Below are positions 1 to 64,000 of a stretch of 64,000 bases of DNA, in pieces. The notes beneath the pieces were generated by a model that made no database searches, was not told the origin of the DNA, and saw only the letters and a program-made list of their open reading frames with translations. Numbering within the stretch: position 1 is the stretch's first letter; each line of letters opens with the position of its first letter. The DNA comes from Chloroflexota bacterium (GTDB lineage Bacteria > Chloroflexota > UBA11872), in contig JAPOVQ010000035.1 in the NCBI GenBank assembly GCA_026708035.1, forward strand, positions 62,001 to 126,000, written 5' to 3'. The position numbers and the translations under genes are program-made.

Positions 1-20
1 GGGCGATGCCGAATCCGGCC

Positions 21-1181
21 TCACCGAACCGACTCCAGCGGCGGATTGCGCACGCCGTCGAGATCGGCAAGGCGTACCCGCAGCAGCTCCACCGTCTGCT
101 TGCCGCCGGCGAAGGAAATAAAGAGGTGGTCGCCATGCTCGATCACGTGTGGGTAGTCCACCCAGCGTCCGCCCGCCAGGTACGCCATCGTGTGAAAGAC
201 CAGGCCGTCGTCGCTGACTGAGATAGCCAGCGGATCGCGCATTCTCGGGTTGGGGTTCGAGACGAGCACGTAGCGACCGTCGGCCAGCCGCAGCCCGCTG
301 AACTTGGACGTGGCGTCCGGGAAATTCGTTCGAACCGGGCGGCCCCAGGTACTCCCGCCGTCCACGGAAATCGCGCGGTAGAGGTATCCGCTGCGGCGAC
401 CGTCGCGAAACAGCGCCGCCAACCGCCCGTCGGGCAGCGTCCACCAGTGCGGCTCCTCCGCCGAAAGCTCGGTGTTCGACCCCAGGACGGGAACCGATGC
501 CCACCGGTCGATCGCGTCCACGCCGCCGACCAGAAATTCAACGCCGACCTCGCGATAGTTGTGGCGGCGCCGGGACATGCTCCATTGGCCGTCAGGCAGG
601 CGCTCCGGCGGGAAGTTGTTGATGGCGTCACGGCAGACGACGCCGGCGGGCTCCCACGAATCGCCGGTCGGATTGAGTCGAAACGCGTGCAGCGCAAGGC
701 TCGGACCGAAGAATCCGGCCGCCTCGTCCAGCGACGCCAGCGCCAACAGCTCGCCGTCCCGTTGCCAGAAACCGCGCGAGATAAATCGCAGGCCGCGATC
801 GGTGCGCTGGCCATACAGCGGCGAAGATGGACCGGACCCGGGCGGCGCGGGCGTGAGGTACCGGGGACTCGACCATCGACGTCCATCGGGGCTGGTGGCG
901 AACTTCACCCGCTGGCCCACGCGGTCCTCGATGCCTGGACCGTCGCTCCACATGAGCCAGAACTTGCCCCCGTGATTGGCCAGGTAGTTGTGCTGGTTGA
1001 CGCCGCCCCGGTCGCGGTCGAGATCGCTGCCGTGGTGCGCCTCGGCGCGCACATCGCTCACCATGACGTGCTGCGACGGCACGCGCGGCAGCGACGCAAA
1101 GTCGATTCGGTGTGAGTCGTCCGGCACCCACGGACCCGCCAGCATGAGCGCTGGATTCGGGCGCACCACGTGCTCAGCCAT
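21..1181 (-). CDS. sialidase/BNR-repeat family protein
   Basis: About 386 aa. The protein shows repeated short strands with Asp-box-like motifs (S-x-D-G-G-S-T-W in the C-terminal half, SPDGRRW earlier), as in six-bladed sialidase/neuraminidase-fold propellers. A glycoside-acting or sugar-binding role is the family expectation; the substrate is unknown. No signal peptide is visible at the chosen start. An open frame continues upstream to 1367, but it runs inside the preceding FAD gene with shadow-like Arg/Trp-rich residues, so ATG 1181 is preferred. That start overlaps the stop of the FAD oxidoreductase gene by 8 bases, which implies translational coupling and a shared task. Confidence 0.75.
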   Translation of the reverse strand: MAEHVVRPNPALMLAGPWVPDDSHRIDFASLPRVPSQHVMVSDVRAEAHHGSDLDRDRGGVNQHNYLANHGGKFWLMWSDGPGIEDRVGQRVKFATSPDGRRWSSPRYLTPAPPGSGPSSPLYGQRTDRGLRFISRGFWQRDGELLALASLDEAAGFFGPSLALHAFRLNPTGDSWEPAGVVCRDAINNFPPERLPDGQWSMSRRRHNYREVGVEFLVGGVDAIDRWASVPVLGSNTELSAEEPHWWTLPDGRLAALFRDGRRSGYLYRAISVDGGSTWGRPVRTNFPDATSKFSGLRLADGRYVLVSNPNPRMRDPLAISVSDDGLVFHTMAYLAGGRWVDYPHVIEHGDHLFISFAGGKQTVELLRVRLADLDGVRNPPLESVR

Positions 1182-2766
1182 CTGGAATCGACACGATTTG
1201 CCTCTGAGCGGCGAGCAGGCGCTGAAGCTCGTCCACCGGCACATGGCGCGGCGTGACGCCGTGGCGCAGCGCCAGGTACGCGGCGGTTCCCGCCGCCTGC
1301 CCCAGCGCCATCCAGGTGGGCTCCATGCGGATCGATGAGTAGGCCACGTGCGTGGTCGACGCCGCAACCGGGACGATGAGGTTCTCGACGTTCACCGGAA
1401 TCATGATGCGATACGGAATCTCGTACGGGTGCGTGAGTTCGTCCAGCATGCCCAGATAGCCTTCGAGCACCTGCGTGTCCGTGGGCTGGCGCTTGCGGCA
1501 AGGGAAGCTGTCGATGGGGAACTCGCCCACCGCGATCGCGTCCTCGTGCCGGCGCGAGCCGGTGGTCAAGTCGTGCTCGGTCAGCGTGTACTCGCCGACG
1601 AGCCGCCGGCCCTCGCGCACGTAGAGTTGGAAGGGAAATCGACCGTTGTCGGTGAACTCGTCGCGCGGCAGGTGATAGCCGTTGGCGATGCGCCGGTCCT
1701 CGGCTGGAATGTGCTCGTCGTTCTGCAGGAACCATAGGAGCCCCAAGGTCAGGTCACGGTGCCTCTGGCGGATTCGCTGCCGGGTTGCGTCGTCGCCCTC
1801 GATATAGCCCCGATTTTCCTCCGGGAATGGGAACCCCAGCGGCCGCGGGTTGATGTTGACGTCGGTCTTCCGGTTGGGGATCTCGGTCACGGACAGCGCC
1901 CGTACCAGCGTGTCGAAGTGGGCTGGGTTGTAGCCGCGTCCGGGCTTGAGCGTCTTGGGTCCGCTGAGCCGTCCGGCGACAAGATCGTCGAAATATCCAA
2001 CATACTCGCCGCGGTCGTAACCCGGCGGCGGCCCGGTGAGCCGGTAGGCGTTGTCCGGGTCCGAGGTCAGGCACAGCCGGTAGGTGTAGGCCGGCAGCCG
2101 GTCGTCCGCGGCTCCGGTGGTGCCGGGAAGGAATCGGCCGTCCTGGTAGTCGTAGTAGACGACGCCGGCGTGCGGCTCATCGAAGTCGTCGCGCGCCTCC
2201 CGGCCGAGACGGAATGCGGCGCCCGCGGGCGCATAGAGATCGCCCTCGTAGGTGGCGTCGACGAACTGACAGCCGTGGATCATCGTGGCGCGCCCGCTGC
2301 GCCGATCGATGATCCTGATCGCCGTCACGGACGCATTGGAGCAAGTCACATCAGCCAGCCGCGCACCGCGGTGGACGCCTATGCCGGCCTGCTCGCCGAC
2401 CATGCCCTCGAACACCGCTTCGGCCACCGACGGCTCGTAGTAATAGCCGTCGTCGCAGAGGCGCACGTTATCCGAATCCGCGCCGTAGCGCGCCACATAG
2501 GCGGCTAGCACGCGCTCCGTGAACTCGTGAAACAAGCCGCCGATGAGCTCTCGATGCTCGATGTCGCTCTTGCCCAGCCCACTGGCCGCCATGCCGCCGA
2601 TGTGCCGGTGGTATTCGACGAGCAAGACCGAATGCCCCAGGCGTGCGGCGGCCACGGCGGCCGCGATTCCGCCCGGCGTCGCCCCCAGCACGACGATGTC
2701 GGCCTGCTGCGGCGTGAACGGTGCCGGGCCGGCATCGGTCATTTCGCGATCGAAGCGTGCGGTCAT
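1174..2766 (-). CDS. FAD-dependent oxidoreductase (FAD_oxidored family)
   Basis: 530 aa. The N-terminal dinucleotide-binding fold is clear: V-V-L-G-A-T-P-G-G-I near residue 30, then an acidic strand end (LLVEYHRHIGG) that would hold the FAD ribose. The remainder matches the long PF12831-type proteins, which often accompany polysaccharide or secondary-metabolite genes in environmental bacteria. The reaction is unknown. A second in-frame ATG lies at 2742; neither start has a convincing ribosome-binding site. It is the first gene of a coupled pair with the sialidase-like protein. Confidence 0.8.
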   Translation of the reverse strand: MTARFDREMTDAGPAPFTPQQADIVVLGATPGGIAAAVAAARLGHSVLLVEYHRHIGGMAASGLGKSDIEHRELIGGLFHEFTERVLAAYVARYGADSDNVRLCDDGYYYEPSVAEAVFEGMVGEQAGIGVHRGARLADVTCSNASVTAIRIIDRRSGRATMIHGCQFVDATYEGDLYAPAGAAFRLGREARDDFDEPHAGVVYYDYQDGRFLPGTTGAADDRLPAYTYRLCLTSDPDNAYRLTGPPPGYDRGEYVGYFDDLVAGRLSGPKTLKPGRGYNPAHFDTLVRALSVTEIPNRKTDVNINPRPLGFPFPEENRGYIEGDDATRQRIRQRHRDLTLGLLWFLQNDEHIPAEDRRIANGYHLPRDEFTDNGRFPFQLYVREGRRLVGEYTLTEHDLTTGSRRHEDAIAVGEFPIDSFPCRKRQPTDTQVLEGYLGMLDELTHPYEIPYRIMIPVNVENLIVPVAASTTHVAYSSIRMEPTWMALGQAAGTAAYLALRHGVTPRHVPVDELQRLLAAQRQIVSIPDG

Positions 2767-2820
2767 TTCTCGATTGCGGCGCGGCCGTGTGCTGCGGGTC
2801 GGCTCAGGGCAGGGTACGCG

Positions 2821-3930
2821 CTAGGTGAGGGACGCGAGACGCGCGGCCTGACGCCCCGACTCGGTCAGCCGCAGGCGGTCGACGTCGCGCGTGACCAGTC
2901 CGCGGTCGGCCGCCGACTGCACCACGCGTTCGGCGAAGTTGGGCTGCCATCGCATGTGCCGCTGCATGTGGTCGATGCGGCTCTCGTCCTCGGCGGCGGG
3001 CGTCCCCTCGTGCGTCGCCAGGTGGATCAGGAGCAACTGGCGGGCGAACTCCCAGCGCTGGCGACCGCGACGCCGCGCCGTCAGCAGCAGGCCACGCTCG
3101 GGCGCCAGCAGCAAGGCGATGACGAACGCCACGCCAACGACCGTGGCCATGGCGCCGGCGATGTTGGCGTCCAGGGCGCGCGCTAGCCAGTACCCGCCGA
3201 TCGCGCAGACGGCCCCAATGGCCACGCTGAGCCCGAGCAGGCGCGGCAGCCGATCGGTGAGCAGGTACGCCGCCGCGGGCGGACCGATCATCAGCGCCAC
3301 CACCAGGATGCTGCCAACGGCGTCGAAGGCGCCAACGGCCGTGACCGACACCATGCCCATCAAGCCGTAGTGAATCAACGCGGGCGAAAATCCGAGCGCC
3401 GTTGCCAGTCCGGCGTCGAAGGTGGCCACCTTGAACTCTTTGTAGAACGCTCCGAAGACAGCCACGTTGATGAGCAAGATGCCGCCCATCACCCAGAGCG
3501 CCACCGGCCCCAGGTCCTGGCCGAACGGCGTGAAGCGGTTGAACGGGGCGAACGCCAGCTCGCCAAGAAGTACCGCGTCACTGTCCAGGTGCACGTCCCC
3601 CGCAAGGGCCGAGATGAGAATCACGGCGATGGAGAACAAGGCGGGAAACACCAGCCCGATGGCGGTGTCCTCGCGCACCAGCCCGGTGCGGTTGACCACC
3701 TCCACCAGCGCGACCGTCGCCAGCCCCACGATGGCCGCGCCGGCGATCAGCAGCGGGGACCGCAGGTCGGCCACGATGAAGAACGCCAGCACGATGCCCA
3801 ACAAGACGGTGTGGCTGATGGCGTCGCTCATCATGGACATCCGTCGCAACATCAGGAAAGCGCCGGGAATCGCGCACGCGGCGGCCACGACGACCGCAAC
3901 GATCTGAACCTCGAGCTGCGCGGGCGTCAC
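2821..3930 (-). CDS. Mn/Zn ABC transporter permease with C-terminal winged-helix-like domain
   Basis: 369 aa. About eight hydrophobic segments of the ABC-3 (TroD/MntD/ZnuB) family fill residues 1-280, including the conserved SDAISHTVL loop and the VHLDSDAVLLGE stretch typical of the Mn/Zn group. Residues about 290-369 are soluble and resemble a winged-helix/DtxR-type domain ending in LTESGRQAARL. The ATG overlaps the end of the other permease gene by 4 bases, and it is the last gene of the operon. The paired permease carries a similar tail. Mn is favoured over Zn because of the ligands seen in the binding protein. Confidence 0.88.
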   Translation of the reverse strand: MTPAQLEVQIVAVVVAAACAIPGAFLMLRRMSMMSDAISHTVLLGIVLAFFIVADLRSPLLIAGAAIVGLATVALVEVVNRTGLVREDTAIGLVFPALFSIAVILISALAGDVHLDSDAVLLGELAFAPFNRFTPFGQDLGPVALWVMGGILLINVAVFGAFYKEFKVATFDAGLATALGFSPALIHYGLMGMVSVTAVGAFDAVGSILVVALMIGPPAAAYLLTDRLPRLLGLSVAIGAVCAIGGYWLARALDANIAGAMATVVGVAFVIALLLAPERGLLLTARRRGRQRWEFARQLLLIHLATHEGTPAAEDESRIDHMQRHMRWQPNFAERVVQSAADRGLVTRDVDRLRLTESGRQAARLASLT

Positions 3931-5060
3931 GGGGCGCCGGCCTGAGTCGCGCGCTGACGCTCCGCCCGGGAGGCTCTTTCACGCCCACGGTCGGTCAGCG
4001 TCCAGGTGTCGCCGGCGGTGCGACGGGCGAGGCCCTGCACCGCAAGCTCCGCCAACGCCCGGTCGACGACCGCGCGACCGCGAATCGCGTACAGCGCAGC
4101 CACGTGGTGCGCGTGCGCTGGATCACGCGCGTGCTGCGCCGAGAGCGCCGCCAAATCGCCAAGCACGGCCTCGAGGGCCAGCAATCGACGACGGCGCCAA
4201 GCGTGGAAACGCGCCCACGCGACGCCGCGGCGCGGCGCGAAGAGCAGCGAAACGGCCACGAACCCCGTCGCGACCAGGACGATCGTCGGCCCCGTGGCGG
4301 TGTGGGCCGTCGTGCTGATGACCGAGCCGGCCACGCCGGCGGCCGCGCCAAGGGCGGCCGAAAGAATCACCATCACGCCGAGCCGGTCGGTCCACTGGCG
4401 CGCGGCGGCCCCGGGGGCGACCACCATGGCGCTCATCAAGACCACGCCGACCGTCTTGAGTCCCACCACGATGGCGATGACGAGCAGACTCGTGAGCAGC
4501 ACGTCCAGCCGCCGTACGGGATAGCCCAGCGATGCGGCGAAGTCGGGATTGAAGCTCAGCAGCTTGAACTCCTTCCAGAGCGTCAGCAGGATCAGCACCG
4601 CGACGGCGCCGACGGCCGCCATGGTGATCACGTCGATTTCGAGCAGCGCGGCCGCCTGGCCGAAGAGATATCGATCCAGTCCGGCCTTGCCGGCCGCGGG
4701 CTGTCGCTGAATGAACGTGAGGACCACCAGCCCGGCGCCAAAGAACACGCTGAGGATCAGGGCCATGGCGGCGTCGGCCTTGACCCGCGACGCGCGGACG
4801 ATTCCGATCACGGCCAGCGCCGCCACCCACCCGGCCAGCGCCGCTCCGAGCATGAGCACCAGCGGCGTCCGGCTGCCGGTGATGAGAAACGCCAGCGCAA
4901 CGCCGGGCAGCGCGGCATGGGACATGGCGTCGCCCAGCAGCGCCTGCCGCCGCAAGACGGCGAATGCGCCCACGGCGCCGCTCACGACGCCCAGCGCCGC
5001 CGAACCCAGCGCCACCGTGCGCAGCGTGTAGTCGAAGAGCAGGTCGCTGAGAACGTCCAT
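3927..5060 (-). CDS. Mn/Zn ABC transporter permease with C-terminal winged-helix-like domain
   Basis: 377 aa. ABC-3 family membrane subunit, TroC/MntB-like, with the GDAMSHAALPGVALAF signature near residue 45 and about eight transmembrane segments to residue 280. The C-terminal 90 residues (from LLALEAVLGDLAAL to WTLTDRGRERA) are soluble and look like a winged-helix module. It should form a heterodimeric channel with the downstream permease, since two different permeases are encoded next to one ATPase. It starts 34 bases after the ATPase gene. Confidence 0.88.
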   Translation of the reverse strand: MDVLSDLLFDYTLRTVALGSAALGVVSGAVGAFAVLRRQALLGDAMSHAALPGVALAFLITGSRTPLVLMLGAALAGWVAALAVIGIVRASRVKADAAMALILSVFFGAGLVVLTFIQRQPAAGKAGLDRYLFGQAAALLEIDVITMAAVGAVAVLILLTLWKEFKLLSFNPDFAASLGYPVRRLDVLLTSLLVIAIVVGLKTVGVVLMSAMVVAPGAAARQWTDRLGVMVILSAALGAAAGVAGSVISTTAHTATGPTIVLVATGFVAVSLLFAPRRGVAWARFHAWRRRRLLALEAVLGDLAALSAQHARDPAHAHHVAALYAIRGRAVVDRALAELAVQGLARRTAGDTWTLTDRGRERASRAERQRATQAGAP

Positions 5061-5094
5061 GGGGACGCCCGTCAGTTCCGCCGGCTGGAAGCGT

Positions 5095-5906
<812 letters not shown>

Positions 5907-5910
<4 letters not shown>

Positions 5911-6872
5911 TCGCCCGTCAGCCCGCCGACGATCGTGTCGATGTTGTGGCGGATCATCCCCAGGTAGGTGCCTTCCGGCGTGCCCGCGGCGCCCATGGCG
6001 TCGGAGAAAATCTCGCCCCCGACGACCACCGTGTGCCCGCGCGCGCCCGCGGCTTCGATGACGGCCTGCACGCCCTGGTCTGGCACCGAGGACTCGATGA
6101 AGACGGCGCGAATTCCGCGGTCGCTGATGAATCGCGCCAGGGCTTGCACGTCGGCGGTGCTCGCCTCGCTCTCGGTGCTGATGCCCTGAAGGCCCCGCAC
6201 CTCGAATCCGTAGCGCCGGGCGAAATAGTTGAACGCGTCGTGGGCGGTGACCAGGGCGCGAATGCCCGCATCCAGCGTGTCGGCCTGCGCCGTGACATAG
6301 GCGTCCAGGACTTCGATTTCGGCGATGTAGGCCTCGGCGTTGGCGCGGTAGGTCGCCGCTCGATCAGGGTCCATGTCGAGCAAGGCGTCACGGACGCTCG
6401 CGACGACGATTGTCCACAAGCCCAGATCGAACCACACGTGCGGGTCGTACGCGCCTTCGAACTCGGGCGGCGCCAGCAGCTGACCGCGGTCGATGCCGTC
6501 GGTCACGCGCACCGAGCGCACGCCCAAGTCCTCCATGCGCTCCAGCACGCCGGTCATGCCCGCCTCGAGGTGCAGGCCGTTCCAGAACACGGCGTCGGCC
6601 GATTCGAGCCGCGTGATGTCGCTCTCGCTCGCCCGATAGAGGTGCGGATCGACGCCGGGCCCCATGAGGGCGTGGACCTCCACGGCGTCGCCGCCGACCC
6701 GGCGCACGGCGTCGGCAATCTGCCCGATCGTGGCCACGATGCGCAGTCGAGGGTCATCCGCGCCATCGGTCGCCGGAGCGCTGCCGTTGCAGGCGGCAAT
6801 GAGGAACAGGGCGGCGGCGAGGCTCCCAATCAGTCCGCAAACCAGCGCCGTTTGGACGGCTCCCGAACGCAG
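5907..6872 (-). CDS. metal-binding lipoprotein of Mn/Zn ABC importer, probable CTG start
   Basis: About 321 aa, TroA/PsaA/ZnuA family. Probable ligands are His in VDPHLYR, His in TAHDAFNY, Glu in VFIESSVPD and Asp in IFSDAMG; the His-His-Glu-Asp set fits Mn(II) binders such as PsaA rather than the all-His Zn type. The first GTG (6737) would remove the export signal. The frame stays open to a TGA at 6876-6878 and encodes a lipoprotein signal ending in the lipobox LIAAC, with no ATG, GTG or TTG in between. CTG at 6870-6872 fits: it follows a GAGGA ribosome-binding site by 8 bases and gives an Arg-containing n-region. The gene heads the transporter operon. Confidence 0.85.
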
Positions 6873-6937
6873 CGGTCACATCCTCGCAGGCAACATCGGC
6901 TCCCAATGGTTTCATGAATCGATCCGTTAAGTCAATG

Positions 6938-6959
6938 ATTGCAATACTAAAGTTGCATT
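6938..6959 (-). promoter_or_regulatory. candidate metalloregulator operator
   Basis: An imperfect inverted repeat, ATTGCAA-N8-TTGCATT (one arm mismatch), lies 66 bases upstream of the metal-lipoprotein start, in an AT-rich patch unlike the surrounding DNA. Fur- and DtxR-family repressors bind repeats of this size upstream of Mn/Zn uptake operons. A -10-like TAGTAT on the minus strand lies inside it (6944-6949), but the -35 is poor. No regulator gene is adjacent, so which protein binds is unknown. Confidence 0.4.
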
Positions 6960-7058
6960 ATTCAACATTTGCGTCGGACTCGTCCTGGGTCCACCGCCGC
7001 GGGACGGTCGGGGACTCGAATGGGAGGGCTCGGCGCTCGTGGCGGGGCAGTCGGCATC

Positions 7059-7090
7059 TTGACATCATTTGAACAACGCATCATGATGTC
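7059..7090 (+). promoter_or_regulatory. vapBC promoter and perfect inverted-repeat operator
   Basis: TTGACA (7059-7064), a 17-base spacer and CATGAT (7082-7087) form a promoter. A perfect 8-base inverted repeat, GACATCAT (7061-7068) and ATGATGTC (7083-7090), overlaps both boxes. VapB-type ribbon-helix-helix antitoxins usually repress their own promoter through such repeats. The predicted transcription start falls on or next to the vapB ATG, so the mRNA is probably leaderless. Confidence 0.6.
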
Positions 7091-7093
7091 TCC

Positions 7094-7351
7094 ATGCGAA
7101 CCACGCTCACGCTCGACGCTGACGTCGCCGACTTCCTGCGCGAGCAGGCCCGGCTCCGGAACCGGCCGTTCAAACAGATCGTGAACGACACCTTGCGCCG
7201 AGGGATGTCGCCCGCCGCCCCCGAGGAACGCCCGGCCTATCGGGTCACGCCGCACCACGGCGGGTTCCGTGCCGGCGTGGATCCGCTCAAGCTCAATCAG
7301 CTCAACGATGAGCTGGAGACGCAGGAGTTCATCGGCCGGGACGCCGAGTGA
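7094..7351 (+). CDS. vapB: VapB-type antitoxin
   Basis: 85 aa. The N-terminus (MRTTLTLDADVADFLREQA) is a ribbon-helix-helix DNA-binding domain, and the C-terminal half is polar and probably wraps the toxin. This is the usual size and arrangement of antitoxins paired with PIN toxins. Its stop overlaps the toxin GTG start by 4 bases, giving coupled synthesis. It probably autorepresses at the inverted repeat immediately upstream. The N-terminal Met, rather than a ribosome-binding site, seems to set initiation. Confidence 0.82.
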   Translation: MRTTLTLDADVADFLREQARLRNRPFKQIVNDTLRRGMSPAAPEERPAYRVTPHHGGFRAGVDPLKLNQLNDELETQEFIGRDAE

Positions 7352-7773
7352 TCGTCCCGGACCTGAACCTGCTGCTCTACGCCTACAACTACGGCGCGCC
7401 CTTCCACGACGCGGCGCGACGCTGGTGGGAAGCATCGGTCAACGGATCGGAGCGTGTCGGGGTGCCGTGGGCGGTGTCCACCGGCTTCGTGCGGCTGATG
7501 ACCCATCCGAGGGTGCTGGCGGACCCCGCTACGCCGTCGACGGCGGCGGGCTACGTGGACGAGTGGTTCCGCTTGGCCAACGTCATTCCCCTAAACCCTG
7601 GCCGGGATCACCTGGCCCTCTTCCGACGCTGCCTCGCCGCCGCCGGCGTCGGCGCCAACCTCGTCACCGACGCCCACCTGGCGGCCCTGGCCATGGAATA
7701 CCAGGCGGAGCTCCACTCCACCGACACGGACTTCAGCCGCTTTCCAGGCCTCCGCTGGCGCAATCCGCTCTGA
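7348..7773 (+). CDS. vapC: VapC-type PIN-domain toxin
   Basis: 141 aa, the normal PIN-toxin length. The first acidic residue is in MIVPDLNLLLYAY (Asp5); further catalytic carboxylates lie around VTDAHLAALAMEYQAEL and STDTDFSRF. PIN proteins of this type are Mg-dependent RNases that cut tRNA or rRNA when the antitoxin is degraded. It starts at GTG 7348, overlapping vapB by 4 bases. The TDTDFSRFPGLRW ending is typical of this VapC subgroup. Confidence 0.85.
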   Translation: MIVPDLNLLLYAYNYGAPFHDAARRWWEASVNGSERVGVPWAVSTGFVRLMTHPRVLADPATPSTAAGYVDEWFRLANVIPLNPGRDHLALFRRCLAAAGVGANLVTDAHLAALAMEYQAELHSTDTDFSRFPGLRWRNPL

Positions 7774-7795
7774 CGAGTAGCTCGCTCGGCCTCTT

Positions 7796-7823
7796 CGTCA
7801 TTCCGGCGGAGGCCGGAATCCAG
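7796..7823. repeat. REP-like palindrome
   Basis: The core inverted repeat ATTCCGGC-GGAG-GCCGGAAT lies just downstream of vapC. A related copy occurs at 19149-19177. The motif resembles the widespread CGTCATTCC...GGAATCC dispersed palindromes found between genes in many bacteria. Confidence 0.6.
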
Positions 7824-7887
7824 GGGATCGCCGCGCCCACGTGTACCGTCGCGACATGCCACGCGTCACGGTGGACGCGCTGACTGC

Positions 7888-9231
7888 CTAGCTCTGCTTC
7901 TCAGCCTGGTGTTTGTTGAGACAGTCCACGATGACCTGATTCATTCTGGGGAGCCTCGTTGCTGTGAAGTCCGACAGCCACGACTCGAGCTTTGCGCGCG
8001 TCGTGCCAGCATCCCAGCCTAGCCCCAAGTCATCTTCCTCCAACATATGATCCTCGTCGCTGTGCAGGATCATCCAGGACGCGCGAACCGCGCTCTCCCT
8101 TGGACTGAAAAGCGTGGGGCGCTGTTTAATCGCTTCAAAGAGACACTCCCTAAGTTTCTCGTTTTTCTCGTTGGCAGGAGACATCCAGACCTGGAAGCGT
8201 GGTCGCCCATCCTGGATTAGGAATTCGAAGAGGATCAAGGCATCGGAATCGCTCTCCCAGCCGCTGCCTGTCCGCGTCACTCCATACCGATCCCAGACGT
8301 TCGCTCGAAACCGAATAGCATTCTTGATCTCGTGATCTAGTCTCCATTCCAAATGCCGCTCGATTGCTATCTTGAATGCTGGCTTGATCTCAGCCGCCCA
8401 GTCTGGGCGATTCGCGAGCAGGAGCTCTACGGCCTCCCGGTGCTCCAGGTAGATTCGACGGGCGAGTTGCGAAACGCTGGTGTCGGGCACGAGGTTCCTC
8501 CTCAGCGTGGTTGCGTATAGACGCAAGAATGCGCGGACATCGGGATTCATCGAGTTCTCGCCGTCGGCCGCAATCTGTTGGACGACATCCAATACTGCCG
8601 AATAGGGAAGGGCCGTCCAGAGTGATAGCTCTTCCTGGCGGAGCGGCTCAGTCCCTTGCGGCGTCAAGAACACGCGGCATTTGGCAAACGATGGATAGGC
8701 GGCATCCAGTGCGATTCGATAACGAGTGAGCTGCTCATGATGTTCGCTTGAAAACGTCTTGTTCTCGATGGCGCACAGAAGCCGCGCTTCGCGGTCGACC
8801 ACCAGAATGTCCAGATATCCCAATTGCCCATCGACTTCGTGTTCCCACTCCCGGACGACTTCTGCGGCCGAAAGATTAACGGCGCCGACGTCTTGTGAGG
8901 TTCCGGCGCAGTGCAGAAGTGCCCGCAGAAAACAGTCGCCGAGCCCATGGCGTTCCTTGGGATTCAGCAGCAGGGCCAGCACGTCTGAATGGAATTCTTC
9001 CCACCCCCAGAGCGCCTGCCCTGATCCCAACCGCGACTCACCGATGAAGTCGAGCCCATCGAACTCGGATCGCTGCTGATCGGCGAGTCTCTCCAGCCGC
9101 TGCAGACGCTCATCCGCGATTAGAGCGTCGAGGCTTGCCGCTAGTCTCATGCGCTCCTCGCCAAGCGCGCGCTCCAATTGCTCGATCGCGGGGACTACGC
9201 CATCCAGCGCCGCCGAAGGGCCGCTCGGCAT
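7888..9231 (-). CDS. PD-(D/E)XK nuclease superfamily protein (PDDEXK_4-like)
   Basis: About 447 aa. After a coiled-coil N-terminus (ERLQRLERLADQQ) comes WGWEEFHSDVLALLLNPKERHGLGDCFL, the usual opening of this family. The core follows: GYLDILVVD (Asp), then LLCAIENK (the E-x-K step), then the helix EQLTRYRIAL. These residues build the restriction-like active site. Members are poorly characterised but are frequent in mobile or defence-rich regions. The 5' limit is uncertain: the frame is open to 9324 and ATG 9231 was chosen as the first plausible Met. Its wobble positions look less GC-biased than those of its neighbours, which hints at transfer. Confidence 0.68.
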   Translation of the reverse strand: MPSGPSAALDGVVPAIEQLERALGEERMRLAASLDALIADERLQRLERLADQQRSEFDGLDFIGESRLGSGQALWGWEEFHSDVLALLLNPKERHGLGDCFLRALLHCAGTSQDVGAVNLSAAEVVREWEHEVDGQLGYLDILVVDREARLLCAIENKTFSSEHHEQLTRYRIALDAAYPSFAKCRVFLTPQGTEPLRQEELSLWTALPYSAVLDVVQQIAADGENSMNPDVRAFLRLYATTLRRNLVPDTSVSQLARRIYLEHREAVELLLANRPDWAAEIKPAFKIAIERHLEWRLDHEIKNAIRFRANVWDRYGVTRTGSGWESDSDALILFEFLIQDGRPRFQVWMSPANEKNEKLRECLFEAIKQRPTLFSPRESAVRASWMILHSDEDHMLEEDDLGLGWDAGTTRAKLESWLSDFTATRLPRMNQVIVDCLNKHQAEKQS

Positions 9232-9355
9232 CCCATCATGTGTCGGCAAATTCACCGTCGCCAACAAAGGTGAACACGGCCTCACCGGGCATTGTAGGGG
9301 TATCCGGTGGCCCAGGCTGCGCACAGCGTGGGATTCGTCGTGCCTGCGGAGGCTC

Positions 9356-9829
9356 CTACTCGTCCCCGTCCGACGTGTCCTCCGAGGCCAGGGCCGTGCT
9401 CTCCGCGAAGACCTTGAACGATTCCATGATCTTGAGCGACTGCCGCTTGAACAGCGGCCGCATGAACCACGCCGCGATGCGCATGAAGCCGCCGAACTCG
9501 AACACGTTGTGCGCGATCCACTGGGTGGCGTTGGGGCCGTCTTCGACGAACCAATTCTCGATGACGTTCCGCACGCCCTCGGTCTCGTAGGTGCCGCTGA
9601 TCTCGTCCGGCAGGTTATAGCGCGTGAGTGTTTCGATCATGTCGAACGTCTCGCCGTTGTCACGCGCGAAGACCAGGCGCGACTGGGCGCCCGGCTGTCC
9701 CTGCGTGCCTTTGACGTGCTCGAAGCTCTGCAGGCCGTCCATCCACTTGAGCATGTTGTCGGGATCGTCGAACAGCTCGACCATCCGCTCGCGCGGCAGG
9801 TTGATGACGAGCTTGCAGGTGTACTTCAC
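9356..9829 (-). CDS. SRPBCC (START/Bet v1-like) family protein
   Basis: 157 aa. The sequence opens with a strand and helix typical of the polyketide-cyclase/SRPBCC fold (YTCKLVINLPRERMVELFDDPDNMLKWMDGL) and keeps alternating strands to a long final helix. This fold encloses a hydrophobic cavity for lipids or polyketides; the ligand is unknown. It starts at GTG 9829 behind GGGGA with 7-base spacing. The tail is acidic and low-complexity. Confidence 0.75.
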   Translation of the reverse strand: MKYTCKLVINLPRERMVELFDDPDNMLKWMDGLQSFEHVKGTQGQPGAQSRLVFARDNGETFDMIETLTRYNLPDEISGTYETEGVRNVIENWFVEDGPNATQWIAHNVFEFGGFMRIAAWFMRPLFKRQSLKIMESFKVFAESTALASEDTSDGDE

Positions 9830-9869
9830 ATAACATCCCCAGGGTGACGCTGTCCCATGCTACAGCGGG

Positions 9870-10688
9870 TCAGCGCCGCACCGTGTAGCGAATCGCGCTC
9901 TTGGGCACGCGCAATACGCCGTGGCGGTCGATCTCGCGCCGGATCAGATCGGAAATCTTCGCCGTGATCGCGGCGCGGTGGCTGTCGTCGGCGGGGCGGT
10001 CGGCGATGGCGTCGATGGGCCCCGTCGCGTAGTAGCGCAACGCGTCGGGCACGGTTGGAAACAAGAAGGCGTCGTCCCAGGTGTCGAGCCGGCATTGCGC
10101 GAATTCAGACGCGACGAGAGGCTCGTCCAGTTCGGTGAACCGCAGCGTGCGTCGCGGACGCGGCGCATAGCCCGCCGCCCGCGCAGCCTGGCGGTGCAGC
10201 TCGATCAGGACCGCCTGGCTGTCCGAGGCGTTGGTCGTGAGCACGGCACGGCCGCCGGGCTTCAGCACGCGCCGGATCTCTTGCAGAGCCAGCTCCAAGT
10301 CCGGCACGTGGAAGAGCACGTAGTTGGCGAGGACTCGATCCACCGCGCCGTCGGCGATGGGAAGAGACTGGAGATCAGCGACGCCAAGTCCCAAGGGCGC
10401 CCCGTCGCCCTCAGACTGCGAGGCCTTTTCCACCATCGCCGCTGATCGGTCGATGCCCACGATCCGAGCGCCGCGCCGCCGCAGCTCGTCGAAGCACGCC
10501 CCGTAGCCGCAACCCGCGTCCAGGACAAGGTCGCCGGGTCGCAGCGCCAGGCCATCGATCACCCACGCCACGAATGAATCGGACCGCTCGGAGAAGCTCC
10601 GGTGGGCTTCGATGCGCGTCCTCAGGCGCGAAGTATCCGAGTACTGCTCGTGCAGCAACGCGGCGTCGGCCGCCGGCCGGGCAGTCAT
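9870..10688 (-). CDS. class I SAM-dependent methyltransferase
   Basis: 272 aa. Motif I is VLDAGCGYGACFDEL followed by the acidic end of strand 2 (IVGIDRS); motif II/III are seen as VLANYVLFHVPDLE and LKPGGRAVLTT. This is the Methyltransf_11/25 type that acts on small molecules or quinone/lipid precursors; the substrate cannot be read from sequence. It is divergent from the phytoene-dehydrogenase-like gene, across a gap with a long inverted repeat. Confidence 0.85.
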   Translation of the reverse strand: MTARPAADAALLHEQYSDTSRLRTRIEAHRSFSERSDSFVAWVIDGLALRPGDLVLDAGCGYGACFDELRRRGARIVGIDRSAAMVEKASQSEGDGAPLGLGVADLQSLPIADGAVDRVLANYVLFHVPDLELALQEIRRVLKPGGRAVLTTNASDSQAVLIELHRQAARAAGYAPRPRRTLRFTELDEPLVASEFAQCRLDTWDDAFLFPTVPDALRYYATGPIDAIADRPADDSHRAAITAKISDLIRREIDRHGVLRVPKSAIRYTVRR

Positions 10689-10698
10689 GGCTTGAGAG

Positions 10699-10778
10699 AC
10701 GCAGGGGCCGCAGCCGCTGACGTCAACCGACCGCAGTCACGTCGGAAACTCCGCCGTCGAGAACGCCGGCCCCTGCGT
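10699..10778. repeat. 12-base perfect inverted repeat in a divergent intergenic region
   Basis: ACGCAGGGGCCG at 10699-10710 is the exact reverse complement of CGGCCCCTGCGT at 10767-10778, with 56 bases between. It sits in the 225-base gap between two divergent genes. It could be a paired operator or a structured RNA leader. I see no other feature in the gap. Confidence 0.5.
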
Positions 10779-10913
10779 ATACGCCCCATGGCGTTGGCGC
10801 CTCCCCACAAGGTCGAGCGCAGCGGCGGTTGGGCGGTCCGGGGCCGAGTCCGCCCAGTGCCCATGTCGCACGAGTTTGCCATTATGGCCGCGAAACAGAC
10901 CGAGGGCCTGACC

Positions 10914-12461
10914 ATGGCTGAGAATCCTCGAGTCGTCATCGTTGGCGCCGGACACAATGGTCTCGTCGCCGCCGGCTACCTTGGGCGGGCCGGCCTGGAC
11001 GTCCAGGTCCTCGAGCGCCGGGACGTCGTCGGCGGCGCGGCGGTGACCGAGGAGTGGTTTCCCGGATTCAACGTCTCCACCTGTTCCTATGTCTGCCACA
11101 TCCTGCAGCAGAAGGTCATCGACGAGCTCGAGCTGCGCCGTCACGGTTTCCACGTCTACCCCATCGATCCGTCGCGCGTCCATCCCCACCCCAACGGCAC
11201 GGCGCTCACGCTCTGGCACGACGACGAGCAGACGGTCGAGGAAATCCGCAAGATTTCGCCGGAGGACGCCGACGCCTGGATGGATTGGGCCGACTTTTGG
11301 CACCGCGCCGTCGGCATCCTCAGCGACTACTACCTGCGCCCGCCGCCCTCGCTGGCCGAGCTTTCCGAGCGGTTTCGCCGCGAGGACGAGGAGGAGCTGC
11401 TGGAGACCCTGCTCACGGTCCCGTTCAGGGAGCTGATCGAGCATTACTTCGTCTCGGACCAGGTCAGGGCGGCGATGAGCACCAGCACCTGGGACATGGG
11501 CGACATCGGCGCGCCGGGCAGCGCCTACATCACGGCCCTCTACCGCTTCAGCGCCTTCCGGGAAGATACGGAGAACTACGGCATCGTCCGCGGCGGCATG
11601 GGCGGCATCACCCAGTCGCTCGCCCGCTCCGCCGAGGCAGCCGGCGTTTCCATCAGGACCGGCGCCGAGGTGCGACGCGTTTTGGTGGAGCGGGGCCGGG
11701 TCACGGGCGTCCAGCTGCGCGATGGGGAGGTCGTCGAAGCCGACATCGTGCTGTCGAACGCGGATCCCAAACGGACCTTTCTCAAGCTGCTGGACGAGAC
11801 CGATCTTGACGCGGAATTCCTCGAGGCGGTCAAGGCGCTGAAAACCGATTCGGCCTCGGCCAAGTTCCTTTGCGCGCTGCGGGAGTTGCCCGACTTTTCC
11901 GCTTACCTGGGCGACGACTACAACCCGGAGCACCTGGCGATGATCAATCTCTGCCCCTCGGTCGAGAACGCGGAGCGGAGCTGGAACGACGCGAAGCACG
12001 GCCGTGTGCCCACCACGCCGATCGTCCAGGTGCAGATCCCCACCGTGTACGACCCGACGATCGCTCCGGAAGGCCGCCACATCCTGTCGATGTGGGTGTT
12101 CTTCGTGCCGCCGCATATCCGCGACGGCTCCTGGTCGGAATTGCGCCAGCCGTTTGGCGAGTGGCTGATCGACGAGCTGACGGCCTACGCTCCAAACTTC
12201 AGGGACGCCATCATCGACTGGACGCTGCTGACGCCGGAGGACATCGAGGAGCGCATCGGACTCACCGACGGCAACATCCGGCACATCGATCTCATTCCGC
12301 AGCAGATCCTCTCGCGGCGACCGCTGCCGGGTTGGTCGGACTATCGGACGCCGGTCGAAGGCCTCTTCCTCTGCGGGGCCGGCACGCATCCCGGCGGTGA
12401 GGTGACCGGCGCGCCCGGCCACAACGCGGCGCATGTGGTGCTGCAAGCGCTCGGCCGCTGA
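10914..12461 (+). CDS. phytoene dehydrogenase-like FAD-dependent oxidoreductase
   Basis: 515 aa. It begins with a textbook dinucleotide fold, VVIVGAGHNGLVAAGYLGRAGLDVQVLERRDVVGGAAVTEE. The GHNGL form and the STCSYVCH segment resemble the PYROXD2/CrtI-like subfamily. The C-terminus has the second FAD motif, VEGLFLCGAGTHPGGEVTGAPGHNAA. The substrate is unknown; there are no carotenoid genes nearby. ATG 10914 is preferred because GAGG lies 8 bases before it; an in-frame ATG at 10884 has no such site. Confidence 0.85.
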   Translation: MAENPRVVIVGAGHNGLVAAGYLGRAGLDVQVLERRDVVGGAAVTEEWFPGFNVSTCSYVCHILQQKVIDELELRRHGFHVYPIDPSRVHPHPNGTALTLWHDDEQTVEEIRKISPEDADAWMDWADFWHRAVGILSDYYLRPPPSLAELSERFRREDEEELLETLLTVPFRELIEHYFVSDQVRAAMSTSTWDMGDIGAPGSAYITALYRFSAFREDTENYGIVRGGMGGITQSLARSAEAAGVSIRTGAEVRRVLVERGRVTGVQLRDGEVVEADIVLSNADPKRTFLKLLDETDLDAEFLEAVKALKTDSASAKFLCALRELPDFSAYLGDDYNPEHLAMINLCPSVENAERSWNDAKHGRVPTTPIVQVQIPTVYDPTIAPEGRHILSMWVFFVPPHIRDGSWSELRQPFGEWLIDELTAYAPNFRDAIIDWTLLTPEDIEERIGLTDGNIRHIDLIPQQILSRRPLPGWSDYRTPVEGLFLCGAGTHPGGEVTGAPGHNAAHVVLQALGR

Positions 12462-12505
12462 AAGCCTGATCGGCATCCGGGCGTCTACTCGGTTCGGTCA
12501 GGGCG

Positions 12506-13537
12506 TTAGTTGCGGGCGTTGACGCCCTCATCAAGCGTGTAGAGCTCGTAGCTCTCGACCCGCGCACCGATCTGATGCTCGGCCAATAGCGCAGCGAGTT
12601 GCTCGCCACCGACAAGAGCGACTGGAGCCGCGTCTGCGCGCTCCGCCTCCTTCTTGGCCCCGCTACTGAAATCACTGGTCGTGATGATGAGTCCCTGCTC
12701 GTGCGCTCCGAGCGATCCGCGCACTTGCTGAACCACTGGCGCTTGCACGTTTCCCTTCCAGCGTTTCGCCTGCACCGCCATGCGAATCCGCACCGCACCA
12801 CCAACGACCAGGATGCCGCGAACGTCTACGCCGCCGTCTCCAGAGGCGTTGGTCACGCTGACATCCTCGAAGCCCATCGCTGTAAGGAGCTCTCCGACGA
12901 GGTTCTCGAAATCGGCAGGGGAACCGCTGCGTGCACGCTCAAGCAGCGCCTGGCGAACTTCCTTGTTTCTTTCCTCGATCAGAACCACGACCTCGCTCGG
13001 CAGCCAGGCAGTTAGTCCAACCATGCCGCGGCCGTGCCAGTCAAAGCGAGGCGTCTCACCGTGCTCTTCCTGACGCCGGACCTCACCCCAAATCATTGAA
13101 TACATCGATGCTGCCGGAGTGCGCCCTTCGGTGCGAATAAGGCCTTGATAAATCGCGCGCTGCGTGATCGTCTTGTAGTGCAACGGCTCTTGACTGCCAG
13201 ACTCGCCCAGTACCCGTTCGGCTGCATCGGTGAATGACAGGCTGCGCGGGGCAGCGCCGACCTCTTGCCGCGTATCGACTTCCTGCGGGTGAGCCGACCC
13301 AGCGTCTGGGACGATCGACGGATTCAGCGCAAAGCGGCCGCGGCCAGTGCGAACGAACCGAGCGGCATTGCCCTTTCTCTTCATTTCCCCGGAGATCTGC
13401 GCGTACACGGAATCTGAAGGCTTCTTGGCTGCCGTAGCCCATAGCGCGCGGGTCAGTATTCGCTCGGTAATCTCGCGATAGTGAAGAGGCCCGTCGGCGT
13501 CAAGGAGGACCACAGCAACTGCGTCTTGTGCGTTCAC
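12506..13537 (-). CDS. double HARE-HTH / Mrr-type restriction endonuclease
   Basis: 343 aa, with three parts. Residues about 3-70 (AVVLLDADGPLHYREITERIL...FVRTGRGRFAL) and about 103-180 (LHYKTITQRAIYQGLI...GRGMVGL) are two HARE-HTH winged helices. Residues about 208-325 form the Mrr catalytic domain: FENLVGELLTAMGFEDV, GDGGVDVRG (catalytic Asp) and VQAKRW (Gln-x-Lys, the Mrr variant). Mrr proteins are type IV nucleases that cut modified DNA, and HARE-HTH is proposed to sense modified bases. It starts at GTG 13537 behind GGGAGG. No methylase or partner is adjacent. Confidence 0.85.
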   Translation of the reverse strand: MNAQDAVAVVLLDADGPLHYREITERILTRALWATAAKKPSDSVYAQISGEMKRKGNAARFVRTGRGRFALNPSIVPDAGSAHPQEVDTRQEVGAAPRSLSFTDAAERVLGESGSQEPLHYKTITQRAIYQGLIRTEGRTPAASMYSMIWGEVRRQEEHGETPRFDWHGRGMVGLTAWLPSEVVVLIEERNKEVRQALLERARSGSPADFENLVGELLTAMGFEDVSVTNASGDGGVDVRGILVVGGAVRIRMAVQAKRWKGNVQAPVVQQVRGSLGAHEQGLIITTSDFSSGAKKEAERADAAPVALVGGEQLAALLAEHQIGARVESYELYTLDEGVNARN

Positions 13538-13628
13538 GCGGCAACCTCCCCTGGAAGCACGGCGACCTCAAATCCCACCGTCTTCGGCTCGCATGTGAAC
13601 ACGGCAAGAGCGCCAATGGATGAATTCG

Positions 13629-13706
<78 letters not shown>

Positions 13707-13743
13707 ATACCCGCCAGTATAGGCGAGCGGCGACGCCAGTCGG

Positions 13744-14667
13744 CTAGACCAGGGCTCGCTCGGGGTCGAGAGCATCCCTAAGGGGGGTCCAGGCATCATC
13801 GGATGGTGGCATTGGCGCCGCCAGGGGGCGGTCGATGGCAGACCAGCCGCCCCGGTCTTGGATGGCATTCGCAACGGCCGCAGCTACCCCGGGACTTGGA
13901 CAGCCGATGAGCGCGCGGGAGCCATCGGCGCTGACGACCCGTGGCATCGCGGGTGCGAAAGCTTCCCACTCGGCCTCACTCCATCCGGACGGCAGCTCCT
14001 CGGCCCGCACCTCGACGGGCGACGCAAGCACCTGGCTCAGCTCCGGGCGTGCGTCGGCGCCGATCGCATCACCCGGCGCGGCATGGCGCAGACGCAGCGT
14101 CACTTCGGCGAGTGCGCCCAGGTGTCCGCCGGAGCCCCACATGGCGTGTGTGAGGCCATATCCCGCCGAGAATTTGACCGTGGCGCCCCCGACGTGAATG
14201 GTCTCGCCCGAGGCCAGCACTACCGTGGCGCCGAGGATCCACCGTCGCGCCGGCGCGTCATCCGCGCGCACCGCCGATCCGCGACCGGACGCGATCAGCC
14301 CGCCCACGGTGCCGTCGGGCTCCAGCCGCTCGACCGGCCACACCAGTCCGTGTTCCCAAAGGCGCTGCCGCAAATCGGCCAGCGTCACGCCGGCCCGCAC
14401 GCGCGCGATCAAGTCGAGCGGCTCGATCTGGATCTCGTTGAGCGCAGCGGTCGTGACCACCAGGGCATTTGGCGGCGGCGGCGCCGTGCGTGAGGCCAGG
14501 CTCTGCGTGCCCACGATGCGAATGTGCCGGGCCTCGGCCAGCGCGGCGCCCAGCGCGGCTATGGTGGGCGGCGTCAGATCGGCCGGCGGATGGCGCATGC
14601 GGGCAAAGGGTAGCGCGGGGGCCGTCCACGACCCAGAATCGGCCATGAGCACCGGACCAACGTTCAT
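13744..14667 (-). CDS. FAD-binding (PCMH/GlcE-type) oxidoreductase
   Basis: About 307 aa. It has the FAD_binding_4 elements: RIVGTQSLASR near the front, strand/helix RVRAGVTLADLRQRLWEHGLVWPV, and the phosphate-binding VGGLIASGRGS, followed by LGATVVLASGETIHVGG. It is short, like the GlcE subunit of glycolate oxidase, and lacks a full C-terminal oxidase domain; no GlcD/GlcF partners are nearby. The frame is open to 15015, but that part is antisense to murT. ATG 14667 was chosen (14646 is possible). Confidence 0.72.
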   Translation of the reverse strand: MNVGPVLMADSGSWTAPALPFARMRHPPADLTPPTIAALGAALAEARHIRIVGTQSLASRTAPPPPNALVVTTAALNEIQIEPLDLIARVRAGVTLADLRQRLWEHGLVWPVERLEPDGTVGGLIASGRGSAVRADDAPARRWILGATVVLASGETIHVGGATVKFSAGYGLTHAMWGSGGHLGALAEVTLRLRHAAPGDAIGADARPELSQVLASPVEVRAEELPSGWSEAEWEAFAPAMPRVVSADGSRALIGCPSPGVAAAVANAIQDRGGWSAIDRPLAAPMPPSDDAWTPLRDALDPERALV

Positions 14668-14688
14668 GCGGCGATCGGTTCGCACGCC

Positions 14689-16083
14689 TTGAGACGGCGG
14701 ATCCAACGCGCGGCGGCCACGGCCACCGCGCGCGCGGCGACCGCCGTGTCCCGCTTGACTCGACGCGGCGGGGGAACCGCCATCAGCGGGCTCGTGGCTC
14801 AGGCGGTTTGGCCGCACTACGTGCCCGATGCCCTCAATAGCCTCTCGCGGCTGGTGCTCGTCAGCGGCACCAACGGCAAGACCACGACCACGGCGCTGAT
14901 TGCGGCGGCGCTGCGCGCGTCGGGTCACGAGGTCTGGACCAACCCCACGGGATCGAATCTGGAGCGCGGCATCGCGGCGGCGCTGGCGCGGCGCGCCGCG
15001 TGGCACGGCGGACAACGTCGTGAACGGTCGGCGGTTGGCGTCTTCGAGGTGGATGAGTGGGCGCTCGCGTCCCTGCTGCCGCGCCTATCGCCGACGCTCG
15101 TGGTGCTGTTGAACCTGTTTCGAGATCAGCTCGATCGCTACGGCGAGATCGACACGACCGCCGGCGCCTGGCGCGAGGTCATTGCGGGGCTGCCCGACAC
15201 GGCAACCGTCCTCGCCAACGCCGACGATCCGCTGGTGACGTCGGTGGCCGAGGTTCACCCGGGTCGCGTGGATTGGTTCGGCAGCGACCGCTTGGGCGCG
15301 GCGGGGGAGCTTGATCCCTGGGCCGACGTCCGCGGCTGTCCCACGTGCGGTGAACCGCTGACTTACGACGCCGTCGCCTTTGCGCATCTGGGCCGCTGGC
15401 GCTGTCCGGCGGGCGACCTGGTGCGCCCCTCGCCCGACGTGGCCATCGTGGCCGCCCAACCCCGCGGAGTTGACGGATTGAACCTCACCCTGACGGCCGA
15501 CGGCTGGCAATCCGAGGCGGACGTACCGCTGCCGGGTCTCTACAGCGCCTACAACGTCGCCGCCGCCGTAGCCGCCGCGCGGGCGATCGGCATTGGACCG
15601 GCGGAGGCGCTGGATGCCGTGGCCCAAACCGGCCCCGCCTTTGGCCGCGCGGAAGTGATCCCGACTCCTCACGGGGAGATCGTGCTGCTGCTCACCAAAA
15701 ATCCCACCAGCGCCAACCAGGTCCTGGATCTGCTGGCCGCCGAGCCGGAACGGCTGGATACGCTGGTGCTGCTGAACGACGGCGTCGCCGACGGCGAGGA
15801 TGTCTCGTGGATTTGGGACGTGGAGTTCGAGCGCCTGCGACCGCGTCGGCTCACGCTTGGCGGTCGGCGGGCTCGTGACCTGGAGTTGCGCGTGAAATAC
15901 GCCGGGGTGCAGCCATTGGCCGGAGGCGTCGAGATCGAGCCGGGCATTACCGAACCGCTTGATCGGGCGCTGAGCCGCGCTGGCGGCCGGCTGGCGGTCG
16001 TCGCCACCTATACGGCGATGCTGGACGTGCGGGCCGTGTGCGTCGCGCGGGGCTGGACGACTCCCTACTGGAGCGACGCGTGA
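14689..16083 (+). CDS. murT: lipid II isoglutaminyl synthase, MurT subunit
   Basis: 464 aa. MurT binds ATP and lipid II and, with GatD, amidates the alpha-carboxyl of D-Glu in the peptidoglycan stem. Seen here: the Mur-ligase P-loop SGTNGKTTTT (residues 59-68), NPTGSNLERG, the FEVDEWAL loop, and the C-terminal DUF1727 region (TKNPTSANQVLDLL, LNDGVADGEDVSWIWDVEFE). The inserted zinc ribbon has Cys217, Cys220 and Cys239, but position 242, where a fourth Cys is normal, is Gly (GGC, 15412-15414). The start is TTG 14689, chosen for family length. It overlaps gatD by 4 bases. Confidence 0.92.
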   Translation: MRRRIQRAAATATARAATAVSRLTRRGGGTAISGLVAQAVWPHYVPDALNSLSRLVLVSGTNGKTTTTALIAAALRASGHEVWTNPTGSNLERGIAAALARRAAWHGGQRRERSAVGVFEVDEWALASLLPRLSPTLVVLLNLFRDQLDRYGEIDTTAGAWREVIAGLPDTATVLANADDPLVTSVAEVHPGRVDWFGSDRLGAAGELDPWADVRGCPTCGEPLTYDAVAFAHLGRWRCPAGDLVRPSPDVAIVAAQPRGVDGLNLTLTADGWQSEADVPLPGLYSAYNVAAAVAAARAIGIGPAEALDAVAQTGPAFGRAEVIPTPHGEIVLLLTKNPTSANQVLDLLAAEPERLDTLVLLNDGVADGEDVSWIWDVEFERLRPRRLTLGGRRARDLELRVKYAGVQPLAGGVEIEPGITEPLDRALSRAGGRLAVVATYTAMLDVRAVCVARGWTTPYWSDA

Positions 16084-16832
16084 CCGCCGACGGCCCGACG
16101 CTGCGGCTGGCATATCTGTACCCCGATCTGATGAATCTCTACGCGGACCGCGGCAACGTGACCTGCCTGCAACAGCGCTGCGCCTGGCGCGGGATCGAAC
16201 TCCGGGTCACCACGGTCGCCTGGGGTGATTCGCTGGACGATCCGCAGGACATCTACGTGATCGGCGGCGGTCAGGACCGCCAGCAGCGAGCCGCCAGCGA
16301 GGGCCTGTCGCGGCGGCATGCCGATCACATTGGACGCGATATCGCCGACGGCGCGGCCATGTTGGCCGTATGCGGCGGCTATCAGCTGATGGGGCGGTCC
16401 TACCGCGACGCCGACGGCACCGCGATGCAAGGGCTCGGCATCTTCGACATGGAGACTGTGCACCCCGGGCCCAAGGTGGCGCGTTGCATCGGCAACATCG
16501 CCTGCCGTTGGGAGGGATCCGATCTCATCGGGTTCGAGAACCACGGCGGCCGCACCTATCTGGGCGCCGGCGCGCGACCGCTGGCCGCGGTCGTCAAGGG
16601 GTTTGGCAACAACGGCACGGACGGCGGCGAAGGGGCCCTGGCGGGCGCCGCTATCGGCACGTATATGCATGGGTCGCTGCTGCCGAAGAACCCGCACCTG
16701 GCCGACCACCTGCTCGCCATGGCGCTGCGGCGTGTAGACCCGGAGTACGCCCTCGCACCGCTGGACGACGATGTCGAGTGGCGGGCCCATCGGGCCGCGC
16801 TGCGGATCGTGGGGGTTTCGGCACGTCGCTAG
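16080..16832 (+). CDS. gatD: lipid II isoglutaminyl synthase, GatD glutaminase subunit
   Basis: 250 aa, the usual length. This CobB/GATase-3-like glutaminase releases ammonia for MurT. The nucleophile is Cys98 (MLAVCGGYQLMG) and the His is in GTYMHGSLLPKNP (His197). The N-terminus LRLAYLYPDLMNLYADRGN is diagnostic for GatD. GTG 16080 overlaps the murT stop in a GTGA arrangement, so the two subunits are made together. Its stop overlaps the convergent hydrolase gene by 4 bases. Confidence 0.94.
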   Translation: MTADGPTLRLAYLYPDLMNLYADRGNVTCLQQRCAWRGIELRVTTVAWGDSLDDPQDIYVIGGGQDRQQRAASEGLSRRHADHIGRDIADGAAMLAVCGGYQLMGRSYRDADGTAMQGLGIFDMETVHPGPKVARCIGNIACRWEGSDLIGFENHGGRTYLGAGARPLAAVVKGFGNNGTDGGEGALAGAAIGTYMHGSLLPKNPHLADHLLAMALRRVDPEYALAPLDDDVEWRAHRAALRIVGVSARR

Positions 16833-17764
16833 GCGGGCGGCGCTCCTTGAGCGTCGTTCATGGCCACCCGGATCGCCTGTGCCACGATTTCCGGTTCGTC
16901 GAGCTGCACGGAATGCCCGGCGCCGGCAATCACCCGCAAGCGCCCGTCGGGCACGCGCGCCGCGACCTCGCGGCCCAGCTCAACGGAAAGCGTGCGGTCG
17001 CCGGCGCCCCAAAGCACCAGCACCGGCGCACGCACGTCGGCCAGCTGCTCGCGGAGGTCGTCGACCGGCGGCTGGATATAGCCGTCGTGGATTCCTTCCA
17101 GAAAGCCGGGCGTCTGGGTCTGGCGGAACAGCTCGTCAATGCGGCCAGCGGGCAGCCGGTGCGGCTTCGCCATCTGCTGCCGCTGGCGCCAGGCGAGCCA
17201 GCGCCGGCTGAACATGCTGCGCTCGAAGAGCCAGACGACCAGGGGCCAGGTCCACGCGTCGCGCGCCGGATATGGGTCCGGCTCGCGGGCGAATGGCGCG
17301 ACGAGCACCAGATTTCGCACCCGCGACGGATAGCGGCCGGCGAAGGCCAGCGCCGTCTGCCCGCCCATGGAGGCGCCGACCAACGTCACCGCGTCGAGTT
17401 GTAGAGTGTCCAGCAGAGCGCGCAGCCACTCCGCGCGTCCCCAGACTCCCGCAGGGACGGACGCGCCCTTGGCTGAGCGACCGAACCCCGGCAGGTCCAC
17501 CGCCACGCAGCGATGGCCCGGTCCGAGCCGGTCGATCACCGGATCCCATACGCCGGCCGTGCTCAGGAAGCCGTGCAGAAACACCACCGGCGGGCCGTCG
17601 CCCGTCACTCGCGCGTGATAGGCCGAGCCGTCCACCTCGATGAATCCGGCCCCGTCGGCCGCGGGGCCTACCGGTGTGGGTTCCCGGGGCGGCTGCAAAC
17701 GACGCCGGACGGCAAGCACCCCGGCGGCCGCCGCCAGCACCGCCGCTAGCACCACCTGACGCAT
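16829..17764 (-). CDS. alpha/beta hydrolase, membrane-anchored
   Basis: About 311 aa. One N-terminal hydrophobic segment (VVLAAVLAAAAGVLAV) is followed by an alpha/beta hydrolase: oxyanion region VVFLHGFLSTAGVWD, nucleophile elbow GASMGG, Asp in LWGAGDRTL and His in AGAGHSVQLDEP. The triad is complete. This is the broad esterase/C-C hydrolase group and the substrate is unknown. The frame is open to 17827; ATG 17764 puts the anchor at the N-terminus. Confidence 0.82.
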   Translation of the reverse strand: MRQVVLAAVLAAAAGVLAVRRRLQPPREPTPVGPAADGAGFIEVDGSAYHARVTGDGPPVVFLHGFLSTAGVWDPVIDRLGPGHRCVAVDLPGFGRSAKGASVPAGVWGRAEWLRALLDTLQLDAVTLVGASMGGQTALAFAGRYPSRVRNLVLVAPFAREPDPYPARDAWTWPLVVWLFERSMFSRRWLAWRQRQQMAKPHRLPAGRIDELFRQTQTPGFLEGIHDGYIQPPVDDLREQLADVRAPVLVLWGAGDRTLSVELGREVAARVPDGRLRVIAGAGHSVQLDEPEIVAQAIRVAMNDAQGAPPA

Positions 17765-17863
17765 CGGAAGTCCGCAGGCAACGTCGCCCCGGCACGCTAG
17801 CACCTCCTGCCCCCCGCGCTCCCTCACCTAACGGCCCGGCTCCTGCTTCCCTGCCGGTCCGGC

Positions 17864-17896
17864 CCCCTCTCCCAAGGGAGAGGGTTGGGGTGAGGG
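17864..17896. repeat. dispersed intergenic palindromic repeat
   Basis: The core CCCTCTCCC-AA-GGGAGAGGG is followed by TTGGGGTGAGGG. A second copy (CCCTCTCCC-TGGAA-GGGAGAGGG, then CCAGGGTGAGGG) lies at 19082-19116. Both are just outside gene ends, as expected for a dispersed intergenic family. Confidence 0.65.
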
Positions 17897-17968
17897 GGTC
17901 TGGGGCATGCCGGATCACGTCGCCCCACCGTCACTACCGCCCCGCCACCTACACTGGCCGCGCCCGCT

Positions 17969-18517
17969 GTGAAGGCACGCCCCCGAGGTTCGATCTGGAC
18001 ACCACACCCACGCGACGCTGTGACCGCCCTGCGTGACGCGCCCGGCGAACGTCGCTCGCGCCGGTGGTGGTTGCGGCGCAGCTTCGTGCCGCCGCTGGTG
18101 GGCGCGCTTGGCGCGATCGGCATCGGCGCCGCGTGGCGTCTCGCCTGGACGCCGGCCACGAGGCGCTTTGGCGGCACGATTCGCGTGGGCCGGCCCGATG
18201 ACTACCAGGTTGGCGAGTCACGCCACTGGGCGGACGGCCAATTCCACTTGGTGCGACTTGCCGATGGGTTCCTGGCGCTTTATGAGCGCTGCCCGCACCT
18301 CGGCTGCCCGATTCCGCCCCCGCGCGACGGCGTGTTCGAGTGCCGCTGCCACTTTTCGCGCTTCGCCCTCAGCGGCGAGCGACTGACGGGTCCCGCTGAG
18401 CGCCCGATGGATCTCTTTCCGGTGGGCTTGAGCGGCGAGGCGCTGGTGGTGCGCACCGGCCTGGGGGCCATCCGGCAGCGGGAGGCTTACGACCCTGGGC
18501 AGGCGCTCCAACCGTAG
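17969..18517 (+). CDS. Rieske [2Fe-2S] protein, membrane-anchored
   Basis: 182 aa from GTG 17969 (or 165 aa from GTG 18020). A basic stretch (RRSRRWWLRR) precedes one membrane helix (FVPPLVGALGAIGIGAAW), then a Rieske domain with cluster motifs CPHLGC and CRCH (C-x-H ... C-x-x-H) and both bridging Cys. It resembles the iron-sulfur subunit of cytochrome bc-type complexes, but no cytochrome b gene is adjacent, so the partner is unknown. There is no ATG in the 5' region. Confidence 0.8.
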   Translation: MKARPRGSIWTPHPRDAVTALRDAPGERRSRRWWLRRSFVPPLVGALGAIGIGAAWRLAWTPATRRFGGTIRVGRPDDYQVGESRHWADGQFHLVRLADGFLALYERCPHLGCPIPPPRDGVFECRCHFSRFALSGERLTGPAERPMDLFPVGLSGEALVVRTGLGAIRQREAYDPGQALQP

Positions 18518-18576
18518 CGCCGTGGCATGATGCGCCGCGTGACGACCGAACCACTGCGTGAGGAGCGTTCACGCTC

Positions 18577-19059
18577 ATGAGACATCCCTCTTACGACTCC
18601 GCCTGCGACGTGTGCCACGCCAACGCCGGAGAGGCCCCGAGTCCCGGCGGCGTCATCTTCGCCAACGACCTGTGGTTCGTGCGTCACACGCCCCCGCCGG
18701 CGCCGCTGGCCGGCTGGATGATGCTGCATCCCCAGCGGCACGTGCAGGGCCCGGCGCACTTCACCGACGAGGAGACCGAGAACTTCGGTCCGGTGCTGCG
18801 GCATCTCACGCGCACGCTCGAGCAGGTGACCGGCGCGCTGCGGATCTACGTCGTCGCGTTCGGCGAGAGCGTGCCGCACATGCACGCCCACCTGGCGCCC
18901 CGTTACGCCAAGATGCCCAACGACGCGGTGGCCTGGAGCCTCAGCGACACGTTTCGCCAGGTTGCCGGCGGCGAGCTGCCGGGCGCGGACCAGGCCGAGG
19001 TGGATCGCATCATCTCGGACTACCGCGTGGCGCTGGAGGCCGATCCGCCGCCGCGGTAG
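18577..19059 (+). CDS. HIT family protein
   Basis: 160 aa. The histidine-triad motif is PHMHAHLAPR near residue 102. A Cys pair near the N-terminus (SACDVCHANAGE) matches HIT proteins that bind zinc. These are nucleotide phosphoramidases or AMP-transferring hydrolases; the substrate is not predictable. A second, different HIT gene lies at 20336, beyond the DUF402 gene. Confidence 0.88.
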   Translation: MRHPSYDSACDVCHANAGEAPSPGGVIFANDLWFVRHTPPPAPLAGWMMLHPQRHVQGPAHFTDEETENFGPVLRHLTRTLEQVTGALRIYVVAFGESVPHMHAHLAPRYAKMPNDAVAWSLSDTFRQVAGGELPGADQAEVDRIISDYRVALEADPPPR

Positions 19060-19081
19060 GAGCCTCGGGCGAGGTCCGATC

Positions 19082-19116
19082 CCCTCTCCCTGGAAGGGAG
19101 AGGGCCAGGGTGAGGG
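19082..19116. repeat. dispersed intergenic palindromic repeat, second copy
   Basis: CCCTCTCCC-TGGAA-GGGAGAGGG followed by CCAGGGTGAGGG. It matches the element at 17864-17896 and lies 22 bases past the end of the HIT gene. Confidence 0.65.
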
Positions 19117-19148
19117 TCAGGCCTTGTCAGTCTTGCCCGGCCCCTATC

Positions 19149-19177
19149 CGTCATTTCCGCGGAGGCGGGAATCCCGG
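19149..19177. repeat. REP-like palindrome, second copy
   Basis: ATTTCCGC-GGAG-GCGGGAAT, a near-perfect inverted repeat, is the same type as at 7796-7823. Here it sits in tandem after the other repeat family, between two convergent genes. Confidence 0.55.
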
Positions 19178-19230
19178 CCCGGCTTTCGGACCGCGCAATT
19201 GGGTGCTCTGTACCGCAGGCTTTGCGCCGA

Positions 19231-20172
19231 CTAGAACCAGGACGCGGCAACGAAGCGCGGCGCGGTGACGACGCCGCGCGCGGCAATGCCCGAGAGTCGC
19301 AGCGCCGCGTCCAGGCGCATCGTCAGTGCCTCGTCGGATCCATCCAGCGCCGCGTGGAACTCCGCCAGCGGCTCCATTTCGTGTTCTCGCGCCAGCGCGA
19401 GCGTGACCAGCGTGCGTCCGCCGTAGATGCCCAGCGCGGCGCGCGCGTGCGGCACCAGCCGATCCAGCTCACCGGGCGCTCCGGCGATGAGCACGCCGTC
19501 GCGCGGCGGCGCGTCGGGTGGCAGCACCATCAGGGGATTCACGAACGCATCGTGCACGGAAGCCGGGTTCAGGCGCGCGAACATGCGTTCCAAGGACGTG
19601 CGCCCGGCGCCGTCGAGTTCGCCGACCACCGCCAGGCCGTCGCCCGCGCCGGGAATCAGCCAGAAGCGCGACTCCTCCGAGCCGTACGGCGCACCCGGTT
19701 CGGCCCGAACGAACGGCGGGCGCGCGGCCGCAATGTCGTCCACGATCGCGACGATCTCCTGCCGTACGCGCTCGAAGTCCGCCGCAGGCAGCGCCGCGCG
19801 AGCGCCCACCAGCTCCGGAATGTCCGCGAGGTGATACGCGCCGTCGGGATACGCCTCGACGTCCACGATCAGGTCGCGCCAAGTCACGACGCCGCCACTG
19901 ATCTCCACTGGACGGATGACGTTCACGTACCAATGCCGGCCCGGCGTCGACAGCTCCATCACCTGGCGCCACGCGCCGTGCCAATAGCGGTCCAGGCTGG
20001 CGTCCTGCCCGGACCACGAGGAACCGTCCGCCATGCGGAAGTCCGTGCCGGCGGGGACCGCGATCGTGAAGCCTTCGGTCGTCACCTCGTGCACCAGCGC
20101 CCGGCACTCCCACTTGGGCGTGTCGCCATGCCACGGCAGCTTGCGCACGGTGACTTGCTGCCCGGGTCGCAT
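19231..20172 (-). CDS. DUF402 domain protein with uncharacterised C-terminal domain
   Basis: 313 aa. Residues about 1-150 match DUF402 (VRKLPWHGDTPKWECRALVHE, then HWYVNVIRPVEISGGVVTWRDLIVDVEAYPDG). This is the fold of nucleoside di/triphosphatases and FomD, where the conserved Asp/Tyr/Lys set binds metal and phosphate. Residues about 150-313 are not recognised: a helical segment followed by alternating strands (FWLIPGAGDGLAVVGELD, DGVLIAGAPGELDRLVPHARAAL). Two HIT-family nucleotide hydrolases flank it. Confidence 0.68.
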   Translation of the reverse strand: MRPGQQVTVRKLPWHGDTPKWECRALVHEVTTEGFTIAVPAGTDFRMADGSSWSGQDASLDRYWHGAWRQVMELSTPGRHWYVNVIRPVEISGGVVTWRDLIVDVEAYPDGAYHLADIPELVGARAALPAADFERVRQEIVAIVDDIAAARPPFVRAEPGAPYGSEESRFWLIPGAGDGLAVVGELDGAGRTSLERMFARLNPASVHDAFVNPLMVLPPDAPPRDGVLIAGAPGELDRLVPHARAALGIYGGRTLVTLALAREHEMEPLAEFHAALDGSDEALTMRLDAALRLSGIAARGVVTAPRFVAASWF

Positions 20173-20335
20173 CGTGGCCTCAGCGGCGTTCTCAGAGATG
20201 CGAGCCTCTTCCGGCGATGATCCGTAGCATTCCCGGCCGGCAGTCTAGGCGGAGGATGTTGTGTGTCTACCCGAGACGCCTTGTCCGCCGGGTGTCAACA
20301 CTCGATGCCGCGCGGCGTCAGGGCGATACTGACGC

Positions 20336-20821
20336 ATGGAAACCGCCTTGACCTACGCTCCGTCGGGCTACGACTGCCCGTTCTGCCGCATCGCACGCGG
20401 GGTATTTGGCGGTACGGTTCGCGGCGGCGCGGAGGCCGACGTGCTGCGGACGCCGGACGTGACGGCGTTTGTCGGCTCCCACTGGTGGCCGCGAAACGAG
20501 GGATCGGTGATCGTGATCCCCAACGCGCACTACGAGTCCATCTTCGACCTGCCGATCGCGGCCGCCGCGCGGATTCACGCGGCGGCGCAGCGTGTCGCCG
20601 TGGCCATGACCAGCGTCTATCGCTGCGAGGGCGTTTCCACGCGTCAGCACAACGGCCCCGGGGGCGGGCAAGAGGTCTGGCACTACCACCTCCACGTGCT
20701 GCCGCGTTGGCCCAACGACCGTCTCTACGAGCGCACGGCGGAACGCTTCCGGGCGCCACCGGACGAACGCGCATGCCGTGCAGGCATGCTGCGGGCGGAG
20801 CTTGATTCCGACCTCAAATAG
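20336..20821 (+). CDS. HIT family protein
   Basis: 161 aa. The N-terminal zinc Cys pair is CPFCRIARG and the triad is WHYHLHVLPRW near residue 120. It is more like the classic Hint/HIT hydrolases than the neighbour at 18577. A -10-like GATACT (20325-20330) lies just before the ATG, so initiation may be nearly leaderless; the -35 is weak. Confidence 0.88.
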   Translation: METALTYAPSGYDCPFCRIARGVFGGTVRGGAEADVLRTPDVTAFVGSHWWPRNEGSVIVIPNAHYESIFDLPIAAAARIHAAAQRVAVAMTSVYRCEGVSTRQHNGPGGGQEVWHYHLHVLPRWPNDRLYERTAERFRAPPDERACRAGMLRAELDSDLK

Positions 20822-20934
20822 CCGCCAATGCCTTGTTGGGGCAGTTTCGGTATCCATCACCGTCGGCAACCCGAATTCCCGAATGGCGGCCGACCTGCGC
20901 CACAATGGGGGTCAACGGCAGCCGAGAGACACCC

Positions 20935-21375
20935 ATGCAAGAAATCGCCCAGATCCGTATCGACGCCTCGCCCGACGACGTGTTTGCGCTGCTCGCTGAT
21001 ACCGACCGCCGCGGCGAGTGGCAGGAAGGCGTCGAGACGTTCGACTACGCGTCCGAGTTCGATCCCGACAACGCCGTGGGCGCCACGTTCACCCAGCGCA
21101 TCCGCGAAGGCTGGCGCGTCACCGAATACCTGGGCGAGATCACGACCTACGACCCGGGCGCCTGCTGGGGCTCGCGCACGACCGGCGGCTCCTACTCGAT
21201 GGTCGTCGAATACCGGCTCACGCCCGTCGACGGCGGCACGACGGTAATCACCGTCGTGGACGTGGGTTCGACCTCGTGGTTCGTGCGCCTGATGGGGTTG
21301 CTGTTCGGCTGGCTGACGCGCTCGCTGGGCCGCAAGCACCTGCGCGCGCTCAAGGACCTGGTCGAAGCCGCCTGA
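20935..21375 (+). CDS. SRPBCC family protein
   Basis: 146 aa. It begins ALIDA-like: EIAQIRIDASPDDVFALLADTDRRGEW, the usual polyketide-cyclase/dehydrase opening, and ends in a long helix with a hydrophobic stretch (WFVRLMGLLFGWLTRSLGRK). It probably carries a hydrophobic ligand; the function is unknown. The frame is open to 20833, but ATG 20935 begins the conserved fold. It lies 10 bases before the next gene, so the two are probably cotranscribed. Confidence 0.75.
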   Translation: MQEIAQIRIDASPDDVFALLADTDRRGEWQEGVETFDYASEFDPDNAVGATFTQRIREGWRVTEYLGEITTYDPGACWGSRTTGGSYSMVVEYRLTPVDGGTTVITVVDVGSTSWFVRLMGLLFGWLTRSLGRKHLRALKDLVEAA

Positions 21376-21385
21376 TTCGACCGCG

Positions 21386-22165
21386 ATGCCGCGCATTCGC
21401 CTGATTCATTGGAATGCCGACGAGGCCGCAGGACGGGCGGCGCGGCTGGCAGCGGGCGAGCTGCAGGTTGACCACGCGCCGTTGGACCCGGCCGGACTGC
21501 GGGCGCTGCGCGCCGATCCGCCGGATGCTGTCGTCATCGATCTGAGTCGCCTGCCGTCGCACGGGCGCGATTTGGGCGCGGCGCTGCGGCAGGCAAAGTC
21601 CACGCGAGAGATTCCGCTGGTGTTCGTGGATGGGGACCCGGCCAAGGTCGACCGCGCGCGCGAACTGCTGCCGGATGCGGTTTACACCGACTGGGCGGGT
21701 ATCCACCAGGACTTGGCGCAGTCGATGGCCCAACCGCCTACAGACCCGGTGGTGCCGGGGTCGAACCTTGCCGGCTACTCGGGCACGCCGTTGCCGCGAA
21801 AGCTCGGCATCAAGTCCGGCTATGCCGTGGCGCTGGTGGGCGCGCCCGACGACTTCGAGCGCACCCTGGGCGAGCTGCCGCTCGACGTGACCCTGCGCCG
21901 CCGCGCGCAGGGTCGCTGCGATCTGATCGTCTGGTTCGTCGGCTCGCGTCGCGATCTGAAGCGGCGGGTCGCGCGTTACGGAGAAAAGGCGGGTGCCGGC
22001 GGGCTGTGGATCTGCTGGCCCAAGAAGACCTCCGGCGTGGTGTCCGATCTATCCGAGCGTGTGGTGCGCGAAACCGGGCTGGCCCGTGGGCTTGTGGACT
22101 ACAAGATCGCGTCCATCGATCGCGTCTGGTCCGGCCTGCGATTTACACGCCGCAAGTCCGGCTGA
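21386..22165 (+). CDS. receiver-like domain fused to DUF3052-like domain
   Basis: 259 aa. Residues 1-120 look like a response-regulator receiver: IRLIHWN, VVIDLSRLPSHGRDLGAALRQ (Asp at the phosphoacceptor strand), then IPLVFVDGD. The usual early acidic pair is weak, so it may be a pseudo-receiver. Residues about 130-245 match DUF3052 (KLGIKSGYAVALVGAPDDFERTLGELP...GLWICWPKK...DLSERVVRETGLARGLVDYKI). The output is unknown. It follows the SRPBCC gene closely. Confidence 0.7.
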   Translation: MPRIRLIHWNADEAAGRAARLAAGELQVDHAPLDPAGLRALRADPPDAVVIDLSRLPSHGRDLGAALRQAKSTREIPLVFVDGDPAKVDRARELLPDAVYTDWAGIHQDLAQSMAQPPTDPVVPGSNLAGYSGTPLPRKLGIKSGYAVALVGAPDDFERTLGELPLDVTLRRRAQGRCDLIVWFVGSRRDLKRRVARYGEKAGAGGLWICWPKKTSGVVSDLSERVVRETGLARGLVDYKIASIDRVWSGLRFTRRKSG

Positions 22166-22185
22166 GGACGGCGCGGATTCGGCGG

Positions 22186-23340
22186 CTACCCGGGCCGCGG
22201 CCAGGGATGCTCGGCGATCGCCGCTTCGTCGAGGTCCGTGCCCCAGCCCGGCGCGGTGGGGATGCGCATATGGCCGTCGGCGATCTCGGGCAGCGCGGTC
22301 ACGATGTCGTCGCGCCAGGGCGCCGAGTCCACGTCGACCTCCATCATGGCCAGGTTGGTGACGCAGGCGCTCCACTGCGCCGCGATGAACGTGGCCAGGT
22401 GGCTGTAGTAGTTGTGCGGCGCGACGTTGATTTCGTAAGTCGCGGCGAGCGTGGCGATCTCCACCGACTGGGCCATGCCGTTCCACGGCACGTCGATCAC
22501 CGCCACGTCCACGGCGTGTCCCTCCAGGAACGGCAGGAAGTCGCGCACGGTGTTGAGGCTTTCGAGTGAGGCCAGCGGCATGGGCGCGGCATCGCGGATG
22601 TCCCGCAGCGCGGCCGGGTCGTACATGTCGATCTCGATCCAGCGCAGGTCGAACGGCTCCAGCGCCCGGACGAGCCTGATGCAGGCTTCCGGGCGAAAGC
22701 GGAAGTTGAGGTCGAGGCAGATGTCGACGCGCGGCCCCACGGCCTCGCGCAGCGTGCCGATCAGGCGCACGGCGGTGTCGAGCGTCTCGTGGTCGAGGTT
22801 GGCGTCCCCCCGCGTCCAGAAGTTCGCCGGCGCGCCCGGCGCGAAGATGTTGGTCTTGAGCGCCGTGTAGCCACGGCGCACGGCGTCCCGGCCCAGCTCC
22901 GCGACGTCGTCCCAGGTCCGCAGGGGCGGGGTGCCGAGAACCTCCGGGCTGCGCGCGCGGTAGCTGCCGAAGTGCGACCAATAGAGCCGCACGCGGTCGC
23001 GCGTGGGACCGCCCAGGAGCCGATGCACCGGCACCCCAAGCGCCTTGCCCTGGATGTCCCACAGCGCCAGCTCGATGCCCGCGATGCACTTGGTCAGCAG
23101 CCCACCCAGATTCTGCTGCGTGTGACGGCTGAGATCGCGCACGACGGCGCGGATGGCGCCCGCATCGCGCCCCACCACCAGCGGGGCCAGGTCGCGGATT
23201 CCGCCGGCCAGCGCGTGCGCCCCGCGCCAGTCGGTGCACTCGCCGTAGCCGGTGATGCCCGCGTCCGTGCTGACCTTCACGAAGGTCCAGGCCGTCCAGC
23301 CCGCGTCGCATTGCAGCGGCTCGACCGACGTGACCTTCAT
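22186..23340 (-). CDS. mandelate racemase/muconate lactonizing enzyme family protein
   Basis: 384 aa. Enolase-superfamily enzyme: capping domain, then barrel with metal ligands Asp in CLDLNFR, Glu in WIEIDMYD and Glu in ASLESLN, a Lys in ALKTNIF, and a His in VAPHNYYSH as probable general acid/base. Such enzymes abstract the alpha-proton of a carboxylate, often sugar-acid dehydratases; the substrate is uncertain. ATG 23340 gives the usual MKVTSVEPL opening; GTG 23361 is an alternative. Confidence 0.87.
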   Translation of the reverse strand: MKVTSVEPLQCDAGWTAWTFVKVSTDAGITGYGECTDWRGAHALAGGIRDLAPLVVGRDAGAIRAVVRDLSRHTQQNLGGLLTKCIAGIELALWDIQGKALGVPVHRLLGGPTRDRVRLYWSHFGSYRARSPEVLGTPPLRTWDDVAELGRDAVRRGYTALKTNIFAPGAPANFWTRGDANLDHETLDTAVRLIGTLREAVGPRVDICLDLNFRFRPEACIRLVRALEPFDLRWIEIDMYDPAALRDIRDAAPMPLASLESLNTVRDFLPFLEGHAVDVAVIDVPWNGMAQSVEIATLAATYEINVAPHNYYSHLATFIAAQWSACVTNLAMMEVDVDSAPWRDDIVTALPEIADGHMRIPTAPGWGTDLDEAAIAEHPWPRPG

Positions 23341-23395
23341 CCGGACGCTGATCCGTGACACGCGTGAGTCGTCCGGCCGGTGCGGAGTGGCACGG

Positions 23396-24127
23396 CTACC
23401 ACTCCATCCCGTGCTCGCGCAGGCTCACGAAGTTGGGCGGGTCGGTCGGACCGCGGGCGATCACCAGGTGGTCCAAGACTTCGACGCCCAGGAGCTTGCC
23501 GGCCTCCGCGGCCGTGCGCGTGAGCTTGGCGTCGTCGTCAGACGGCGAGGGATCGCCCGAGGGGTGGTTGTGCGCCAGGATCACCGCGGGACAATCCCGC
23601 CGCACGGCGTCCCGAAACACGTCCGCCATGCTGGCGCCCACGGTGTTGACCCGGCCTTCCGCAATCGGCGCCAGATCCATCATGCGATGCCGTCCGTCGA
23701 GCAGGATGACTTGCAGCGTCTCGCGCGGCAGCGCGGCTATGCGCGGCGCCAGGATGCGCGCCGCGTCCTCCGGGCTGCGGATTTCGGGGCGCTCGTCCAA
23801 GGGCTCGCGTTGAAGCCGGCGCCCGAGTTGCAGCGCCGCCTTGATCTGCACGGCCTTGGCGCGGCCGATGCCGTGGTGCGCGCAAAGCTCGGCCACGCTC
23901 GCATTCTCGAGCGCCGACAAACCGCCCATTTCCGAGAGCAGCGACTGGGCCAGCTCAACGGCGCTGCCGCGGTCCGAACCGACGCGCAGGATGATGGCCA
24001 GCAGCTCGGCCTCGCTCAGGGCCTCGGCGCCATCCTGGGCCAGCCGCTCGCGCGGGCGGTTGGCGGCCGCCATGTCGCGAATGCGAACGCTGTAGCCCGG
24101 TCGCTGGTCGTCGGGCGCGGCGGCCAT
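23396..24127 (-). CDS. radC: RadC family JAMM-domain protein
   Basis: 243 aa. An N-terminal helix-hairpin-helix-like part (ELCAHHGIGRAKAVQIKAALQLGRR) precedes the JAMM/MPN+ metal site, ILAHNHPSGDPSPSDDD. RadC is widely conserved, but its role in DNA repair is unproven. ATG 24127 lies 8 bases after the carbonic-anhydrase-like gene; upstream sequence in the same frame belongs to that gene's shadow. It is near the end of the long aro transcript. Confidence 0.92.
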   Translation of the reverse strand: MAAAPDDQRPGYSVRIRDMAAANRPRERLAQDGAEALSEAELLAIILRVGSDRGSAVELAQSLLSEMGGLSALENASVAELCAHHGIGRAKAVQIKAALQLGRRLQREPLDERPEIRSPEDAARILAPRIAALPRETLQVILLDGRHRMMDLAPIAEGRVNTVGASMADVFRDAVRRDCPAVILAHNHPSGDPSPSDDDAKLTRTAAEAGKLLGVEVLDHLVIARGPTDPPNFVSLREHGMEW

Positions 24128-24135
24128 CGGGCGAA

Positions 24136-24960
24136 TCAGCCCGCCGCGGTGTTGTGGCCGGCGTCGCGCTCGTCGCCCGCCAGCGCGCGGTATTCCGCCG
24201 CGCGCTCCACGATCAGGTGCTGGACCTCCTGCGCCGTGACGTCGCGCATCGGCCGCGCCGGCACGCCGACCAGCAACGACGATTCGGGAAACTCCTTGTT
24301 CTCCGGCACCAGCGCGGCGGCGCCGACGATGGAGTGACGGCGCACGTGTGACCCGCTGAGCACGGTGGACTGGATGCCGATGAGGCACTCGTCCTCGATG
24401 ATGCAGGCGTGCAGGACGGCCATGTGCCCCACGGTGACGTCGGCCCCGATGCGCAGCGGGACGCCCGGGTCCACGTGCAGCACGCAGCCATCCTGGATGT
24501 TCGTGCCCGCGCCGATGATCACCGGCGCAATGTCGGCGCGGATCACCGTGTTGAACCACACGCTGGCGCCGTCCCCGAGGCGCACGTCGCCTATGAGCTT
24601 GGCCCCGGGCGCCACGAAGGCGCCGCGGCCGATGGTGGGCGCCTTGCCGTTAATCGCCAGCAAGCTTGGGGCGGGCTCCGCCGCGGGCGACGGGCCCATG
24701 TCCCGCAGCAGCACTTCTTCCTGCAACGCGCGCAGGTAGGCGTCGTCGAGCGTTTCGCGGGGCCGCAGGATCAGATAGAGCACGGCGCCAATGGGTCCGA
24801 GCAGCAGCACCATCAGGGTGGCGAACAGGCGCACGTAGATGTCCTGGGTGCGCCGCCCGATGTCGTAGTGCGCCCAGATGGCGCCGGCCACCCACGCCGC
24901 CGCCGCGAAGGCGGCCGCCAGCGCCAGCGCCACGGTGATCCCGCGGCCGAGCGGCTCCAC
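24136..24960 (-). CDS. membrane-anchored gamma-carbonic-anhydrase-like protein
   Basis: 274 aa. Two hydrophobic segments (residues about 8-30 and 44-65, ending LILRPRETLDDAYLRALQEEVLL) precede a left-handed beta-helix of hexapeptide repeats from about residue 107. The three zinc His of gamma-class carbonic anhydrases are present: His162 (VLHVD), His179 and His184 (VGHMAVLHAC). Stand-alone family members lack the membrane part. If active, it would hydrate CO2 at the inner face of the membrane; it may instead bind CoA-linked ligands. It follows aroB by 51 bases. Confidence 0.8.
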   Translation of the reverse strand: MEPLGRGITVALALAAAFAAAAWVAGAIWAHYDIGRRTQDIYVRLFATLMVLLLGPIGAVLYLILRPRETLDDAYLRALQEEVLLRDMGPSPAAEPAPSLLAINGKAPTIGRGAFVAPGAKLIGDVRLGDGASVWFNTVIRADIAPVIIGAGTNIQDGCVLHVDPGVPLRIGADVTVGHMAVLHACIIEDECLIGIQSTVLSGSHVRRHSIVGAAALVPENKEFPESSLLVGVPARPMRDVTAQEVQHLIVERAAEYRALAGDERDAGHNTAAG

Positions 24961-25011
24961 GCTAGGTTGTCCTGGGCCGGAGAGGCATGCCCGATTGTAG
25001 AGGCGGCGGGC

Positions 25012-26076
25012 TCATGCGGCCGGGGCGCGCAGCTCGTGCAGCACGTCCCGCACGATGTGAGGGTTCACGTGATGCCCCGGACTGGCCGCGCCGATGCGCT
25101 CGGCCAGCACCCACTGGATGCGTCCGCCGCGTACTTTCTTGTCCCGCTGCATGGCCTGCAGCAGGTCGTCGGGCGCGGAATTCATGTAGGACTGCGACAA
25201 GCCGACATGCCGCAGCAACTCGTGTTGTCGCACGGCGTCGGCTGCAGCCAGCGCGCCCACGCGGACGCTGATGGCCGCGGCTCCCCGCATGCCGATGGCC
25301 ACCGCCTCGCCGTGCCGATAGGCGCCGTAGCCGCACACGGTCTCCAGCGCGTGGGCGATGGTGTGGCCGTAGTTGAGCACGGCGCGCGCGCCGCGGTCGT
25401 GCGGGTCCTCGTCGACGATCCGCGCCTTCCAGCGCACGCAGCGCGTCACCAGTTCCTCGAGCAAGGCCGTGTCGTCAAGCTCGTCGACGCGCCGCTCGAT
25501 CAGCTCGAACATGCCGGCGTCGAAGATCATGGCGGTCTTGATCACCTCGGCGTAGTCGGCCACGAGCTGCGCGTGCGGCAGGGTGGCCAGCAGGTCGGGA
25601 TCGATCACGCTCTGCCGCGCCGGGTAGAAGGCGCCGACGAGGTTCTTGCCCGCCGCCAGGTCCACCGCGACCTTTCCGCCGACGCTGCTGTCGATCTGGG
25701 CCAGCAGCGTGGTCGGCACCTGGATCAACGGAACCCCGCGCAGGTAGGCGGCGGCCACGAATCCGGCCAGGTCGCCCACCACGCCGCCGCCGAGCGCGAT
25801 GATCGGGTCGCCGCGTTCGGCGCCTTGCTCCGCCAACCAGGCCCAGAGCTCGTTGGCCGCGGCGACCGATTTGCTGGATTCTCCGGGCGGCACGGCGCGC
25901 GACTCGACCGTGACGCCGGCCTGCGTCAGCTCCCCGACGATGCGCTGACCGTGCAGCTGCATCACGGTGGTGTCGGCGATCACCCACGCCCGCGGCGGCA
26001 GGCCCTCTTGGTCCAGCACCTGCGCCAACCGGCCGCTGGCGCCGCGCTCGATCTGGATGTAGTCCAGCGTGTCCAT
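25012..26076 (-). CDS. aroB: 3-dehydroquinate synthase
   Basis: 354 aa. It converts DAHP to 3-dehydroquinate, the second shikimate step, using NAD and a divalent metal. Seen: GGGVVGDLAGFVAAAYLRGVP for NAD, VPTTLLAQIDSSVGGKVAVDL, and metal ligands Glu in YAEVIKTAMI, His in NYGHTIAHALE and His in YRHGEAVAIGM. Its ATG shares one base with the aroK stop (TGATG). Confidence 0.96.
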   Translation of the reverse strand: MDTLDYIQIERGASGRLAQVLDQEGLPPRAWVIADTTVMQLHGQRIVGELTQAGVTVESRAVPPGESSKSVAAANELWAWLAEQGAERGDPIIALGGGVVGDLAGFVAAAYLRGVPLIQVPTTLLAQIDSSVGGKVAVDLAAGKNLVGAFYPARQSVIDPDLLATLPHAQLVADYAEVIKTAMIFDAGMFELIERRVDELDDTALLEELVTRCVRWKARIVDEDPHDRGARAVLNYGHTIAHALETVCGYGAYRHGEAVAIGMRGAAAISVRVGALAAADAVRQHELLRHVGLSQSYMNSAPDDLLQAMQRDKKVRGGRIQWVLAERIGAASPGHHVNPHIVRDVLHELRAPAA

Positions 26077-26624
26077 CAGGCCGGGCGGCAGGCCATGGCG
26101 GCGCGCACCTCGGCGGCCAGCGCCTCGGCAACTTCGGCCACCGAGCGTTGGTCCGTGTCGACATGCACGTGGGCCTGCCGATAGGCGGCCTCACGCGCCG
26201 CGATCAAGTCGGCGAGGCGGCGTCGCGGATCGTCGCCGAGCATGGGCCGGGGCTCGTCCGCCAGACCGTCCGCCAGGCGGGCGGCGGCGACGTCCGGGCT
26301 GACTTGCAGCCACGCGACGAGCCCGCGCGCGAGCAGCCGCTCGCGGGTCGTTGCGTCGGCCATGGCGCCGCCGCCGAGCGCCCCGGCGGCGCGCGGTTGC
26401 GCGCTCAATTCGTCCACCACGTCCCGCTCCAGGGCGCGAAAGGCCGGCTCGCCGTCCTGGGCGAAGATCTGCGGGATCGACCGGCCGTCGCGCGCCGCGA
26501 TTTCGACGTCGCTGTCCCAGGCCGTCCAGCCGAGTCGAGTCGCGGCGGCCCTGGCGACCGACGATTTGCCGGCGCCGCTCATGCCCACGAGGAACACTCG
26601 GTCCACGGGGCGGCGACCGCTCAC
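26076..26624 (-). CDS. aroK: shikimate kinase
   Basis: 182 aa. P-loop VGMSGAGKSSVARAAA, shikimate-binding Asp in WDSDVEIA, FAQDGEPAFRALERDVV (E-x-x-F-R), the GALGGGA loop and the lid region EPRPMLGDDPRRRL are present. The start is GTG 26624, overlapping aroC by 4 bases (GTGA). The longer open frame to 26780 is a shadow of aroC. Confidence 0.93.
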   Translation of the reverse strand: MSGRRPVDRVFLVGMSGAGKSSVARAAATRLGWTAWDSDVEIAARDGRSIPQIFAQDGEPAFRALERDVVDELSAQPRAAGALGGGAMADATTRERLLARGLVAWLQVSPDVAAARLADGLADEPRPMLGDDPRRRLADLIAAREAAYRQAHVHVDTDQRSVAEVAEALAAEVRAAMACRPA

Positions 26625-27805
26625 GTGGCGGCGGGAGCGGCCCGCGAGGCCGCCCGCTGCGCGCGCACCGCGGCCGCGATGTCCTCCATGTTGTCGCCGC
26701 CGAACTTTTCGAGCAGCGCATCGGCGAGCACCAGCGCCACCATGGCCTCGCCGATCACGCCTGCGGCCGGCACCACGCACACGTCCGAGCGTTCGAAGTG
26801 AGCCTGAGTGCGCTCGAGGGTCTTGACGTCGACGGTTTGCAGCGGGGTGCGCATGGTCGAGATGGGCTTGAGGGCGCCACGCACGATCAGCGGCTGCCCG
26901 TTGGTCATGCCGCCTTCGGTGCCCCCGGCGCGGTTGCTCAGGCGGGTCCAGCCGCGCGCCTGGGTGCGGTCGATCTCATCGTGCACGTCGTGGCCCCGGC
27001 GCGCGGTGTTGTCGAAGGCGCTGCCGATCTCCACGCCCTTCACGGCGTTGATGCTCAGGATGGCTTGCGCCAGGCGCCCGTCGAGCTTGCGATCCCAGTG
27101 CACGTGGCTGCCCAGGCCGATGGGCAGGCCCCACGCCACGACCTCGAAGACGCCGCCAAGAGTCGAGCCGGCTTCCCGCGCCGCGTCGATGGCTTCGATC
27201 ATGGCGTCGGCGCGCTGCGCGGTGACGGCGCGCACCGGCGAGGTCTCGACCTCGTCCCAGGGCCAGGTTTCCGGCTGCAGCGGGTCGAGATCGGGCGTGT
27301 CGTCCACCGGACCGATTCGGGCCGCCCGGCTGCGAATCTCAATGCCGGCGGCCGCCAGCAGCCGCCGCGCCACCGCGCCGGCGGCCACCCGCGAGGTGGT
27401 CTCGCGCGCGCTGGAGCGCTCCAAGATATTGCGCAGGTCGTCGGTGCCGTACTTGACCATACCCGCCAGGTCCGCGTGCCCGGGTCGGGGCTTGGTGACC
27501 GGCGGAATCTCCCCGTCGATCGGCTCCACCGACATCTTCTCTTGCCAGTTGGCCCAGTCGCGGTTCTCAAGCAGCATGGCCACCGGACTGCCCAGGGTGC
27601 GTCCGTGGCGCACGCCGCTGCGGATGGTGACCTGATCGCGCTCGATCTGCATGCGCCCACCGCGACCGTAGCCGCCCTGCCGGCGCGCCAAGTCGGGATT
27701 GATGTCGTCCGCCGTGAGGACAAGACCGAACGGCAGCCCCTCGACGATGACGGTCAGTCCGGGGCCGTGCGACTCCCCGGCGGTGAGAAAACGAAGGCGT
27801 CCCAT
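26621..27805 (-). CDS. aroC: chorismate synthase
   Basis: 394 aa. This FMN-dependent enzyme removes phosphate from EPSP to give chorismate. The N-terminus MGRLRFLTAGESHGPGL and the segments GYGRGGRMQIERD, GRTLGSPVAMLLENRDW, RPGHADLAG, SSARETTSRVAAGAVAR and NRAGGTEGGMTNGQPL are all signatures of the family. It starts 4 bases after the aroE stop. Confidence 0.97.
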   Translation of the reverse strand: MGRLRFLTAGESHGPGLTVIVEGLPFGLVLTADDINPDLARRQGGYGRGGRMQIERDQVTIRSGVRHGRTLGSPVAMLLENRDWANWQEKMSVEPIDGEIPPVTKPRPGHADLAGMVKYGTDDLRNILERSSARETTSRVAAGAVARRLLAAAGIEIRSRAARIGPVDDTPDLDPLQPETWPWDEVETSPVRAVTAQRADAMIEAIDAAREAGSTLGGVFEVVAWGLPIGLGSHVHWDRKLDGRLAQAILSINAVKGVEIGSAFDNTARRGHDVHDEIDRTQARGWTRLSNRAGGTEGGMTNGQPLIVRGALKPISTMRTPLQTVDVKTLERTQAHFERSDVCVVPAAGVIGEAMVALVLADALLEKFGGDNMEDIAAAVRAQRAASRAAPAAT

Positions 27806-27809
27806 GGTG

Positions 27810-28673
27810 CTAGGCCCCTGGCGCGGCCAGCGCGTGGCGGGCGGCTTCCATCATAGTGCCCACGGGCGCCGGCCGACCGAGCCATCGCTCGAGGCTGGCG
27901 GCGCCCTGCAAGACCAGCATTTCCAGACCGCCGAGCACGCGGCAGCCGATGGACCGCGCATGCGCCAGCAGGGGCGTTTCCGCGGGACGGTACACGATGT
28001 CGCAAACGAAGAGTTCATCGTGCAGCCACGACAGCGGCAGTGGGGCGGCCAGCGGGTCCGGGCCTCCAGCCATGCCGAGGCTCGTGGCGTTCACGAGCAA
28101 CGCAGCCGTGCGCAGCTCGCGTTCTAGCGCCGGATCGTCGAGGCCGCTGCTGGTGACGCCAAGCGGCTGACCGCCGAGGGCCGCCGCCAGCGCGTCGGCG
28201 CGGTCGCGGCGGCGGTTGGCCAACGTGAGGTGCGCGACGCCTAGGTCGGCGAGCGCCCAGGCCACGGCACGGCCCGCGCCGCCGGCGCCGACCAGTACGG
28301 CGCGGGCACCGGACGGATCGAAGCTGCCGTGCTCAGTGAGCGCGCGCGCAAAGCCTTCCACGTCGGTGTTGTCGCCGATGAGCCGGCCGTCGCGCGCGTC
28401 CACCGTGTTGACCGCGTCCAGCCGCTCGGCGGCTGCGGTGCGGGAATCGACCAGCTCGGCCACGCGCAGCTTGTGCGGAATGGTGACGTTGAGCCCGCGC
28501 CACGCGCCTCGGCGCGCCTCGAACAGCCGTGATTCCAGAGCGTCGGGCGTCGTCGGGAGGGCGCGATAGACGGCCGGCACGCCCAGGGCGTCGAGCGCCG
28601 CCTGCTGAAACGCCGGGGACAGCGTGTGGCCGAGCGGCCAGCCGATCACGCCGAAGCGGAGGTCGCGGCTCAT
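27810..28673 (-). CDS. aroE: shikimate 5-dehydrogenase
   Basis: 287 aa. It reduces 3-dehydroshikimate with NADPH. Seen: FGVIGWPLGHTLSPAFQQAAL (substrate Ser), the catalytic Lys in NVTIPHKLRV, Asn/Asp in VNTVDARDGRLIGDNTDVEGF, and the NADP site VLVGAGGAGRAVAWAL. ATG 28673 overlaps the aroA stop in ATGA. Confidence 0.95.
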   Translation of the reverse strand: MSRDLRFGVIGWPLGHTLSPAFQQAALDALGVPAVYRALPTTPDALESRLFEARRGAWRGLNVTIPHKLRVAELVDSRTAAAERLDAVNTVDARDGRLIGDNTDVEGFARALTEHGSFDPSGARAVLVGAGGAGRAVAWALADLGVAHLTLANRRRDRADALAAALGGQPLGVTSSGLDDPALERELRTAALLVNATSLGMAGGPDPLAAPLPLSWLHDELFVCDIVYRPAETPLLAHARSIGCRVLGGLEMLVLQGAASLERWLGRPAPVGTMMEAARHALAAPGA

Positions 28674-29962
28674 TCGCTGAGGGTCGCCAGGTCGTCCCAG
28701 AAGCCGGGATAGGACACGGCAGCGCTGTCGGCGTCGTCGATGGCGACGGGTCCGTCACCGGTCAATGCGGCGACCGCCGCCAGCATGGCGATGCGGTGAT
28801 CGCCGGCGGCGTCGGCGCGGCCGCCGCCGACGCGTTGGTCCCCGGCGGTCGCGAAGCCGTCGGGCTGCTCGTCAACCTCGACGCCCAGCGCGGCCAACGC
28901 GGCGGCCGTCGTGCGCAGCCGGTTGGACTCCTTGGCGGCCAGCTCGGCGGCGTCACGCAGCCGGGATTCGCCGTCGGCGTGCACGGCCAGCAAGGCGACC
29001 AATGGCGCCTCGTCGATGAGTCGCGGCACGAGGTCGCCGCCCACATCCGAGGCGCGCAACGACGATGATCGGGCCACGACGGTCCCGACGGGCTCCGGCT
29101 CATGCCGCTCGACCTCGACGGTCACGTCGGCGTCCATGGCGCGCAGCACGTCGAGCAGGCCGGTTCGGAGAGGATTCAGGCCGACGTCGCGAATGGTGAT
29201 GGCCGCGTCGGGGTGCACCACGGCCGCCGCGATCCAGAATGCCGCCGACGAAAAGTCGCCGGGAACGTCCAGGTCCAGCGGCGCGAGGGCCGCGTTGGGT
29301 TCGCACGTGACGCTGGCATCGGTGGTCGAAACGGACGCGCCCTGGCCGCGCAGCAGCCGCTCGGTGTGGTCGCGTGACACCGTCGGCTGCTCGAGTGAGG
29401 TCGGCCCCTCGGCTTGCAGCGCGGCGAGCAGCACGGCCGATTTCACTTGCGCGCTGGCCACCGGCGACCGCAGATGGGCTCCATGCAACCGGGCCGGCGC
29501 GAAGGCCATGGGGGCGCGGGTGCCCTCGGCGCGGGCATGGATGTGCGCGCCCATCGCGCGCAGCGGCTCGACCACCCGCCCCATCGGCCGGCGGCGCAGC
29601 GAATCGTCGCCGGTGACGAACGAGTGGAAGGGCCGGCCCGCCAGGATGCCGCTGACGAGGCGCAGCGTGGTGCCGCTGTTGCCGCACGGCAGCACGTCGG
29701 CCGGCTCGCGCAGGCCCGAAAACCCGCGGCCGCGAACCACCAGCTCGTCGCCGTGCACGGCGTGATCCACGCCCAGGGCCGCGACGACGCCGGCCGAGGC
29801 CTCGATATCGGCGCCGAAGCCGGGCCTTCGAACGCGCGAGTCCCCGGACCCGATCGCGCCGAGCAGATAGGCCCGATGGGTGATGGACTTGTCGCCCGCC
29901 ACGCGCAGCTCGCCGCGCAGCCGGCGCGCCGGCTGGACGACGCGGGCGCGCGCCGGCGGCAT
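28670..29962 (-). CDS. aroA: 3-phosphoshikimate 1-carboxyvinyltransferase (EPSP synthase)
   Basis: 430 aa. The family signatures are clear: VAGDKSITHRAYLLGAIG, LPCGNSGTTLRLVSGIL, TGDDSLRRRPMGRVVEPL, the SAQVKSAVLLAAL loop, and RLIDEAPLVALLAVHADG with the catalytic Asp. It transfers enolpyruvyl from PEP to shikimate-3-phosphate. ATG 29962 shares one base with the aroG stop. The longer frame to 30172 is antisense-like and is rejected. Confidence 0.96.
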   Translation of the reverse strand: MPPARARVVQPARRLRGELRVAGDKSITHRAYLLGAIGSGDSRVRRPGFGADIEASAGVVAALGVDHAVHGDELVVRGRGFSGLREPADVLPCGNSGTTLRLVSGILAGRPFHSFVTGDDSLRRRPMGRVVEPLRAMGAHIHARAEGTRAPMAFAPARLHGAHLRSPVASAQVKSAVLLAALQAEGPTSLEQPTVSRDHTERLLRGQGASVSTTDASVTCEPNAALAPLDLDVPGDFSSAAFWIAAAVVHPDAAITIRDVGLNPLRTGLLDVLRAMDADVTVEVERHEPEPVGTVVARSSSLRASDVGGDLVPRLIDEAPLVALLAVHADGESRLRDAAELAAKESNRLRTTAAALAALGVEVDEQPDGFATAGDQRVGGGRADAAGDHRIAMLAAVAALTGDGPVAIDDADSAAVSYPGFWDDLATLSE

Positions 29963-30999
29963 CAGGTCACCGCGGCGCCGGCGGCCGGCACCGGTCGCCC
30001 CAGCGCCTGCGCCATCGGCACGAGTTTCTGCATGAGCTGCGAGAAATGCTCCAGGCTGAGGCTCTGCGCGCCGTCGATGAGCGCCGTGTCCGGCGAGGGG
30101 TGCACCTCCAGCAGCACGGCGTCGGCGCCGGCGGCGACCGCCGCCAGGGTCATGGATTCCACCATATGCCACTTGCCGGTGCCCTGCGACGGATCGACGA
30201 CGACCGGCAAGTGCGTGGAGCGGCGCAGCAGCGGCACGGCGTTCAGATCGAGCGTGAATCGCGATTCGGTTTCAAAGGTCCGGATGCCGCGCTCGCAGAG
30301 CAGCACATTGGGATTGCCCGCCGCCAAAATGTACTCGGCGCACATGATCCACTCTTCAATGGTGTTGCCCATCCCCCGCTTGAGCAGCACCGGGGTATCC
30401 AGACGCCCCACCTCGTTGAGCAGGGGGTAGTTCTGCGCGTTGCGCGTGCCGATCTGCAAGATATCGGCGATGTCGGCGATTTCTGCCACCTGCCGCGGGT
30501 CGATCACCTCCGTAACGACGGGCAAGCCGGTCACCGCTTTGGCTTCCTCGAGCAGCCGCAGTCCCTCGGCTCCCATCCCCTGGAAGCTGTAGGGCGAGCT
30601 GCGCGGCTTGAACGCGCCGCCGCGAAGAATCTGCGCGCCTTGCGCCGCCACGTGCTCGGCCGTGGTGATGAGTTGATCGCGGCTCTCGACCGTGCACGGA
30701 CCCGCCATGACGGCGACCGAGCCGTCGCCGATCGTGACGCCGCCGACGGTGATGGCGGTGCGCGCCTGCCCGTTGCGCCGCGCCGCCAGCTTGTAGGGCG
30801 CGCCGACCGGCATGGCGGTCTCGACCCCCGGCATGCGCTGGACCTGCTGCAGTAGCTCGGGCGGCCGGTGGCCGATTACCGCGATCACGGTCTTCTCGAC
30901 GCCGTAGAGCATCCGCGTCTCCAATCCCTCGGCGCGGATGCGTCCGGCGACGGCTTCGATCTGGTCGCTGGAGGCCTGTTTGGCCAGGACGACAATCAT
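29962..30999 (-). CDS. aroG: DAHP synthase (3-deoxy-7-phosphoheptulonate synthase) with N-terminal regulatory domain
   Basis: 345 aa. Residues 1-65 (MIVVLAKQASSDQIEAVAGRI...VIAVIG) form the ferredoxin-like/ACT-type domain known from the Tyr/Phe-inhibited Thermotoga enzyme. The barrel follows: VMAGPCTVESRDQL, LRGGAFKPRSSPYSFQG, LQIGTRNAQNYPLLNEVG, LLKRGMGNTIEEW and VVVDPSQGTGKWHMV. It catalyses the committed step from PEP and erythrose 4-phosphate. AAGGAGA lies 9 bases before ATG 30999. It heads the aro operon behind a candidate attenuator. Confidence 0.96.
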   Translation of the reverse strand: MIVVLAKQASSDQIEAVAGRIRAEGLETRMLYGVEKTVIAVIGHRPPELLQQVQRMPGVETAMPVGAPYKLAARRNGQARTAITVGGVTIGDGSVAVMAGPCTVESRDQLITTAEHVAAQGAQILRGGAFKPRSSPYSFQGMGAEGLRLLEEAKAVTGLPVVTEVIDPRQVAEIADIADILQIGTRNAQNYPLLNEVGRLDTPVLLKRGMGNTIEEWIMCAEYILAAGNPNVLLCERGIRTFETESRFTLDLNAVPLLRRSTHLPVVVDPSQGTGKWHMVESMTLAAVAAGADAVLLEVHPSPDTALIDGAQSLSLEHFSQLMQKLVPMAQALGRPVPAAGAAVT

Positions 31000-31032
31000 G
31001 GGTAGGTTCTCCTTTGGGGGAATCCGGGCAAC

Positions 31033-31058
31033 AAAAAAGCAGAGGCTTTGACCTCTGC
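31033..31058 (-). terminator. intrinsic terminator in the aro leader
   Basis: Read on the minus strand: stem GCAGAGG (31058-31052), loop TCAAAG, stem CCTCTGC (31045-31039), then six T (31038-31033). The seven-pair stem is perfect, and the outer GGCA/TTGCC bases can extend it around the T tract. It stands between the aro promoter and aroG, 34 bases before the start codon, so it must be conditionally bypassed. Confidence 0.82.
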
Positions 31059-31059
31059 T

Positions 31060-31115
31060 GCCGGCGCGTTCTCGATCGTGGGAGCTACATGGCGTGCACA
31101 CCCAGCCGCGCCGGC
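31060..31115 (-). promoter_or_regulatory. candidate antiterminator pairing in the aro leader
   Basis: GCCGGCGCG (31115-31107), inside the leader ORF just after its last Phe codon, is exactly complementary to CGCGCCGGC (31068-31060), immediately 5' of the terminator stem. The helix can continue past one mismatch to pair most of the terminator's 5' arm (three Watson-Crick pairs, a mismatch, an A-U and two G-U), so it would compete with the terminator. That this switch operates is inference. Confidence 0.5.
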
Positions 31116-31162
31116 CGCATAAACGCGAAGGTATACCGCTCGACCCGGCTGAAGCTTGGCAT
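31085..31162 (-). CDS. candidate Phe/Tyr-rich leader peptide of the aro operon
   Basis: A 25-codon ORF begins about 25 bases after the predicted transcription start and ends 27 bases before the terminator hairpin. Aromatic residues are Phe4, Tyr10, Phe12 and Phe14, three of them within five codons. Starvation for Phe or Tyr charging would stall ribosomes just before the segment that can pair with the terminator flank. The weakness is that AGGGAG lies 15 bases from the ATG, too far for a good ribosome-binding site. Confidence 0.5.
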   Translation of the reverse strand: MPSFSRVERYTFAFMRPARLGVHAM

Positions 31163-31193
31163 TCGTGAGCCCGCGCGCTCCCTGTACGCCGAG

Positions 31194-31222
31194 AGTGTGC
31201 GCGCGGTGCGTGGATTCGTCAA
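31194..31222 (-). promoter_or_regulatory. aro operon promoter
   Basis: TTGACG (31222-31217), a 17-base spacer and CACACT (31199-31194) on the minus strand. The predicted start is near 31187. This gives a roughly 190-base leader before aroG, holding the short aromatic ORF and the terminator. Confidence 0.6.
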
Positions 31223-31338
31223 CGGTGAATCACAACTGTCACGATCAATGCGGCGCCCTCCGCCCCGCGCCGATCGCCGCGGAGCCTTGATTCGATGCGC
31301 TGAGTCTTGCCGTGAAGGCTTGCGACGGAGGGGCGTAT

Positions 31339-32769
31339 ATGCTTGATCGCTCCGGCCGGATCGAAGTGAGTGGCACAACGCTGAACGGCGACAGGCAGCG
31401 GCCGGCCTCCGAGGCCGTGCTGGTGGCGGCCTGGCTGCGGGAGGCGGTGCGGCGCGGTCCGTGGCGCGACAGCAGCGGCCGCAGCGTCGCCGTCATCTAT
31501 CCCGGGCGCTGGACGGGCCTGCCGGGCCCGGATCTTCGCGACGCCATCGTGAGCATCGACGACGGGCCGGCGCGCCGCCTCGACCTCGAGGCGCATCTGG
31601 CTGTCGCAGACTGGTGGCGCCACGGTCACGATCGAGATCCGGCCTATGCCGGCGTCGGCCTGCACCTGGTCTGGGAGAAGTGCGCCCACCCGCCCGCGGC
31701 GGGGCCGCCGACCATTGCCCTGGGTCCCGCGCTTGCCGGGGGCGGTGGGCCGGTCGTGGCCGACTCGTCGCCCGCGCGCGAGGGGTTGCCATGCCGACGT
31801 TCCGATCCGGCGGACGCCGCCTCCCGCCGCGAAGCCGTCGACGTCATCGAGCGACAGGGCCAGCGCCGCCATGCCGAGCGCACGGCGGCGCTGGAAGGCA
31901 ACATCGCCGCGCTGGGGCCCGATCAGGCGCTGCACCAGGCCATCTTGCGCGCGCTGGGCTATCGACCGAACGCCGAGGCCTTCGAAGTCCTGGGCGGCTG
32001 CGTGACCAGCGAGCTCAGCGAGGCGCTGGCGAGTAATGCCGAGGACGCCGGCCTTGCGGTGCTCGAGGCCGTGCTCATGGGCGCCGCCGGGCTGCTGCCC
32101 CTGCAGCGCCGCGGGCCGCCGGCCGACGGCTACGCGCGCACGCTGCAGCGCATCTGGCAGTCCTACGGGCGTCTCACGTGCCTGCAAGCGTCCGACTGGA
32201 CCCTGCAGTCGGTGCGGCCGGCCAATCGGCCGAGCCGCCGCATCGCCGCGGCGGCTCGGCTGCTGTCGCGCGCGCCGGATCCGGGCCGGAGCCTGGTGGA
32301 CACCGTGGTGGCGGACGTGCGCCGCGCGGCCGGCGCGTCGGATCTGCGACGGCTCCAGGCCCGGTTTCAGGTTGCCGAGCCAGCCGACGCCTATTGGGCC
32401 CGGCATTTCGACTTTGGGAAACCCACGCGGCGGCCGGCGCCCGCGCTGGTGGGCGCCGGTCGAGCGAGGGACATCCTGGTCAACGCCGCGCTCCCGTTTG
32501 CTGCGGCCCTGGGCCATGCCCAGGGAGATTCCGACCTGCCGCGGGCGAGCGCCGCGATCCTCGCCGCGCTGCCGGGCGGCGCGTGGAACCAAGACTCGCG
32601 CTACATGATCCACACGCTGGGGATCGAGCGCCGCGGCCTCGGCGGGGCAACGGCGCAGCAAGGGCTCTTGCGGCTCCACCGCCGCTGGTGCCGGGACAAG
32701 CGTTGCGGCGTCTGTCCGATGGCCCGCTGCGCCACGACGCCAGGCGTGGAAACGGCGGCTCCCGCTTAG
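31339..32769 (+). CDS. DUF2851 family protein
   Basis: 476 aa. The features of DUF2851 are visible: an N-terminal half with VAVIYPGRWTGLPGPDLRDAIVSIDDGPARRLDLEAHL and HLVWEKC, a helical middle (EAVLMGAAGLLPL), and a C-terminal Cys cluster, WCRDKRCGVCPMARC, able to bind an Fe-S cluster or zinc. The function is unknown. GGAGGGG lies 5-7 bases before ATG 31339, which decides the start over 31312. It is divergent from the aro operon. Confidence 0.82.
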   Translation: MLDRSGRIEVSGTTLNGDRQRPASEAVLVAAWLREAVRRGPWRDSSGRSVAVIYPGRWTGLPGPDLRDAIVSIDDGPARRLDLEAHLAVADWWRHGHDRDPAYAGVGLHLVWEKCAHPPAAGPPTIALGPALAGGGGPVVADSSPAREGLPCRRSDPADAASRREAVDVIERQGQRRHAERTAALEGNIAALGPDQALHQAILRALGYRPNAEAFEVLGGCVTSELSEALASNAEDAGLAVLEAVLMGAAGLLPLQRRGPPADGYARTLQRIWQSYGRLTCLQASDWTLQSVRPANRPSRRIAAAARLLSRAPDPGRSLVDTVVADVRRAAGASDLRRLQARFQVAEPADAYWARHFDFGKPTRRPAPALVGAGRARDILVNAALPFAAALGHAQGDSDLPRASAAILAALPGGAWNQDSRYMIHTLGIERRGLGGATAQQGLLRLHRRWCRDKRCGVCPMARCATTPGVETAAPA

Positions 32770-32795
32770 GGCCTTCGCCCGCGGCGATCGCGACG

Positions 32796-34151
32796 CTAGC
32801 CGTTCGAGTCCAGGGCGAGGTCCCGAGCGACGGCCTCCGCCGCCTCCAGGGCCCCGTCGGCCGACTGCCGGCCGAAGATCGCGGCTTGGACCTGGTCCTG
32901 CAACGCGTGCTCCCAGGACAGAAACCAGCGTTCCCACAGCCGCTCCACGGGACGCGCGGCGGCCAAGATCGTCGTCAGGGCGCTCGGATCGATCCAGGCC
33001 GCCAAGTCGCCCTCGACGTCCGGGCGGTCGAGCAGCTGGCGGTAGGCGGGAATCAGCCCCTCCTGCCGCAGCCAAAAGGCCGCCGAGGCATAGTCGCCGG
33101 CAGGTCCCGGGCCGCCGAGATAGTTCACCAGGTCGCCGGCGTCCGCCGGCCGCGGCGCGTTGGCGGCCACTGAGTAGAGGGGCGTCCAGGCGACGGTACC
33201 TCGCGGCGAGGCGATGCCCGGAATTGGCGCCACGCCAAATGCGCCGGGCGAGGCTTGATTGAGGCGGCGGAGCACGTGGGCGCCGACGATGCTGAAGATG
33301 TGCTGCTCGCGGGCCAGCGCGTCGTAGGTGGCCAAGCCGAAGTCGGGATCCACGACGTTCGACACCGCGCTGGCGTCGCGCAGCCACTCCAACACTGCGA
33401 CCGCCGCCGGATCCGGGCCGTCGGGCGCCGCCAGCCGACCGCCGGAGGCATACACGAGCCCCCACCACGGCAGGTTGGTGAAGACCTTCGGCGCGAGATT
33501 CAGGGAAATGCCGAACTCGACGATCTGCCGCCGCGCGGCGTCACGGCAGACGTCGGTGAGCTCTTCGAGCGTGCTCGGCACGGGCGCGCCCACGCGCTCC
33601 AGCAGCTGCCGGTTGTAGGCCAGCAGCATCGCGTCCGCGTAATAGGGCAGGCCGACCACCTGTCCGCCAAGGGTGACGGCCTGCCGGGCGTGGGGCCACA
33701 TGGCATCCAGCACCGCGCGCCAGGTGTCCTCGGCGCCCATGGTTTGCAACGCGCGACCCGACCACCACGCGCCCACCAAGCCGTCGCGCGCCTGCACGAC
33801 GTCCACCGAGGGCAAACGGGTCAGCGCCTCGAGAGCTCGCACCGGATAGTCGTGCTGCGCCTGCTCGTGGAGCACGCGAACGTCGCCGCGATACTGCTCG
33901 AAGGCATCAAGCCGCTGCCGCAGCAGATCCGGGCGGAACGGCCAGCCCAGCAGGCGCAGCTGCGCCGGAGCGGGAGGCTCCGGCGGCGCGGTGGGCGGCG
34001 GCGTCGGGATCGGCGACGGCGCGGGCGCCGCCTCCAGCGCCGCTTCGCCGCACGCCACAAGGGTGACGGCGGCTCCCAGACCCGCGCCCAGGACATGCCG
34101 GCGGGACAAGCGGCGACGCCGGCGCATCGCCGGGCGTTGGACGTTCGGCAT
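32796..34151 (-). CDS. extracellular solute-binding lipoprotein (ABC, family 1), Tat-type signal
   Basis: 451 aa. The N-terminus carries RRRLSRRHVLGAG, a twin-arginine-like motif, then a hydrophobic run and lipobox LVAC, then a Pro-rich linker of about 30 residues. The mature part resembles sugar-type binding proteins (VGLPYYADAMLLAYNRQLLERVGAPVPSTLEEL). No permease or ATPase gene is adjacent, so the transporter must lie elsewhere or be shared. ATG 34151 is chosen because the signal starts there. A -10-like TACACT (34165-34160) leaves almost no 5' leader. Confidence 0.82.
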   Translation of the reverse strand: MPNVQRPAMRRRRRLSRRHVLGAGLGAAVTLVACGEAALEAAPAPSPIPTPPPTAPPEPPAPAQLRLLGWPFRPDLLRQRLDAFEQYRGDVRVLHEQAQHDYPVRALEALTRLPSVDVVQARDGLVGAWWSGRALQTMGAEDTWRAVLDAMWPHARQAVTLGGQVVGLPYYADAMLLAYNRQLLERVGAPVPSTLEELTDVCRDAARRQIVEFGISLNLAPKVFTNLPWWGLVYASGGRLAAPDGPDPAAVAVLEWLRDASAVSNVVDPDFGLATYDALAREQHIFSIVGAHVLRRLNQASPGAFGVAPIPGIASPRGTVAWTPLYSVAANAPRPADAGDLVNYLGGPGPAGDYASAAFWLRQEGLIPAYRQLLDRPDVEGDLAAWIDPSALTTILAAARPVERLWERWFLSWEHALQDQVQAAIFGRQSADGALEAAEAVARDLALDSNG

Positions 34152-34244
34152 AGGCTGAAAGTGTAGCCCGGAACGGGCGTCAAGCCGCGCACCGTCGGCG
34201 GTGTCGCCGGGCCGCTCAAGATGTAAGTCATCACACTGAATATT

Positions 34245-34274
34245 CTTGACACAACCGCACTCAATCTTTAGACT
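34245..34274 (+). promoter_or_regulatory. heat-shock promoter overlapping a HAIR (HspR) operator
   Basis: CTTGACA (34245-34251), N7, ACTCAAT (34259-34265) matches 11 of 14 positions of the HAIR consensus CTTGAGT-N7-ACTCAAG. A further ACTCAAT half-site lies at 34272-34278. The same bases form TTGACA (34246-34251), 17 bases, TAGACT (34269-34274), a near-consensus sigma-70 promoter. HspR bound here would block polymerase. The hspR gene is the fifth gene of the operon it controls. Confidence 0.8.
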
Positions 34275-34282
34275 CAATCTCG

Positions 34283-36706
34283 ATGGGCCGCAGTGCGGAG
34301 CAGTCGGTGTTGGGCAATCTGGCGTCAGTCGACGACACGTCGGCGACCACGGCCGAGACGCGCTCGGAGCTGGCGGTCATGCCCGTGGTGCCGCTGCTCG
34401 ATTGGGTCGCGTTCCCGGAGATGGCCATGCCCTTGCAGGCCAGCCGGGACGCGTCGTTGGCCGCCGTGGCGGCGGCCGAGACGCGTGGCGGCCGCGTCGT
34501 GCTGGTGGCGCAGCGGCGCGCCAGCGACAAGGTGCGTCCATCGGACCTTTTTGAGGTCGGCACCACTGCCGAGGTCATTCGCAAGCTGCGCATGCCCGAC
34601 GGCAGCCAGCAGGTCCTGCTGCAGGGCCGCCAGCGCGCCCGGCTCGAGTCCGTGGAAGAGCGCGAAGGCCATCTCGTCGCCCGCGTCGAACCCGTGGAGA
34701 CTCCCCACGAGTCGTCGCTGGAGCTCGAGGCCCTGCGCCGCGTGGTCGTGGCCCAGGTCGAGGCGGTCGCCGAGGAGACCAACACCTTCCCCCCCGACGT
34801 CGTGGCCATGACGCGCCGCGTGTCCGATCCAAGCTGGCTCTGCGACTACATCTGCTTTTCGTCCGACATGCCGATGCGGGAGCGTCAGGATGTGTTGGAG
34901 GCGTTCGCGCCCGTGGAGCGCCTGCGGCGCGTGGCCCGCTACCTGGCGCGCCAGGCGGAGATGCTGGACGTCCGCAACAAGATTCAAGGCGAGATTCAGG
35001 ACGGCATTGAGAAAGTCCAGCGCGACTTCTACCTGCGCGAGCAGCTGCGGGCGATCCAGCGCGAGCTCGGAATCTCGAACACCCAGATCGACGACACCGA
35101 CGAGCTGAGCCGGCGGGTGGAGGAGTCCGACCTGCCCGAGGTGGTGCGCGAGAAGGCCGAGCACGAAATCAGCCGGCTCGAAGCCACGCCCCCGACTTCG
35201 CCGGAGATCGGCGTGATCCGCGGCTACCTCGACTGGCTCCTCGGCCTGCCGTGGAGCACGGAAACCGCGGATCACCGCGAGCTGCGGCGCGCGCGGCGGG
35301 TGCTGGAGCGCGACCACTACGGCCTGGTGCACGTCAAGCAGCGGGTGCTGGAGTTTCTGGCGGTGCGCATGCTGTCGGACGCCTTCCGCACGCCGATCCT
35401 GTGCCTGGTCGGACCGCCCGGCGTCGGCAAGACGAGTCTCGGGCGTTCGGTGGCCCGGGCGCTGGGGCGGGAGTTCGTGCGCATCTCACTCGGCGGTGTG
35501 CGCGACGAGGCGGAAATCCGCGGCCATCGCCGCACCTACGTGGGGGCCTTGCCGGGCCGCATCGTGCAGGCCATGCGCCGCGCGGGCTCGCGCAATCCGG
35601 TGTTGCTGCTCGACGAGGTCGACAAGATCGGGCGCGACTTTCGCGGCGATCCCTCGTCCGCCCTGCTGGAAGTGCTCGATCCGGAACATAACCACAGCTT
35701 CACCGACCACTATCTCGAGGTGCCGCTCGATCTGTCGCGCGTGCTGTTCGTCACCACGGCCAACGACGCCGAAACCATCCCGGCGGTGCTGCGCGATCGG
35801 ATGGAGGTCATCGAGCTGCACGGCTACACCGAGGACGAGAAGGTCCGCATCGCCGACGGGCATTTGCTCCCGCGCCAGCTCAAGCAGCACGGGCTCGGCG
35901 GACGCGGCATCGAGTTCTCGGACCGCGCCATTCGCGAGGCGATCCGGCACTACACCCGCGAGGCCGGTGTGCGCAACCTCGAGCGCGAGCTCGGGTCGGT
36001 GTGCCGCAAGCTGGCGCGCCGCGTGGCGGACGGGCGGCGCATCGCGCGCCGGGTCACCCCGCGTGTGGTGCGCTCGCTGCTCAGAGCGCCGCGCTATCTG
36101 CCGGAAGACGACGACCGCTCGCCGCTGGTGGGCGTCGCGACCGGTCTGGCCGTCACGCCATTCGGCGGCGAGGTGCTCGACGTGGAGGCGTCCGCCGTGC
36201 CGGGCAGCGGCAAGCTGCGGCTCACCGGACAGCTGGGCGACGTGATGCGCGAGTCGGCGCAGGCCGCGCTGTCCTATGTGCGCGCGCGGGGCGACGCGTT
36301 CGGCATGGATCGACCCACGTTCGGAAAGACCGACGTGCACGTGCACGTGCCGGCGGGCAGCGTGCCCAAGGACGGCCCCTCGGCGGGCATCACCATGAGC
36401 ACCGCGATCATGTCGGCCGTGGCCGGCGTGCCCGTGCGGCGCCAGGTGGCCATGACCGGCGAGGTCACGCTGCGCGGCCGCGTCCTGCCCATCGGGGGAC
36501 TCAAGGAGAAAGTGCTGGCGGCGCATCGCGCCGGCCTTCGCACGGTGGTGGCGCCGGCGGAAAACCGGGCGGACATCGACGACGTGCCCGCGAAAGTCCG
36601 ACGACAGATGCGATTTGTGTGGGTGGACGACATGGACGCGGTCCTGACGACCGCTTTGATGACACCGGCGACGAGCCGGCCCGCGCCCCAGGGCGCGACG
36701 GCCTAG
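34283..36706 (+). CDS. lon: ATP-dependent protease Lon
   Basis: 807 aa. N-terminal LON substrate-binding domain (MPVVPLLDWVAFPEMAMPL), AAA+ module with Walker A GPPGVGKTSLGR and Walker B PVLLLDEVDKIG, and a C-terminal Ser-Lys protease with Ser in PKDGPSAGITMS and Lys in GGLKEKVLAA. It degrades misfolded proteins. It is the first gene of the chaperone operon. ATG 34283 lies 9 bases after the -10 box, which implies a leaderless message; ATG 34379, with GGAG 10 bases upstream, is the alternative and would remove 32 residues. Confidence 0.95.
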   Translation: MGRSAEQSVLGNLASVDDTSATTAETRSELAVMPVVPLLDWVAFPEMAMPLQASRDASLAAVAAAETRGGRVVLVAQRRASDKVRPSDLFEVGTTAEVIRKLRMPDGSQQVLLQGRQRARLESVEEREGHLVARVEPVETPHESSLELEALRRVVVAQVEAVAEETNTFPPDVVAMTRRVSDPSWLCDYICFSSDMPMRERQDVLEAFAPVERLRRVARYLARQAEMLDVRNKIQGEIQDGIEKVQRDFYLREQLRAIQRELGISNTQIDDTDELSRRVEESDLPEVVREKAEHEISRLEATPPTSPEIGVIRGYLDWLLGLPWSTETADHRELRRARRVLERDHYGLVHVKQRVLEFLAVRMLSDAFRTPILCLVGPPGVGKTSLGRSVARALGREFVRISLGGVRDEAEIRGHRRTYVGALPGRIVQAMRRAGSRNPVLLLDEVDKIGRDFRGDPSSALLEVLDPEHNHSFTDHYLEVPLDLSRVLFVTTANDAETIPAVLRDRMEVIELHGYTEDEKVRIADGHLLPRQLKQHGLGGRGIEFSDRAIREAIRHYTREAGVRNLERELGSVCRKLARRVADGRRIARRVTPRVVRSLLRAPRYLPEDDDRSPLVGVATGLAVTPFGGEVLDVEASAVPGSGKLRLTGQLGDVMRESAQAALSYVRARGDAFGMDRPTFGKTDVHVHVPAGSVPKDGPSAGITMSTAIMSAVAGVPVRRQVAMTGEVTLRGRVLPIGGLKEKVLAAHRAGLRTVVAPAENRADIDDVPAKVRRQMRFVWVDDMDAVLTTALMTPATSRPAPQGATA

Positions 36707-36718
36707 GAGGCAGAACGA

Positions 36719-38650
<1,932 letters not shown>

Positions 38651-38653
38651 CCC

Positions 38654-39178
38654 ATGTGCGCCACCGAACCCCGTGAATCCACGTCCGGCATGCACGACGA
38701 CGCGATGTCCGAGCACCGCGAGCCGGAGGAGGAGATCGCCGCGCTGCGCGCGGAGATCGAGGCGCTCAACGACAGGCTGCTGCGCGTTCGCGCCGACACC
38801 GACAACTATCGCAAGCGCCTGGAACGCACCACCGAGGATCTGGTACGCGGCGCCAAGCGCGGGCTGTTCATGGACCTGCTGAGCCTCGCCGACGACCTGG
38901 AGCGGGCGCTGGCCGCGCCGCACGACGACGGCCGAGCGCTGGCCGAGGGCGTGGATCTCACGCTCACGCGCCTGCGGGACGTGCTGGCCGGCTATGGCGT
39001 GCGCCGCATGGACTCCGGCGGCGCGTTCGACCCGAACTTGCACGAGGCCGTCGCCACCGCGGCCTCCAGCGACGTTCCCGACGGCCACATCCTCGACGAA
39101 GTCGGCCGCGGCTATCTCTGGGGCGACATGGTGCTGCGCGCGGCGCGCGTGCGCGTCGCGGTGGCGCCCGACGACTAG
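38654..39178 (+). CDS. grpE: nucleotide exchange factor GrpE
   Basis: 174 aa. A long coiled coil (EPEEEIAALRAEIEALNDRLLRVRADTDNYRKRLERTTEDL) is followed by the beta-wing domain with FDPNLHEAVAT and GYLWGDMVLRAARVRVA. It releases ADP from DnaK. The ATG is 3 bases after the dnaK stop; Met18 at 38705 is a possible later start. Confidence 0.93.
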   Translation: MCATEPRESTSGMHDDAMSEHREPEEEIAALRAEIEALNDRLLRVRADTDNYRKRLERTTEDLVRGAKRGLFMDLLSLADDLERALAAPHDDGRALAEGVDLTLTRLRDVLAGYGVRRMDSGGAFDPNLHEAVATAASSDVPDGHILDEVGRGYLWGDMVLRAARVRVAVAPDD

Positions 39179-39185
39179 CGACGCC

Positions 39186-40112
39186 ATGGAATTCCGGGAC
39201 TACTACAAGACCTTGGGCGTCAGCCGGCAGGCCAGCGACGACGAGCTCAAGCGGGCCTTCCGTCGCCTGGCGCGTCGCTACCACCCCGACGTCAATCCCG
39301 GCGATCCGCAGGCCGACGCGCGCTTCAAGGAGATCAACGAGGCCTATCAGGTGCTCAGCGACCCCGACAAGCGCAAGCGCTACGACCGCTTTGGATCGAA
39401 TTGGCGACAGACCGGGTCGTTCGAAGAGGCATTTCGTCGAGCCGGAGCCCCGACCGGCGCCTCGCCCGGAGGCTTTGGCGGCGCGGGCTTCAGCGATTTC
39501 TTCGAGTCCCTGTTCGGCAGCATGGGCTTCGGCGGTCAGCGCCCGGGCCCGCCGCCCAGCGCCGACGTCGAGGACCGGCTGGACATCACCCTGCGCGAAG
39601 TCGCCGAGGGCGGCCGGCGCTCGCTGATGCTGCGCACGCCGCACGCCGACGGCCAGATACGCCAGGAGCACATCGACGTCACCATTCCCAAAGCGGTGCG
39701 CGACGGCCAGCGGCTGCGCGTGACCGGCAAGGGCAGCATCCGGCCGGACGGCACGCGCGGTGACCTGTATCTGCGCGTCGCGGTGGCGCCCGACTCGCGC
39801 TTCGAACGCCACGACGCCGACCTGCACACCACGGCCACCATCGGTCTCTCGGAAGCCATGCTCGGCGCCAACGTCAACGTCTCCACCCTCAGCGGGCCGA
39901 CCTTGACGATGCAGGTGCCGCCGGAGACCCGCGACGGCGCTCGACTGCGGTTGCGCGGCCAGGGACTGCCGAAGGCCGGGTCAAACCAGCGCGGCGACAT
40001 GCTCGTGCGCATTCGCGTGCGGTTTCCCCAGGATCTCTCACACCGCGAGCAAGCGCTGTTCCGCGAGCTGGCCGAGCTGCGCGGCGAGCAGCCGCTGCCC
40101 CAACGAAGCTGA
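39186..40112 (+). CDS. dnaJ: DnaJ-family co-chaperone without zinc finger
   Basis: 308 aa. J-domain residues 4-70 with RRYHPDVNPGDP (HPD), a Gly/Phe-rich linker (GASPGGFGGAGFSDFFESLFGSMGFGG), then the two C-terminal beta domains. No CxxCxGxG repeats are present, so it is the class B/CbpA form. It stimulates DnaK ATPase and delivers substrates. It starts 8 bases after grpE. Confidence 0.93.
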   Translation: MEFRDYYKTLGVSRQASDDELKRAFRRLARRYHPDVNPGDPQADARFKEINEAYQVLSDPDKRKRYDRFGSNWRQTGSFEEAFRRAGAPTGASPGGFGGAGFSDFFESLFGSMGFGGQRPGPPPSADVEDRLDITLREVAEGGRRSLMLRTPHADGQIRQEHIDVTIPKAVRDGQRLRVTGKGSIRPDGTRGDLYLRVAVAPDSRFERHDADLHTTATIGLSEAMLGANVNVSTLSGPTLTMQVPPETRDGARLRLRGQGLPKAGSNQRGDMLVRIRVRFPQDLSHREQALFRELAELRGEQPLPQRS

Positions 40113-40523
40113 ATGCGTTCCCCCGACGACTTCGACGCCGTCTCCGAACCGGACGTCGGCATGCGCGAGCGGCCCGCGGTGTTCATCGGCGTGGTGGCGG
40201 AAATCACCCGCGTGCATCCGCAAACGCTGCGCCACTACGAGCGCATCGGCCTGGTCACTCCGGGACGATCCCGGGGCAACGTGCGCCTCTATTCGCAGGA
40301 AGACATCGAGCGCGTACGGCTGATTCAGCGCTTGACCCATGAGCTGGGCGTGAACCTGGCGGGCGTCGAGGTGATTCTGAACATGCGCGAGACCCACGAG
40401 CGCCAGCGGCAGGAATCCGAACGCCGGGAGCAGCGCTTGGGCGATCGCCATCAGCTGGAGATTGAGCGACTGCAGGCGGAAGTCGATCGACTGCGCGCCG
40501 CGCTGCGCCGCCTGGTCGGATAG
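40113..40523 (+). CDS. hspR: heat-shock repressor HspR (MerR family)
   Basis: 136 aa. The MerR winged helix [51 protein letters not shown] is followed by a coiled coil ([23 protein letters not shown]). HspR binds HAIR elements and is assisted by DnaK in other bacteria, forming a feedback loop. A HAIR box overlaps the promoter of this operon. ATG directly abuts the dnaJ stop. Confidence 0.92.
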
Positions 40524-40550
40524 CGGGGCGGACAAGGAGCAACGACCACG

Positions 40551-43079
<2,529 letters not shown>

Positions 43080-43098
43080 GCGGGGACCGGTCGGGGAA

Positions 43099-43130
43099 CG
43101 GCCCTCGCGGCCTCCCCAGCGCGAGGGCCG
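43099..43130 (+). terminator. strong hairpin at the end of the chaperone operon
   Basis: An 11-base perfect stem, CGGCCCTCGCG (43099-43109) with CGCGAGGGCCG (43120-43130), has a 10-base loop and lies 20 bases after the clpC stop. No T tract follows, so termination may need Rho or depend on the stem alone. Confidence 0.6.
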
Positions 43131-43253
43131 CTCGTTGACCGGAGTTGGCATTGTTCCGCGCCATTCGCCCCGAGGCAATGAAATTCTGTGGTTGCGAGGG
43201 ACGGCCAAGTGCCCCACCATTTCGCGCAAGGCATCGCCGTGAGAGGTGCGCAG

Positions 43254-44027
43254 ATGGCCCACGTGGCGTTTGAACGGATGACACGCGATGAAATCGGCGC
43301 CCTGGCGCCCTCGGCGGTGGCCATACTGCCCACCGCGGCCATCGAGCAGCACGGGCCGCACAACCCCGTGGGCCTCGACACCATGTGCTGCATGGCGGTG
43401 GCGCGGGCCGCGGCGGAGGCCGCGGGCCCTGATCTCAACGTGGTCGTGTGCCCGCCGCTGCACTTCGGCAGCTCGCTCCATCACCTGCCGTGGCCCGGCG
43501 TGCTCACGCTGACCAGCCACACGTTCGGCGTGGTGGTCTACGAGCTGCTCGACAGCCTGCGCATGATGGGGTTTCGCCGGGTGTTCGTGCTCAACGGCCA
43601 CGGCGGCAACGAGTTCCTGATTCAGCAGACCGCGCGCGATTTCGTGCTGGAATTTCGCGAAGTGCACGTGGTCGCCGGCAGCTACTGGGACCTCGCCCGC
43701 GAGGCGCTGGAGGCCGTTCCGCGCGATGGGGGGTTCTCCATCCCAGGGCACGCGGGGTCGTTTGAGACGTCGCTGATGCTCCATCTCGACCCGGAGCTGG
43801 TGCGGGCCGAACACATTCCGGTGACCGGCGACACACCGCTGCCGGCCGGCCTCGCCAACGTGACCGAGGCCCGCGACGGCGATTTCCTGGGCGACCGGCC
43901 CACCGGCGTGAGCGACGACGCGTCGCACGGCACGGCCGAGTTGGGCCGTCAGTACCTCGACGCGGCGGCGACGGTGGTGGCCGCGCAGATTCGGGAAATC
44001 GCGGCGTCGGGCGGCGACCGGGCGTAG
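43254..44027 (+). CDS. creatininase-family amidohydrolase
   Basis: 257 aa. Metal ligands are visible in AIEQHGPHNPVGLDT, LNGHGGNEFLI and GHAGSFETSLML, the three motifs of creatinine amidohydrolase and mycofactocin MftE-like enzymes. It hydrolyses an amide; the substrate is unknown. GAGAGG stands 7 bases before ATG 43254, which is preferred over the upstream GTG 43188. It ends 2 bases from the convergent ASKHA-type gene. Confidence 0.88.
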   Translation: MAHVAFERMTRDEIGALAPSAVAILPTAAIEQHGPHNPVGLDTMCCMAVARAAAEAAGPDLNVVVCPPLHFGSSLHHLPWPGVLTLTSHTFGVVVYELLDSLRMMGFRRVFVLNGHGGNEFLIQQTARDFVLEFREVHVVAGSYWDLAREALEAVPRDGGFSIPGHAGSFETSLMLHLDPELVRAEHIPVTGDTPLPAGLANVTEARDGDFLGDRPTGVSDDASHGTAELGRQYLDAAATVVAAQIREIAASGGDRA

Positions 44028-44029
44028 AG

Positions 44030-45922
44030 CTAGACGACGTTTTCGTCAGACGCCGGAAAGCCCATGGCGTCGCCGAACTGATCCTGGAAGTCGGGTACGG
44101 CGGACAACTCGACATAATGCACGTGGCCGGGCAGGTCGGTGGCGCGCACGCGCGACGTCAATGACAGCAGGCACATGCGCGCCCCATGGCCGGCGGCGTT
44201 GCCAATCGCCTCGACGGCCTGCTCCGGCACCGGCGGCAGCAGCCCGATGGCCAGGGCCTGCGCCGGATCGATGTAGCTGCCGAAGGCGCCGGCCAGCATC
44301 ACGCGGTCGAGATCGGACGGCTTCAAGCCGGCCTCGCGCAAGAGGACGTTCGTGCCGCAGCGAATGCTGCCCTTGGCCAGCTGCAAGCGTCGGATGTCCT
44401 GCGCATGCAGCGCGATACTCTCCTCCGGCGACGCCGGATCGCCCGTGAGCACGAATTCGCCGCCGGTGTCGTCGGGCCGCACCCGGTCGGCCAGGCCGGG
44501 CAGCGTCCGCTCCATTTCGTCCCGCGAGAGCAGCCGGCCGCTCGGCGCCACCGCGCCCACGCGCAGCAACTCGGCCACCGCGTCGACGAGGCCCGATCCA
44601 CAGATCCCCTCGGGCTCGCCGCCGCCGATCACATCCACCTCCACCGACGTGGGGGTGATGCGCACGCGCTCGATCGCCCCGGGCGCCGCGCGCATGCCGC
44701 GCGTGATCTCGGCGCCTTCGAATGCCGGTCCGGCGGGCGCGGCCGTGGCGAAAAGCCGCCGCCGGTGCGCCAGCACGATCTCACCGTTGGTGCCCACGTC
44801 GATGACCAGCGTCGTACCGCGGCGGCGTCCCAGATTCGTGCTCAGCATCACGCCCACGATGTCGCCGCCGACATAGCTGGCCACCGCAGGCGCCACCCAC
44901 ACCCACGCCGACGGGAGCACCGGCAAGTCGAGCTCCGACGCCCGCAGGGACACCGGATCGACCGTGGTCGGCGCAAACGGCGAATACGAGATGCGCGACG
45001 GATCGATGCCCAGCAGCAGGTGCGTCATCACCGTGTTGCCGACGAACGTGGCCTCGTAGACGCGGTCCGGACGCACGTCCGCGGCCTCCAGGCAGCGGGT
45101 GGCAATGCCGCGCACCGTGTCCAGGATCGCCCGGTGCAGGCGCTCGACGAACTCAGGGCCGCGCATGGTCGCGCTCATGCGACTGATCACGTCGCCGCCG
45201 TAGATGTGCTGGCCGTTGATGTCGGACGCAACGGCGACCTCTTGCCCGGTGGTCAAGTCCATCAGCGCACCCACCACCGTGGTCGTGCCGATATCGAACG
45301 CCAGGCCATAGGCCACGCCGGTGGTATCGCCGCGCTCGACCGAGATCACCCGGTTGCCGGCGATCACCACCGTGACGCCCTGGCTGATGTCCTCGCCGAT
45401 CGCCCCCAGCCGGCTCAGCGCATCCCGCGTCGGATCGAGGTCGCCGGCGGCCGCGGCCAGCTCGTCCTGCACCAGGCTCCAGTCGGCGCGCGGATCGTGC
45501 AGGGACGGCGGCGACGGCTTGACATAAATCTTCTGGATATTCGGATCGAGACTGATGCGCCCCAATCCGGCGCTCTCCACCACCCGCACCGCGCGAATCC
45601 CCAATGGATGCGAGTAGACCGCGCCCGCGTCCACCGGGTGCTGGCAGGCCAGGCGCCATCCGCCGGCGAGCTGCGCGATCGCCAGGCGGCGCTTGTCGTG
45701 CGGCGTCGGCTCGGGAACCTCGGCGTCGCGCACCAGCACCCGGCAGGTGCCGCAGGTGCCCTTCCCGGCGCACACCGTCTCCACGGGAATGTCGTTGGCG
45801 TGGGCGGCGTCGAGGATCGTCGTGCCGACTTCCGCCTCGATCGCGCGGTCTTCGGGCAAGAAGCGACATGAAACGGTGCTGGGGGCGCTAATGGGGCGGA
45901 CCTCCGGGGTCGATGTGGGCAT
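44030..45922 (-). CDS. ferredoxin-ASKHA (RACo/RamA-like) activator protein
   Basis: 630 aa. The N-terminal 100 residues are a plant-type [2Fe-2S] ferredoxin with CAGKGTCGTC and LACQ. A linker follows, then a large ASKHA domain (DUF4445) with LAFDIGTTTVVGALMDL, VGNTVMTHLLLG, LVIDVGTNGEIVLA, GICGSGLVDAVAELL and MLAGAFGSYIDP. Relatives are ATP-driven reductive activators of corrinoid proteins. No corrinoid protein or methyltransferase gene is present here, so the client is unknown. It is divergent from nuoB. Confidence 0.86.
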   Translation of the reverse strand: MPTSTPEVRPISAPSTVSCRFLPEDRAIEAEVGTTILDAAHANDIPVETVCAGKGTCGTCRVLVRDAEVPEPTPHDKRRLAIAQLAGGWRLACQHPVDAGAVYSHPLGIRAVRVVESAGLGRISLDPNIQKIYVKPSPPSLHDPRADWSLVQDELAAAAGDLDPTRDALSRLGAIGEDISQGVTVVIAGNRVISVERGDTTGVAYGLAFDIGTTTVVGALMDLTTGQEVAVASDINGQHIYGGDVISRMSATMRGPEFVERLHRAILDTVRGIATRCLEAADVRPDRVYEATFVGNTVMTHLLLGIDPSRISYSPFAPTTVDPVSLRASELDLPVLPSAWVWVAPAVASYVGGDIVGVMLSTNLGRRRGTTLVIDVGTNGEIVLAHRRRLFATAAPAGPAFEGAEITRGMRAAPGAIERVRITPTSVEVDVIGGGEPEGICGSGLVDAVAELLRVGAVAPSGRLLSRDEMERTLPGLADRVRPDDTGGEFVLTGDPASPEESIALHAQDIRRLQLAKGSIRCGTNVLLREAGLKPSDLDRVMLAGAFGSYIDPAQALAIGLLPPVPEQAVEAIGNAAGHGARMCLLSLTSRVRATDLPGHVHYVELSAVPDFQDQFGDAMGFPASDENVV

Positions 45923-46015
45923 TGTGCGCCAAAGCGCCCGTGAAGACGACGGCGCAACCGCTTACAATTGTCGAGGTTCGCAGGGACGACGCAAGCGGAC
46001 GGAGGTCCGAGCACC

Positions 46016-46666
<651 letters not shown>

Positions 46667-46705
46667 GTTGCGACCACGCGCGCCCGGTCCTCAGGCCACC
46701 CCTCG

Positions 46706-47395
46706 ATGACGACACCTGACGGCCGCATCCGCCTGGAGCTTCACGCCCACACCCACGCGTCCCCCGACTGCGGGCTGAGCCCGACCCGACTCATCGAGCT
46801 GCTGCAAGACCGCGGCATCGAGGCGCTGGCGGTGACGGATCACAACACCATGGCCGGCGCCTTCGAGATGGCGCGCGTCTCGCCCCTGCCCACCATCCTC
46901 GCGGAAGAGATCAAGAGCACCGCCGGCGACATCATCGGTCTCTTCCTGGAGGAAGAAATCCCGCGCGACATGTCGCCGCGGGACACCGTGGCCGCCATCA
47001 AGGACCAGGGCGGGCTGGTGCTCGTGCCGCATCCATTCGACAGCCTGCGCCGGTCGGCGCTGCGGGAAGCCACCGAGAGCATCCGCGAGCAGATCGACAT
47101 TCTCGAGGTGTTCAACGGGCGCACCCTGCGCGAGCGCGACAACCGCACGGCGCAGGACTATGCGCGGGATCACGGCCTGGTGGCGTCCGTCGGCTCGGAC
47201 TCGCATCTGTCCCGCGAGGTGGGCGTGAGCTGGCAGGTGCTCGAGCCGTGGAACGATCCCGCCGAGTTCCTGGACAACCTGCGCGACGCCGAGCTGCACA
47301 TGGAGCTGGCACCGGCCTGGGTGCATGCCGGCAGCTCGTTGCACGCCTACGCCACCAAGTTTCGGAAGCGGCTGAATACCTGGTTCGCCGGCTGA
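46706..47395 (+). CDS. PHP-domain phosphoesterase
   Basis: 229 aa. The metal-binding motifs of the PHP superfamily are present in order: ELHAHTHASPDC, VTDHNTM, the Glu of LAEEIKS, VPHPFDS, and GSDSHLSREVG. Such proteins hydrolyse phosphoesters of small molecules or nucleotides. The substrate is unknown. It lies 40 bases after nuoB and 10 bases before the transporter gene. Confidence 0.87.
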   Translation: MTTPDGRIRLELHAHTHASPDCGLSPTRLIELLQDRGIEALAVTDHNTMAGAFEMARVSPLPTILAEEIKSTAGDIIGLFLEEEIPRDMSPRDTVAAIKDQGGLVLVPHPFDSLRRSALREATESIREQIDILEVFNGRTLRERDNRTAQDYARDHGLVASVGSDSHLSREVGVSWQVLEPWNDPAEFLDNLRDAELHMELAPAWVHAGSSLHAYATKFRKRLNTWFAG

Positions 47396-47405
47396 CGCGA
47401 CGCGC

Positions 47406-48755
47406 ATGACGGCGGAAGCCGCGTCCGACGGCTGGGCGGCGTTCACGCGGCGCGGGCTGACGCTGTGGTTCCCGGCCTCGGTCAATCTGGGCATCGCCAG
47501 CCTGCTGGCCCCGGCCATGAACGCCCTGCTGGCGCGGGCCATCGATCCCGAGGCATCGATCGCGGGCTTCGCCGTGGCGCTGGGCGTCATCACCATCGTG
47601 GCGCTGCCCCAGTTCCGCATTCAGCAGCTGACGCTGGTGTTTCTGCACGATCATCAGGCGTTGCGCAGCCTGCGCCGATTCGTGGCCATCACCGCCGCGG
47701 TCGTGGGCGCGATCAGCTGCGTCGCGGCGCTGACGCCGCTGGCCGAGCTGATTCTCGAGGGAATCTTCGCCGCCACGGACGATTTGCTCACGCAGGCGCG
47801 GGCGGCGTTGGTGGCGCTGTGCCCGTTGCCGGTATTCATGGTGGCGCGCACGCACCTGCACGGCGCGGCCCTGCGGCTCGGGCAGGCGCGGCTGGTGTGG
47901 CTGGGCACCGGGCTCGGGGCCGGCGGCGCCGTTGCCATCTCCGCCGCGCTCATCGCGGCGGGCATGCAGGGGGCGGCCGCGGCCGGCGTGGGCACCACCC
48001 TGGCCGCCGGCCTGGAGACCGTCATGCTGATGGCGGCCACGCGCCATTTGCTGCGGCACGGGTTGCCCGCACACTCACCGCGCGGCCTCGATTCCAGCCT
48101 GGGCGCGGTGGCGCGCTTTTTCACGCCGCTGATCTTCGCCTCATTGCTTCCCGCCGCCACCACGCCGATCGTCAACGCGGCCCTGGCTCGCACGTCCGAG
48201 CCCGAGACCTCGCTGGCCGCCTTCGCCATCGCCATCGGCCTCTTCCAGTTCCTGACGATCCTGCTTTGGGGCGCCCAGCCCTCGATTCTCGCGCTGCTGG
48301 CGCGGGGCGACGGCATGCGCCGGATCGCGGTTTTGACCAATGCGGTCGCCGCCGCGGTTCTGGTCGTGTCGTTGGCCGTGGCATTTGTGCCGCCATTGAG
48401 TGCGCTGGTCGTCGAGGACATCAGCGGCGCGCGCGACCGGCTGGCCGAGCTGTCGTTGCTCGGGCTGCGCGTGCTGGCGCCCCTGCCGTTGATCCTGGTG
48501 CAGGAGCAGGTATTCGCCTCGGCCCTCATGCAGGTGCGCCGCACCCGCCCGATTCTTTACGTGAACTTGTGGCGGCTCGCCGCGCTGCTCGTCTTCGTGG
48601 TGCTCGCGCTCGGGTTGGAGGGACTGCCCGGCGTGGCCGTGGGCGCCGGCGCCTGGGCGGCCAGCCTGATCGTCGAAGCCGTGGCAACGTACGGCTATGG
48701 CCGCGGCGCCTATCGCCAACTCACGACCAGCGAGGCGTTGACATTCGGCCGTTAG
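47406..48755 (+). CDS. MATE/ANKH-like multi-pass membrane transporter
   Basis: 449 aa with about 12 hydrophobic segments in two similar halves. Each half has a motif resembling LAPAMNALLARAIDPEASIAGFAVALG (residues about 34-60) and TTPIVNAALARTSEPETSLAAFAIAIG (second half), like the repeated NAGLAR...LAAFGVA of ANKH-type members of the MOP flippase superfamily. The substrate is unknown. Its last codons contain the -35 box of the following transcription unit. Confidence 0.65.
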   Translation: MTAEAASDGWAAFTRRGLTLWFPASVNLGIASLLAPAMNALLARAIDPEASIAGFAVALGVITIVALPQFRIQQLTLVFLHDHQALRSLRRFVAITAAVVGAISCVAALTPLAELILEGIFAATDDLLTQARAALVALCPLPVFMVARTHLHGAALRLGQARLVWLGTGLGAGGAVAISAALIAAGMQGAAAAGVGTTLAAGLETVMLMAATRHLLRHGLPAHSPRGLDSSLGAVARFFTPLIFASLLPAATTPIVNAALARTSEPETSLAAFAIAIGLFQFLTILLWGAQPSILALLARGDGMRRIAVLTNAVAAAVLVVSLAVAFVPPLSALVVEDISGARDRLAELSLLGLRVLAPLPLILVQEQVFASALMQVRRTRPILYVNLWRLAALLVFVVLALGLEGLPGVAVGAGAWAASLIVEAVATYGYGRGAYRQLTTSEALTFGR

Positions 48756-48765
48756 CGCATAGGAT
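48738..48765 (+). promoter_or_regulatory. promoter of the ABC exporter leader
   Basis: TTGACA (48738-48743), 16 bases, TAGGAT (48760-48765). It lies across the end of the preceding transporter gene. The predicted start near 48772 gives a leader of about 215 bases before the ATPase gene, ending in a terminator. Confidence 0.6.
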
Positions 48766-48831
48766 GCTAGTCAGCACGACGACGTTGAGATTGCGATGGT
48801 CCTTGATGGGCGCGCATAGCCGATTCCGCCA

Positions 48832-48868
48832 CGGCAGCATGCTGCCGACTCCGGGAGGGGTGTGCCCC
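48832..48868 (+). promoter_or_regulatory. structured segment of the exporter leader
   Basis: A perfect 16-base palindrome, CGGCAGCATGCTGCCG (48832-48847), is followed by GGGG-TGTG-CCCC (48857-48868). A further long-range pair (ACGACGT near 48779 with ACGTCGT near 48876) encloses them. Short ORFs starting at 48796 (7 codons) and 48806 (23 codons) cross this segment. Together they look like a regulated 5' leader; no known riboswitch class is recognised. Confidence 0.4.
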
Positions 48869-48900
48869 GAACGCTGACGTCGTAGACCAACGCACGAACG

Positions 48901-48948
48901 ACCGCGGACGCCGGGCACAGGCCCACCAAACGCTCCGCGGTTTTTTTT
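48901..48948 (+). terminator. intrinsic terminator ahead of the ABC exporter genes
   Basis: ACCGCGGA (48901-48908) pairs perfectly with TCCGCGGT (48934-48941), with an inner GGGC/GCCC pair in the loop, followed by eight T (48941-48948). It lies 39 bases before the ATPase ATG. It may end the upstream transporter transcript, act as an attenuator, or both. Confidence 0.8.
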
Positions 48949-48987
48949 GTTGTCGCAAAACGCCGCACCCAGCCGCAAGGATGAGAA

Positions 48988-49833
48988 ATGACCACCGCCG
49001 TTGAAATCGTCGAACTGGAAAAGGCCTTCGACCCATCGGGCCTCGTGGGTGAGCTGCGCCGCGTGGTTGGGCGGCCCACGACACCGGTTGCCGCGCTGCG
49101 CCGGGTCACGCTGCGTGTGGCGCGAGGTGAGATCTACGGCGTCGTCGGCTCGAACGGCTCCGGCAAGTCCACGCTGGCCCGCATCGTGGCCACGCTGCTG
49201 ACACCCGACGCGGGCCGCGCGCGCGTGTTCGGCCGCGACGTGGAGCATGAGTCCGCCGACGTGCGGCGCCTGCTGAATCGCGTGTCGGTCGACGCGTCGT
49301 TCTTCAAGAAGCTCAGCCCGCTGGAGAACCTCGTCTTCTCGGCACGTCTGTACGACCTGCCGCCGCGCACCGCGGAGCCACGCGTGCGCCAGATTCTGCA
49401 ACGGCTGGGTATCAGCGGCGGTCCCCTCACCCGGCCGGTCGAGCAGATGTCGCGCGGCATGCAGCAGAAGGTGGCCGTGGCGCGGGCCTTCCTAACCTCG
49501 CCGGTGCTGTTGGTGCTCGACGAGCCAACCACCGGACTGGATCCGGCGTCGAAGCGCGACGTGCAGGCGTTCATCCAGGAGGTCCGCGACACCCACGACG
49601 CCACGGTGCTGCTCATGTCGCACGACATGGACGAGATTGCCCGGCTGTGCGATCGCATGGCCGTGCTCGACGACGGCCGGATCGTCGCCCAGGGAACGCC
49701 CGCGTCGCTGGCCGCGCCCGGGGAGACCTTGGAAGACGCCTTCATTCGCCTCACTGGCCATGCCCTGGGCGACACCACCAACGGACGCTCCAAGCGGGGC
49801 GAACCCGCCGGCGTCGGGGAGACGAGACCATGA
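48988..49833 (+). CDS. ABC-2 exporter ATP-binding protein
   Basis: 281 aa. Walker A VVGSNGSGKSTLARI, signature MSRGMQQKVAVARAFL, Walker B VLLVLDEPTTGLDP and switch His in LLMSHDM are present. It resembles the DrrA/CcmA/NatA group used for drug, lipid or polysaccharide export; the insertion GELRRVVGRPTTP before the first strand also suggests that group. AAGGA lies 8 bases before ATG. Its stop overlaps the permease ATG. Confidence 0.9.
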   Translation: MTTAVEIVELEKAFDPSGLVGELRRVVGRPTTPVAALRRVTLRVARGEIYGVVGSNGSGKSTLARIVATLLTPDAGRARVFGRDVEHESADVRRLLNRVSVDASFFKKLSPLENLVFSARLYDLPPRTAEPRVRQILQRLGISGGPLTRPVEQMSRGMQQKVAVARAFLTSPVLLVLDEPTTGLDPASKRDVQAFIQEVRDTHDATVLLMSHDMDEIARLCDRMAVLDDGRIVAQGTPASLAAPGETLEDAFIRLTGHALGDTTNGRSKRGEPAGVGETRP

Positions 49834-50654
49834 TTGCCGTTCGGCGTGAATGGCGAGCGTCCTATGCCTTCGTGGAGCTGAACGTCCGCGCCATCAAGCG
49901 TTACTGGGGGTGGGAGGCCGTCTGGCTGGCCTTTGCCATCGTCAACGCGCTGACGGTGGCCTACATCGCGCCCGGCGGACGAGAGATCGCGGGCGAGGCC
50001 TTCGCCACCGACCGGCTGGTGCTCTCTCTGGTCATCGGCACCGTGGTGTGGGCCTATCTGCAGCAGGTGTTCGACTCCGTCGGCTTCATGATCGCCTGGC
50101 AGCGCTGGGAAGGGACGATCGAAAGCACCTTCATGGCGCCCGCGCGACGCCTCGCGATGGTGGCCGGCACCAGCGCGTTTGCGATTGCCTACGCCTTCGT
50201 CCGTGCCCTGCTGGTGCTGGCCGTGGTGTCGCTATTCTTCGACCTCGATCTGCTGCAGGCCAATTGGCTCACGGCGCTGGTCACGATCTGTGTCGGCAGC
50301 GTTGGCTTCCTTGGGCTGGCGCTGATGGTGTCAGCCCTGCCGTTGCTGTTCCTGGAACGCGGCGAGCAGATGGTGATGATCACGCTCGCGGCGTTGCTGC
50401 TCGTGTCCGGCGTGTTCTACCCGATTGAGGTGCTGCCGGGCTGGCTCCAGGTCGTGGGGCGTCTCTCACCGGCTACCTACGTGCTGGAGGGCATGCGCGC
50501 AGCGGTGCTGGACGGAGCATCGGTAGGCGACGTGGCCGAGCTATTCCTACCGTTGCTGGCCATCGCGGCCGTGGCGCTGCCGCTCGGCGTCGTGGTCTTT
50601 CGCGCCGCCGAGCGCTATGCGCTGCGCAGCGGGCGCCTGAAGCGACACGGATGA
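49830..50654 (+). CDS. ABC-2 type exporter permease
   Basis: 274 aa. It has six predicted membrane helices with the ABC-2 signature region [48 protein letters not shown] near residues 180-230. It partners the upstream ATPase (ATGA overlap). The exported substrate is unknown. The open frame back to 49647 is a shadow. Confidence 0.88.
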
Positions 50655-50800
50655 TGCATCAACGATCACGGACCGATGGCAGGAGCCGCGCACGCGTCGC
50701 GGCTGCCAATCCACCCAAAACGCCACGCGCAGCGTCGAATGCGCAACAATCAGCCGGCGCGCCCAGGCGGCGCGCGTTCATGTGGGAGCGCACATCAGGT

Positions 50801-51673
50801 ATGGATCCGGTACAGCTGGGGATTCCCAAGGGCAGTTTGCAAGACGCGACCATTGAGTTGCTCCGCCGCGCGGGCTGGAGCGTCTCGGTGTCGTCGCGCA
50901 ACTACGTACCGGGCATCGATGACGACCATGTGCGCTGCAAGCTGGTGCGCGCCCAAGAAATTTCGCGCTACGTCGCCGACGGCAGTCTCGACGCGGGCAT
51001 CACCGGACTCGACTGGACCCTTGAGAACGCCTCCGACGTGCGCGTCGTCGCGGACCTGGTCTATTCCAAGGCCAGCTTCCAGCCGACGCGCTGGGTGCTA
51101 GCGGTGCCCAACGACTCGCCGGCGCAGTGCGCGGAGGATCTGCAGGGCGGCAAGATCGCCACGGAACTGGTGAATTTCTCCACGAAGTATTTCAGCGATC
51201 GCGAGATCGACGTTTCCGTGGAGTTCTCCTGGGGCGCCACCGAGCTCAAGGCGGCCGAGGGCCTGGCCGACGCCATCGTCGAGGTCACCGAAACCGAAAC
51301 CACGATCCGGGCGCATGGGCTGCGCGTCATCGAGACGCTCACCACCTCGAATCCGCAGCTGATCGCCAACCATGCCGCCTACGCCGACTCGGGGAAGCGG
51401 CGCAAGATCGATCAGATCGCGCTGTTGCTCAAGGGCGCGCTGGAAGCGGAGTCACGGGTGGGCCTCAAGATGAACGTGCCGCGGGCGAAGGTGGAAGCCA
51501 TCGTCGAGGTGCTGCCGAGCATCACCGCGCCGACGGTCGCCAATCTCTTCGGCACCGACTGGCTGTCCATCGAGATCGTCGTCTCGGAGCACGAGGTGCG
51601 GGAGCTGATTCCGGAGCTTCGCGCCAAGGGCGCCGAAGGCATCATCGAATACCCGCTCAACAAGATCGTCTGA
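50801..51673 (+). CDS. hisG: ATP phosphoribosyltransferase, long form
   Basis: 290 aa. It catalyses the first step of histidine synthesis from ATP and PRPP. Seen: [41 protein letters not shown]-like [16 protein letters not shown], and a C-terminal regulatory ACT-like domain ([31 protein letters not shown]), so it needs no HisZ. ATG 50801 is chosen by homology; the frame is open to 50651. It is 146 bases after the exporter permease, with no other his genes here. Confidence 0.95.
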
Positions 51674-52357
51674 TCAGCGGCGCTCGAGACGACGCGCCAG
51701 CCGCGTCAGGGCGTCGGGGTCGGTGCAGGGGCTGTAGTGCCCCGGCAGCACCACGCGCGCGCCGCTCGCCGCCAGGCGGCGGGCGGACGCGCGCTCATCG
51801 TCGCGGCTGGTGGCCAGCCAGGGCACGTTTACGTGCAGACGGCCCCGACTGTGGATCAGGGCGTCACCCGCCACGAGGACGTCGCCGCGTAGGAGCGACA
51901 TGCTGCCGGGCGTGTGGCCGGGCGTGTGCAGCACCTGCCAGTCGTCGATCGCGTCGCCTTCTTGGACGGTTGAGACGTCGACCGGCGGACGCCAGCGCAT
52001 GATCCATGGGACGAGCGGCCAGTAGAGCAGCGAGCGAAGGCCCGGACACGTCTCGGGCGCCGCCAGGTACGGCACGTCGGCCTCGTGAATCAGGATCGGC
52101 GCGCCGGTTCGCCGCTGCAGCTCCACCGCGCTGCCGCTGTGGTCCATGTCGAAGTGCGTCAGCACGATGCGATCGATCCCGGACGGCTCGACGCCAATCT
52201 CGCCGGCGGCGCGAAGGATCGCGCCGGCACGACCGGGCATCCCAGTGTCGACCAGCAGCGTCTCGACCCCGGTCAGCAGGTAGCACCACGAGCTGAGGAA
52301 TCGGTCCACCGCGTAGCAGCCAGGCGCCAGTTCGAACGGCGGCTGGCGTTTGCTCAT
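51674..52357 (-). CDS. MBL-fold metallo-hydrolase
   Basis: 227 aa. The metallo-beta-lactamase metal motif is THFDMDHSG (H-x-[x]-x-D-H with Phe in place of the second His), then HTPGHTPGSMS, VAGDALI and LPGHYSP. This is the glyoxalase II/lactonase-like branch. ATG 52357 is preferred over 52384. Its stop codon abuts the hisG stop on the other strand. Confidence 0.86.
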   Translation of the reverse strand: MSKRQPPFELAPGCYAVDRFLSSWCYLLTGVETLLVDTGMPGRAGAILRAAGEIGVEPSGIDRIVLTHFDMDHSGSAVELQRRTGAPILIHEADVPYLAAPETCPGLRSLLYWPLVPWIMRWRPPVDVSTVQEGDAIDDWQVLHTPGHTPGSMSLLRGDVLVAGDALIHSRGRLHVNVPWLATSRDDERASARRLAASGARVVLPGHYSPCTDPDALTRLARRLERR

Positions 52358-52390
52358 GCCCCGCCAGTCAGGCCAGGCGACCAACCGCGA

Positions 52391-52870
52391 CTATCCCCCG
52401 TAGCTCATCCCCGTGGCGGACAGGAGCTGCGGCTCGCCGCCGCGTTCGGATCCGCCGACCACCTCGCCAAAGTAGACCACGTGGTCGCCGGGCTGGCTGC
52501 TCCCCACGACGCGGCACTCGAACCAAGCCACGGCCCCATCCAAGACCGGCGTGCCGGTGTCATACGACGTCACCGGCTCGCCTTCGAGACGGCCCTCGCC
52601 GCTGGTGGACTTGGCCGTGAACTTGAGCGAGAGATCTTTAGACCCGTCCGGCAGGACCGAAATCGAAAAGACGCCCGTCGCGTCGATGTTTTGCCGCGTG
52701 TGCGCCCCGTCCTGGATCGCCACCGCGACCACGCGCGGATCGAACGACACCTGGGTCAGCCAATTCGCCGTCATGCCGTTCGGCTCGCCATCCGCCGACT
52801 TCGTACCAACTACCACCAGGCCGTAGACAAGAGCGTTGAGCGCGTCGGATACCGGGTCGCTGTCAGACAT
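52391..52870 (-). CDS. flavin reductase-like (FMN-binding split-barrel) protein
   Basis: 159 aa. The flavin reductase domain signatures are GLVVVGTKSADGEPNGMTANWLTQVSFDPRVVAVAIQ, then SISVLPDGS and a final HVVYFGEVVGG. Such proteins use NAD(P)H to reduce FMN for partner monooxygenases, or bind FMN themselves. ATG 52870 lies at the start of the fold; the frame to 53011 is rejected. It is 33 bases upstream of the MBL gene in the same direction. Confidence 0.85.
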   Translation of the reverse strand: MSDSDPVSDALNALVYGLVVVGTKSADGEPNGMTANWLTQVSFDPRVVAVAIQDGAHTRQNIDATGVFSISVLPDGSKDLSLKFTAKSTSGEGRLEGEPVTSYDTGTPVLDGAVAWFECRVVGSSQPGDHVVYFGEVVGGSERGGEPQLLSATGMSYGG

Positions 52871-53033
52871 GAGAGATCCCATCTGGGTGCAAGGGCCTTG
52901 GCTCCATGCGATTATCCGCGTCCCGCAGCGTCCGCGGCAATGCCGCGGGGAATCATGGCGCGAAGCCCGGCGATCAACGGCCGCAGCTACGCTACGATGC
53001 CTCGCCGCCACGACCAGCGATCAGGGAGCCCAC

Positions 53034-53936
53034 GTGTCACGCGTCAATCGTTGCATCGAGCTGCTGGAGCAGGGACAGCCCGTTTACTACGACCGGGTCG
53101 ACCCGCTCGAGCTCAGTTATGACCTGGGCCGCGAGATGAGCGGCACCTGGGCCGACTATCTGCGGATCGAGTTCGAGCACCAGGGATTGGACGCGGTGGC
53201 GCTGTCACGCTTCATGCGCGGCATGGTCGATGCCGGCCCGACGCGAAGCGGACACCGCACGCCGACGGTGATGTGCACCCTGCCTGCGACCGGCATGAGC
53301 GCCGACGAGGTCCGGCTCAACGCCTGGCAAATTCGCCACATCCTTTCGGCGGGCGTCCACGGGCTCTATCTGGCCCACGTGCGCGACCCTGAAGCCGTGC
53401 GGGCGTTCGTCGAGGCCTGCCGCTTTCCGCATCAGACCGTGGGCATGGGCGACGACCTGGGCATCGGCACCCGCGGGCACGGCGCCGAGGGCTTTCCGGC
53501 CGACATCTGGGGACTGGACGTTTCCGACTACGTGCGCGTCGCCGACCCTTGGCCGCTCAATCCGGCGGGTGAGCTGGCCCTCGGCATCAAGGTCGAGGAC
53601 CGCTTCGGCCTGCCGCACGCCGACGCCTGCATGGCCGTGCCGGGAGTGGCGTTCGGCGAGTGGGGCCCCGGCGACATGGGCCTGTTCTTCGGCCATCCGG
53701 AGTGGAAAAACGCTCCCTACAGCCCGCAGATGGAGGCCGCCTGGCGGCAGGTAAAGACCGCCTGCGACCGTGCGGGCATCCGCTTCCTCTGCGCCTGGGA
53801 CGACCCGGCGCTCACGCCCGAGCAGCGGGCGGACCTGCTGATCAACGAAATCGGCGCCAAGCTCATCGCCGCTGGCGACGGTCCCATCCTGGCCGCCGCC
53901 GGCCGGGCGCTCACCGGGCGCACGATGCCCGTGTAG
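53034..53936 (+). CDS. HpcH/HpaI aldolase/citrate lyase family protein
   Basis: 300 aa. A TIM-barrel class II aldolase type: EFEHQGLDAVALSRFM, RHILSAGVHGLYLAHVRDPEAVRAFVEACR, KVEDRFGLPHADACMAVPGVAFGEWGPGDMGLFFG with the acidic metal ligands, and a C-terminal LLINEIGAKLIAAGDG. It probably cleaves or forms a 2-keto acid. GTG 53034 behind GGGAG (6 bases) is chosen; upstream residues are a shadow. Confidence 0.85.
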   Translation: MSRVNRCIELLEQGQPVYYDRVDPLELSYDLGREMSGTWADYLRIEFEHQGLDAVALSRFMRGMVDAGPTRSGHRTPTVMCTLPATGMSADEVRLNAWQIRHILSAGVHGLYLAHVRDPEAVRAFVEACRFPHQTVGMGDDLGIGTRGHGAEGFPADIWGLDVSDYVRVADPWPLNPAGELALGIKVEDRFGLPHADACMAVPGVAFGEWGPGDMGLFFGHPEWKNAPYSPQMEAAWRQVKTACDRAGIRFLCAWDDPALTPEQRADLLINEIGAKLIAAGDGPILAAAGRALTGRTMPV

Positions 53937-53967
53937 CCGCGCGATCCGCGCGGCGCCGACAGCCCGG

Positions 53968-55038
53968 CTATTCGCGGTGGGACAGCAGTTTCAGGCACAC
54001 GGGCGCGGGCACCGCAACCTCGTGGCCGGAAAACTCAAGCTCTCCCGAAGCCCTATCGACCCGAAACGTGACGATACTGCCGGAGTTCTGGTTGGCGGCG
54101 AGCAGGAAGCGGCCGTCGGGCGTGATGAGAAAGTTTCGCGGGATTTCGCCGCGGGTCGGGGTATGACCAAGCGGCGTGAGCCGCCCCGTGGCGGACTCCA
54201 CCGCAAACGCCGCAATCGAGTTGTGCCCCCGGTTCGAGGCGTACACGAACCGGCCATCGGGCGACACATGAATGTCGGCGCAGGTGCTGTCGCCGCTCCA
54301 CGCCACGGGTAGCGTCGAGATTCTCTGCGTGACGGTCAGCGCCCCCGTTGCCGCGTCGTAGTCGTAGGCGGAGACTGACGACCCCAGTTCGTTGACCGCG
54401 TAGGCGTGGGCGGAGGCCGGATGAAATGCGAAATGTCGCGGCCCGTCGCCCGGCTCGGCAGGCACGCTCAAGTCCGGTTGCTCGATCAGCCGCCCGGTCG
54501 CGTGATCGATGCGATAGACCACGATGGCGTCCATGCCAAGGTCGCAGACGTACACGAGGGTGTTGGCGCCGTCGATCATCACGCAATGCGCATGGGCCTG
54601 TCGCTGGCGCTCGGGATTGACCGACGAGCCGTGATGCTGGACGAAATCGGTGCGCGCTCCCAGTGACCCATTCGCTTGGATCGGCAGGAGACTCACGCTG
54701 CCGCCAAAGTAGTTCGCCACGACGACGTAGGAATCCGTCTGATCAACTTGCAGGTGGCACGGCCCGGCGCCACCGGTGTGCGCCGAGTTGAGCAACGTCA
54801 GGGCGCCATTCCCATTGATCGCGTAAGCCGTGACCACACCGTCGCCGGAAACCTTCTCACAGGCGGCATACAGGTGTTCCCCGCTTGGGTCGATGACGAG
54901 GAACGTCGGATTCTCGATGCCCGGCTGCACGTCAACGCATTCGACGGCGCCGGTCGCAACGTTCAGGCGGCAGGTGTAAATGCCTTCGGCGCCCAGATCG
55001 GTATAAGTGCCCACGAACAGGAAGCGCTCGTCGTTCAC
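53968..55038 (-). CDS. lactonase family beta-propeller (6-phosphogluconolactonase type)
   Basis: 356 aa. Repeated blades of the Pgl/lactonase family: FLFVGTYTDLGAEGIYTCRLN, GENPTFLVIDPSGEHLYAACE-like turns, GGAGPCHLQVDQTDSYVVVANYFGGSVSLLPI, and RNFLITPDGRFLLAANQNSGSIVTFRVD near the end. It probably hydrolyses a sugar lactone. GTG 55038 follows GAGGG by about 8 bases; ATG 55122 upstream has no such site. Confidence 0.87.
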   Translation of the reverse strand: MNDERFLFVGTYTDLGAEGIYTCRLNVATGAVECVDVQPGIENPTFLVIDPSGEHLYAACEKVSGDGVVTAYAINGNGALTLLNSAHTGGAGPCHLQVDQTDSYVVVANYFGGSVSLLPIQANGSLGARTDFVQHHGSSVNPERQRQAHAHCVMIDGANTLVYVCDLGMDAIVVYRIDHATGRLIEQPDLSVPAEPGDGPRHFAFHPASAHAYAVNELGSSVSAYDYDAATGALTVTQRISTLPVAWSGDSTCADIHVSPDGRFVYASNRGHNSIAAFAVESATGRLTPLGHTPTRGEIPRNFLITPDGRFLLAANQNSGSIVTFRVDRASGELEFSGHEVAVPAPVCLKLLSHRE

Positions 55039-55165
55039 GCTCACACCCTCATTTCGCGCGTCGTCGCCGGTGAGATTGGCGGACGATAGCACCGGATGCG
55101 GCTCGCCATGTCGAATTGTCATTCGCGGGCACAATGCGACCAGGTCGACGACCGGAGAGCCGCCA

Positions 55166-56362
55166 ATGCACACCCACAACCACGAGTCCCACGGCTCGTC
55201 GCCGACGGGGCGAACTGTCGTGCGCGCCGGCAAGCTCTTCGACGGCGCGAGCCGCACGCTCACCGACGACGCCGTGGTAGTGGTCGCCGGCGGACAAGTG
55301 GCCGCCGCCGGACCGGCGTTCGACATCGAGATTCGTCCCGACGACCAAGTGATCGATCTCCGGCCTTGCACGGTGTTGCCGGGACTGATCGACGCCCACG
55401 TCCATCTCATGGGTCAGAACCCGGCGCACGCGCATCCCGGCCCCATCGAATACCGCGCCATTCGGTCGGCGGCGCAAGCCAAAGCGCTGCTCGACGCCGG
55501 ATTCACCACCCTGCGAGACTTGGGCTCACAGACCTCCGTGGCTCTCAAGCAAGCCATCGACGACGGCGCCGTGCCGGGTCCGCGAATGATCGCCGCCGGC
55601 TACGCCATCGCCCGCACCGGCGGCCCCTGGTTTGGCATGGAGCCGTCGTGGCGCTGGGTGCGACCCGCCGAAGGCGTCGACGCCTGCCGCCAGGCCGTGC
55701 ATCGCTGCATTCGGGAAGGATCAAGCGTCATCAAGATCGGCACCTCCACCGGGCGAGGGGACGCGGCCTGGGGTGAGATCCCGACCTACACGGTGGCCGA
55801 GGTGCAGGCCGTGGTCGAGGAGGCGCATGCCTGGGGCCTGCGCGTGGCGGCGCACGCCATGGGCGACGAGGGCGTCCGCCGGGCGGTGCTCGGCGGCGTC
55901 GACACCGTCGAGCACGGCTACAACATCACCGACGACACCCTGGGCTTGATCATCGAGCGCGGCGTCTATCTGGTTCCGACCCTGCGCGCGCGGGCCTTTA
56001 CCACCAGCGACAGCGGACGACGGACCTACGCCCACCAGGTTCGCTCGCTGCGGCGGGCGTATGCGGCCGGCGCGCGGCTGGCGCTGGGAACCGACACGAC
56101 GGGCGGCGCCGAGATGCCGCACGGCCACGAGAACGCGGTTGAATTCAGACTCATGGCCGAGACCATGGAGCCCATCGACGCGCTGCTGTCGGGTACGCGG
56201 GTGGCGGCGCAAGCGCTTGGGCTTCATCCGCACGTCGGCAGCCTGCAACCCGGAGCGGCCGCCGACCTGGTCGCCGTGCGCGAGAATCCCCTGCGTGAGC
56301 TCGACACCCTGCAACGGGTCGAATTCGTCATGCAGGGCGGCCGGGTGATCCTGGCGCCCTGA
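55166..56362 (+). CDS. metal-dependent amidohydrolase (imidazolonepropionase/prolidase-like)
   Basis: 398 aa. Metal motifs: LPGLIDAHVHLMG, Lys in SVIKIGTSTG, His in VAAHAMGDEGV, VEHGYNI and Asp in LGTDTTGG. These are the ligands of the Xaa-Pro dipeptidase/imidazolonepropionase-like branch. The substrate is probably a cyclic or peptide amide. GGAGAG lies 7-8 bases before ATG 55166. The next genes, opposite strand, are oligopeptide-transport ATPases, which would fit a peptide-related role. Confidence 0.88.
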   Translation: MHTHNHESHGSSPTGRTVVRAGKLFDGASRTLTDDAVVVVAGGQVAAAGPAFDIEIRPDDQVIDLRPCTVLPGLIDAHVHLMGQNPAHAHPGPIEYRAIRSAAQAKALLDAGFTTLRDLGSQTSVALKQAIDDGAVPGPRMIAAGYAIARTGGPWFGMEPSWRWVRPAEGVDACRQAVHRCIREGSSVIKIGTSTGRGDAAWGEIPTYTVAEVQAVVEEAHAWGLRVAAHAMGDEGVRRAVLGGVDTVEHGYNITDDTLGLIIERGVYLVPTLRARAFTTSDSGRRTYAHQVRSLRRAYAAGARLALGTDTTGGAEMPHGHENAVEFRLMAETMEPIDALLSGTRVAAQALGLHPHVGSLQPGAAADLVAVRENPLRELDTLQRVEFVMQGGRVILAP

Positions 56363-56391
56363 CCCACGCGCCGCTTGACCGAACCTCGGTC

Positions 56392-57477
56392 CTATGCGGT
56401 CGTCGAAGTCCGGACGGAGTCGGTGATGGCGTCGTGCATTTCGCTGCTGAGCTGCGGCAGCGCCGTGCCGCGCCGGTCGAAATCCTCCGCGACGTGGCAC
56501 GCCACGAGGTGACCATCGCCGAAGTCGCGCAGGGGCGGCTCCTCGTTGAAGCACACATCCTGGGCGACGGCGCAACGCGTATTGAACCGACACCCCTGGG
56601 GCGGGTTCGTCGGACTCGGCAACTCGCCGGGAATGATCAGGCGTTCCCGCTGCTCCGACGGGTCGGGGACCGGAATCGCGTCCATGAGCGCCCGGGTGTA
56701 GGGGTGAATGGCGTTGCTGAAGAGCTCCGGCGTATCGGCCTGCTCCACGATCTTGCCCAGATACATCACGGCCACGCGGTCGCAGACGTACCGCACGACG
56801 GCCAGGTTGTGGGCGATGAACAGGTAGGTGAGGCCAAACTCACCCTGCAGATCGCGCAGCAGGTTCAGAATCTGCGATTGAATCGAAACGTCGAGGGCGG
56901 AAACCGGCTCATCGCATACGAGAAATTGCGGGCGCAGCACCAGCGAACGCGCGATGCCGATGCGTTGCCGCTGACCGCCGGAGAACTCGTGCGGATATCG
57001 CTGCGCGTAGTGGCTGCTGATCCCGACGATATCCATGATCTCGCGGATTTGGTCGTTGCGTTCATCGGGCGAACCAATCTTGTGGACCTCGAGGCCCTCG
57101 CCGATGATGCCGCCCACGGTGATTCGCGGATCCAGCGATCCATAGGGATCCTGGAAGATGATCTGCATGTTGCGGGCGAGCACCTTGCGGTCGAGCTTCG
57201 ACACATCCTCGCCGCCGAAGTAGATTTCGCCGCTCGTTGGCGGATAAATGCGGAGGATGGTGCGGCCCACGGTGGTCTTGCCGCACCCGCTCTCGCCCAC
57301 CAGGCCGAACGTTTCGCCGCGCTTGATGTCAAACGAGACCTCGTCCGCGGCGTGCACGTGGGCGATGGTGCGCAGGAGGATGCCGCCGCGCACCGGAAAG
57401 TGCTTGGTGAGCTTCTGGACCGAGACGAGGACGTCGTCGGACGCGCCGTTGCCCGAGCCGGCGATTTCAGTAGCCAT
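56392..57477 (-). CDS. oligopeptide/dipeptide ABC transporter ATP-binding protein (DppF/OppF type)
   Basis: 361 aa. Walker A GESGCGKTTVGRTI, FQDPYGSLDPR, signature FSGGQRQRIGIARSL and Walker B FLVCDEPVSALD are clear. The C-terminal oligo_HPY extension carries GCRFNTRCAVAQDVCF and VACH, four Cys typical of the family. It pairs with the preceding ATPase; start and stop share a base (TGATG). No permeases or binding protein lie beside it. Confidence 0.92.
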   Translation of the reverse strand: MATEIAGSGNGASDDVLVSVQKLTKHFPVRGGILLRTIAHVHAADEVSFDIKRGETFGLVGESGCGKTTVGRTILRIYPPTSGEIYFGGEDVSKLDRKVLARNMQIIFQDPYGSLDPRITVGGIIGEGLEVHKIGSPDERNDQIREIMDIVGISSHYAQRYPHEFSGGQRQRIGIARSLVLRPQFLVCDEPVSALDVSIQSQILNLLRDLQGEFGLTYLFIAHNLAVVRYVCDRVAVMYLGKIVEQADTPELFSNAIHPYTRALMDAIPVPDPSEQRERLIIPGELPSPTNPPQGCRFNTRCAVAQDVCFNEEPPLRDFGDGHLVACHVAEDFDRRGTALPQLSSEMHDAITDSVRTSTTA

Positions 57478-58568
57478 CAGTTCACCGATCCCGCGGTCGC
57501 TCGAGCCTGTGGCAGCGGCTCGCCGTCGTGCCCGGATGGTCGCTGGGGATACAGGTGACAGCGCACCGTGCGCCCATCGTCAAGCCGCTGAAGCTGCGGG
57601 CGATTGTCGCGGCAAATGTTCATCGCCTCCGGACAGCGCGCCTGGAAGAGGCACCCGAGCGGCAGCCGCATCATGTGCGGCACCGATCCGCGGATGGTCG
57701 AGAGCCGTTCGCTGCGATCCGTCATCAGGCTCGGAATGCTCGTCATCAGCCCGCGGGTATACGGGTGCTTCGGCGCGGCAAATAGAGATCCGACGTCGGC
57801 GTACTCGACCACCTCGCCCGTGTACATCACCGCCACGTCATCCGCCATCTCCGCAATCACCCCGAGATCGTGCGTGATCAGCAACAGCGCCATGCCCGTC
57901 CGGGCCCGGATTTCCCGGATCAATTCGAGAATCTGGGCCTGAATCGTCACGTCGAGGGCGGTCGTGGGTTCGTCGGCCAGGAGCAGCTGGGGTTCGCACG
58001 CCAGCGCCATGGCGATCATCACACGCTGCCGCATGCCGCCCGACAGCTCATGGGGATACGCCTTCACCCGCTGCTCCGGTTGGGGAATCCCCACCAGCCG
58101 CAGCACCTCGATGATCCGCTCGTAGCGCTGCTTGCCTGAGAAGTCGCGATGTTCACGCAGAACCTCGCCAATCTGATTGCCGGTGTTGAACACGGGATTC
58201 AGCGCCGTCATGGGCTCCTGGAAGATCATGGAAATCTCGTCGCCGCGCACGCGGCGCATCTCCCGATCACTAAGGTCGCGCAGATTGCGGTCCTGCCATA
58301 TCACCTCGCCGCCGACAATGTCGCCCGGCGGACGAATCAGACGCATCACACTGAGCGCGCTGACGCTCTTGCCGCAGCCGGATTCGCCCACCAGCCCGAG
58401 CGTCTTGCCGCGTTCGATGGCATAGGACACGCCGTCAACGGCCCGAAGCACTCCGTCGCGAACCCGAAAGTGCGTGCGCAGGTTTCGCACCGACAGCAGC
58501 AGGTCGCCTCTTTCGACCCGTTCCGGCAGCTGCATGCCAGGCTCGGGCGCGCCGTTAGCTTCGCTCAT
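57477..58568 (-). CDS. oligopeptide/dipeptide ABC transporter ATP-binding protein (DppD/OppD type)
   Basis: 363 aa. Walker [26 protein letters not shown], signature [15 protein letters not shown] and Walker [14 protein letters not shown] are present, with the C-terminal [15 protein letters not shown] and VRCH Cys set. ATG 58568 is preferred over 58604. It is the first gene of a two-gene transcript that lacks the membrane subunits. Confidence 0.92.
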
Positions 58569-58731
58569 GGCCGTTGCGGCGCGCGCTCCGCGCCGCCAGT
58601 CCAAGTCCGTGGGTCGTTCCGACGATGCACTACAGACATTGGTTGAACCGTTACTCCGTAGGTTGAGGTCCGGTATCTACCCGTGGGCGCCTCGCGCACG
58701 CTTCACGGACGACTGCTCAGCCGCGGGAATG

Positions 58732-58761
58732 AGTTTAGGTGCGAGCGCCGCTGGGCGTCAA
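58732..58761 (-). promoter_or_regulatory. promoter of the peptide-transport ATPase genes
   Basis: TTGACG (58761-58756), 18 bases, TAAACT (58737-58732) on the minus strand. It leaves a leader of about 155 bases before ATG 58568, in which I see no clear hairpin. Confidence 0.5.
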
Positions 58762-58770
58762 CGTGCAAAC

Positions 58771-60375
58771 TCATGTCAATACACGCAACTCGATGCCCGT
58801 GTAGTAGTGGGTCAGGATTTCGTCATAGGTGTGCCCGGCCAGCGCCATGCCCTGCGCACCCCATTGGCTCATGCCCAGGCCGTGGCCGAATCCGCGACCC
58901 GTGAGGACCAGCGACGGCGGGCGCTCGAATACCGCGACGTGCACGGCTCCGTTCACCAGCTCGATATCGGACGGCGCCGTGGCAAAGGCGACGCTGCGGC
59001 GCACGGACGTGATGCGGTGCCCCTCCTGGAGCAACGCGCCCAGGCGGCGGGGCGCCGCGCCAATCAGCTCCAGCGACGCCACCGGGGCAAGCTCCAGCTC
59101 CACAAACGCGCTGGGCAGGCCAAGCGCCGTGCGCACGGCATCGCCAAAAAGCTCCACCTCTCCCGCGGCGCCGACCACCAGGACACGCAGCGGACGTCCC
59201 GCCGGCGTGCGCTCCAACACGCGCAAATCCACAATCGCGCCCACGCCTCCGTTGCGAAAGGCCCGATAGTCAGCCAGTTCGGACAGCGGAATCGTCCGCG
59301 TCCAGCGATAGCCCTCGGCGCCCCATGACACGGTCAGGGCGGCGGCGTCACCGGGTGACGGCACGCTGCGAAGATAGGGAATGGGCGTGCCCCACACGTG
59401 CTCGGAGCTCTCGGTCACATCGCCGGCGTTCGCTGAGTACAGCGCTTCGATCGGCGCGCCGTTGAACATCGCCACGACTCCCGCCGTCGCCGCCACCGCG
59501 GCCTGCGTTCGCTCGGACTCGCTGCGGGTGCCGCCATAGGCCTGGCAGTTTTGGTTGTCGCAAATGTCGAAGGTCTCGTTGGGTCGCAGGTGCTGGATGG
59601 CATAGGTCCGCGCCGCCACCGCCTGCGCCTTTAGCGCCTCCATCTCCCAGTTTCGGGGCATCTCCGCGCCCACCACCGACGCCAGGTAGTCGGCAAGGCC
59701 CACGTGATTCACCACGCGAAAGCCCCTATCGACCCGACGAATATCAAATCCGCCGCGGTAGGGCGTGCCGTTGAGCCGCGTCGTGGCATGAATCTCAGCC
59801 GGCCGCACGTCGAGCCGCTCCGGAAGCTCAAACGTCGCCCAATCGCCAACCGCCAGCGTGGGGCGCGGCGGCAGGACGCGTGCGCCGACGCCAGCCTCCG
59901 TCCGGAGCAACCGGCGGTGGCGCTCGAGCACCGCCAGGTCAAGGTAGGGGCCGAGATGCACGTGGCCCGGCTCGGCCGTCCGCACCGGGCCGCCGACGCC
60001 GATCTCGAGCGCCCACGGCGCCGCCGCCTGCGCGGGGAACGCCAGGAATCGCGACGAGCGTCCGACGACAATCCGCTGCCCCGACGCCATGTCCCGCGCG
60101 CGGCCATCGACAACCGCCGTCGAAGGGCCTTGGGGCTCGAGCGTGAGCGTGTCGCCCACGTCGCCGAGCAAGACCCGAATGACCTCGGGCAACGCCAGGT
60201 CGCGCTGCTGGGCGCCCACGCCGGTCGTCGCGAGCAGCGTGACCACAAGCGCCACGCCACCCGCGGCAGCGATTGCGATCAAATGCAGACGAGCGGTTGA
60301 ACGACTCGCCGCGCCGGGGCGCAAGCGAGCGCCCGCCTCACGCGGCAGAAACATCAGACGCTCACGGTCCACCAC
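58771..60375 (-). CDS. SpoIID/LytB domain protein, membrane-anchored
   Basis: 534 aa. An N-terminal helix (LIAIAAAGGVALVVTLLATTGV) anchors it. The SpoIID domain has the catalytic Glu in YLASVVGAEMPRNWEMEALKAQAVAARTYA and the C-terminal GRGFGHGLGMSQWGAQGMALAG. In Bacillus this lytic transglycosylase acts in engulfment; in non-sporulating phyla it is a general cell-wall enzyme. About 200 residues before the domain form a beta-rich region of unknown role. Confidence 0.88.
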   Translation of the reverse strand: MVDRERLMFLPREAGARLRPGAASRSTARLHLIAIAAAGGVALVVTLLATTGVGAQQRDLALPEVIRVLLGDVGDTLTLEPQGPSTAVVDGRARDMASGQRIVVGRSSRFLAFPAQAAAPWALEIGVGGPVRTAEPGHVHLGPYLDLAVLERHRRLLRTEAGVGARVLPPRPTLAVGDWATFELPERLDVRPAEIHATTRLNGTPYRGGFDIRRVDRGFRVVNHVGLADYLASVVGAEMPRNWEMEALKAQAVAARTYAIQHLRPNETFDICDNQNCQAYGGTRSESERTQAAVAATAGVVAMFNGAPIEALYSANAGDVTESSEHVWGTPIPYLRSVPSPGDAAALTVSWGAEGYRWTRTIPLSELADYRAFRNGGVGAIVDLRVLERTPAGRPLRVLVVGAAGEVELFGDAVRTALGLPSAFVELELAPVASLELIGAAPRRLGALLQEGHRITSVRRSVAFATAPSDIELVNGAVHVAVFERPPSLVLTGRGFGHGLGMSQWGAQGMALAGHTYDEILTHYYTGIELRVLT

Positions 60376-60416
60376 CGCAAGTCAAGGTCGCCTGCGGTGC
60401 AGTGGGGAGCGTCGGA

Positions 60417-60707
60417 CTAGGACTCGGGCTTTTTCTCGGCGGGGGCCTCGGCTGCGCCTTCGGCCGTGGCGTCGGCGCTGGCCATTGTGCTCGCGGGGGC
60501 CTCGGCCGATTCCGCAGCCTTCGCCTCGTCGTCGCCTTCGCCTTCTTCCTCTTCCTCGTCCTCGAGGCCCGCTCGCGCCTCGCTGCGGAACTCGCGCACG
60601 CTCTTGCCGAGCGCCTGCCCCACGCCCGCGATGCGGCCGGCGCCGAATAGCGCGATCACGATGAGCAAGATGATGAGCAGCTCAAGCGGCCCAAGTGATG
60701 TGAACAC
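60417..60707 (-). CDS. tatA: Sec-independent translocase protein TatA
   Basis: 96 aa. One membrane helix (LGPLELLIILLIVIALFGAGRIAGVGQALGKSVREFR) leads to the amphipathic helix of TatA. The tail is unusually acidic and low-complexity (EDEEEEEGEGDD, then Ala/Glu-rich). GTG 60707, 9 bases after AGGGAGA, is the start; earlier in-frame residues are not family-like. tatC is not in the window. A Tat-type lipoprotein is encoded at 34151. Confidence 0.9.
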   Translation of the reverse strand: MFTSLGPLELLIILLIVIALFGAGRIAGVGQALGKSVREFRSEARAGLEDEEEEEGEGDDEAKAAESAEAPASTMASADATAEGAAEAPAEKKPES

Positions 60708-60922
60708 GGCTAATTTCTCCCTCGCTGCGGCAGCGAGAGCGCTGCCCTTGGTGGACGAGTCCTCATTGTCGGGGTTCTGCCACAGCCGCCCGCGCGACCG
60801 TTCCACGCGTCGCGACCGACGCGTTCCCGACCACGGTGTTTCGATACACCGTACGCCACTTTACCTTTTCCCGACGCCTTGGGATGAGAAATCGTCGCGC
60901 CTAACTTCGCCAACGCCGCATC

Positions 60923-62065
60923 CTAGCCCTGCGCGTTGAGGAGTTGGAATCCGAAGTCCAGCAGCACCGCCGCGTCGCGCTCGCGCTGGCTGCTCCCCAA
61001 GAGCACGACCATCAGACGGCGCCCGTCGCGTTCGGCAGCGGCGATGATATTGCCGCCGGCGTCTTTCGTGCGCCCCGTCTTGACGCCCAGGGCGCCGTCA
61101 TAGGACCACAGCAGGCCGTTGAGGCTCGTGGCCGTGTAGGCGCCGTGGTTCGGACGGGCCGGAATCACATAGGAGCGCGTGGAGACTATGCGCGCGATGA
61201 GCGGAAAGCGTTCGATCGCGTCGGCGGCGAGCACGGCCATCTCGAAGGCGGTGCTCCGGTGGTCGGGCGAGTCAAATCCCACCGGGTTGGCGAACGTGGT
61301 GTTGCTCAGCCCCAGCCGTCGCGCGAGGTCGTTCATCTGCGCCACGGTGTAAGCCTCACCGCCAATCCCGTCCGCCACCGTCACCGCCGCATCGTTCGCC
61401 GACGGCAACAACATGGCGAACAGCAGATCTTGCAGCGTGAGTACCTCGCCGGGACGCAGGCCGAGAACGTTAGGCGGCTGCTCGGCGGCTTCAGGCGGCA
61501 CCTGGATTCGCAAATCGGCCGGCGCCTGCTCCAAGGCGACCACGGCTGTCGCCAGTTTGGCCAGGCTCGCGGGTGCATGCGGCACATGCGTGTCGCGCCC
61601 ATACAGGATGGTGCGCTGCGAGAGATCGACGACCATCGCCGAGGCAGCCGTGATGGGCGGAGCTTCGAGCGGTTGGATGAATGGGTCCTCGATAAACGCG
61701 GCGTTGCCGGTCCGAGCCAACGTCGGGGCATTGGCCTGCACGCGCTCGATGTCGCGGTCGAGCAAGTTCACCACCCGGCCCATGTCCGGCAGCGGCGCCT
61801 CCACCGACGAAAAGATCCGCGTCAGCACCAGCACGCCGGCAACGGCCGCCAGCAGGACCAGGAGCAACTCCGCGCCCCGGCGAAAACGCATCGCCTGCAC
61901 CCGGCGCACCCGCGGCTTCTGCGCCGGGTGCCGCAACTGGGCGTGGTAGATCGGCGGCGGCACCGCGACGCCGGTCGCGTCCCCGGCGCCGGCGTCAAGC
62001 AATTCCTCCTGTCGCCAACCGTCCAGCGCCCGGCGTGCCCGGCGATCTCGTTTGCTTGTCGGCAT
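60923..62065 (-). CDS. D-alanyl-D-alanine carboxypeptidase (PBP5/S11 family)
   Basis: 380 aa. Active-site motifs are complete: Ser167-Leu-Ala-Lys170 (SxxK), Ser222-Ala-Asn224 and Lys329-Thr-Gly331. A 60-residue cytoplasmic N-terminus and one membrane helix (residues about 64-82) replace the usual cleaved signal, and there is no C-terminal PBP5 domain. It trims D-Ala from peptidoglycan stems. It starts 6 bases after pyrE. Confidence 0.9.
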   Translation of the reverse strand: MPTSKRDRRARRALDGWRQEELLDAGAGDATGVAVPPPIYHAQLRHPAQKPRVRRVQAMRFRRGAELLLVLLAAVAGVLVLTRIFSSVEAPLPDMGRVVNLLDRDIERVQANAPTLARTGNAAFIEDPFIQPLEAPPITAASAMVVDLSQRTILYGRDTHVPHAPASLAKLATAVVALEQAPADLRIQVPPEAAEQPPNVLGLRPGEVLTLQDLLFAMLLPSANDAAVTVADGIGGEAYTVAQMNDLARRLGLSNTTFANPVGFDSPDHRSTAFEMAVLAADAIERFPLIARIVSTRSYVIPARPNHGAYTATSLNGLLWSYDGALGVKTGRTKDAGGNIIAAAERDGRRLMVVLLGSSQRERDAAVLLDFGFQLLNAQG

Positions 62066-62071
62066 GGCCCG

Positions 62072-62713
62072 CTACACCACCTGATGCCGCGCGATGTAGT
62101 CGAGGCTGCGGCGGTAGTCCGCTTCCCGGATCAACTGCTCGCTCATGTAGTAGTTGAGCATGGTGCGCAGCGAGAGGATGGGCAGCAGGTGCAAGCCGTG
62201 GTGCTGGAGACGGCGAGCCGCCCCCAGATCGCGATCGATCAGCACGATGACGTCGCGGACCACGAGCCCCTGCTCGCGCATGGCGTTCGCCGTGGCGATC
62301 ACCGATCCGCCGGTGGTGATCAGATCGTCGACCAGCAGCGCATGTTGCCCCGGCAGGAATCGACCTTCGAGCAACAGTCCTTCGGATGACGGCTGGGGCG
62401 ACAGGTAGACGAGCGGGACGTCGGTGGCCAGGGAGTAGGCGGTCGCCAGATGCAGGCCGCCCATGGGGACGCCCGCCACAAGCTCCCATGGCTCGGCGGG
62501 ATGGTGCCGGCGCGCCACCGCAAGCTCCGCCGTCTGGCGCACCAAGTCGGCGGCGGCGCGAAGCGCGGCGGGGACGGCGATGAGACGCTTCGGGTTTACA
62601 TAAACCGGCGAATCGACCGTCGACCGGCCGAGCGTAAAGCTGCCAAACTCAATGCCGCCGAGCTCGTAAATCTGGCGAGCCAAGCCCAGCGTCGTGTTGT
62701 CGTCGGCCGTCAC
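62072..62713 (-). CDS. pyrE: orotate phosphoribosyltransferase
   Basis: 213 aa. The PRPP-binding motif is ALLVDDLITTGGSV, preceded by the PRTase fold (YVNPKRLIAVPAALRAAADL, ELVAGVPMGGLHLATAYSL). It makes OMP from orotate. The start is uncertain: GTG 62713 has GAGG 6 bases upstream, while GTG 62755 has a GGGAGG only 2 bases away. dacA-like gene follows by 6 bases, forming a two-gene unit. Confidence 0.88.
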   Translation of the reverse strand: MTADDNTTLGLARQIYELGGIEFGSFTLGRSTVDSPVYVNPKRLIAVPAALRAAADLVRQTAELAVARRHHPAEPWELVAGVPMGGLHLATAYSLATDVPLVYLSPQPSSEGLLLEGRFLPGQHALLVDDLITTGGSVIATANAMREQGLVVRDVIVLIDRDLGAARRLQHHGLHLLPILSLRTMLNYYMSEQLIREADYRRSLDYIARHQVV

Positions 62714-62785
62714 GCGCGCCTCGCGCAAGCTGCGACGCGCCGCGCCCGCCGCCACGGCCTCCCAGGCGGACCCTGCGTCGCCATA

Positions 62786-62814
62786 ATTATTGGGGCCAGG
62801 CCACGCGCGGTCAA
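62786..62814 (-). promoter_or_regulatory. pyrE promoter
   Basis: TTGACC (62814-62809), 17 bases, AATAAT (62791-62786) on the minus strand, in a small AT-rich patch. It leaves a leader of about 65 bases to GTG 62713. No pyrimidine-attenuation hairpin was recognised. Confidence 0.5.
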
Positions 62815-62949
62815 GAATCGCCGCGCCGAGGGGCCTGTCGTGGAGTCCGCCCGCCGGGCCTGGGTGAGGTTGAGCTTCGCGCCAGACGCGGCAACGACGG
62901 CTGGCGCACCTACAATGCCTCGGAATTCGGTTTACGCACAGGAAAACTC

Positions 62950-64000
62950 GTGGCCCACGACCCCGTCCAAGCTCCCGCCATCGCGGGCATGGAGGGACCC
63001 TACGACGCCTCGCGCGTCGAGACCCACTGGTACGACCTGTGGGAGGACGCCGGCCACTTCGCCCCCGCCGAGGACCCCGCCCGCGAGCCGTTCGTTATCG
63101 CCATTCCTCCGCCAAACATCACCGGCGCCCTGCACAACGGCCACGTGATGTTCGTGGCCTACCAGGACCTTATGATTCGCTGGCACCGCATGCGGGGACG
63201 CGCCGCGCTGTGGATTCCGGGCACGGACCACGCCGCCATCGCCACGCAAGCGGTGATCGAGCGCGAGCTGCGGCGCGAAGGCACATCCCGGCACGAGATC
63301 GGCCGGACAGCGTTCGACTGCCGGTTTTGGCAGTGGCGCGACACCTACGGCTCCCGCATCACGCAGCAGCTCCGTCGCCTGGGTGCGTCCGCGGACTGGA
63401 CGCGCGAGCGATTCACGATGGACGACCAGCTCTCGCGCGCCGTGCGCGAGGCCTTCGTGCGCCTCTACGAAAAGGGCCTCGTCTACCGCGGGGAATACCT
63501 GGTGAACTGGTGCCCGGAGGATCGCTCCGCCATCAGCGACCTCGAGGTCGAGCATGAGACCGTCGAGGGGCACCTCTGGCACATCCGCTACCCGCTGACG
63601 GACGGCAATCACGTCGTCGTCGCCACTACCCGCCCGGAAACGATGCTCGGGGACACCGCTGTCGCCGTGCATCCGGACGACGAGCGCTACCGCCATCTGG
63701 TCGGTGGCACGGCGGTCGTGCCCGGCGTCGGGCGCGAAATTCCCGTCATCGCCGACCCCGAGGTCGACCGCGAATTCGGCACCGGCGCGGTGAAGATCAC
63801 CCCCGGCCACGACCCCAACGACTGGCGCATGGGCCGGCGGCACGGTCTGCCCGTCGTCAGCATTCTCAACGACGACGGCTCCCTCAACCAGGCAGCCGGA
63901 CAGTGGGCCGGCATGGACCGCTTCGAGGGGCGCCGCGCCTACGTGGCGTACCTCGAGTCCGAAGGCCTGCTCGACCGCGTCGAGTCGCATGCCTACGCCC
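62950..64000 (+). CDS. valS: valyl-tRNA synthetase, 5' part
   Basis: First 350 codons; the gene runs off the window. Seen: PPPNITGALHNGHV (HxGH class I motif), AALWIPGTDHAAIATQ, YLVNWCPEDRSAISDLEVE and the editing-domain opening TTRPETMLGDTAVAVHP. Alanine in GTDHAAIATQ replaces the usual Gly. The KMSKS loop is beyond the edge. GTG 62950 follows AGGA by 6 bases; ATG 62989 has no site. TACAAT at 62911-62916 may be the -10. No T-box was seen in the 230-base leader region. Confidence 0.95.
   Translation, partial: MAHDPVQAPAIAGMEGPYDASRVETHWYDLWEDAGHFAPAEDPAREPFVIAIPPPNITGALHNGHVMFVAYQDLMIRWHRMRGRAALWIPGTDHAAIATQAVIERELRREGTSRHEIGRTAFDCRFWQWRDTYGSRITQQLRRLGASADWTRERFTMDDQLSRAVREAFVRLYEKGLVYRGEYLVNWCPEDRSAISDLEVEHETVEGHLWHIRYPLTDGNHVVVATTRPETMLGDTAVAVHPDDERYRHLVGGTAVVPGVGREIPVIADPEVDREFGTGAVKITPGHDPNDWRMGRRHGLPVVSILNDDGSLNQAAGQWAGMDRFEGRRAYVAYLESEGLLDRVESHAYA

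Follow-up and report, generated by a model that had tools for sequence, protein, structure and literature searches.

The window, a 64,000-nt stretch of a Chloroflexota bacterium contig (JAPOVQ010000035.1), carries on its minus strand an aro cluster of six shikimate genes at positions 25012–30999. The first gene, aroG (29962–30999, ATG at 30999), encodes a DAHP synthase (PF00793, 1.8e-74) with the ferredoxin-like N-terminal domain noted in the initial annotation (PF18152, 2.5e-16). Behind it, at 25012–29971, Pfam identifies aroA (EPSP synthase), aroE, aroC, aroK, and aroB, and the genes are presumed to be co-transcribed as an operon. The description of this shikimate cluster as complete is wrong: the six genes are present, and searches of the genome turned up neither a type I nor a type II 3-dehydroquinate dehydratase. 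The enzyme was likewise not found in any of the 19 genomes of the window's family (G000–G018). Elsewhere, f2 and f5 have the type I enzyme and most f3 and f4 genomes have type II. In the window's family, this step is a candidate for a missing or unknown enzyme.

Upstream of aroG (31222–30999, minus strand) lies a leader whose proposed elements (promoter, ORF, 9-base arms, and terminator at 31033–31222, followed by the aroG ribosome-binding site) are all present on the minus strand, base for base. The -35 box TTGACG (31217–31222) is the same in every family-1 leader examined, and the -10 box CACACT (31194–31199), which follows after a 17-nt spacer, is kept in both genera of the window's family. 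This promoter predicts a transcription start at about 31187. The leader ORF of 25 codons, MPSFSRVERYTFAFMRPARLGVHAM, runs from the ATG at 31162 to the TAG at 31085 (31085–31162); its frame, aromatic codons, and stop are kept in the order. Its control codons are Tyr10 (TAT, 31133–31135), kept in five congeners and conserved as Tyr elsewhere in the order, Phe12 (TTC, 31127–31129), aromatic across all congeners and Tyr in one, and Phe14 (TTT, 31121–31123), invariant in the order. These three codons stand as aromatic, while Phe4, which had been counted with them, does not, being Ile in three congeners.

Eight nucleotides 3′ of Phe14 begins segment 2 (GCCGGCGCG, 31107–31115), the 5′ strand of the putative antiterminator hairpin (hairpin 2:3). 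It is the exact 9-base reverse complement of segment 3 (CGCGCCGGC, 31060–31068), the 3′ strand, such that 31115–31107 pairs with 31068–31060. The inner part of the hairpin (31069–31106), which is assigned from the fold, holds the leader stop codon (31087–31085) and is less conserved than the outer helix. Segment 3 abuts the intrinsic terminator AGCAGAGGTCAAAGCCTCTGCTTTTTT (31059–31033), a 9-bp stem, AGCAGAGG(T)/(G)CCTCTGCT, followed by six T; the terminator is kept in the order. The aroG ribosome-binding site AAGGAG (31009–31014) lies nine bases 5′ of the gene. Against chance, the fold of the terminator alone gives a z of -4.2 and that of hairpin plus terminator -3.5. The 9-bp helix alone is modest in the window, since it is reached by 14/500 shuffles, and a second leader copy with a meaningful score was not found in the window's own genome. 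The decisive evidence for the attenuator in the window is comparative and does not come from the window alone.

Distribution and covariation of the leader

A search at the DNA level recovered the leader from five congeners (Chloroflexota metagenome-assembled genomes) and through the order. A covariance model built from 18 leaders matches 21/24 genomes of the order. The leader is present in 21/21 order genomes with detectable aroG, and the three genomes without the leader are also without a detectable aroG. At a threshold of E 0.01, the model matches 113/400 Chloroflexota genomes and 60/224 genera, nearly all upstream of DAHP synthase; the matches in L220 and L225 (a tRNA gene) were excluded as false and that in L133 as doubtful. 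DAHP synthase was detected in 360/400 of the Chloroflexota genomes, hence the device is common and not universal; in families such as f16 and f22, the leader was not found in the upstream regions sampled. Most of the genomes compared are metagenome assemblies, and their transcription starts are predicted. The covariance-model search is biased toward the terminator type from which the model was built, and additional families, recovered independently of the model, combine unrelated terminator stems with the same layout. An extra function of the invariant GCAGAGG terminator stem was considered and rejected. Its invariance is mostly an effect of the search model, because f4, f5, f11, f56, and f68 have other stems.

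The alignment of related leaders, proposed in the initial annotation as a check, shows that the aromatic codons are kept, that both arms co-vary, and that the terminator stays put, which supports the reading as a ribosome-mediated Phe/Tyr attenuator. Within the order, the arms barely vary, too little for a decisive covariation test, and the case for covariation therefore rests on deeper relatives. Segment 2 reads GCCGGCGCG in the window's genus, GCCGGCTCG or GGCCGGTGTA in f2, CCCGGCATGACC in f24, CTCCAGCATGATGGTGGG in f21, about CCGGCGTTGCTGG in f48, CCCGGTGTG in f3, GCGGCATGAAGGAGC in f68, and GCCGGAGGG in f4, and segment 3 is complementary to it in each of these lineages. All told, about a dozen lineages have a rewritten segment 2 and a segment 3 that has changed in step, which argues that the helix is under selection. 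GC, CG, AU, and UA each occur at most helix positions (45 genera), and for many family representatives the helix is reached by 0/500 shuffles.

The leader frame has at least three Phe/Tyr/Trp in six codons in 46/47 genera and two in the remaining genus, and the other two frames never have more than two. In most genera of the phylum, 7–8 nt separate the last control codon from segment 2. Directly before the stop, the leader peptides read FYYWFSPPA in f21 (large genomes), WYYFYFTPPALLVGQSVLIR in f48, LFYFPRPA in f24, WYYYFSRPV in f3, and YYTFTGPARPAGLPM in f2; no NCBIfam names were found for them. The same structure is also present upstream of tyrS (with Tyr codons), pheS, asd (with Thr codons), and a DAHP synthase gene without the ferredoxin-like domain. 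The leader codons generally follow the regulated gene.

Leaders with Tyr codons and the same architecture occur in L132, L134, and L136 (HGCAYIGPAR.., and, each up to the stop, GDYPYLIPV and GGYSYRIPV, respectively). According to Pfam, the gene behind those in L132 and L136 is tyrosyl-tRNA synthetase. In f48, a Thr-codon leader ending in MTTTPAGVRAGGAT before the stop precedes asd (aspartate-semialdehyde dehydrogenase) at L215:1507-1608 and L218:1333-1434, with an overlapping antiterminator. The f48 pheS leaders L167 and L182 carry SHHVHFSPPA, with one Phe among His codons.

With respect to translation, the promoter was chosen blind to the ORF, and the distance of ATG/GTG to the predicted start was then measured. 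An in-frame ATG/GTG lies 0–7 nt from the predicted transcription start in 27/45 genera, compared with 3/45 for the other two frames together. These leaderless start positions suggest that the leader is translated. In most lineages outside f21, the leader ORF looks leaderless, which would account for the missing ribosome-binding site there. The missing site had been listed as a weak point of the ORF in the window; it is a general feature of the family and goes with leaderless ORFs in most lineages, an account from which the window's genus is excepted, with the distal ATG only and a 25-nt 5′ untranslated region that has no ribosome-binding site. In genus g2, some species combine a start codon lying 2 nt from the transcription start with a second in-frame ATG 21 nt further; others have only one of the two.

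Hairpin geometry and a proposed model of the switch

An intrinsic terminator is present between the leader ORF and the structural gene, and the helix near the control codons, which a ribosome at the stop would prevent, is present, conserved, and compensated. The gap between helix and terminator was computed from folds; the terminator finder made no call for L204 and returned a truncated stem for L209 and E. coli phe. The helix ends 0–4 nt 5′ of the terminator stem in 42/46 genera, and in the minimum-energy fold it pairs no terminator-arm base in 37/46. The abutment is kept in lineages with unrelated terminators (f4, f5, and f68) and also in f62. Hairpin 2:3 and the terminator can coexist in 44/46 genera, and simple competition for pairing thus fails to explain antitermination. 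In other words, exclusion of the terminator by the antiterminator through shared bases, a defining step of the textbook attenuator, is not found, and the Chloroflexota device is filed as a variant that works like a ribosome-mediated attenuator without base-sharing exclusion.

Collectively, the leader frame, control codons, compensated helix, terminator, abutting geometry, and gene context, all read directly from the sequence, make it very probable that the aro operon is under a ribosome-mediated transcription attenuator sensing charged tRNA-Phe and tRNA-Tyr. From these features, we infer leader translation, stalling, and the direction of the switch; the most tentative step is the blocking of termination by an abutting hairpin. 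With ample Phe and Tyr, the ribosome would reach the leader stop codon within hairpin 2:3 and separate segments 2 and 3. The terminator would then form, and transcription would end before aroG. The stop codon is positioned in the loop of hairpin 2:3 (window's family, f2, and f48) or inside segment 2 (f21, f24, and f3), and a terminating ribosome would therefore hold the strands apart. That the pairing segment lies 5′ of the stop had been considered another weak point. The arrangement is found in all lineages, and a terminating ribosome would still keep the helix open.

Under a shortage of Phe or Tyr, the ribosome would stall at Tyr10, Phe12, or Phe14, leaving segment 2 free or mostly free to pair with segment 3, although a ribosome held at Phe14 would overlie part of segment 2. 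Hairpin 2:3, flush with the base of the terminator stem, would prevent completion of the terminator, and transcription would continue into aroG and its downstream genes. Hairpin 2:3 would in effect be the antiterminator, because starvation should induce the regulated genes and stalling frees segment 2. The reverse polarity, with hairpin 2:3 promoting termination on starvation, was rejected, as it would be senseless for aroG, tyrS, and pheS. With respect to how a flush hairpin might act, we prefer a steric reading in which a rigid helix set right at the stem base would block formation of the last terminator pairs in the polymerase exit channel. Taken to the level of the phylum, these leaders might constitute a group of attenuators whose antiterminator leaves the terminator its bases: a flush hairpin, permitted to form by ribosome stalling, would keep the terminator from completing by geometry alone; this proposal is plausible, if at somewhat less than even chances.

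A classical attenuator with mutually exclusive hairpins would require the antiterminator to extend into the terminator 5′ arm and compete for its bases. Such an extension had been proposed for the window and is possible there (TGC/GCA past a G.A mismatch, at 31116–31119); some lineages share 1–4 nt of the terminator arm, and the asd leader antiterminator overlaps it by five bases. However, the full 3-bp extension is confined to the window species and a single congener and shrinks to 2 bp in the other congeners. It is not conserved; the phylum-wide pattern is a helix abutting the terminator, and the counts given above (no arm base paired in 37 of the 46 genera, coexistence in 44) speak against competition. 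The same computation applied to E. coli gives a different picture: the antiterminators of trp and thr take 5–9 terminator-arm bases, and that of phe takes all arm bases detected in a truncated stem when stalling is placed at the earlier Phe codons. Results for the his control of E. coli are mixed, with 0 or 9 arm bases taken depending on the stall codon, and is not counted as support. We therefore regard the classical arrangement as unlikely, even if it deserves consideration. It is rather improbable that hairpin 2:3 acts by bringing the stalled ribosome beside the polymerase, where the ribosome itself would block the terminator. The short, fixed distances (7–8 nt from codon to helix and 0–4 nt from helix to terminator) are compatible with this idea, but such spacing would also follow if segment 2 simply had to lie clear of a ribosome stalled upstream.

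Two further explanations dispense with the attenuator altogether. The marginal helix in the window and an ORF with no ribosome-binding site could reflect a chance layout, that is, a constitutive terminator behind a spurious, untranslated ORF. The conservation of the leader within the order, together with its recurrence with compensated arms in 60 genera, contradicts this explanation, which we consider very improbable. A structured leader with a terminator upstream of a biosynthetic gene could also point to another RNA sensor, such as a riboswitch or T-box, controlling the terminator. Here, however, the conserved part is a coding frame with codons that match the downstream gene. With the Rfam covariance models, only tRNAs scored above the gathering score and a relaxed threshold gave chance matches, with no riboswitch or T-box among them. 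There is hardly any likelihood left for such a sensor.

Relation to known attenuators

The closest known system is the aroR-aroF attenuator of Corynebacterium glutamicum, in which, as the work of Neshat et al. 2014 is presented in PMC11802643 (leader in PMC4046766), a Phe-Tyr-Phe leader precedes the DAHP synthase gene and a ribosome stalled under Phe limitation results in read-through. At the level of these accounts, the two share an aromatic leader peptide upstream of a DAHP synthase gene and differ in phylum and in that the leaders of Chloroflexota often contain Trp and a larger number of aromatic codons. The E. coli pheL-pheA, trpL, and thrL systems likewise combine a leader peptide with control codons, an antiterminator, an intrinsic terminator, and a biosynthetic operon. 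In contrast to the Chloroflexota helix, which in most genera ends just before the terminator stem, theirs takes bases of the terminator 5′ arm. As cited in PMC4046766 (Morbach et al. 2000), the C. glutamicum ilvBNC leader has no ribosome-binding site and is nevertheless translated. To the extent of that citation, it resembles the Chloroflexota leaders that have no such site and differs in its amino acids and phylum.

By the account of Naville and Gautheret 2010 (PMC2965389), leader-peptide systems had until then been known only from Proteobacteria and Actinobacteria; they added Bacilli, where His leader peptides precede hisS/hisZ in Bacillus. These are likewise attenuators outside the Proteobacteria and Actinobacteria, with another gene, amino acid, and phylum. 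In the literature searched, no report of leader-peptide control in Chloroflexota was found; the wide survey of Lopatovskaya et al. 2010 could contain some. The kind of system is known; a family spanning the phylum and hairpins that abut are what is new. Probable leader-peptide control over the making of aromatic amino acids, absent from Rfam, is documented here through much of a large and mostly uncultured phylum, and many of the leaders appear leaderless. Should the abutting hairpins prove as important for function as their conservation implies, antitermination would be possible without shared base pairing. Searches for attenuators would also be affected, as methods that require overlapping hairpins would miss abutting ones.

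Aromatic leader control may extend beyond Chloroflexota. In the Gemmatimonadaceae genome L034, an ORF ending in YAYYYYFATPTPGRSWRRTR before its stop and a terminator are present upstream of DAHP synthase.
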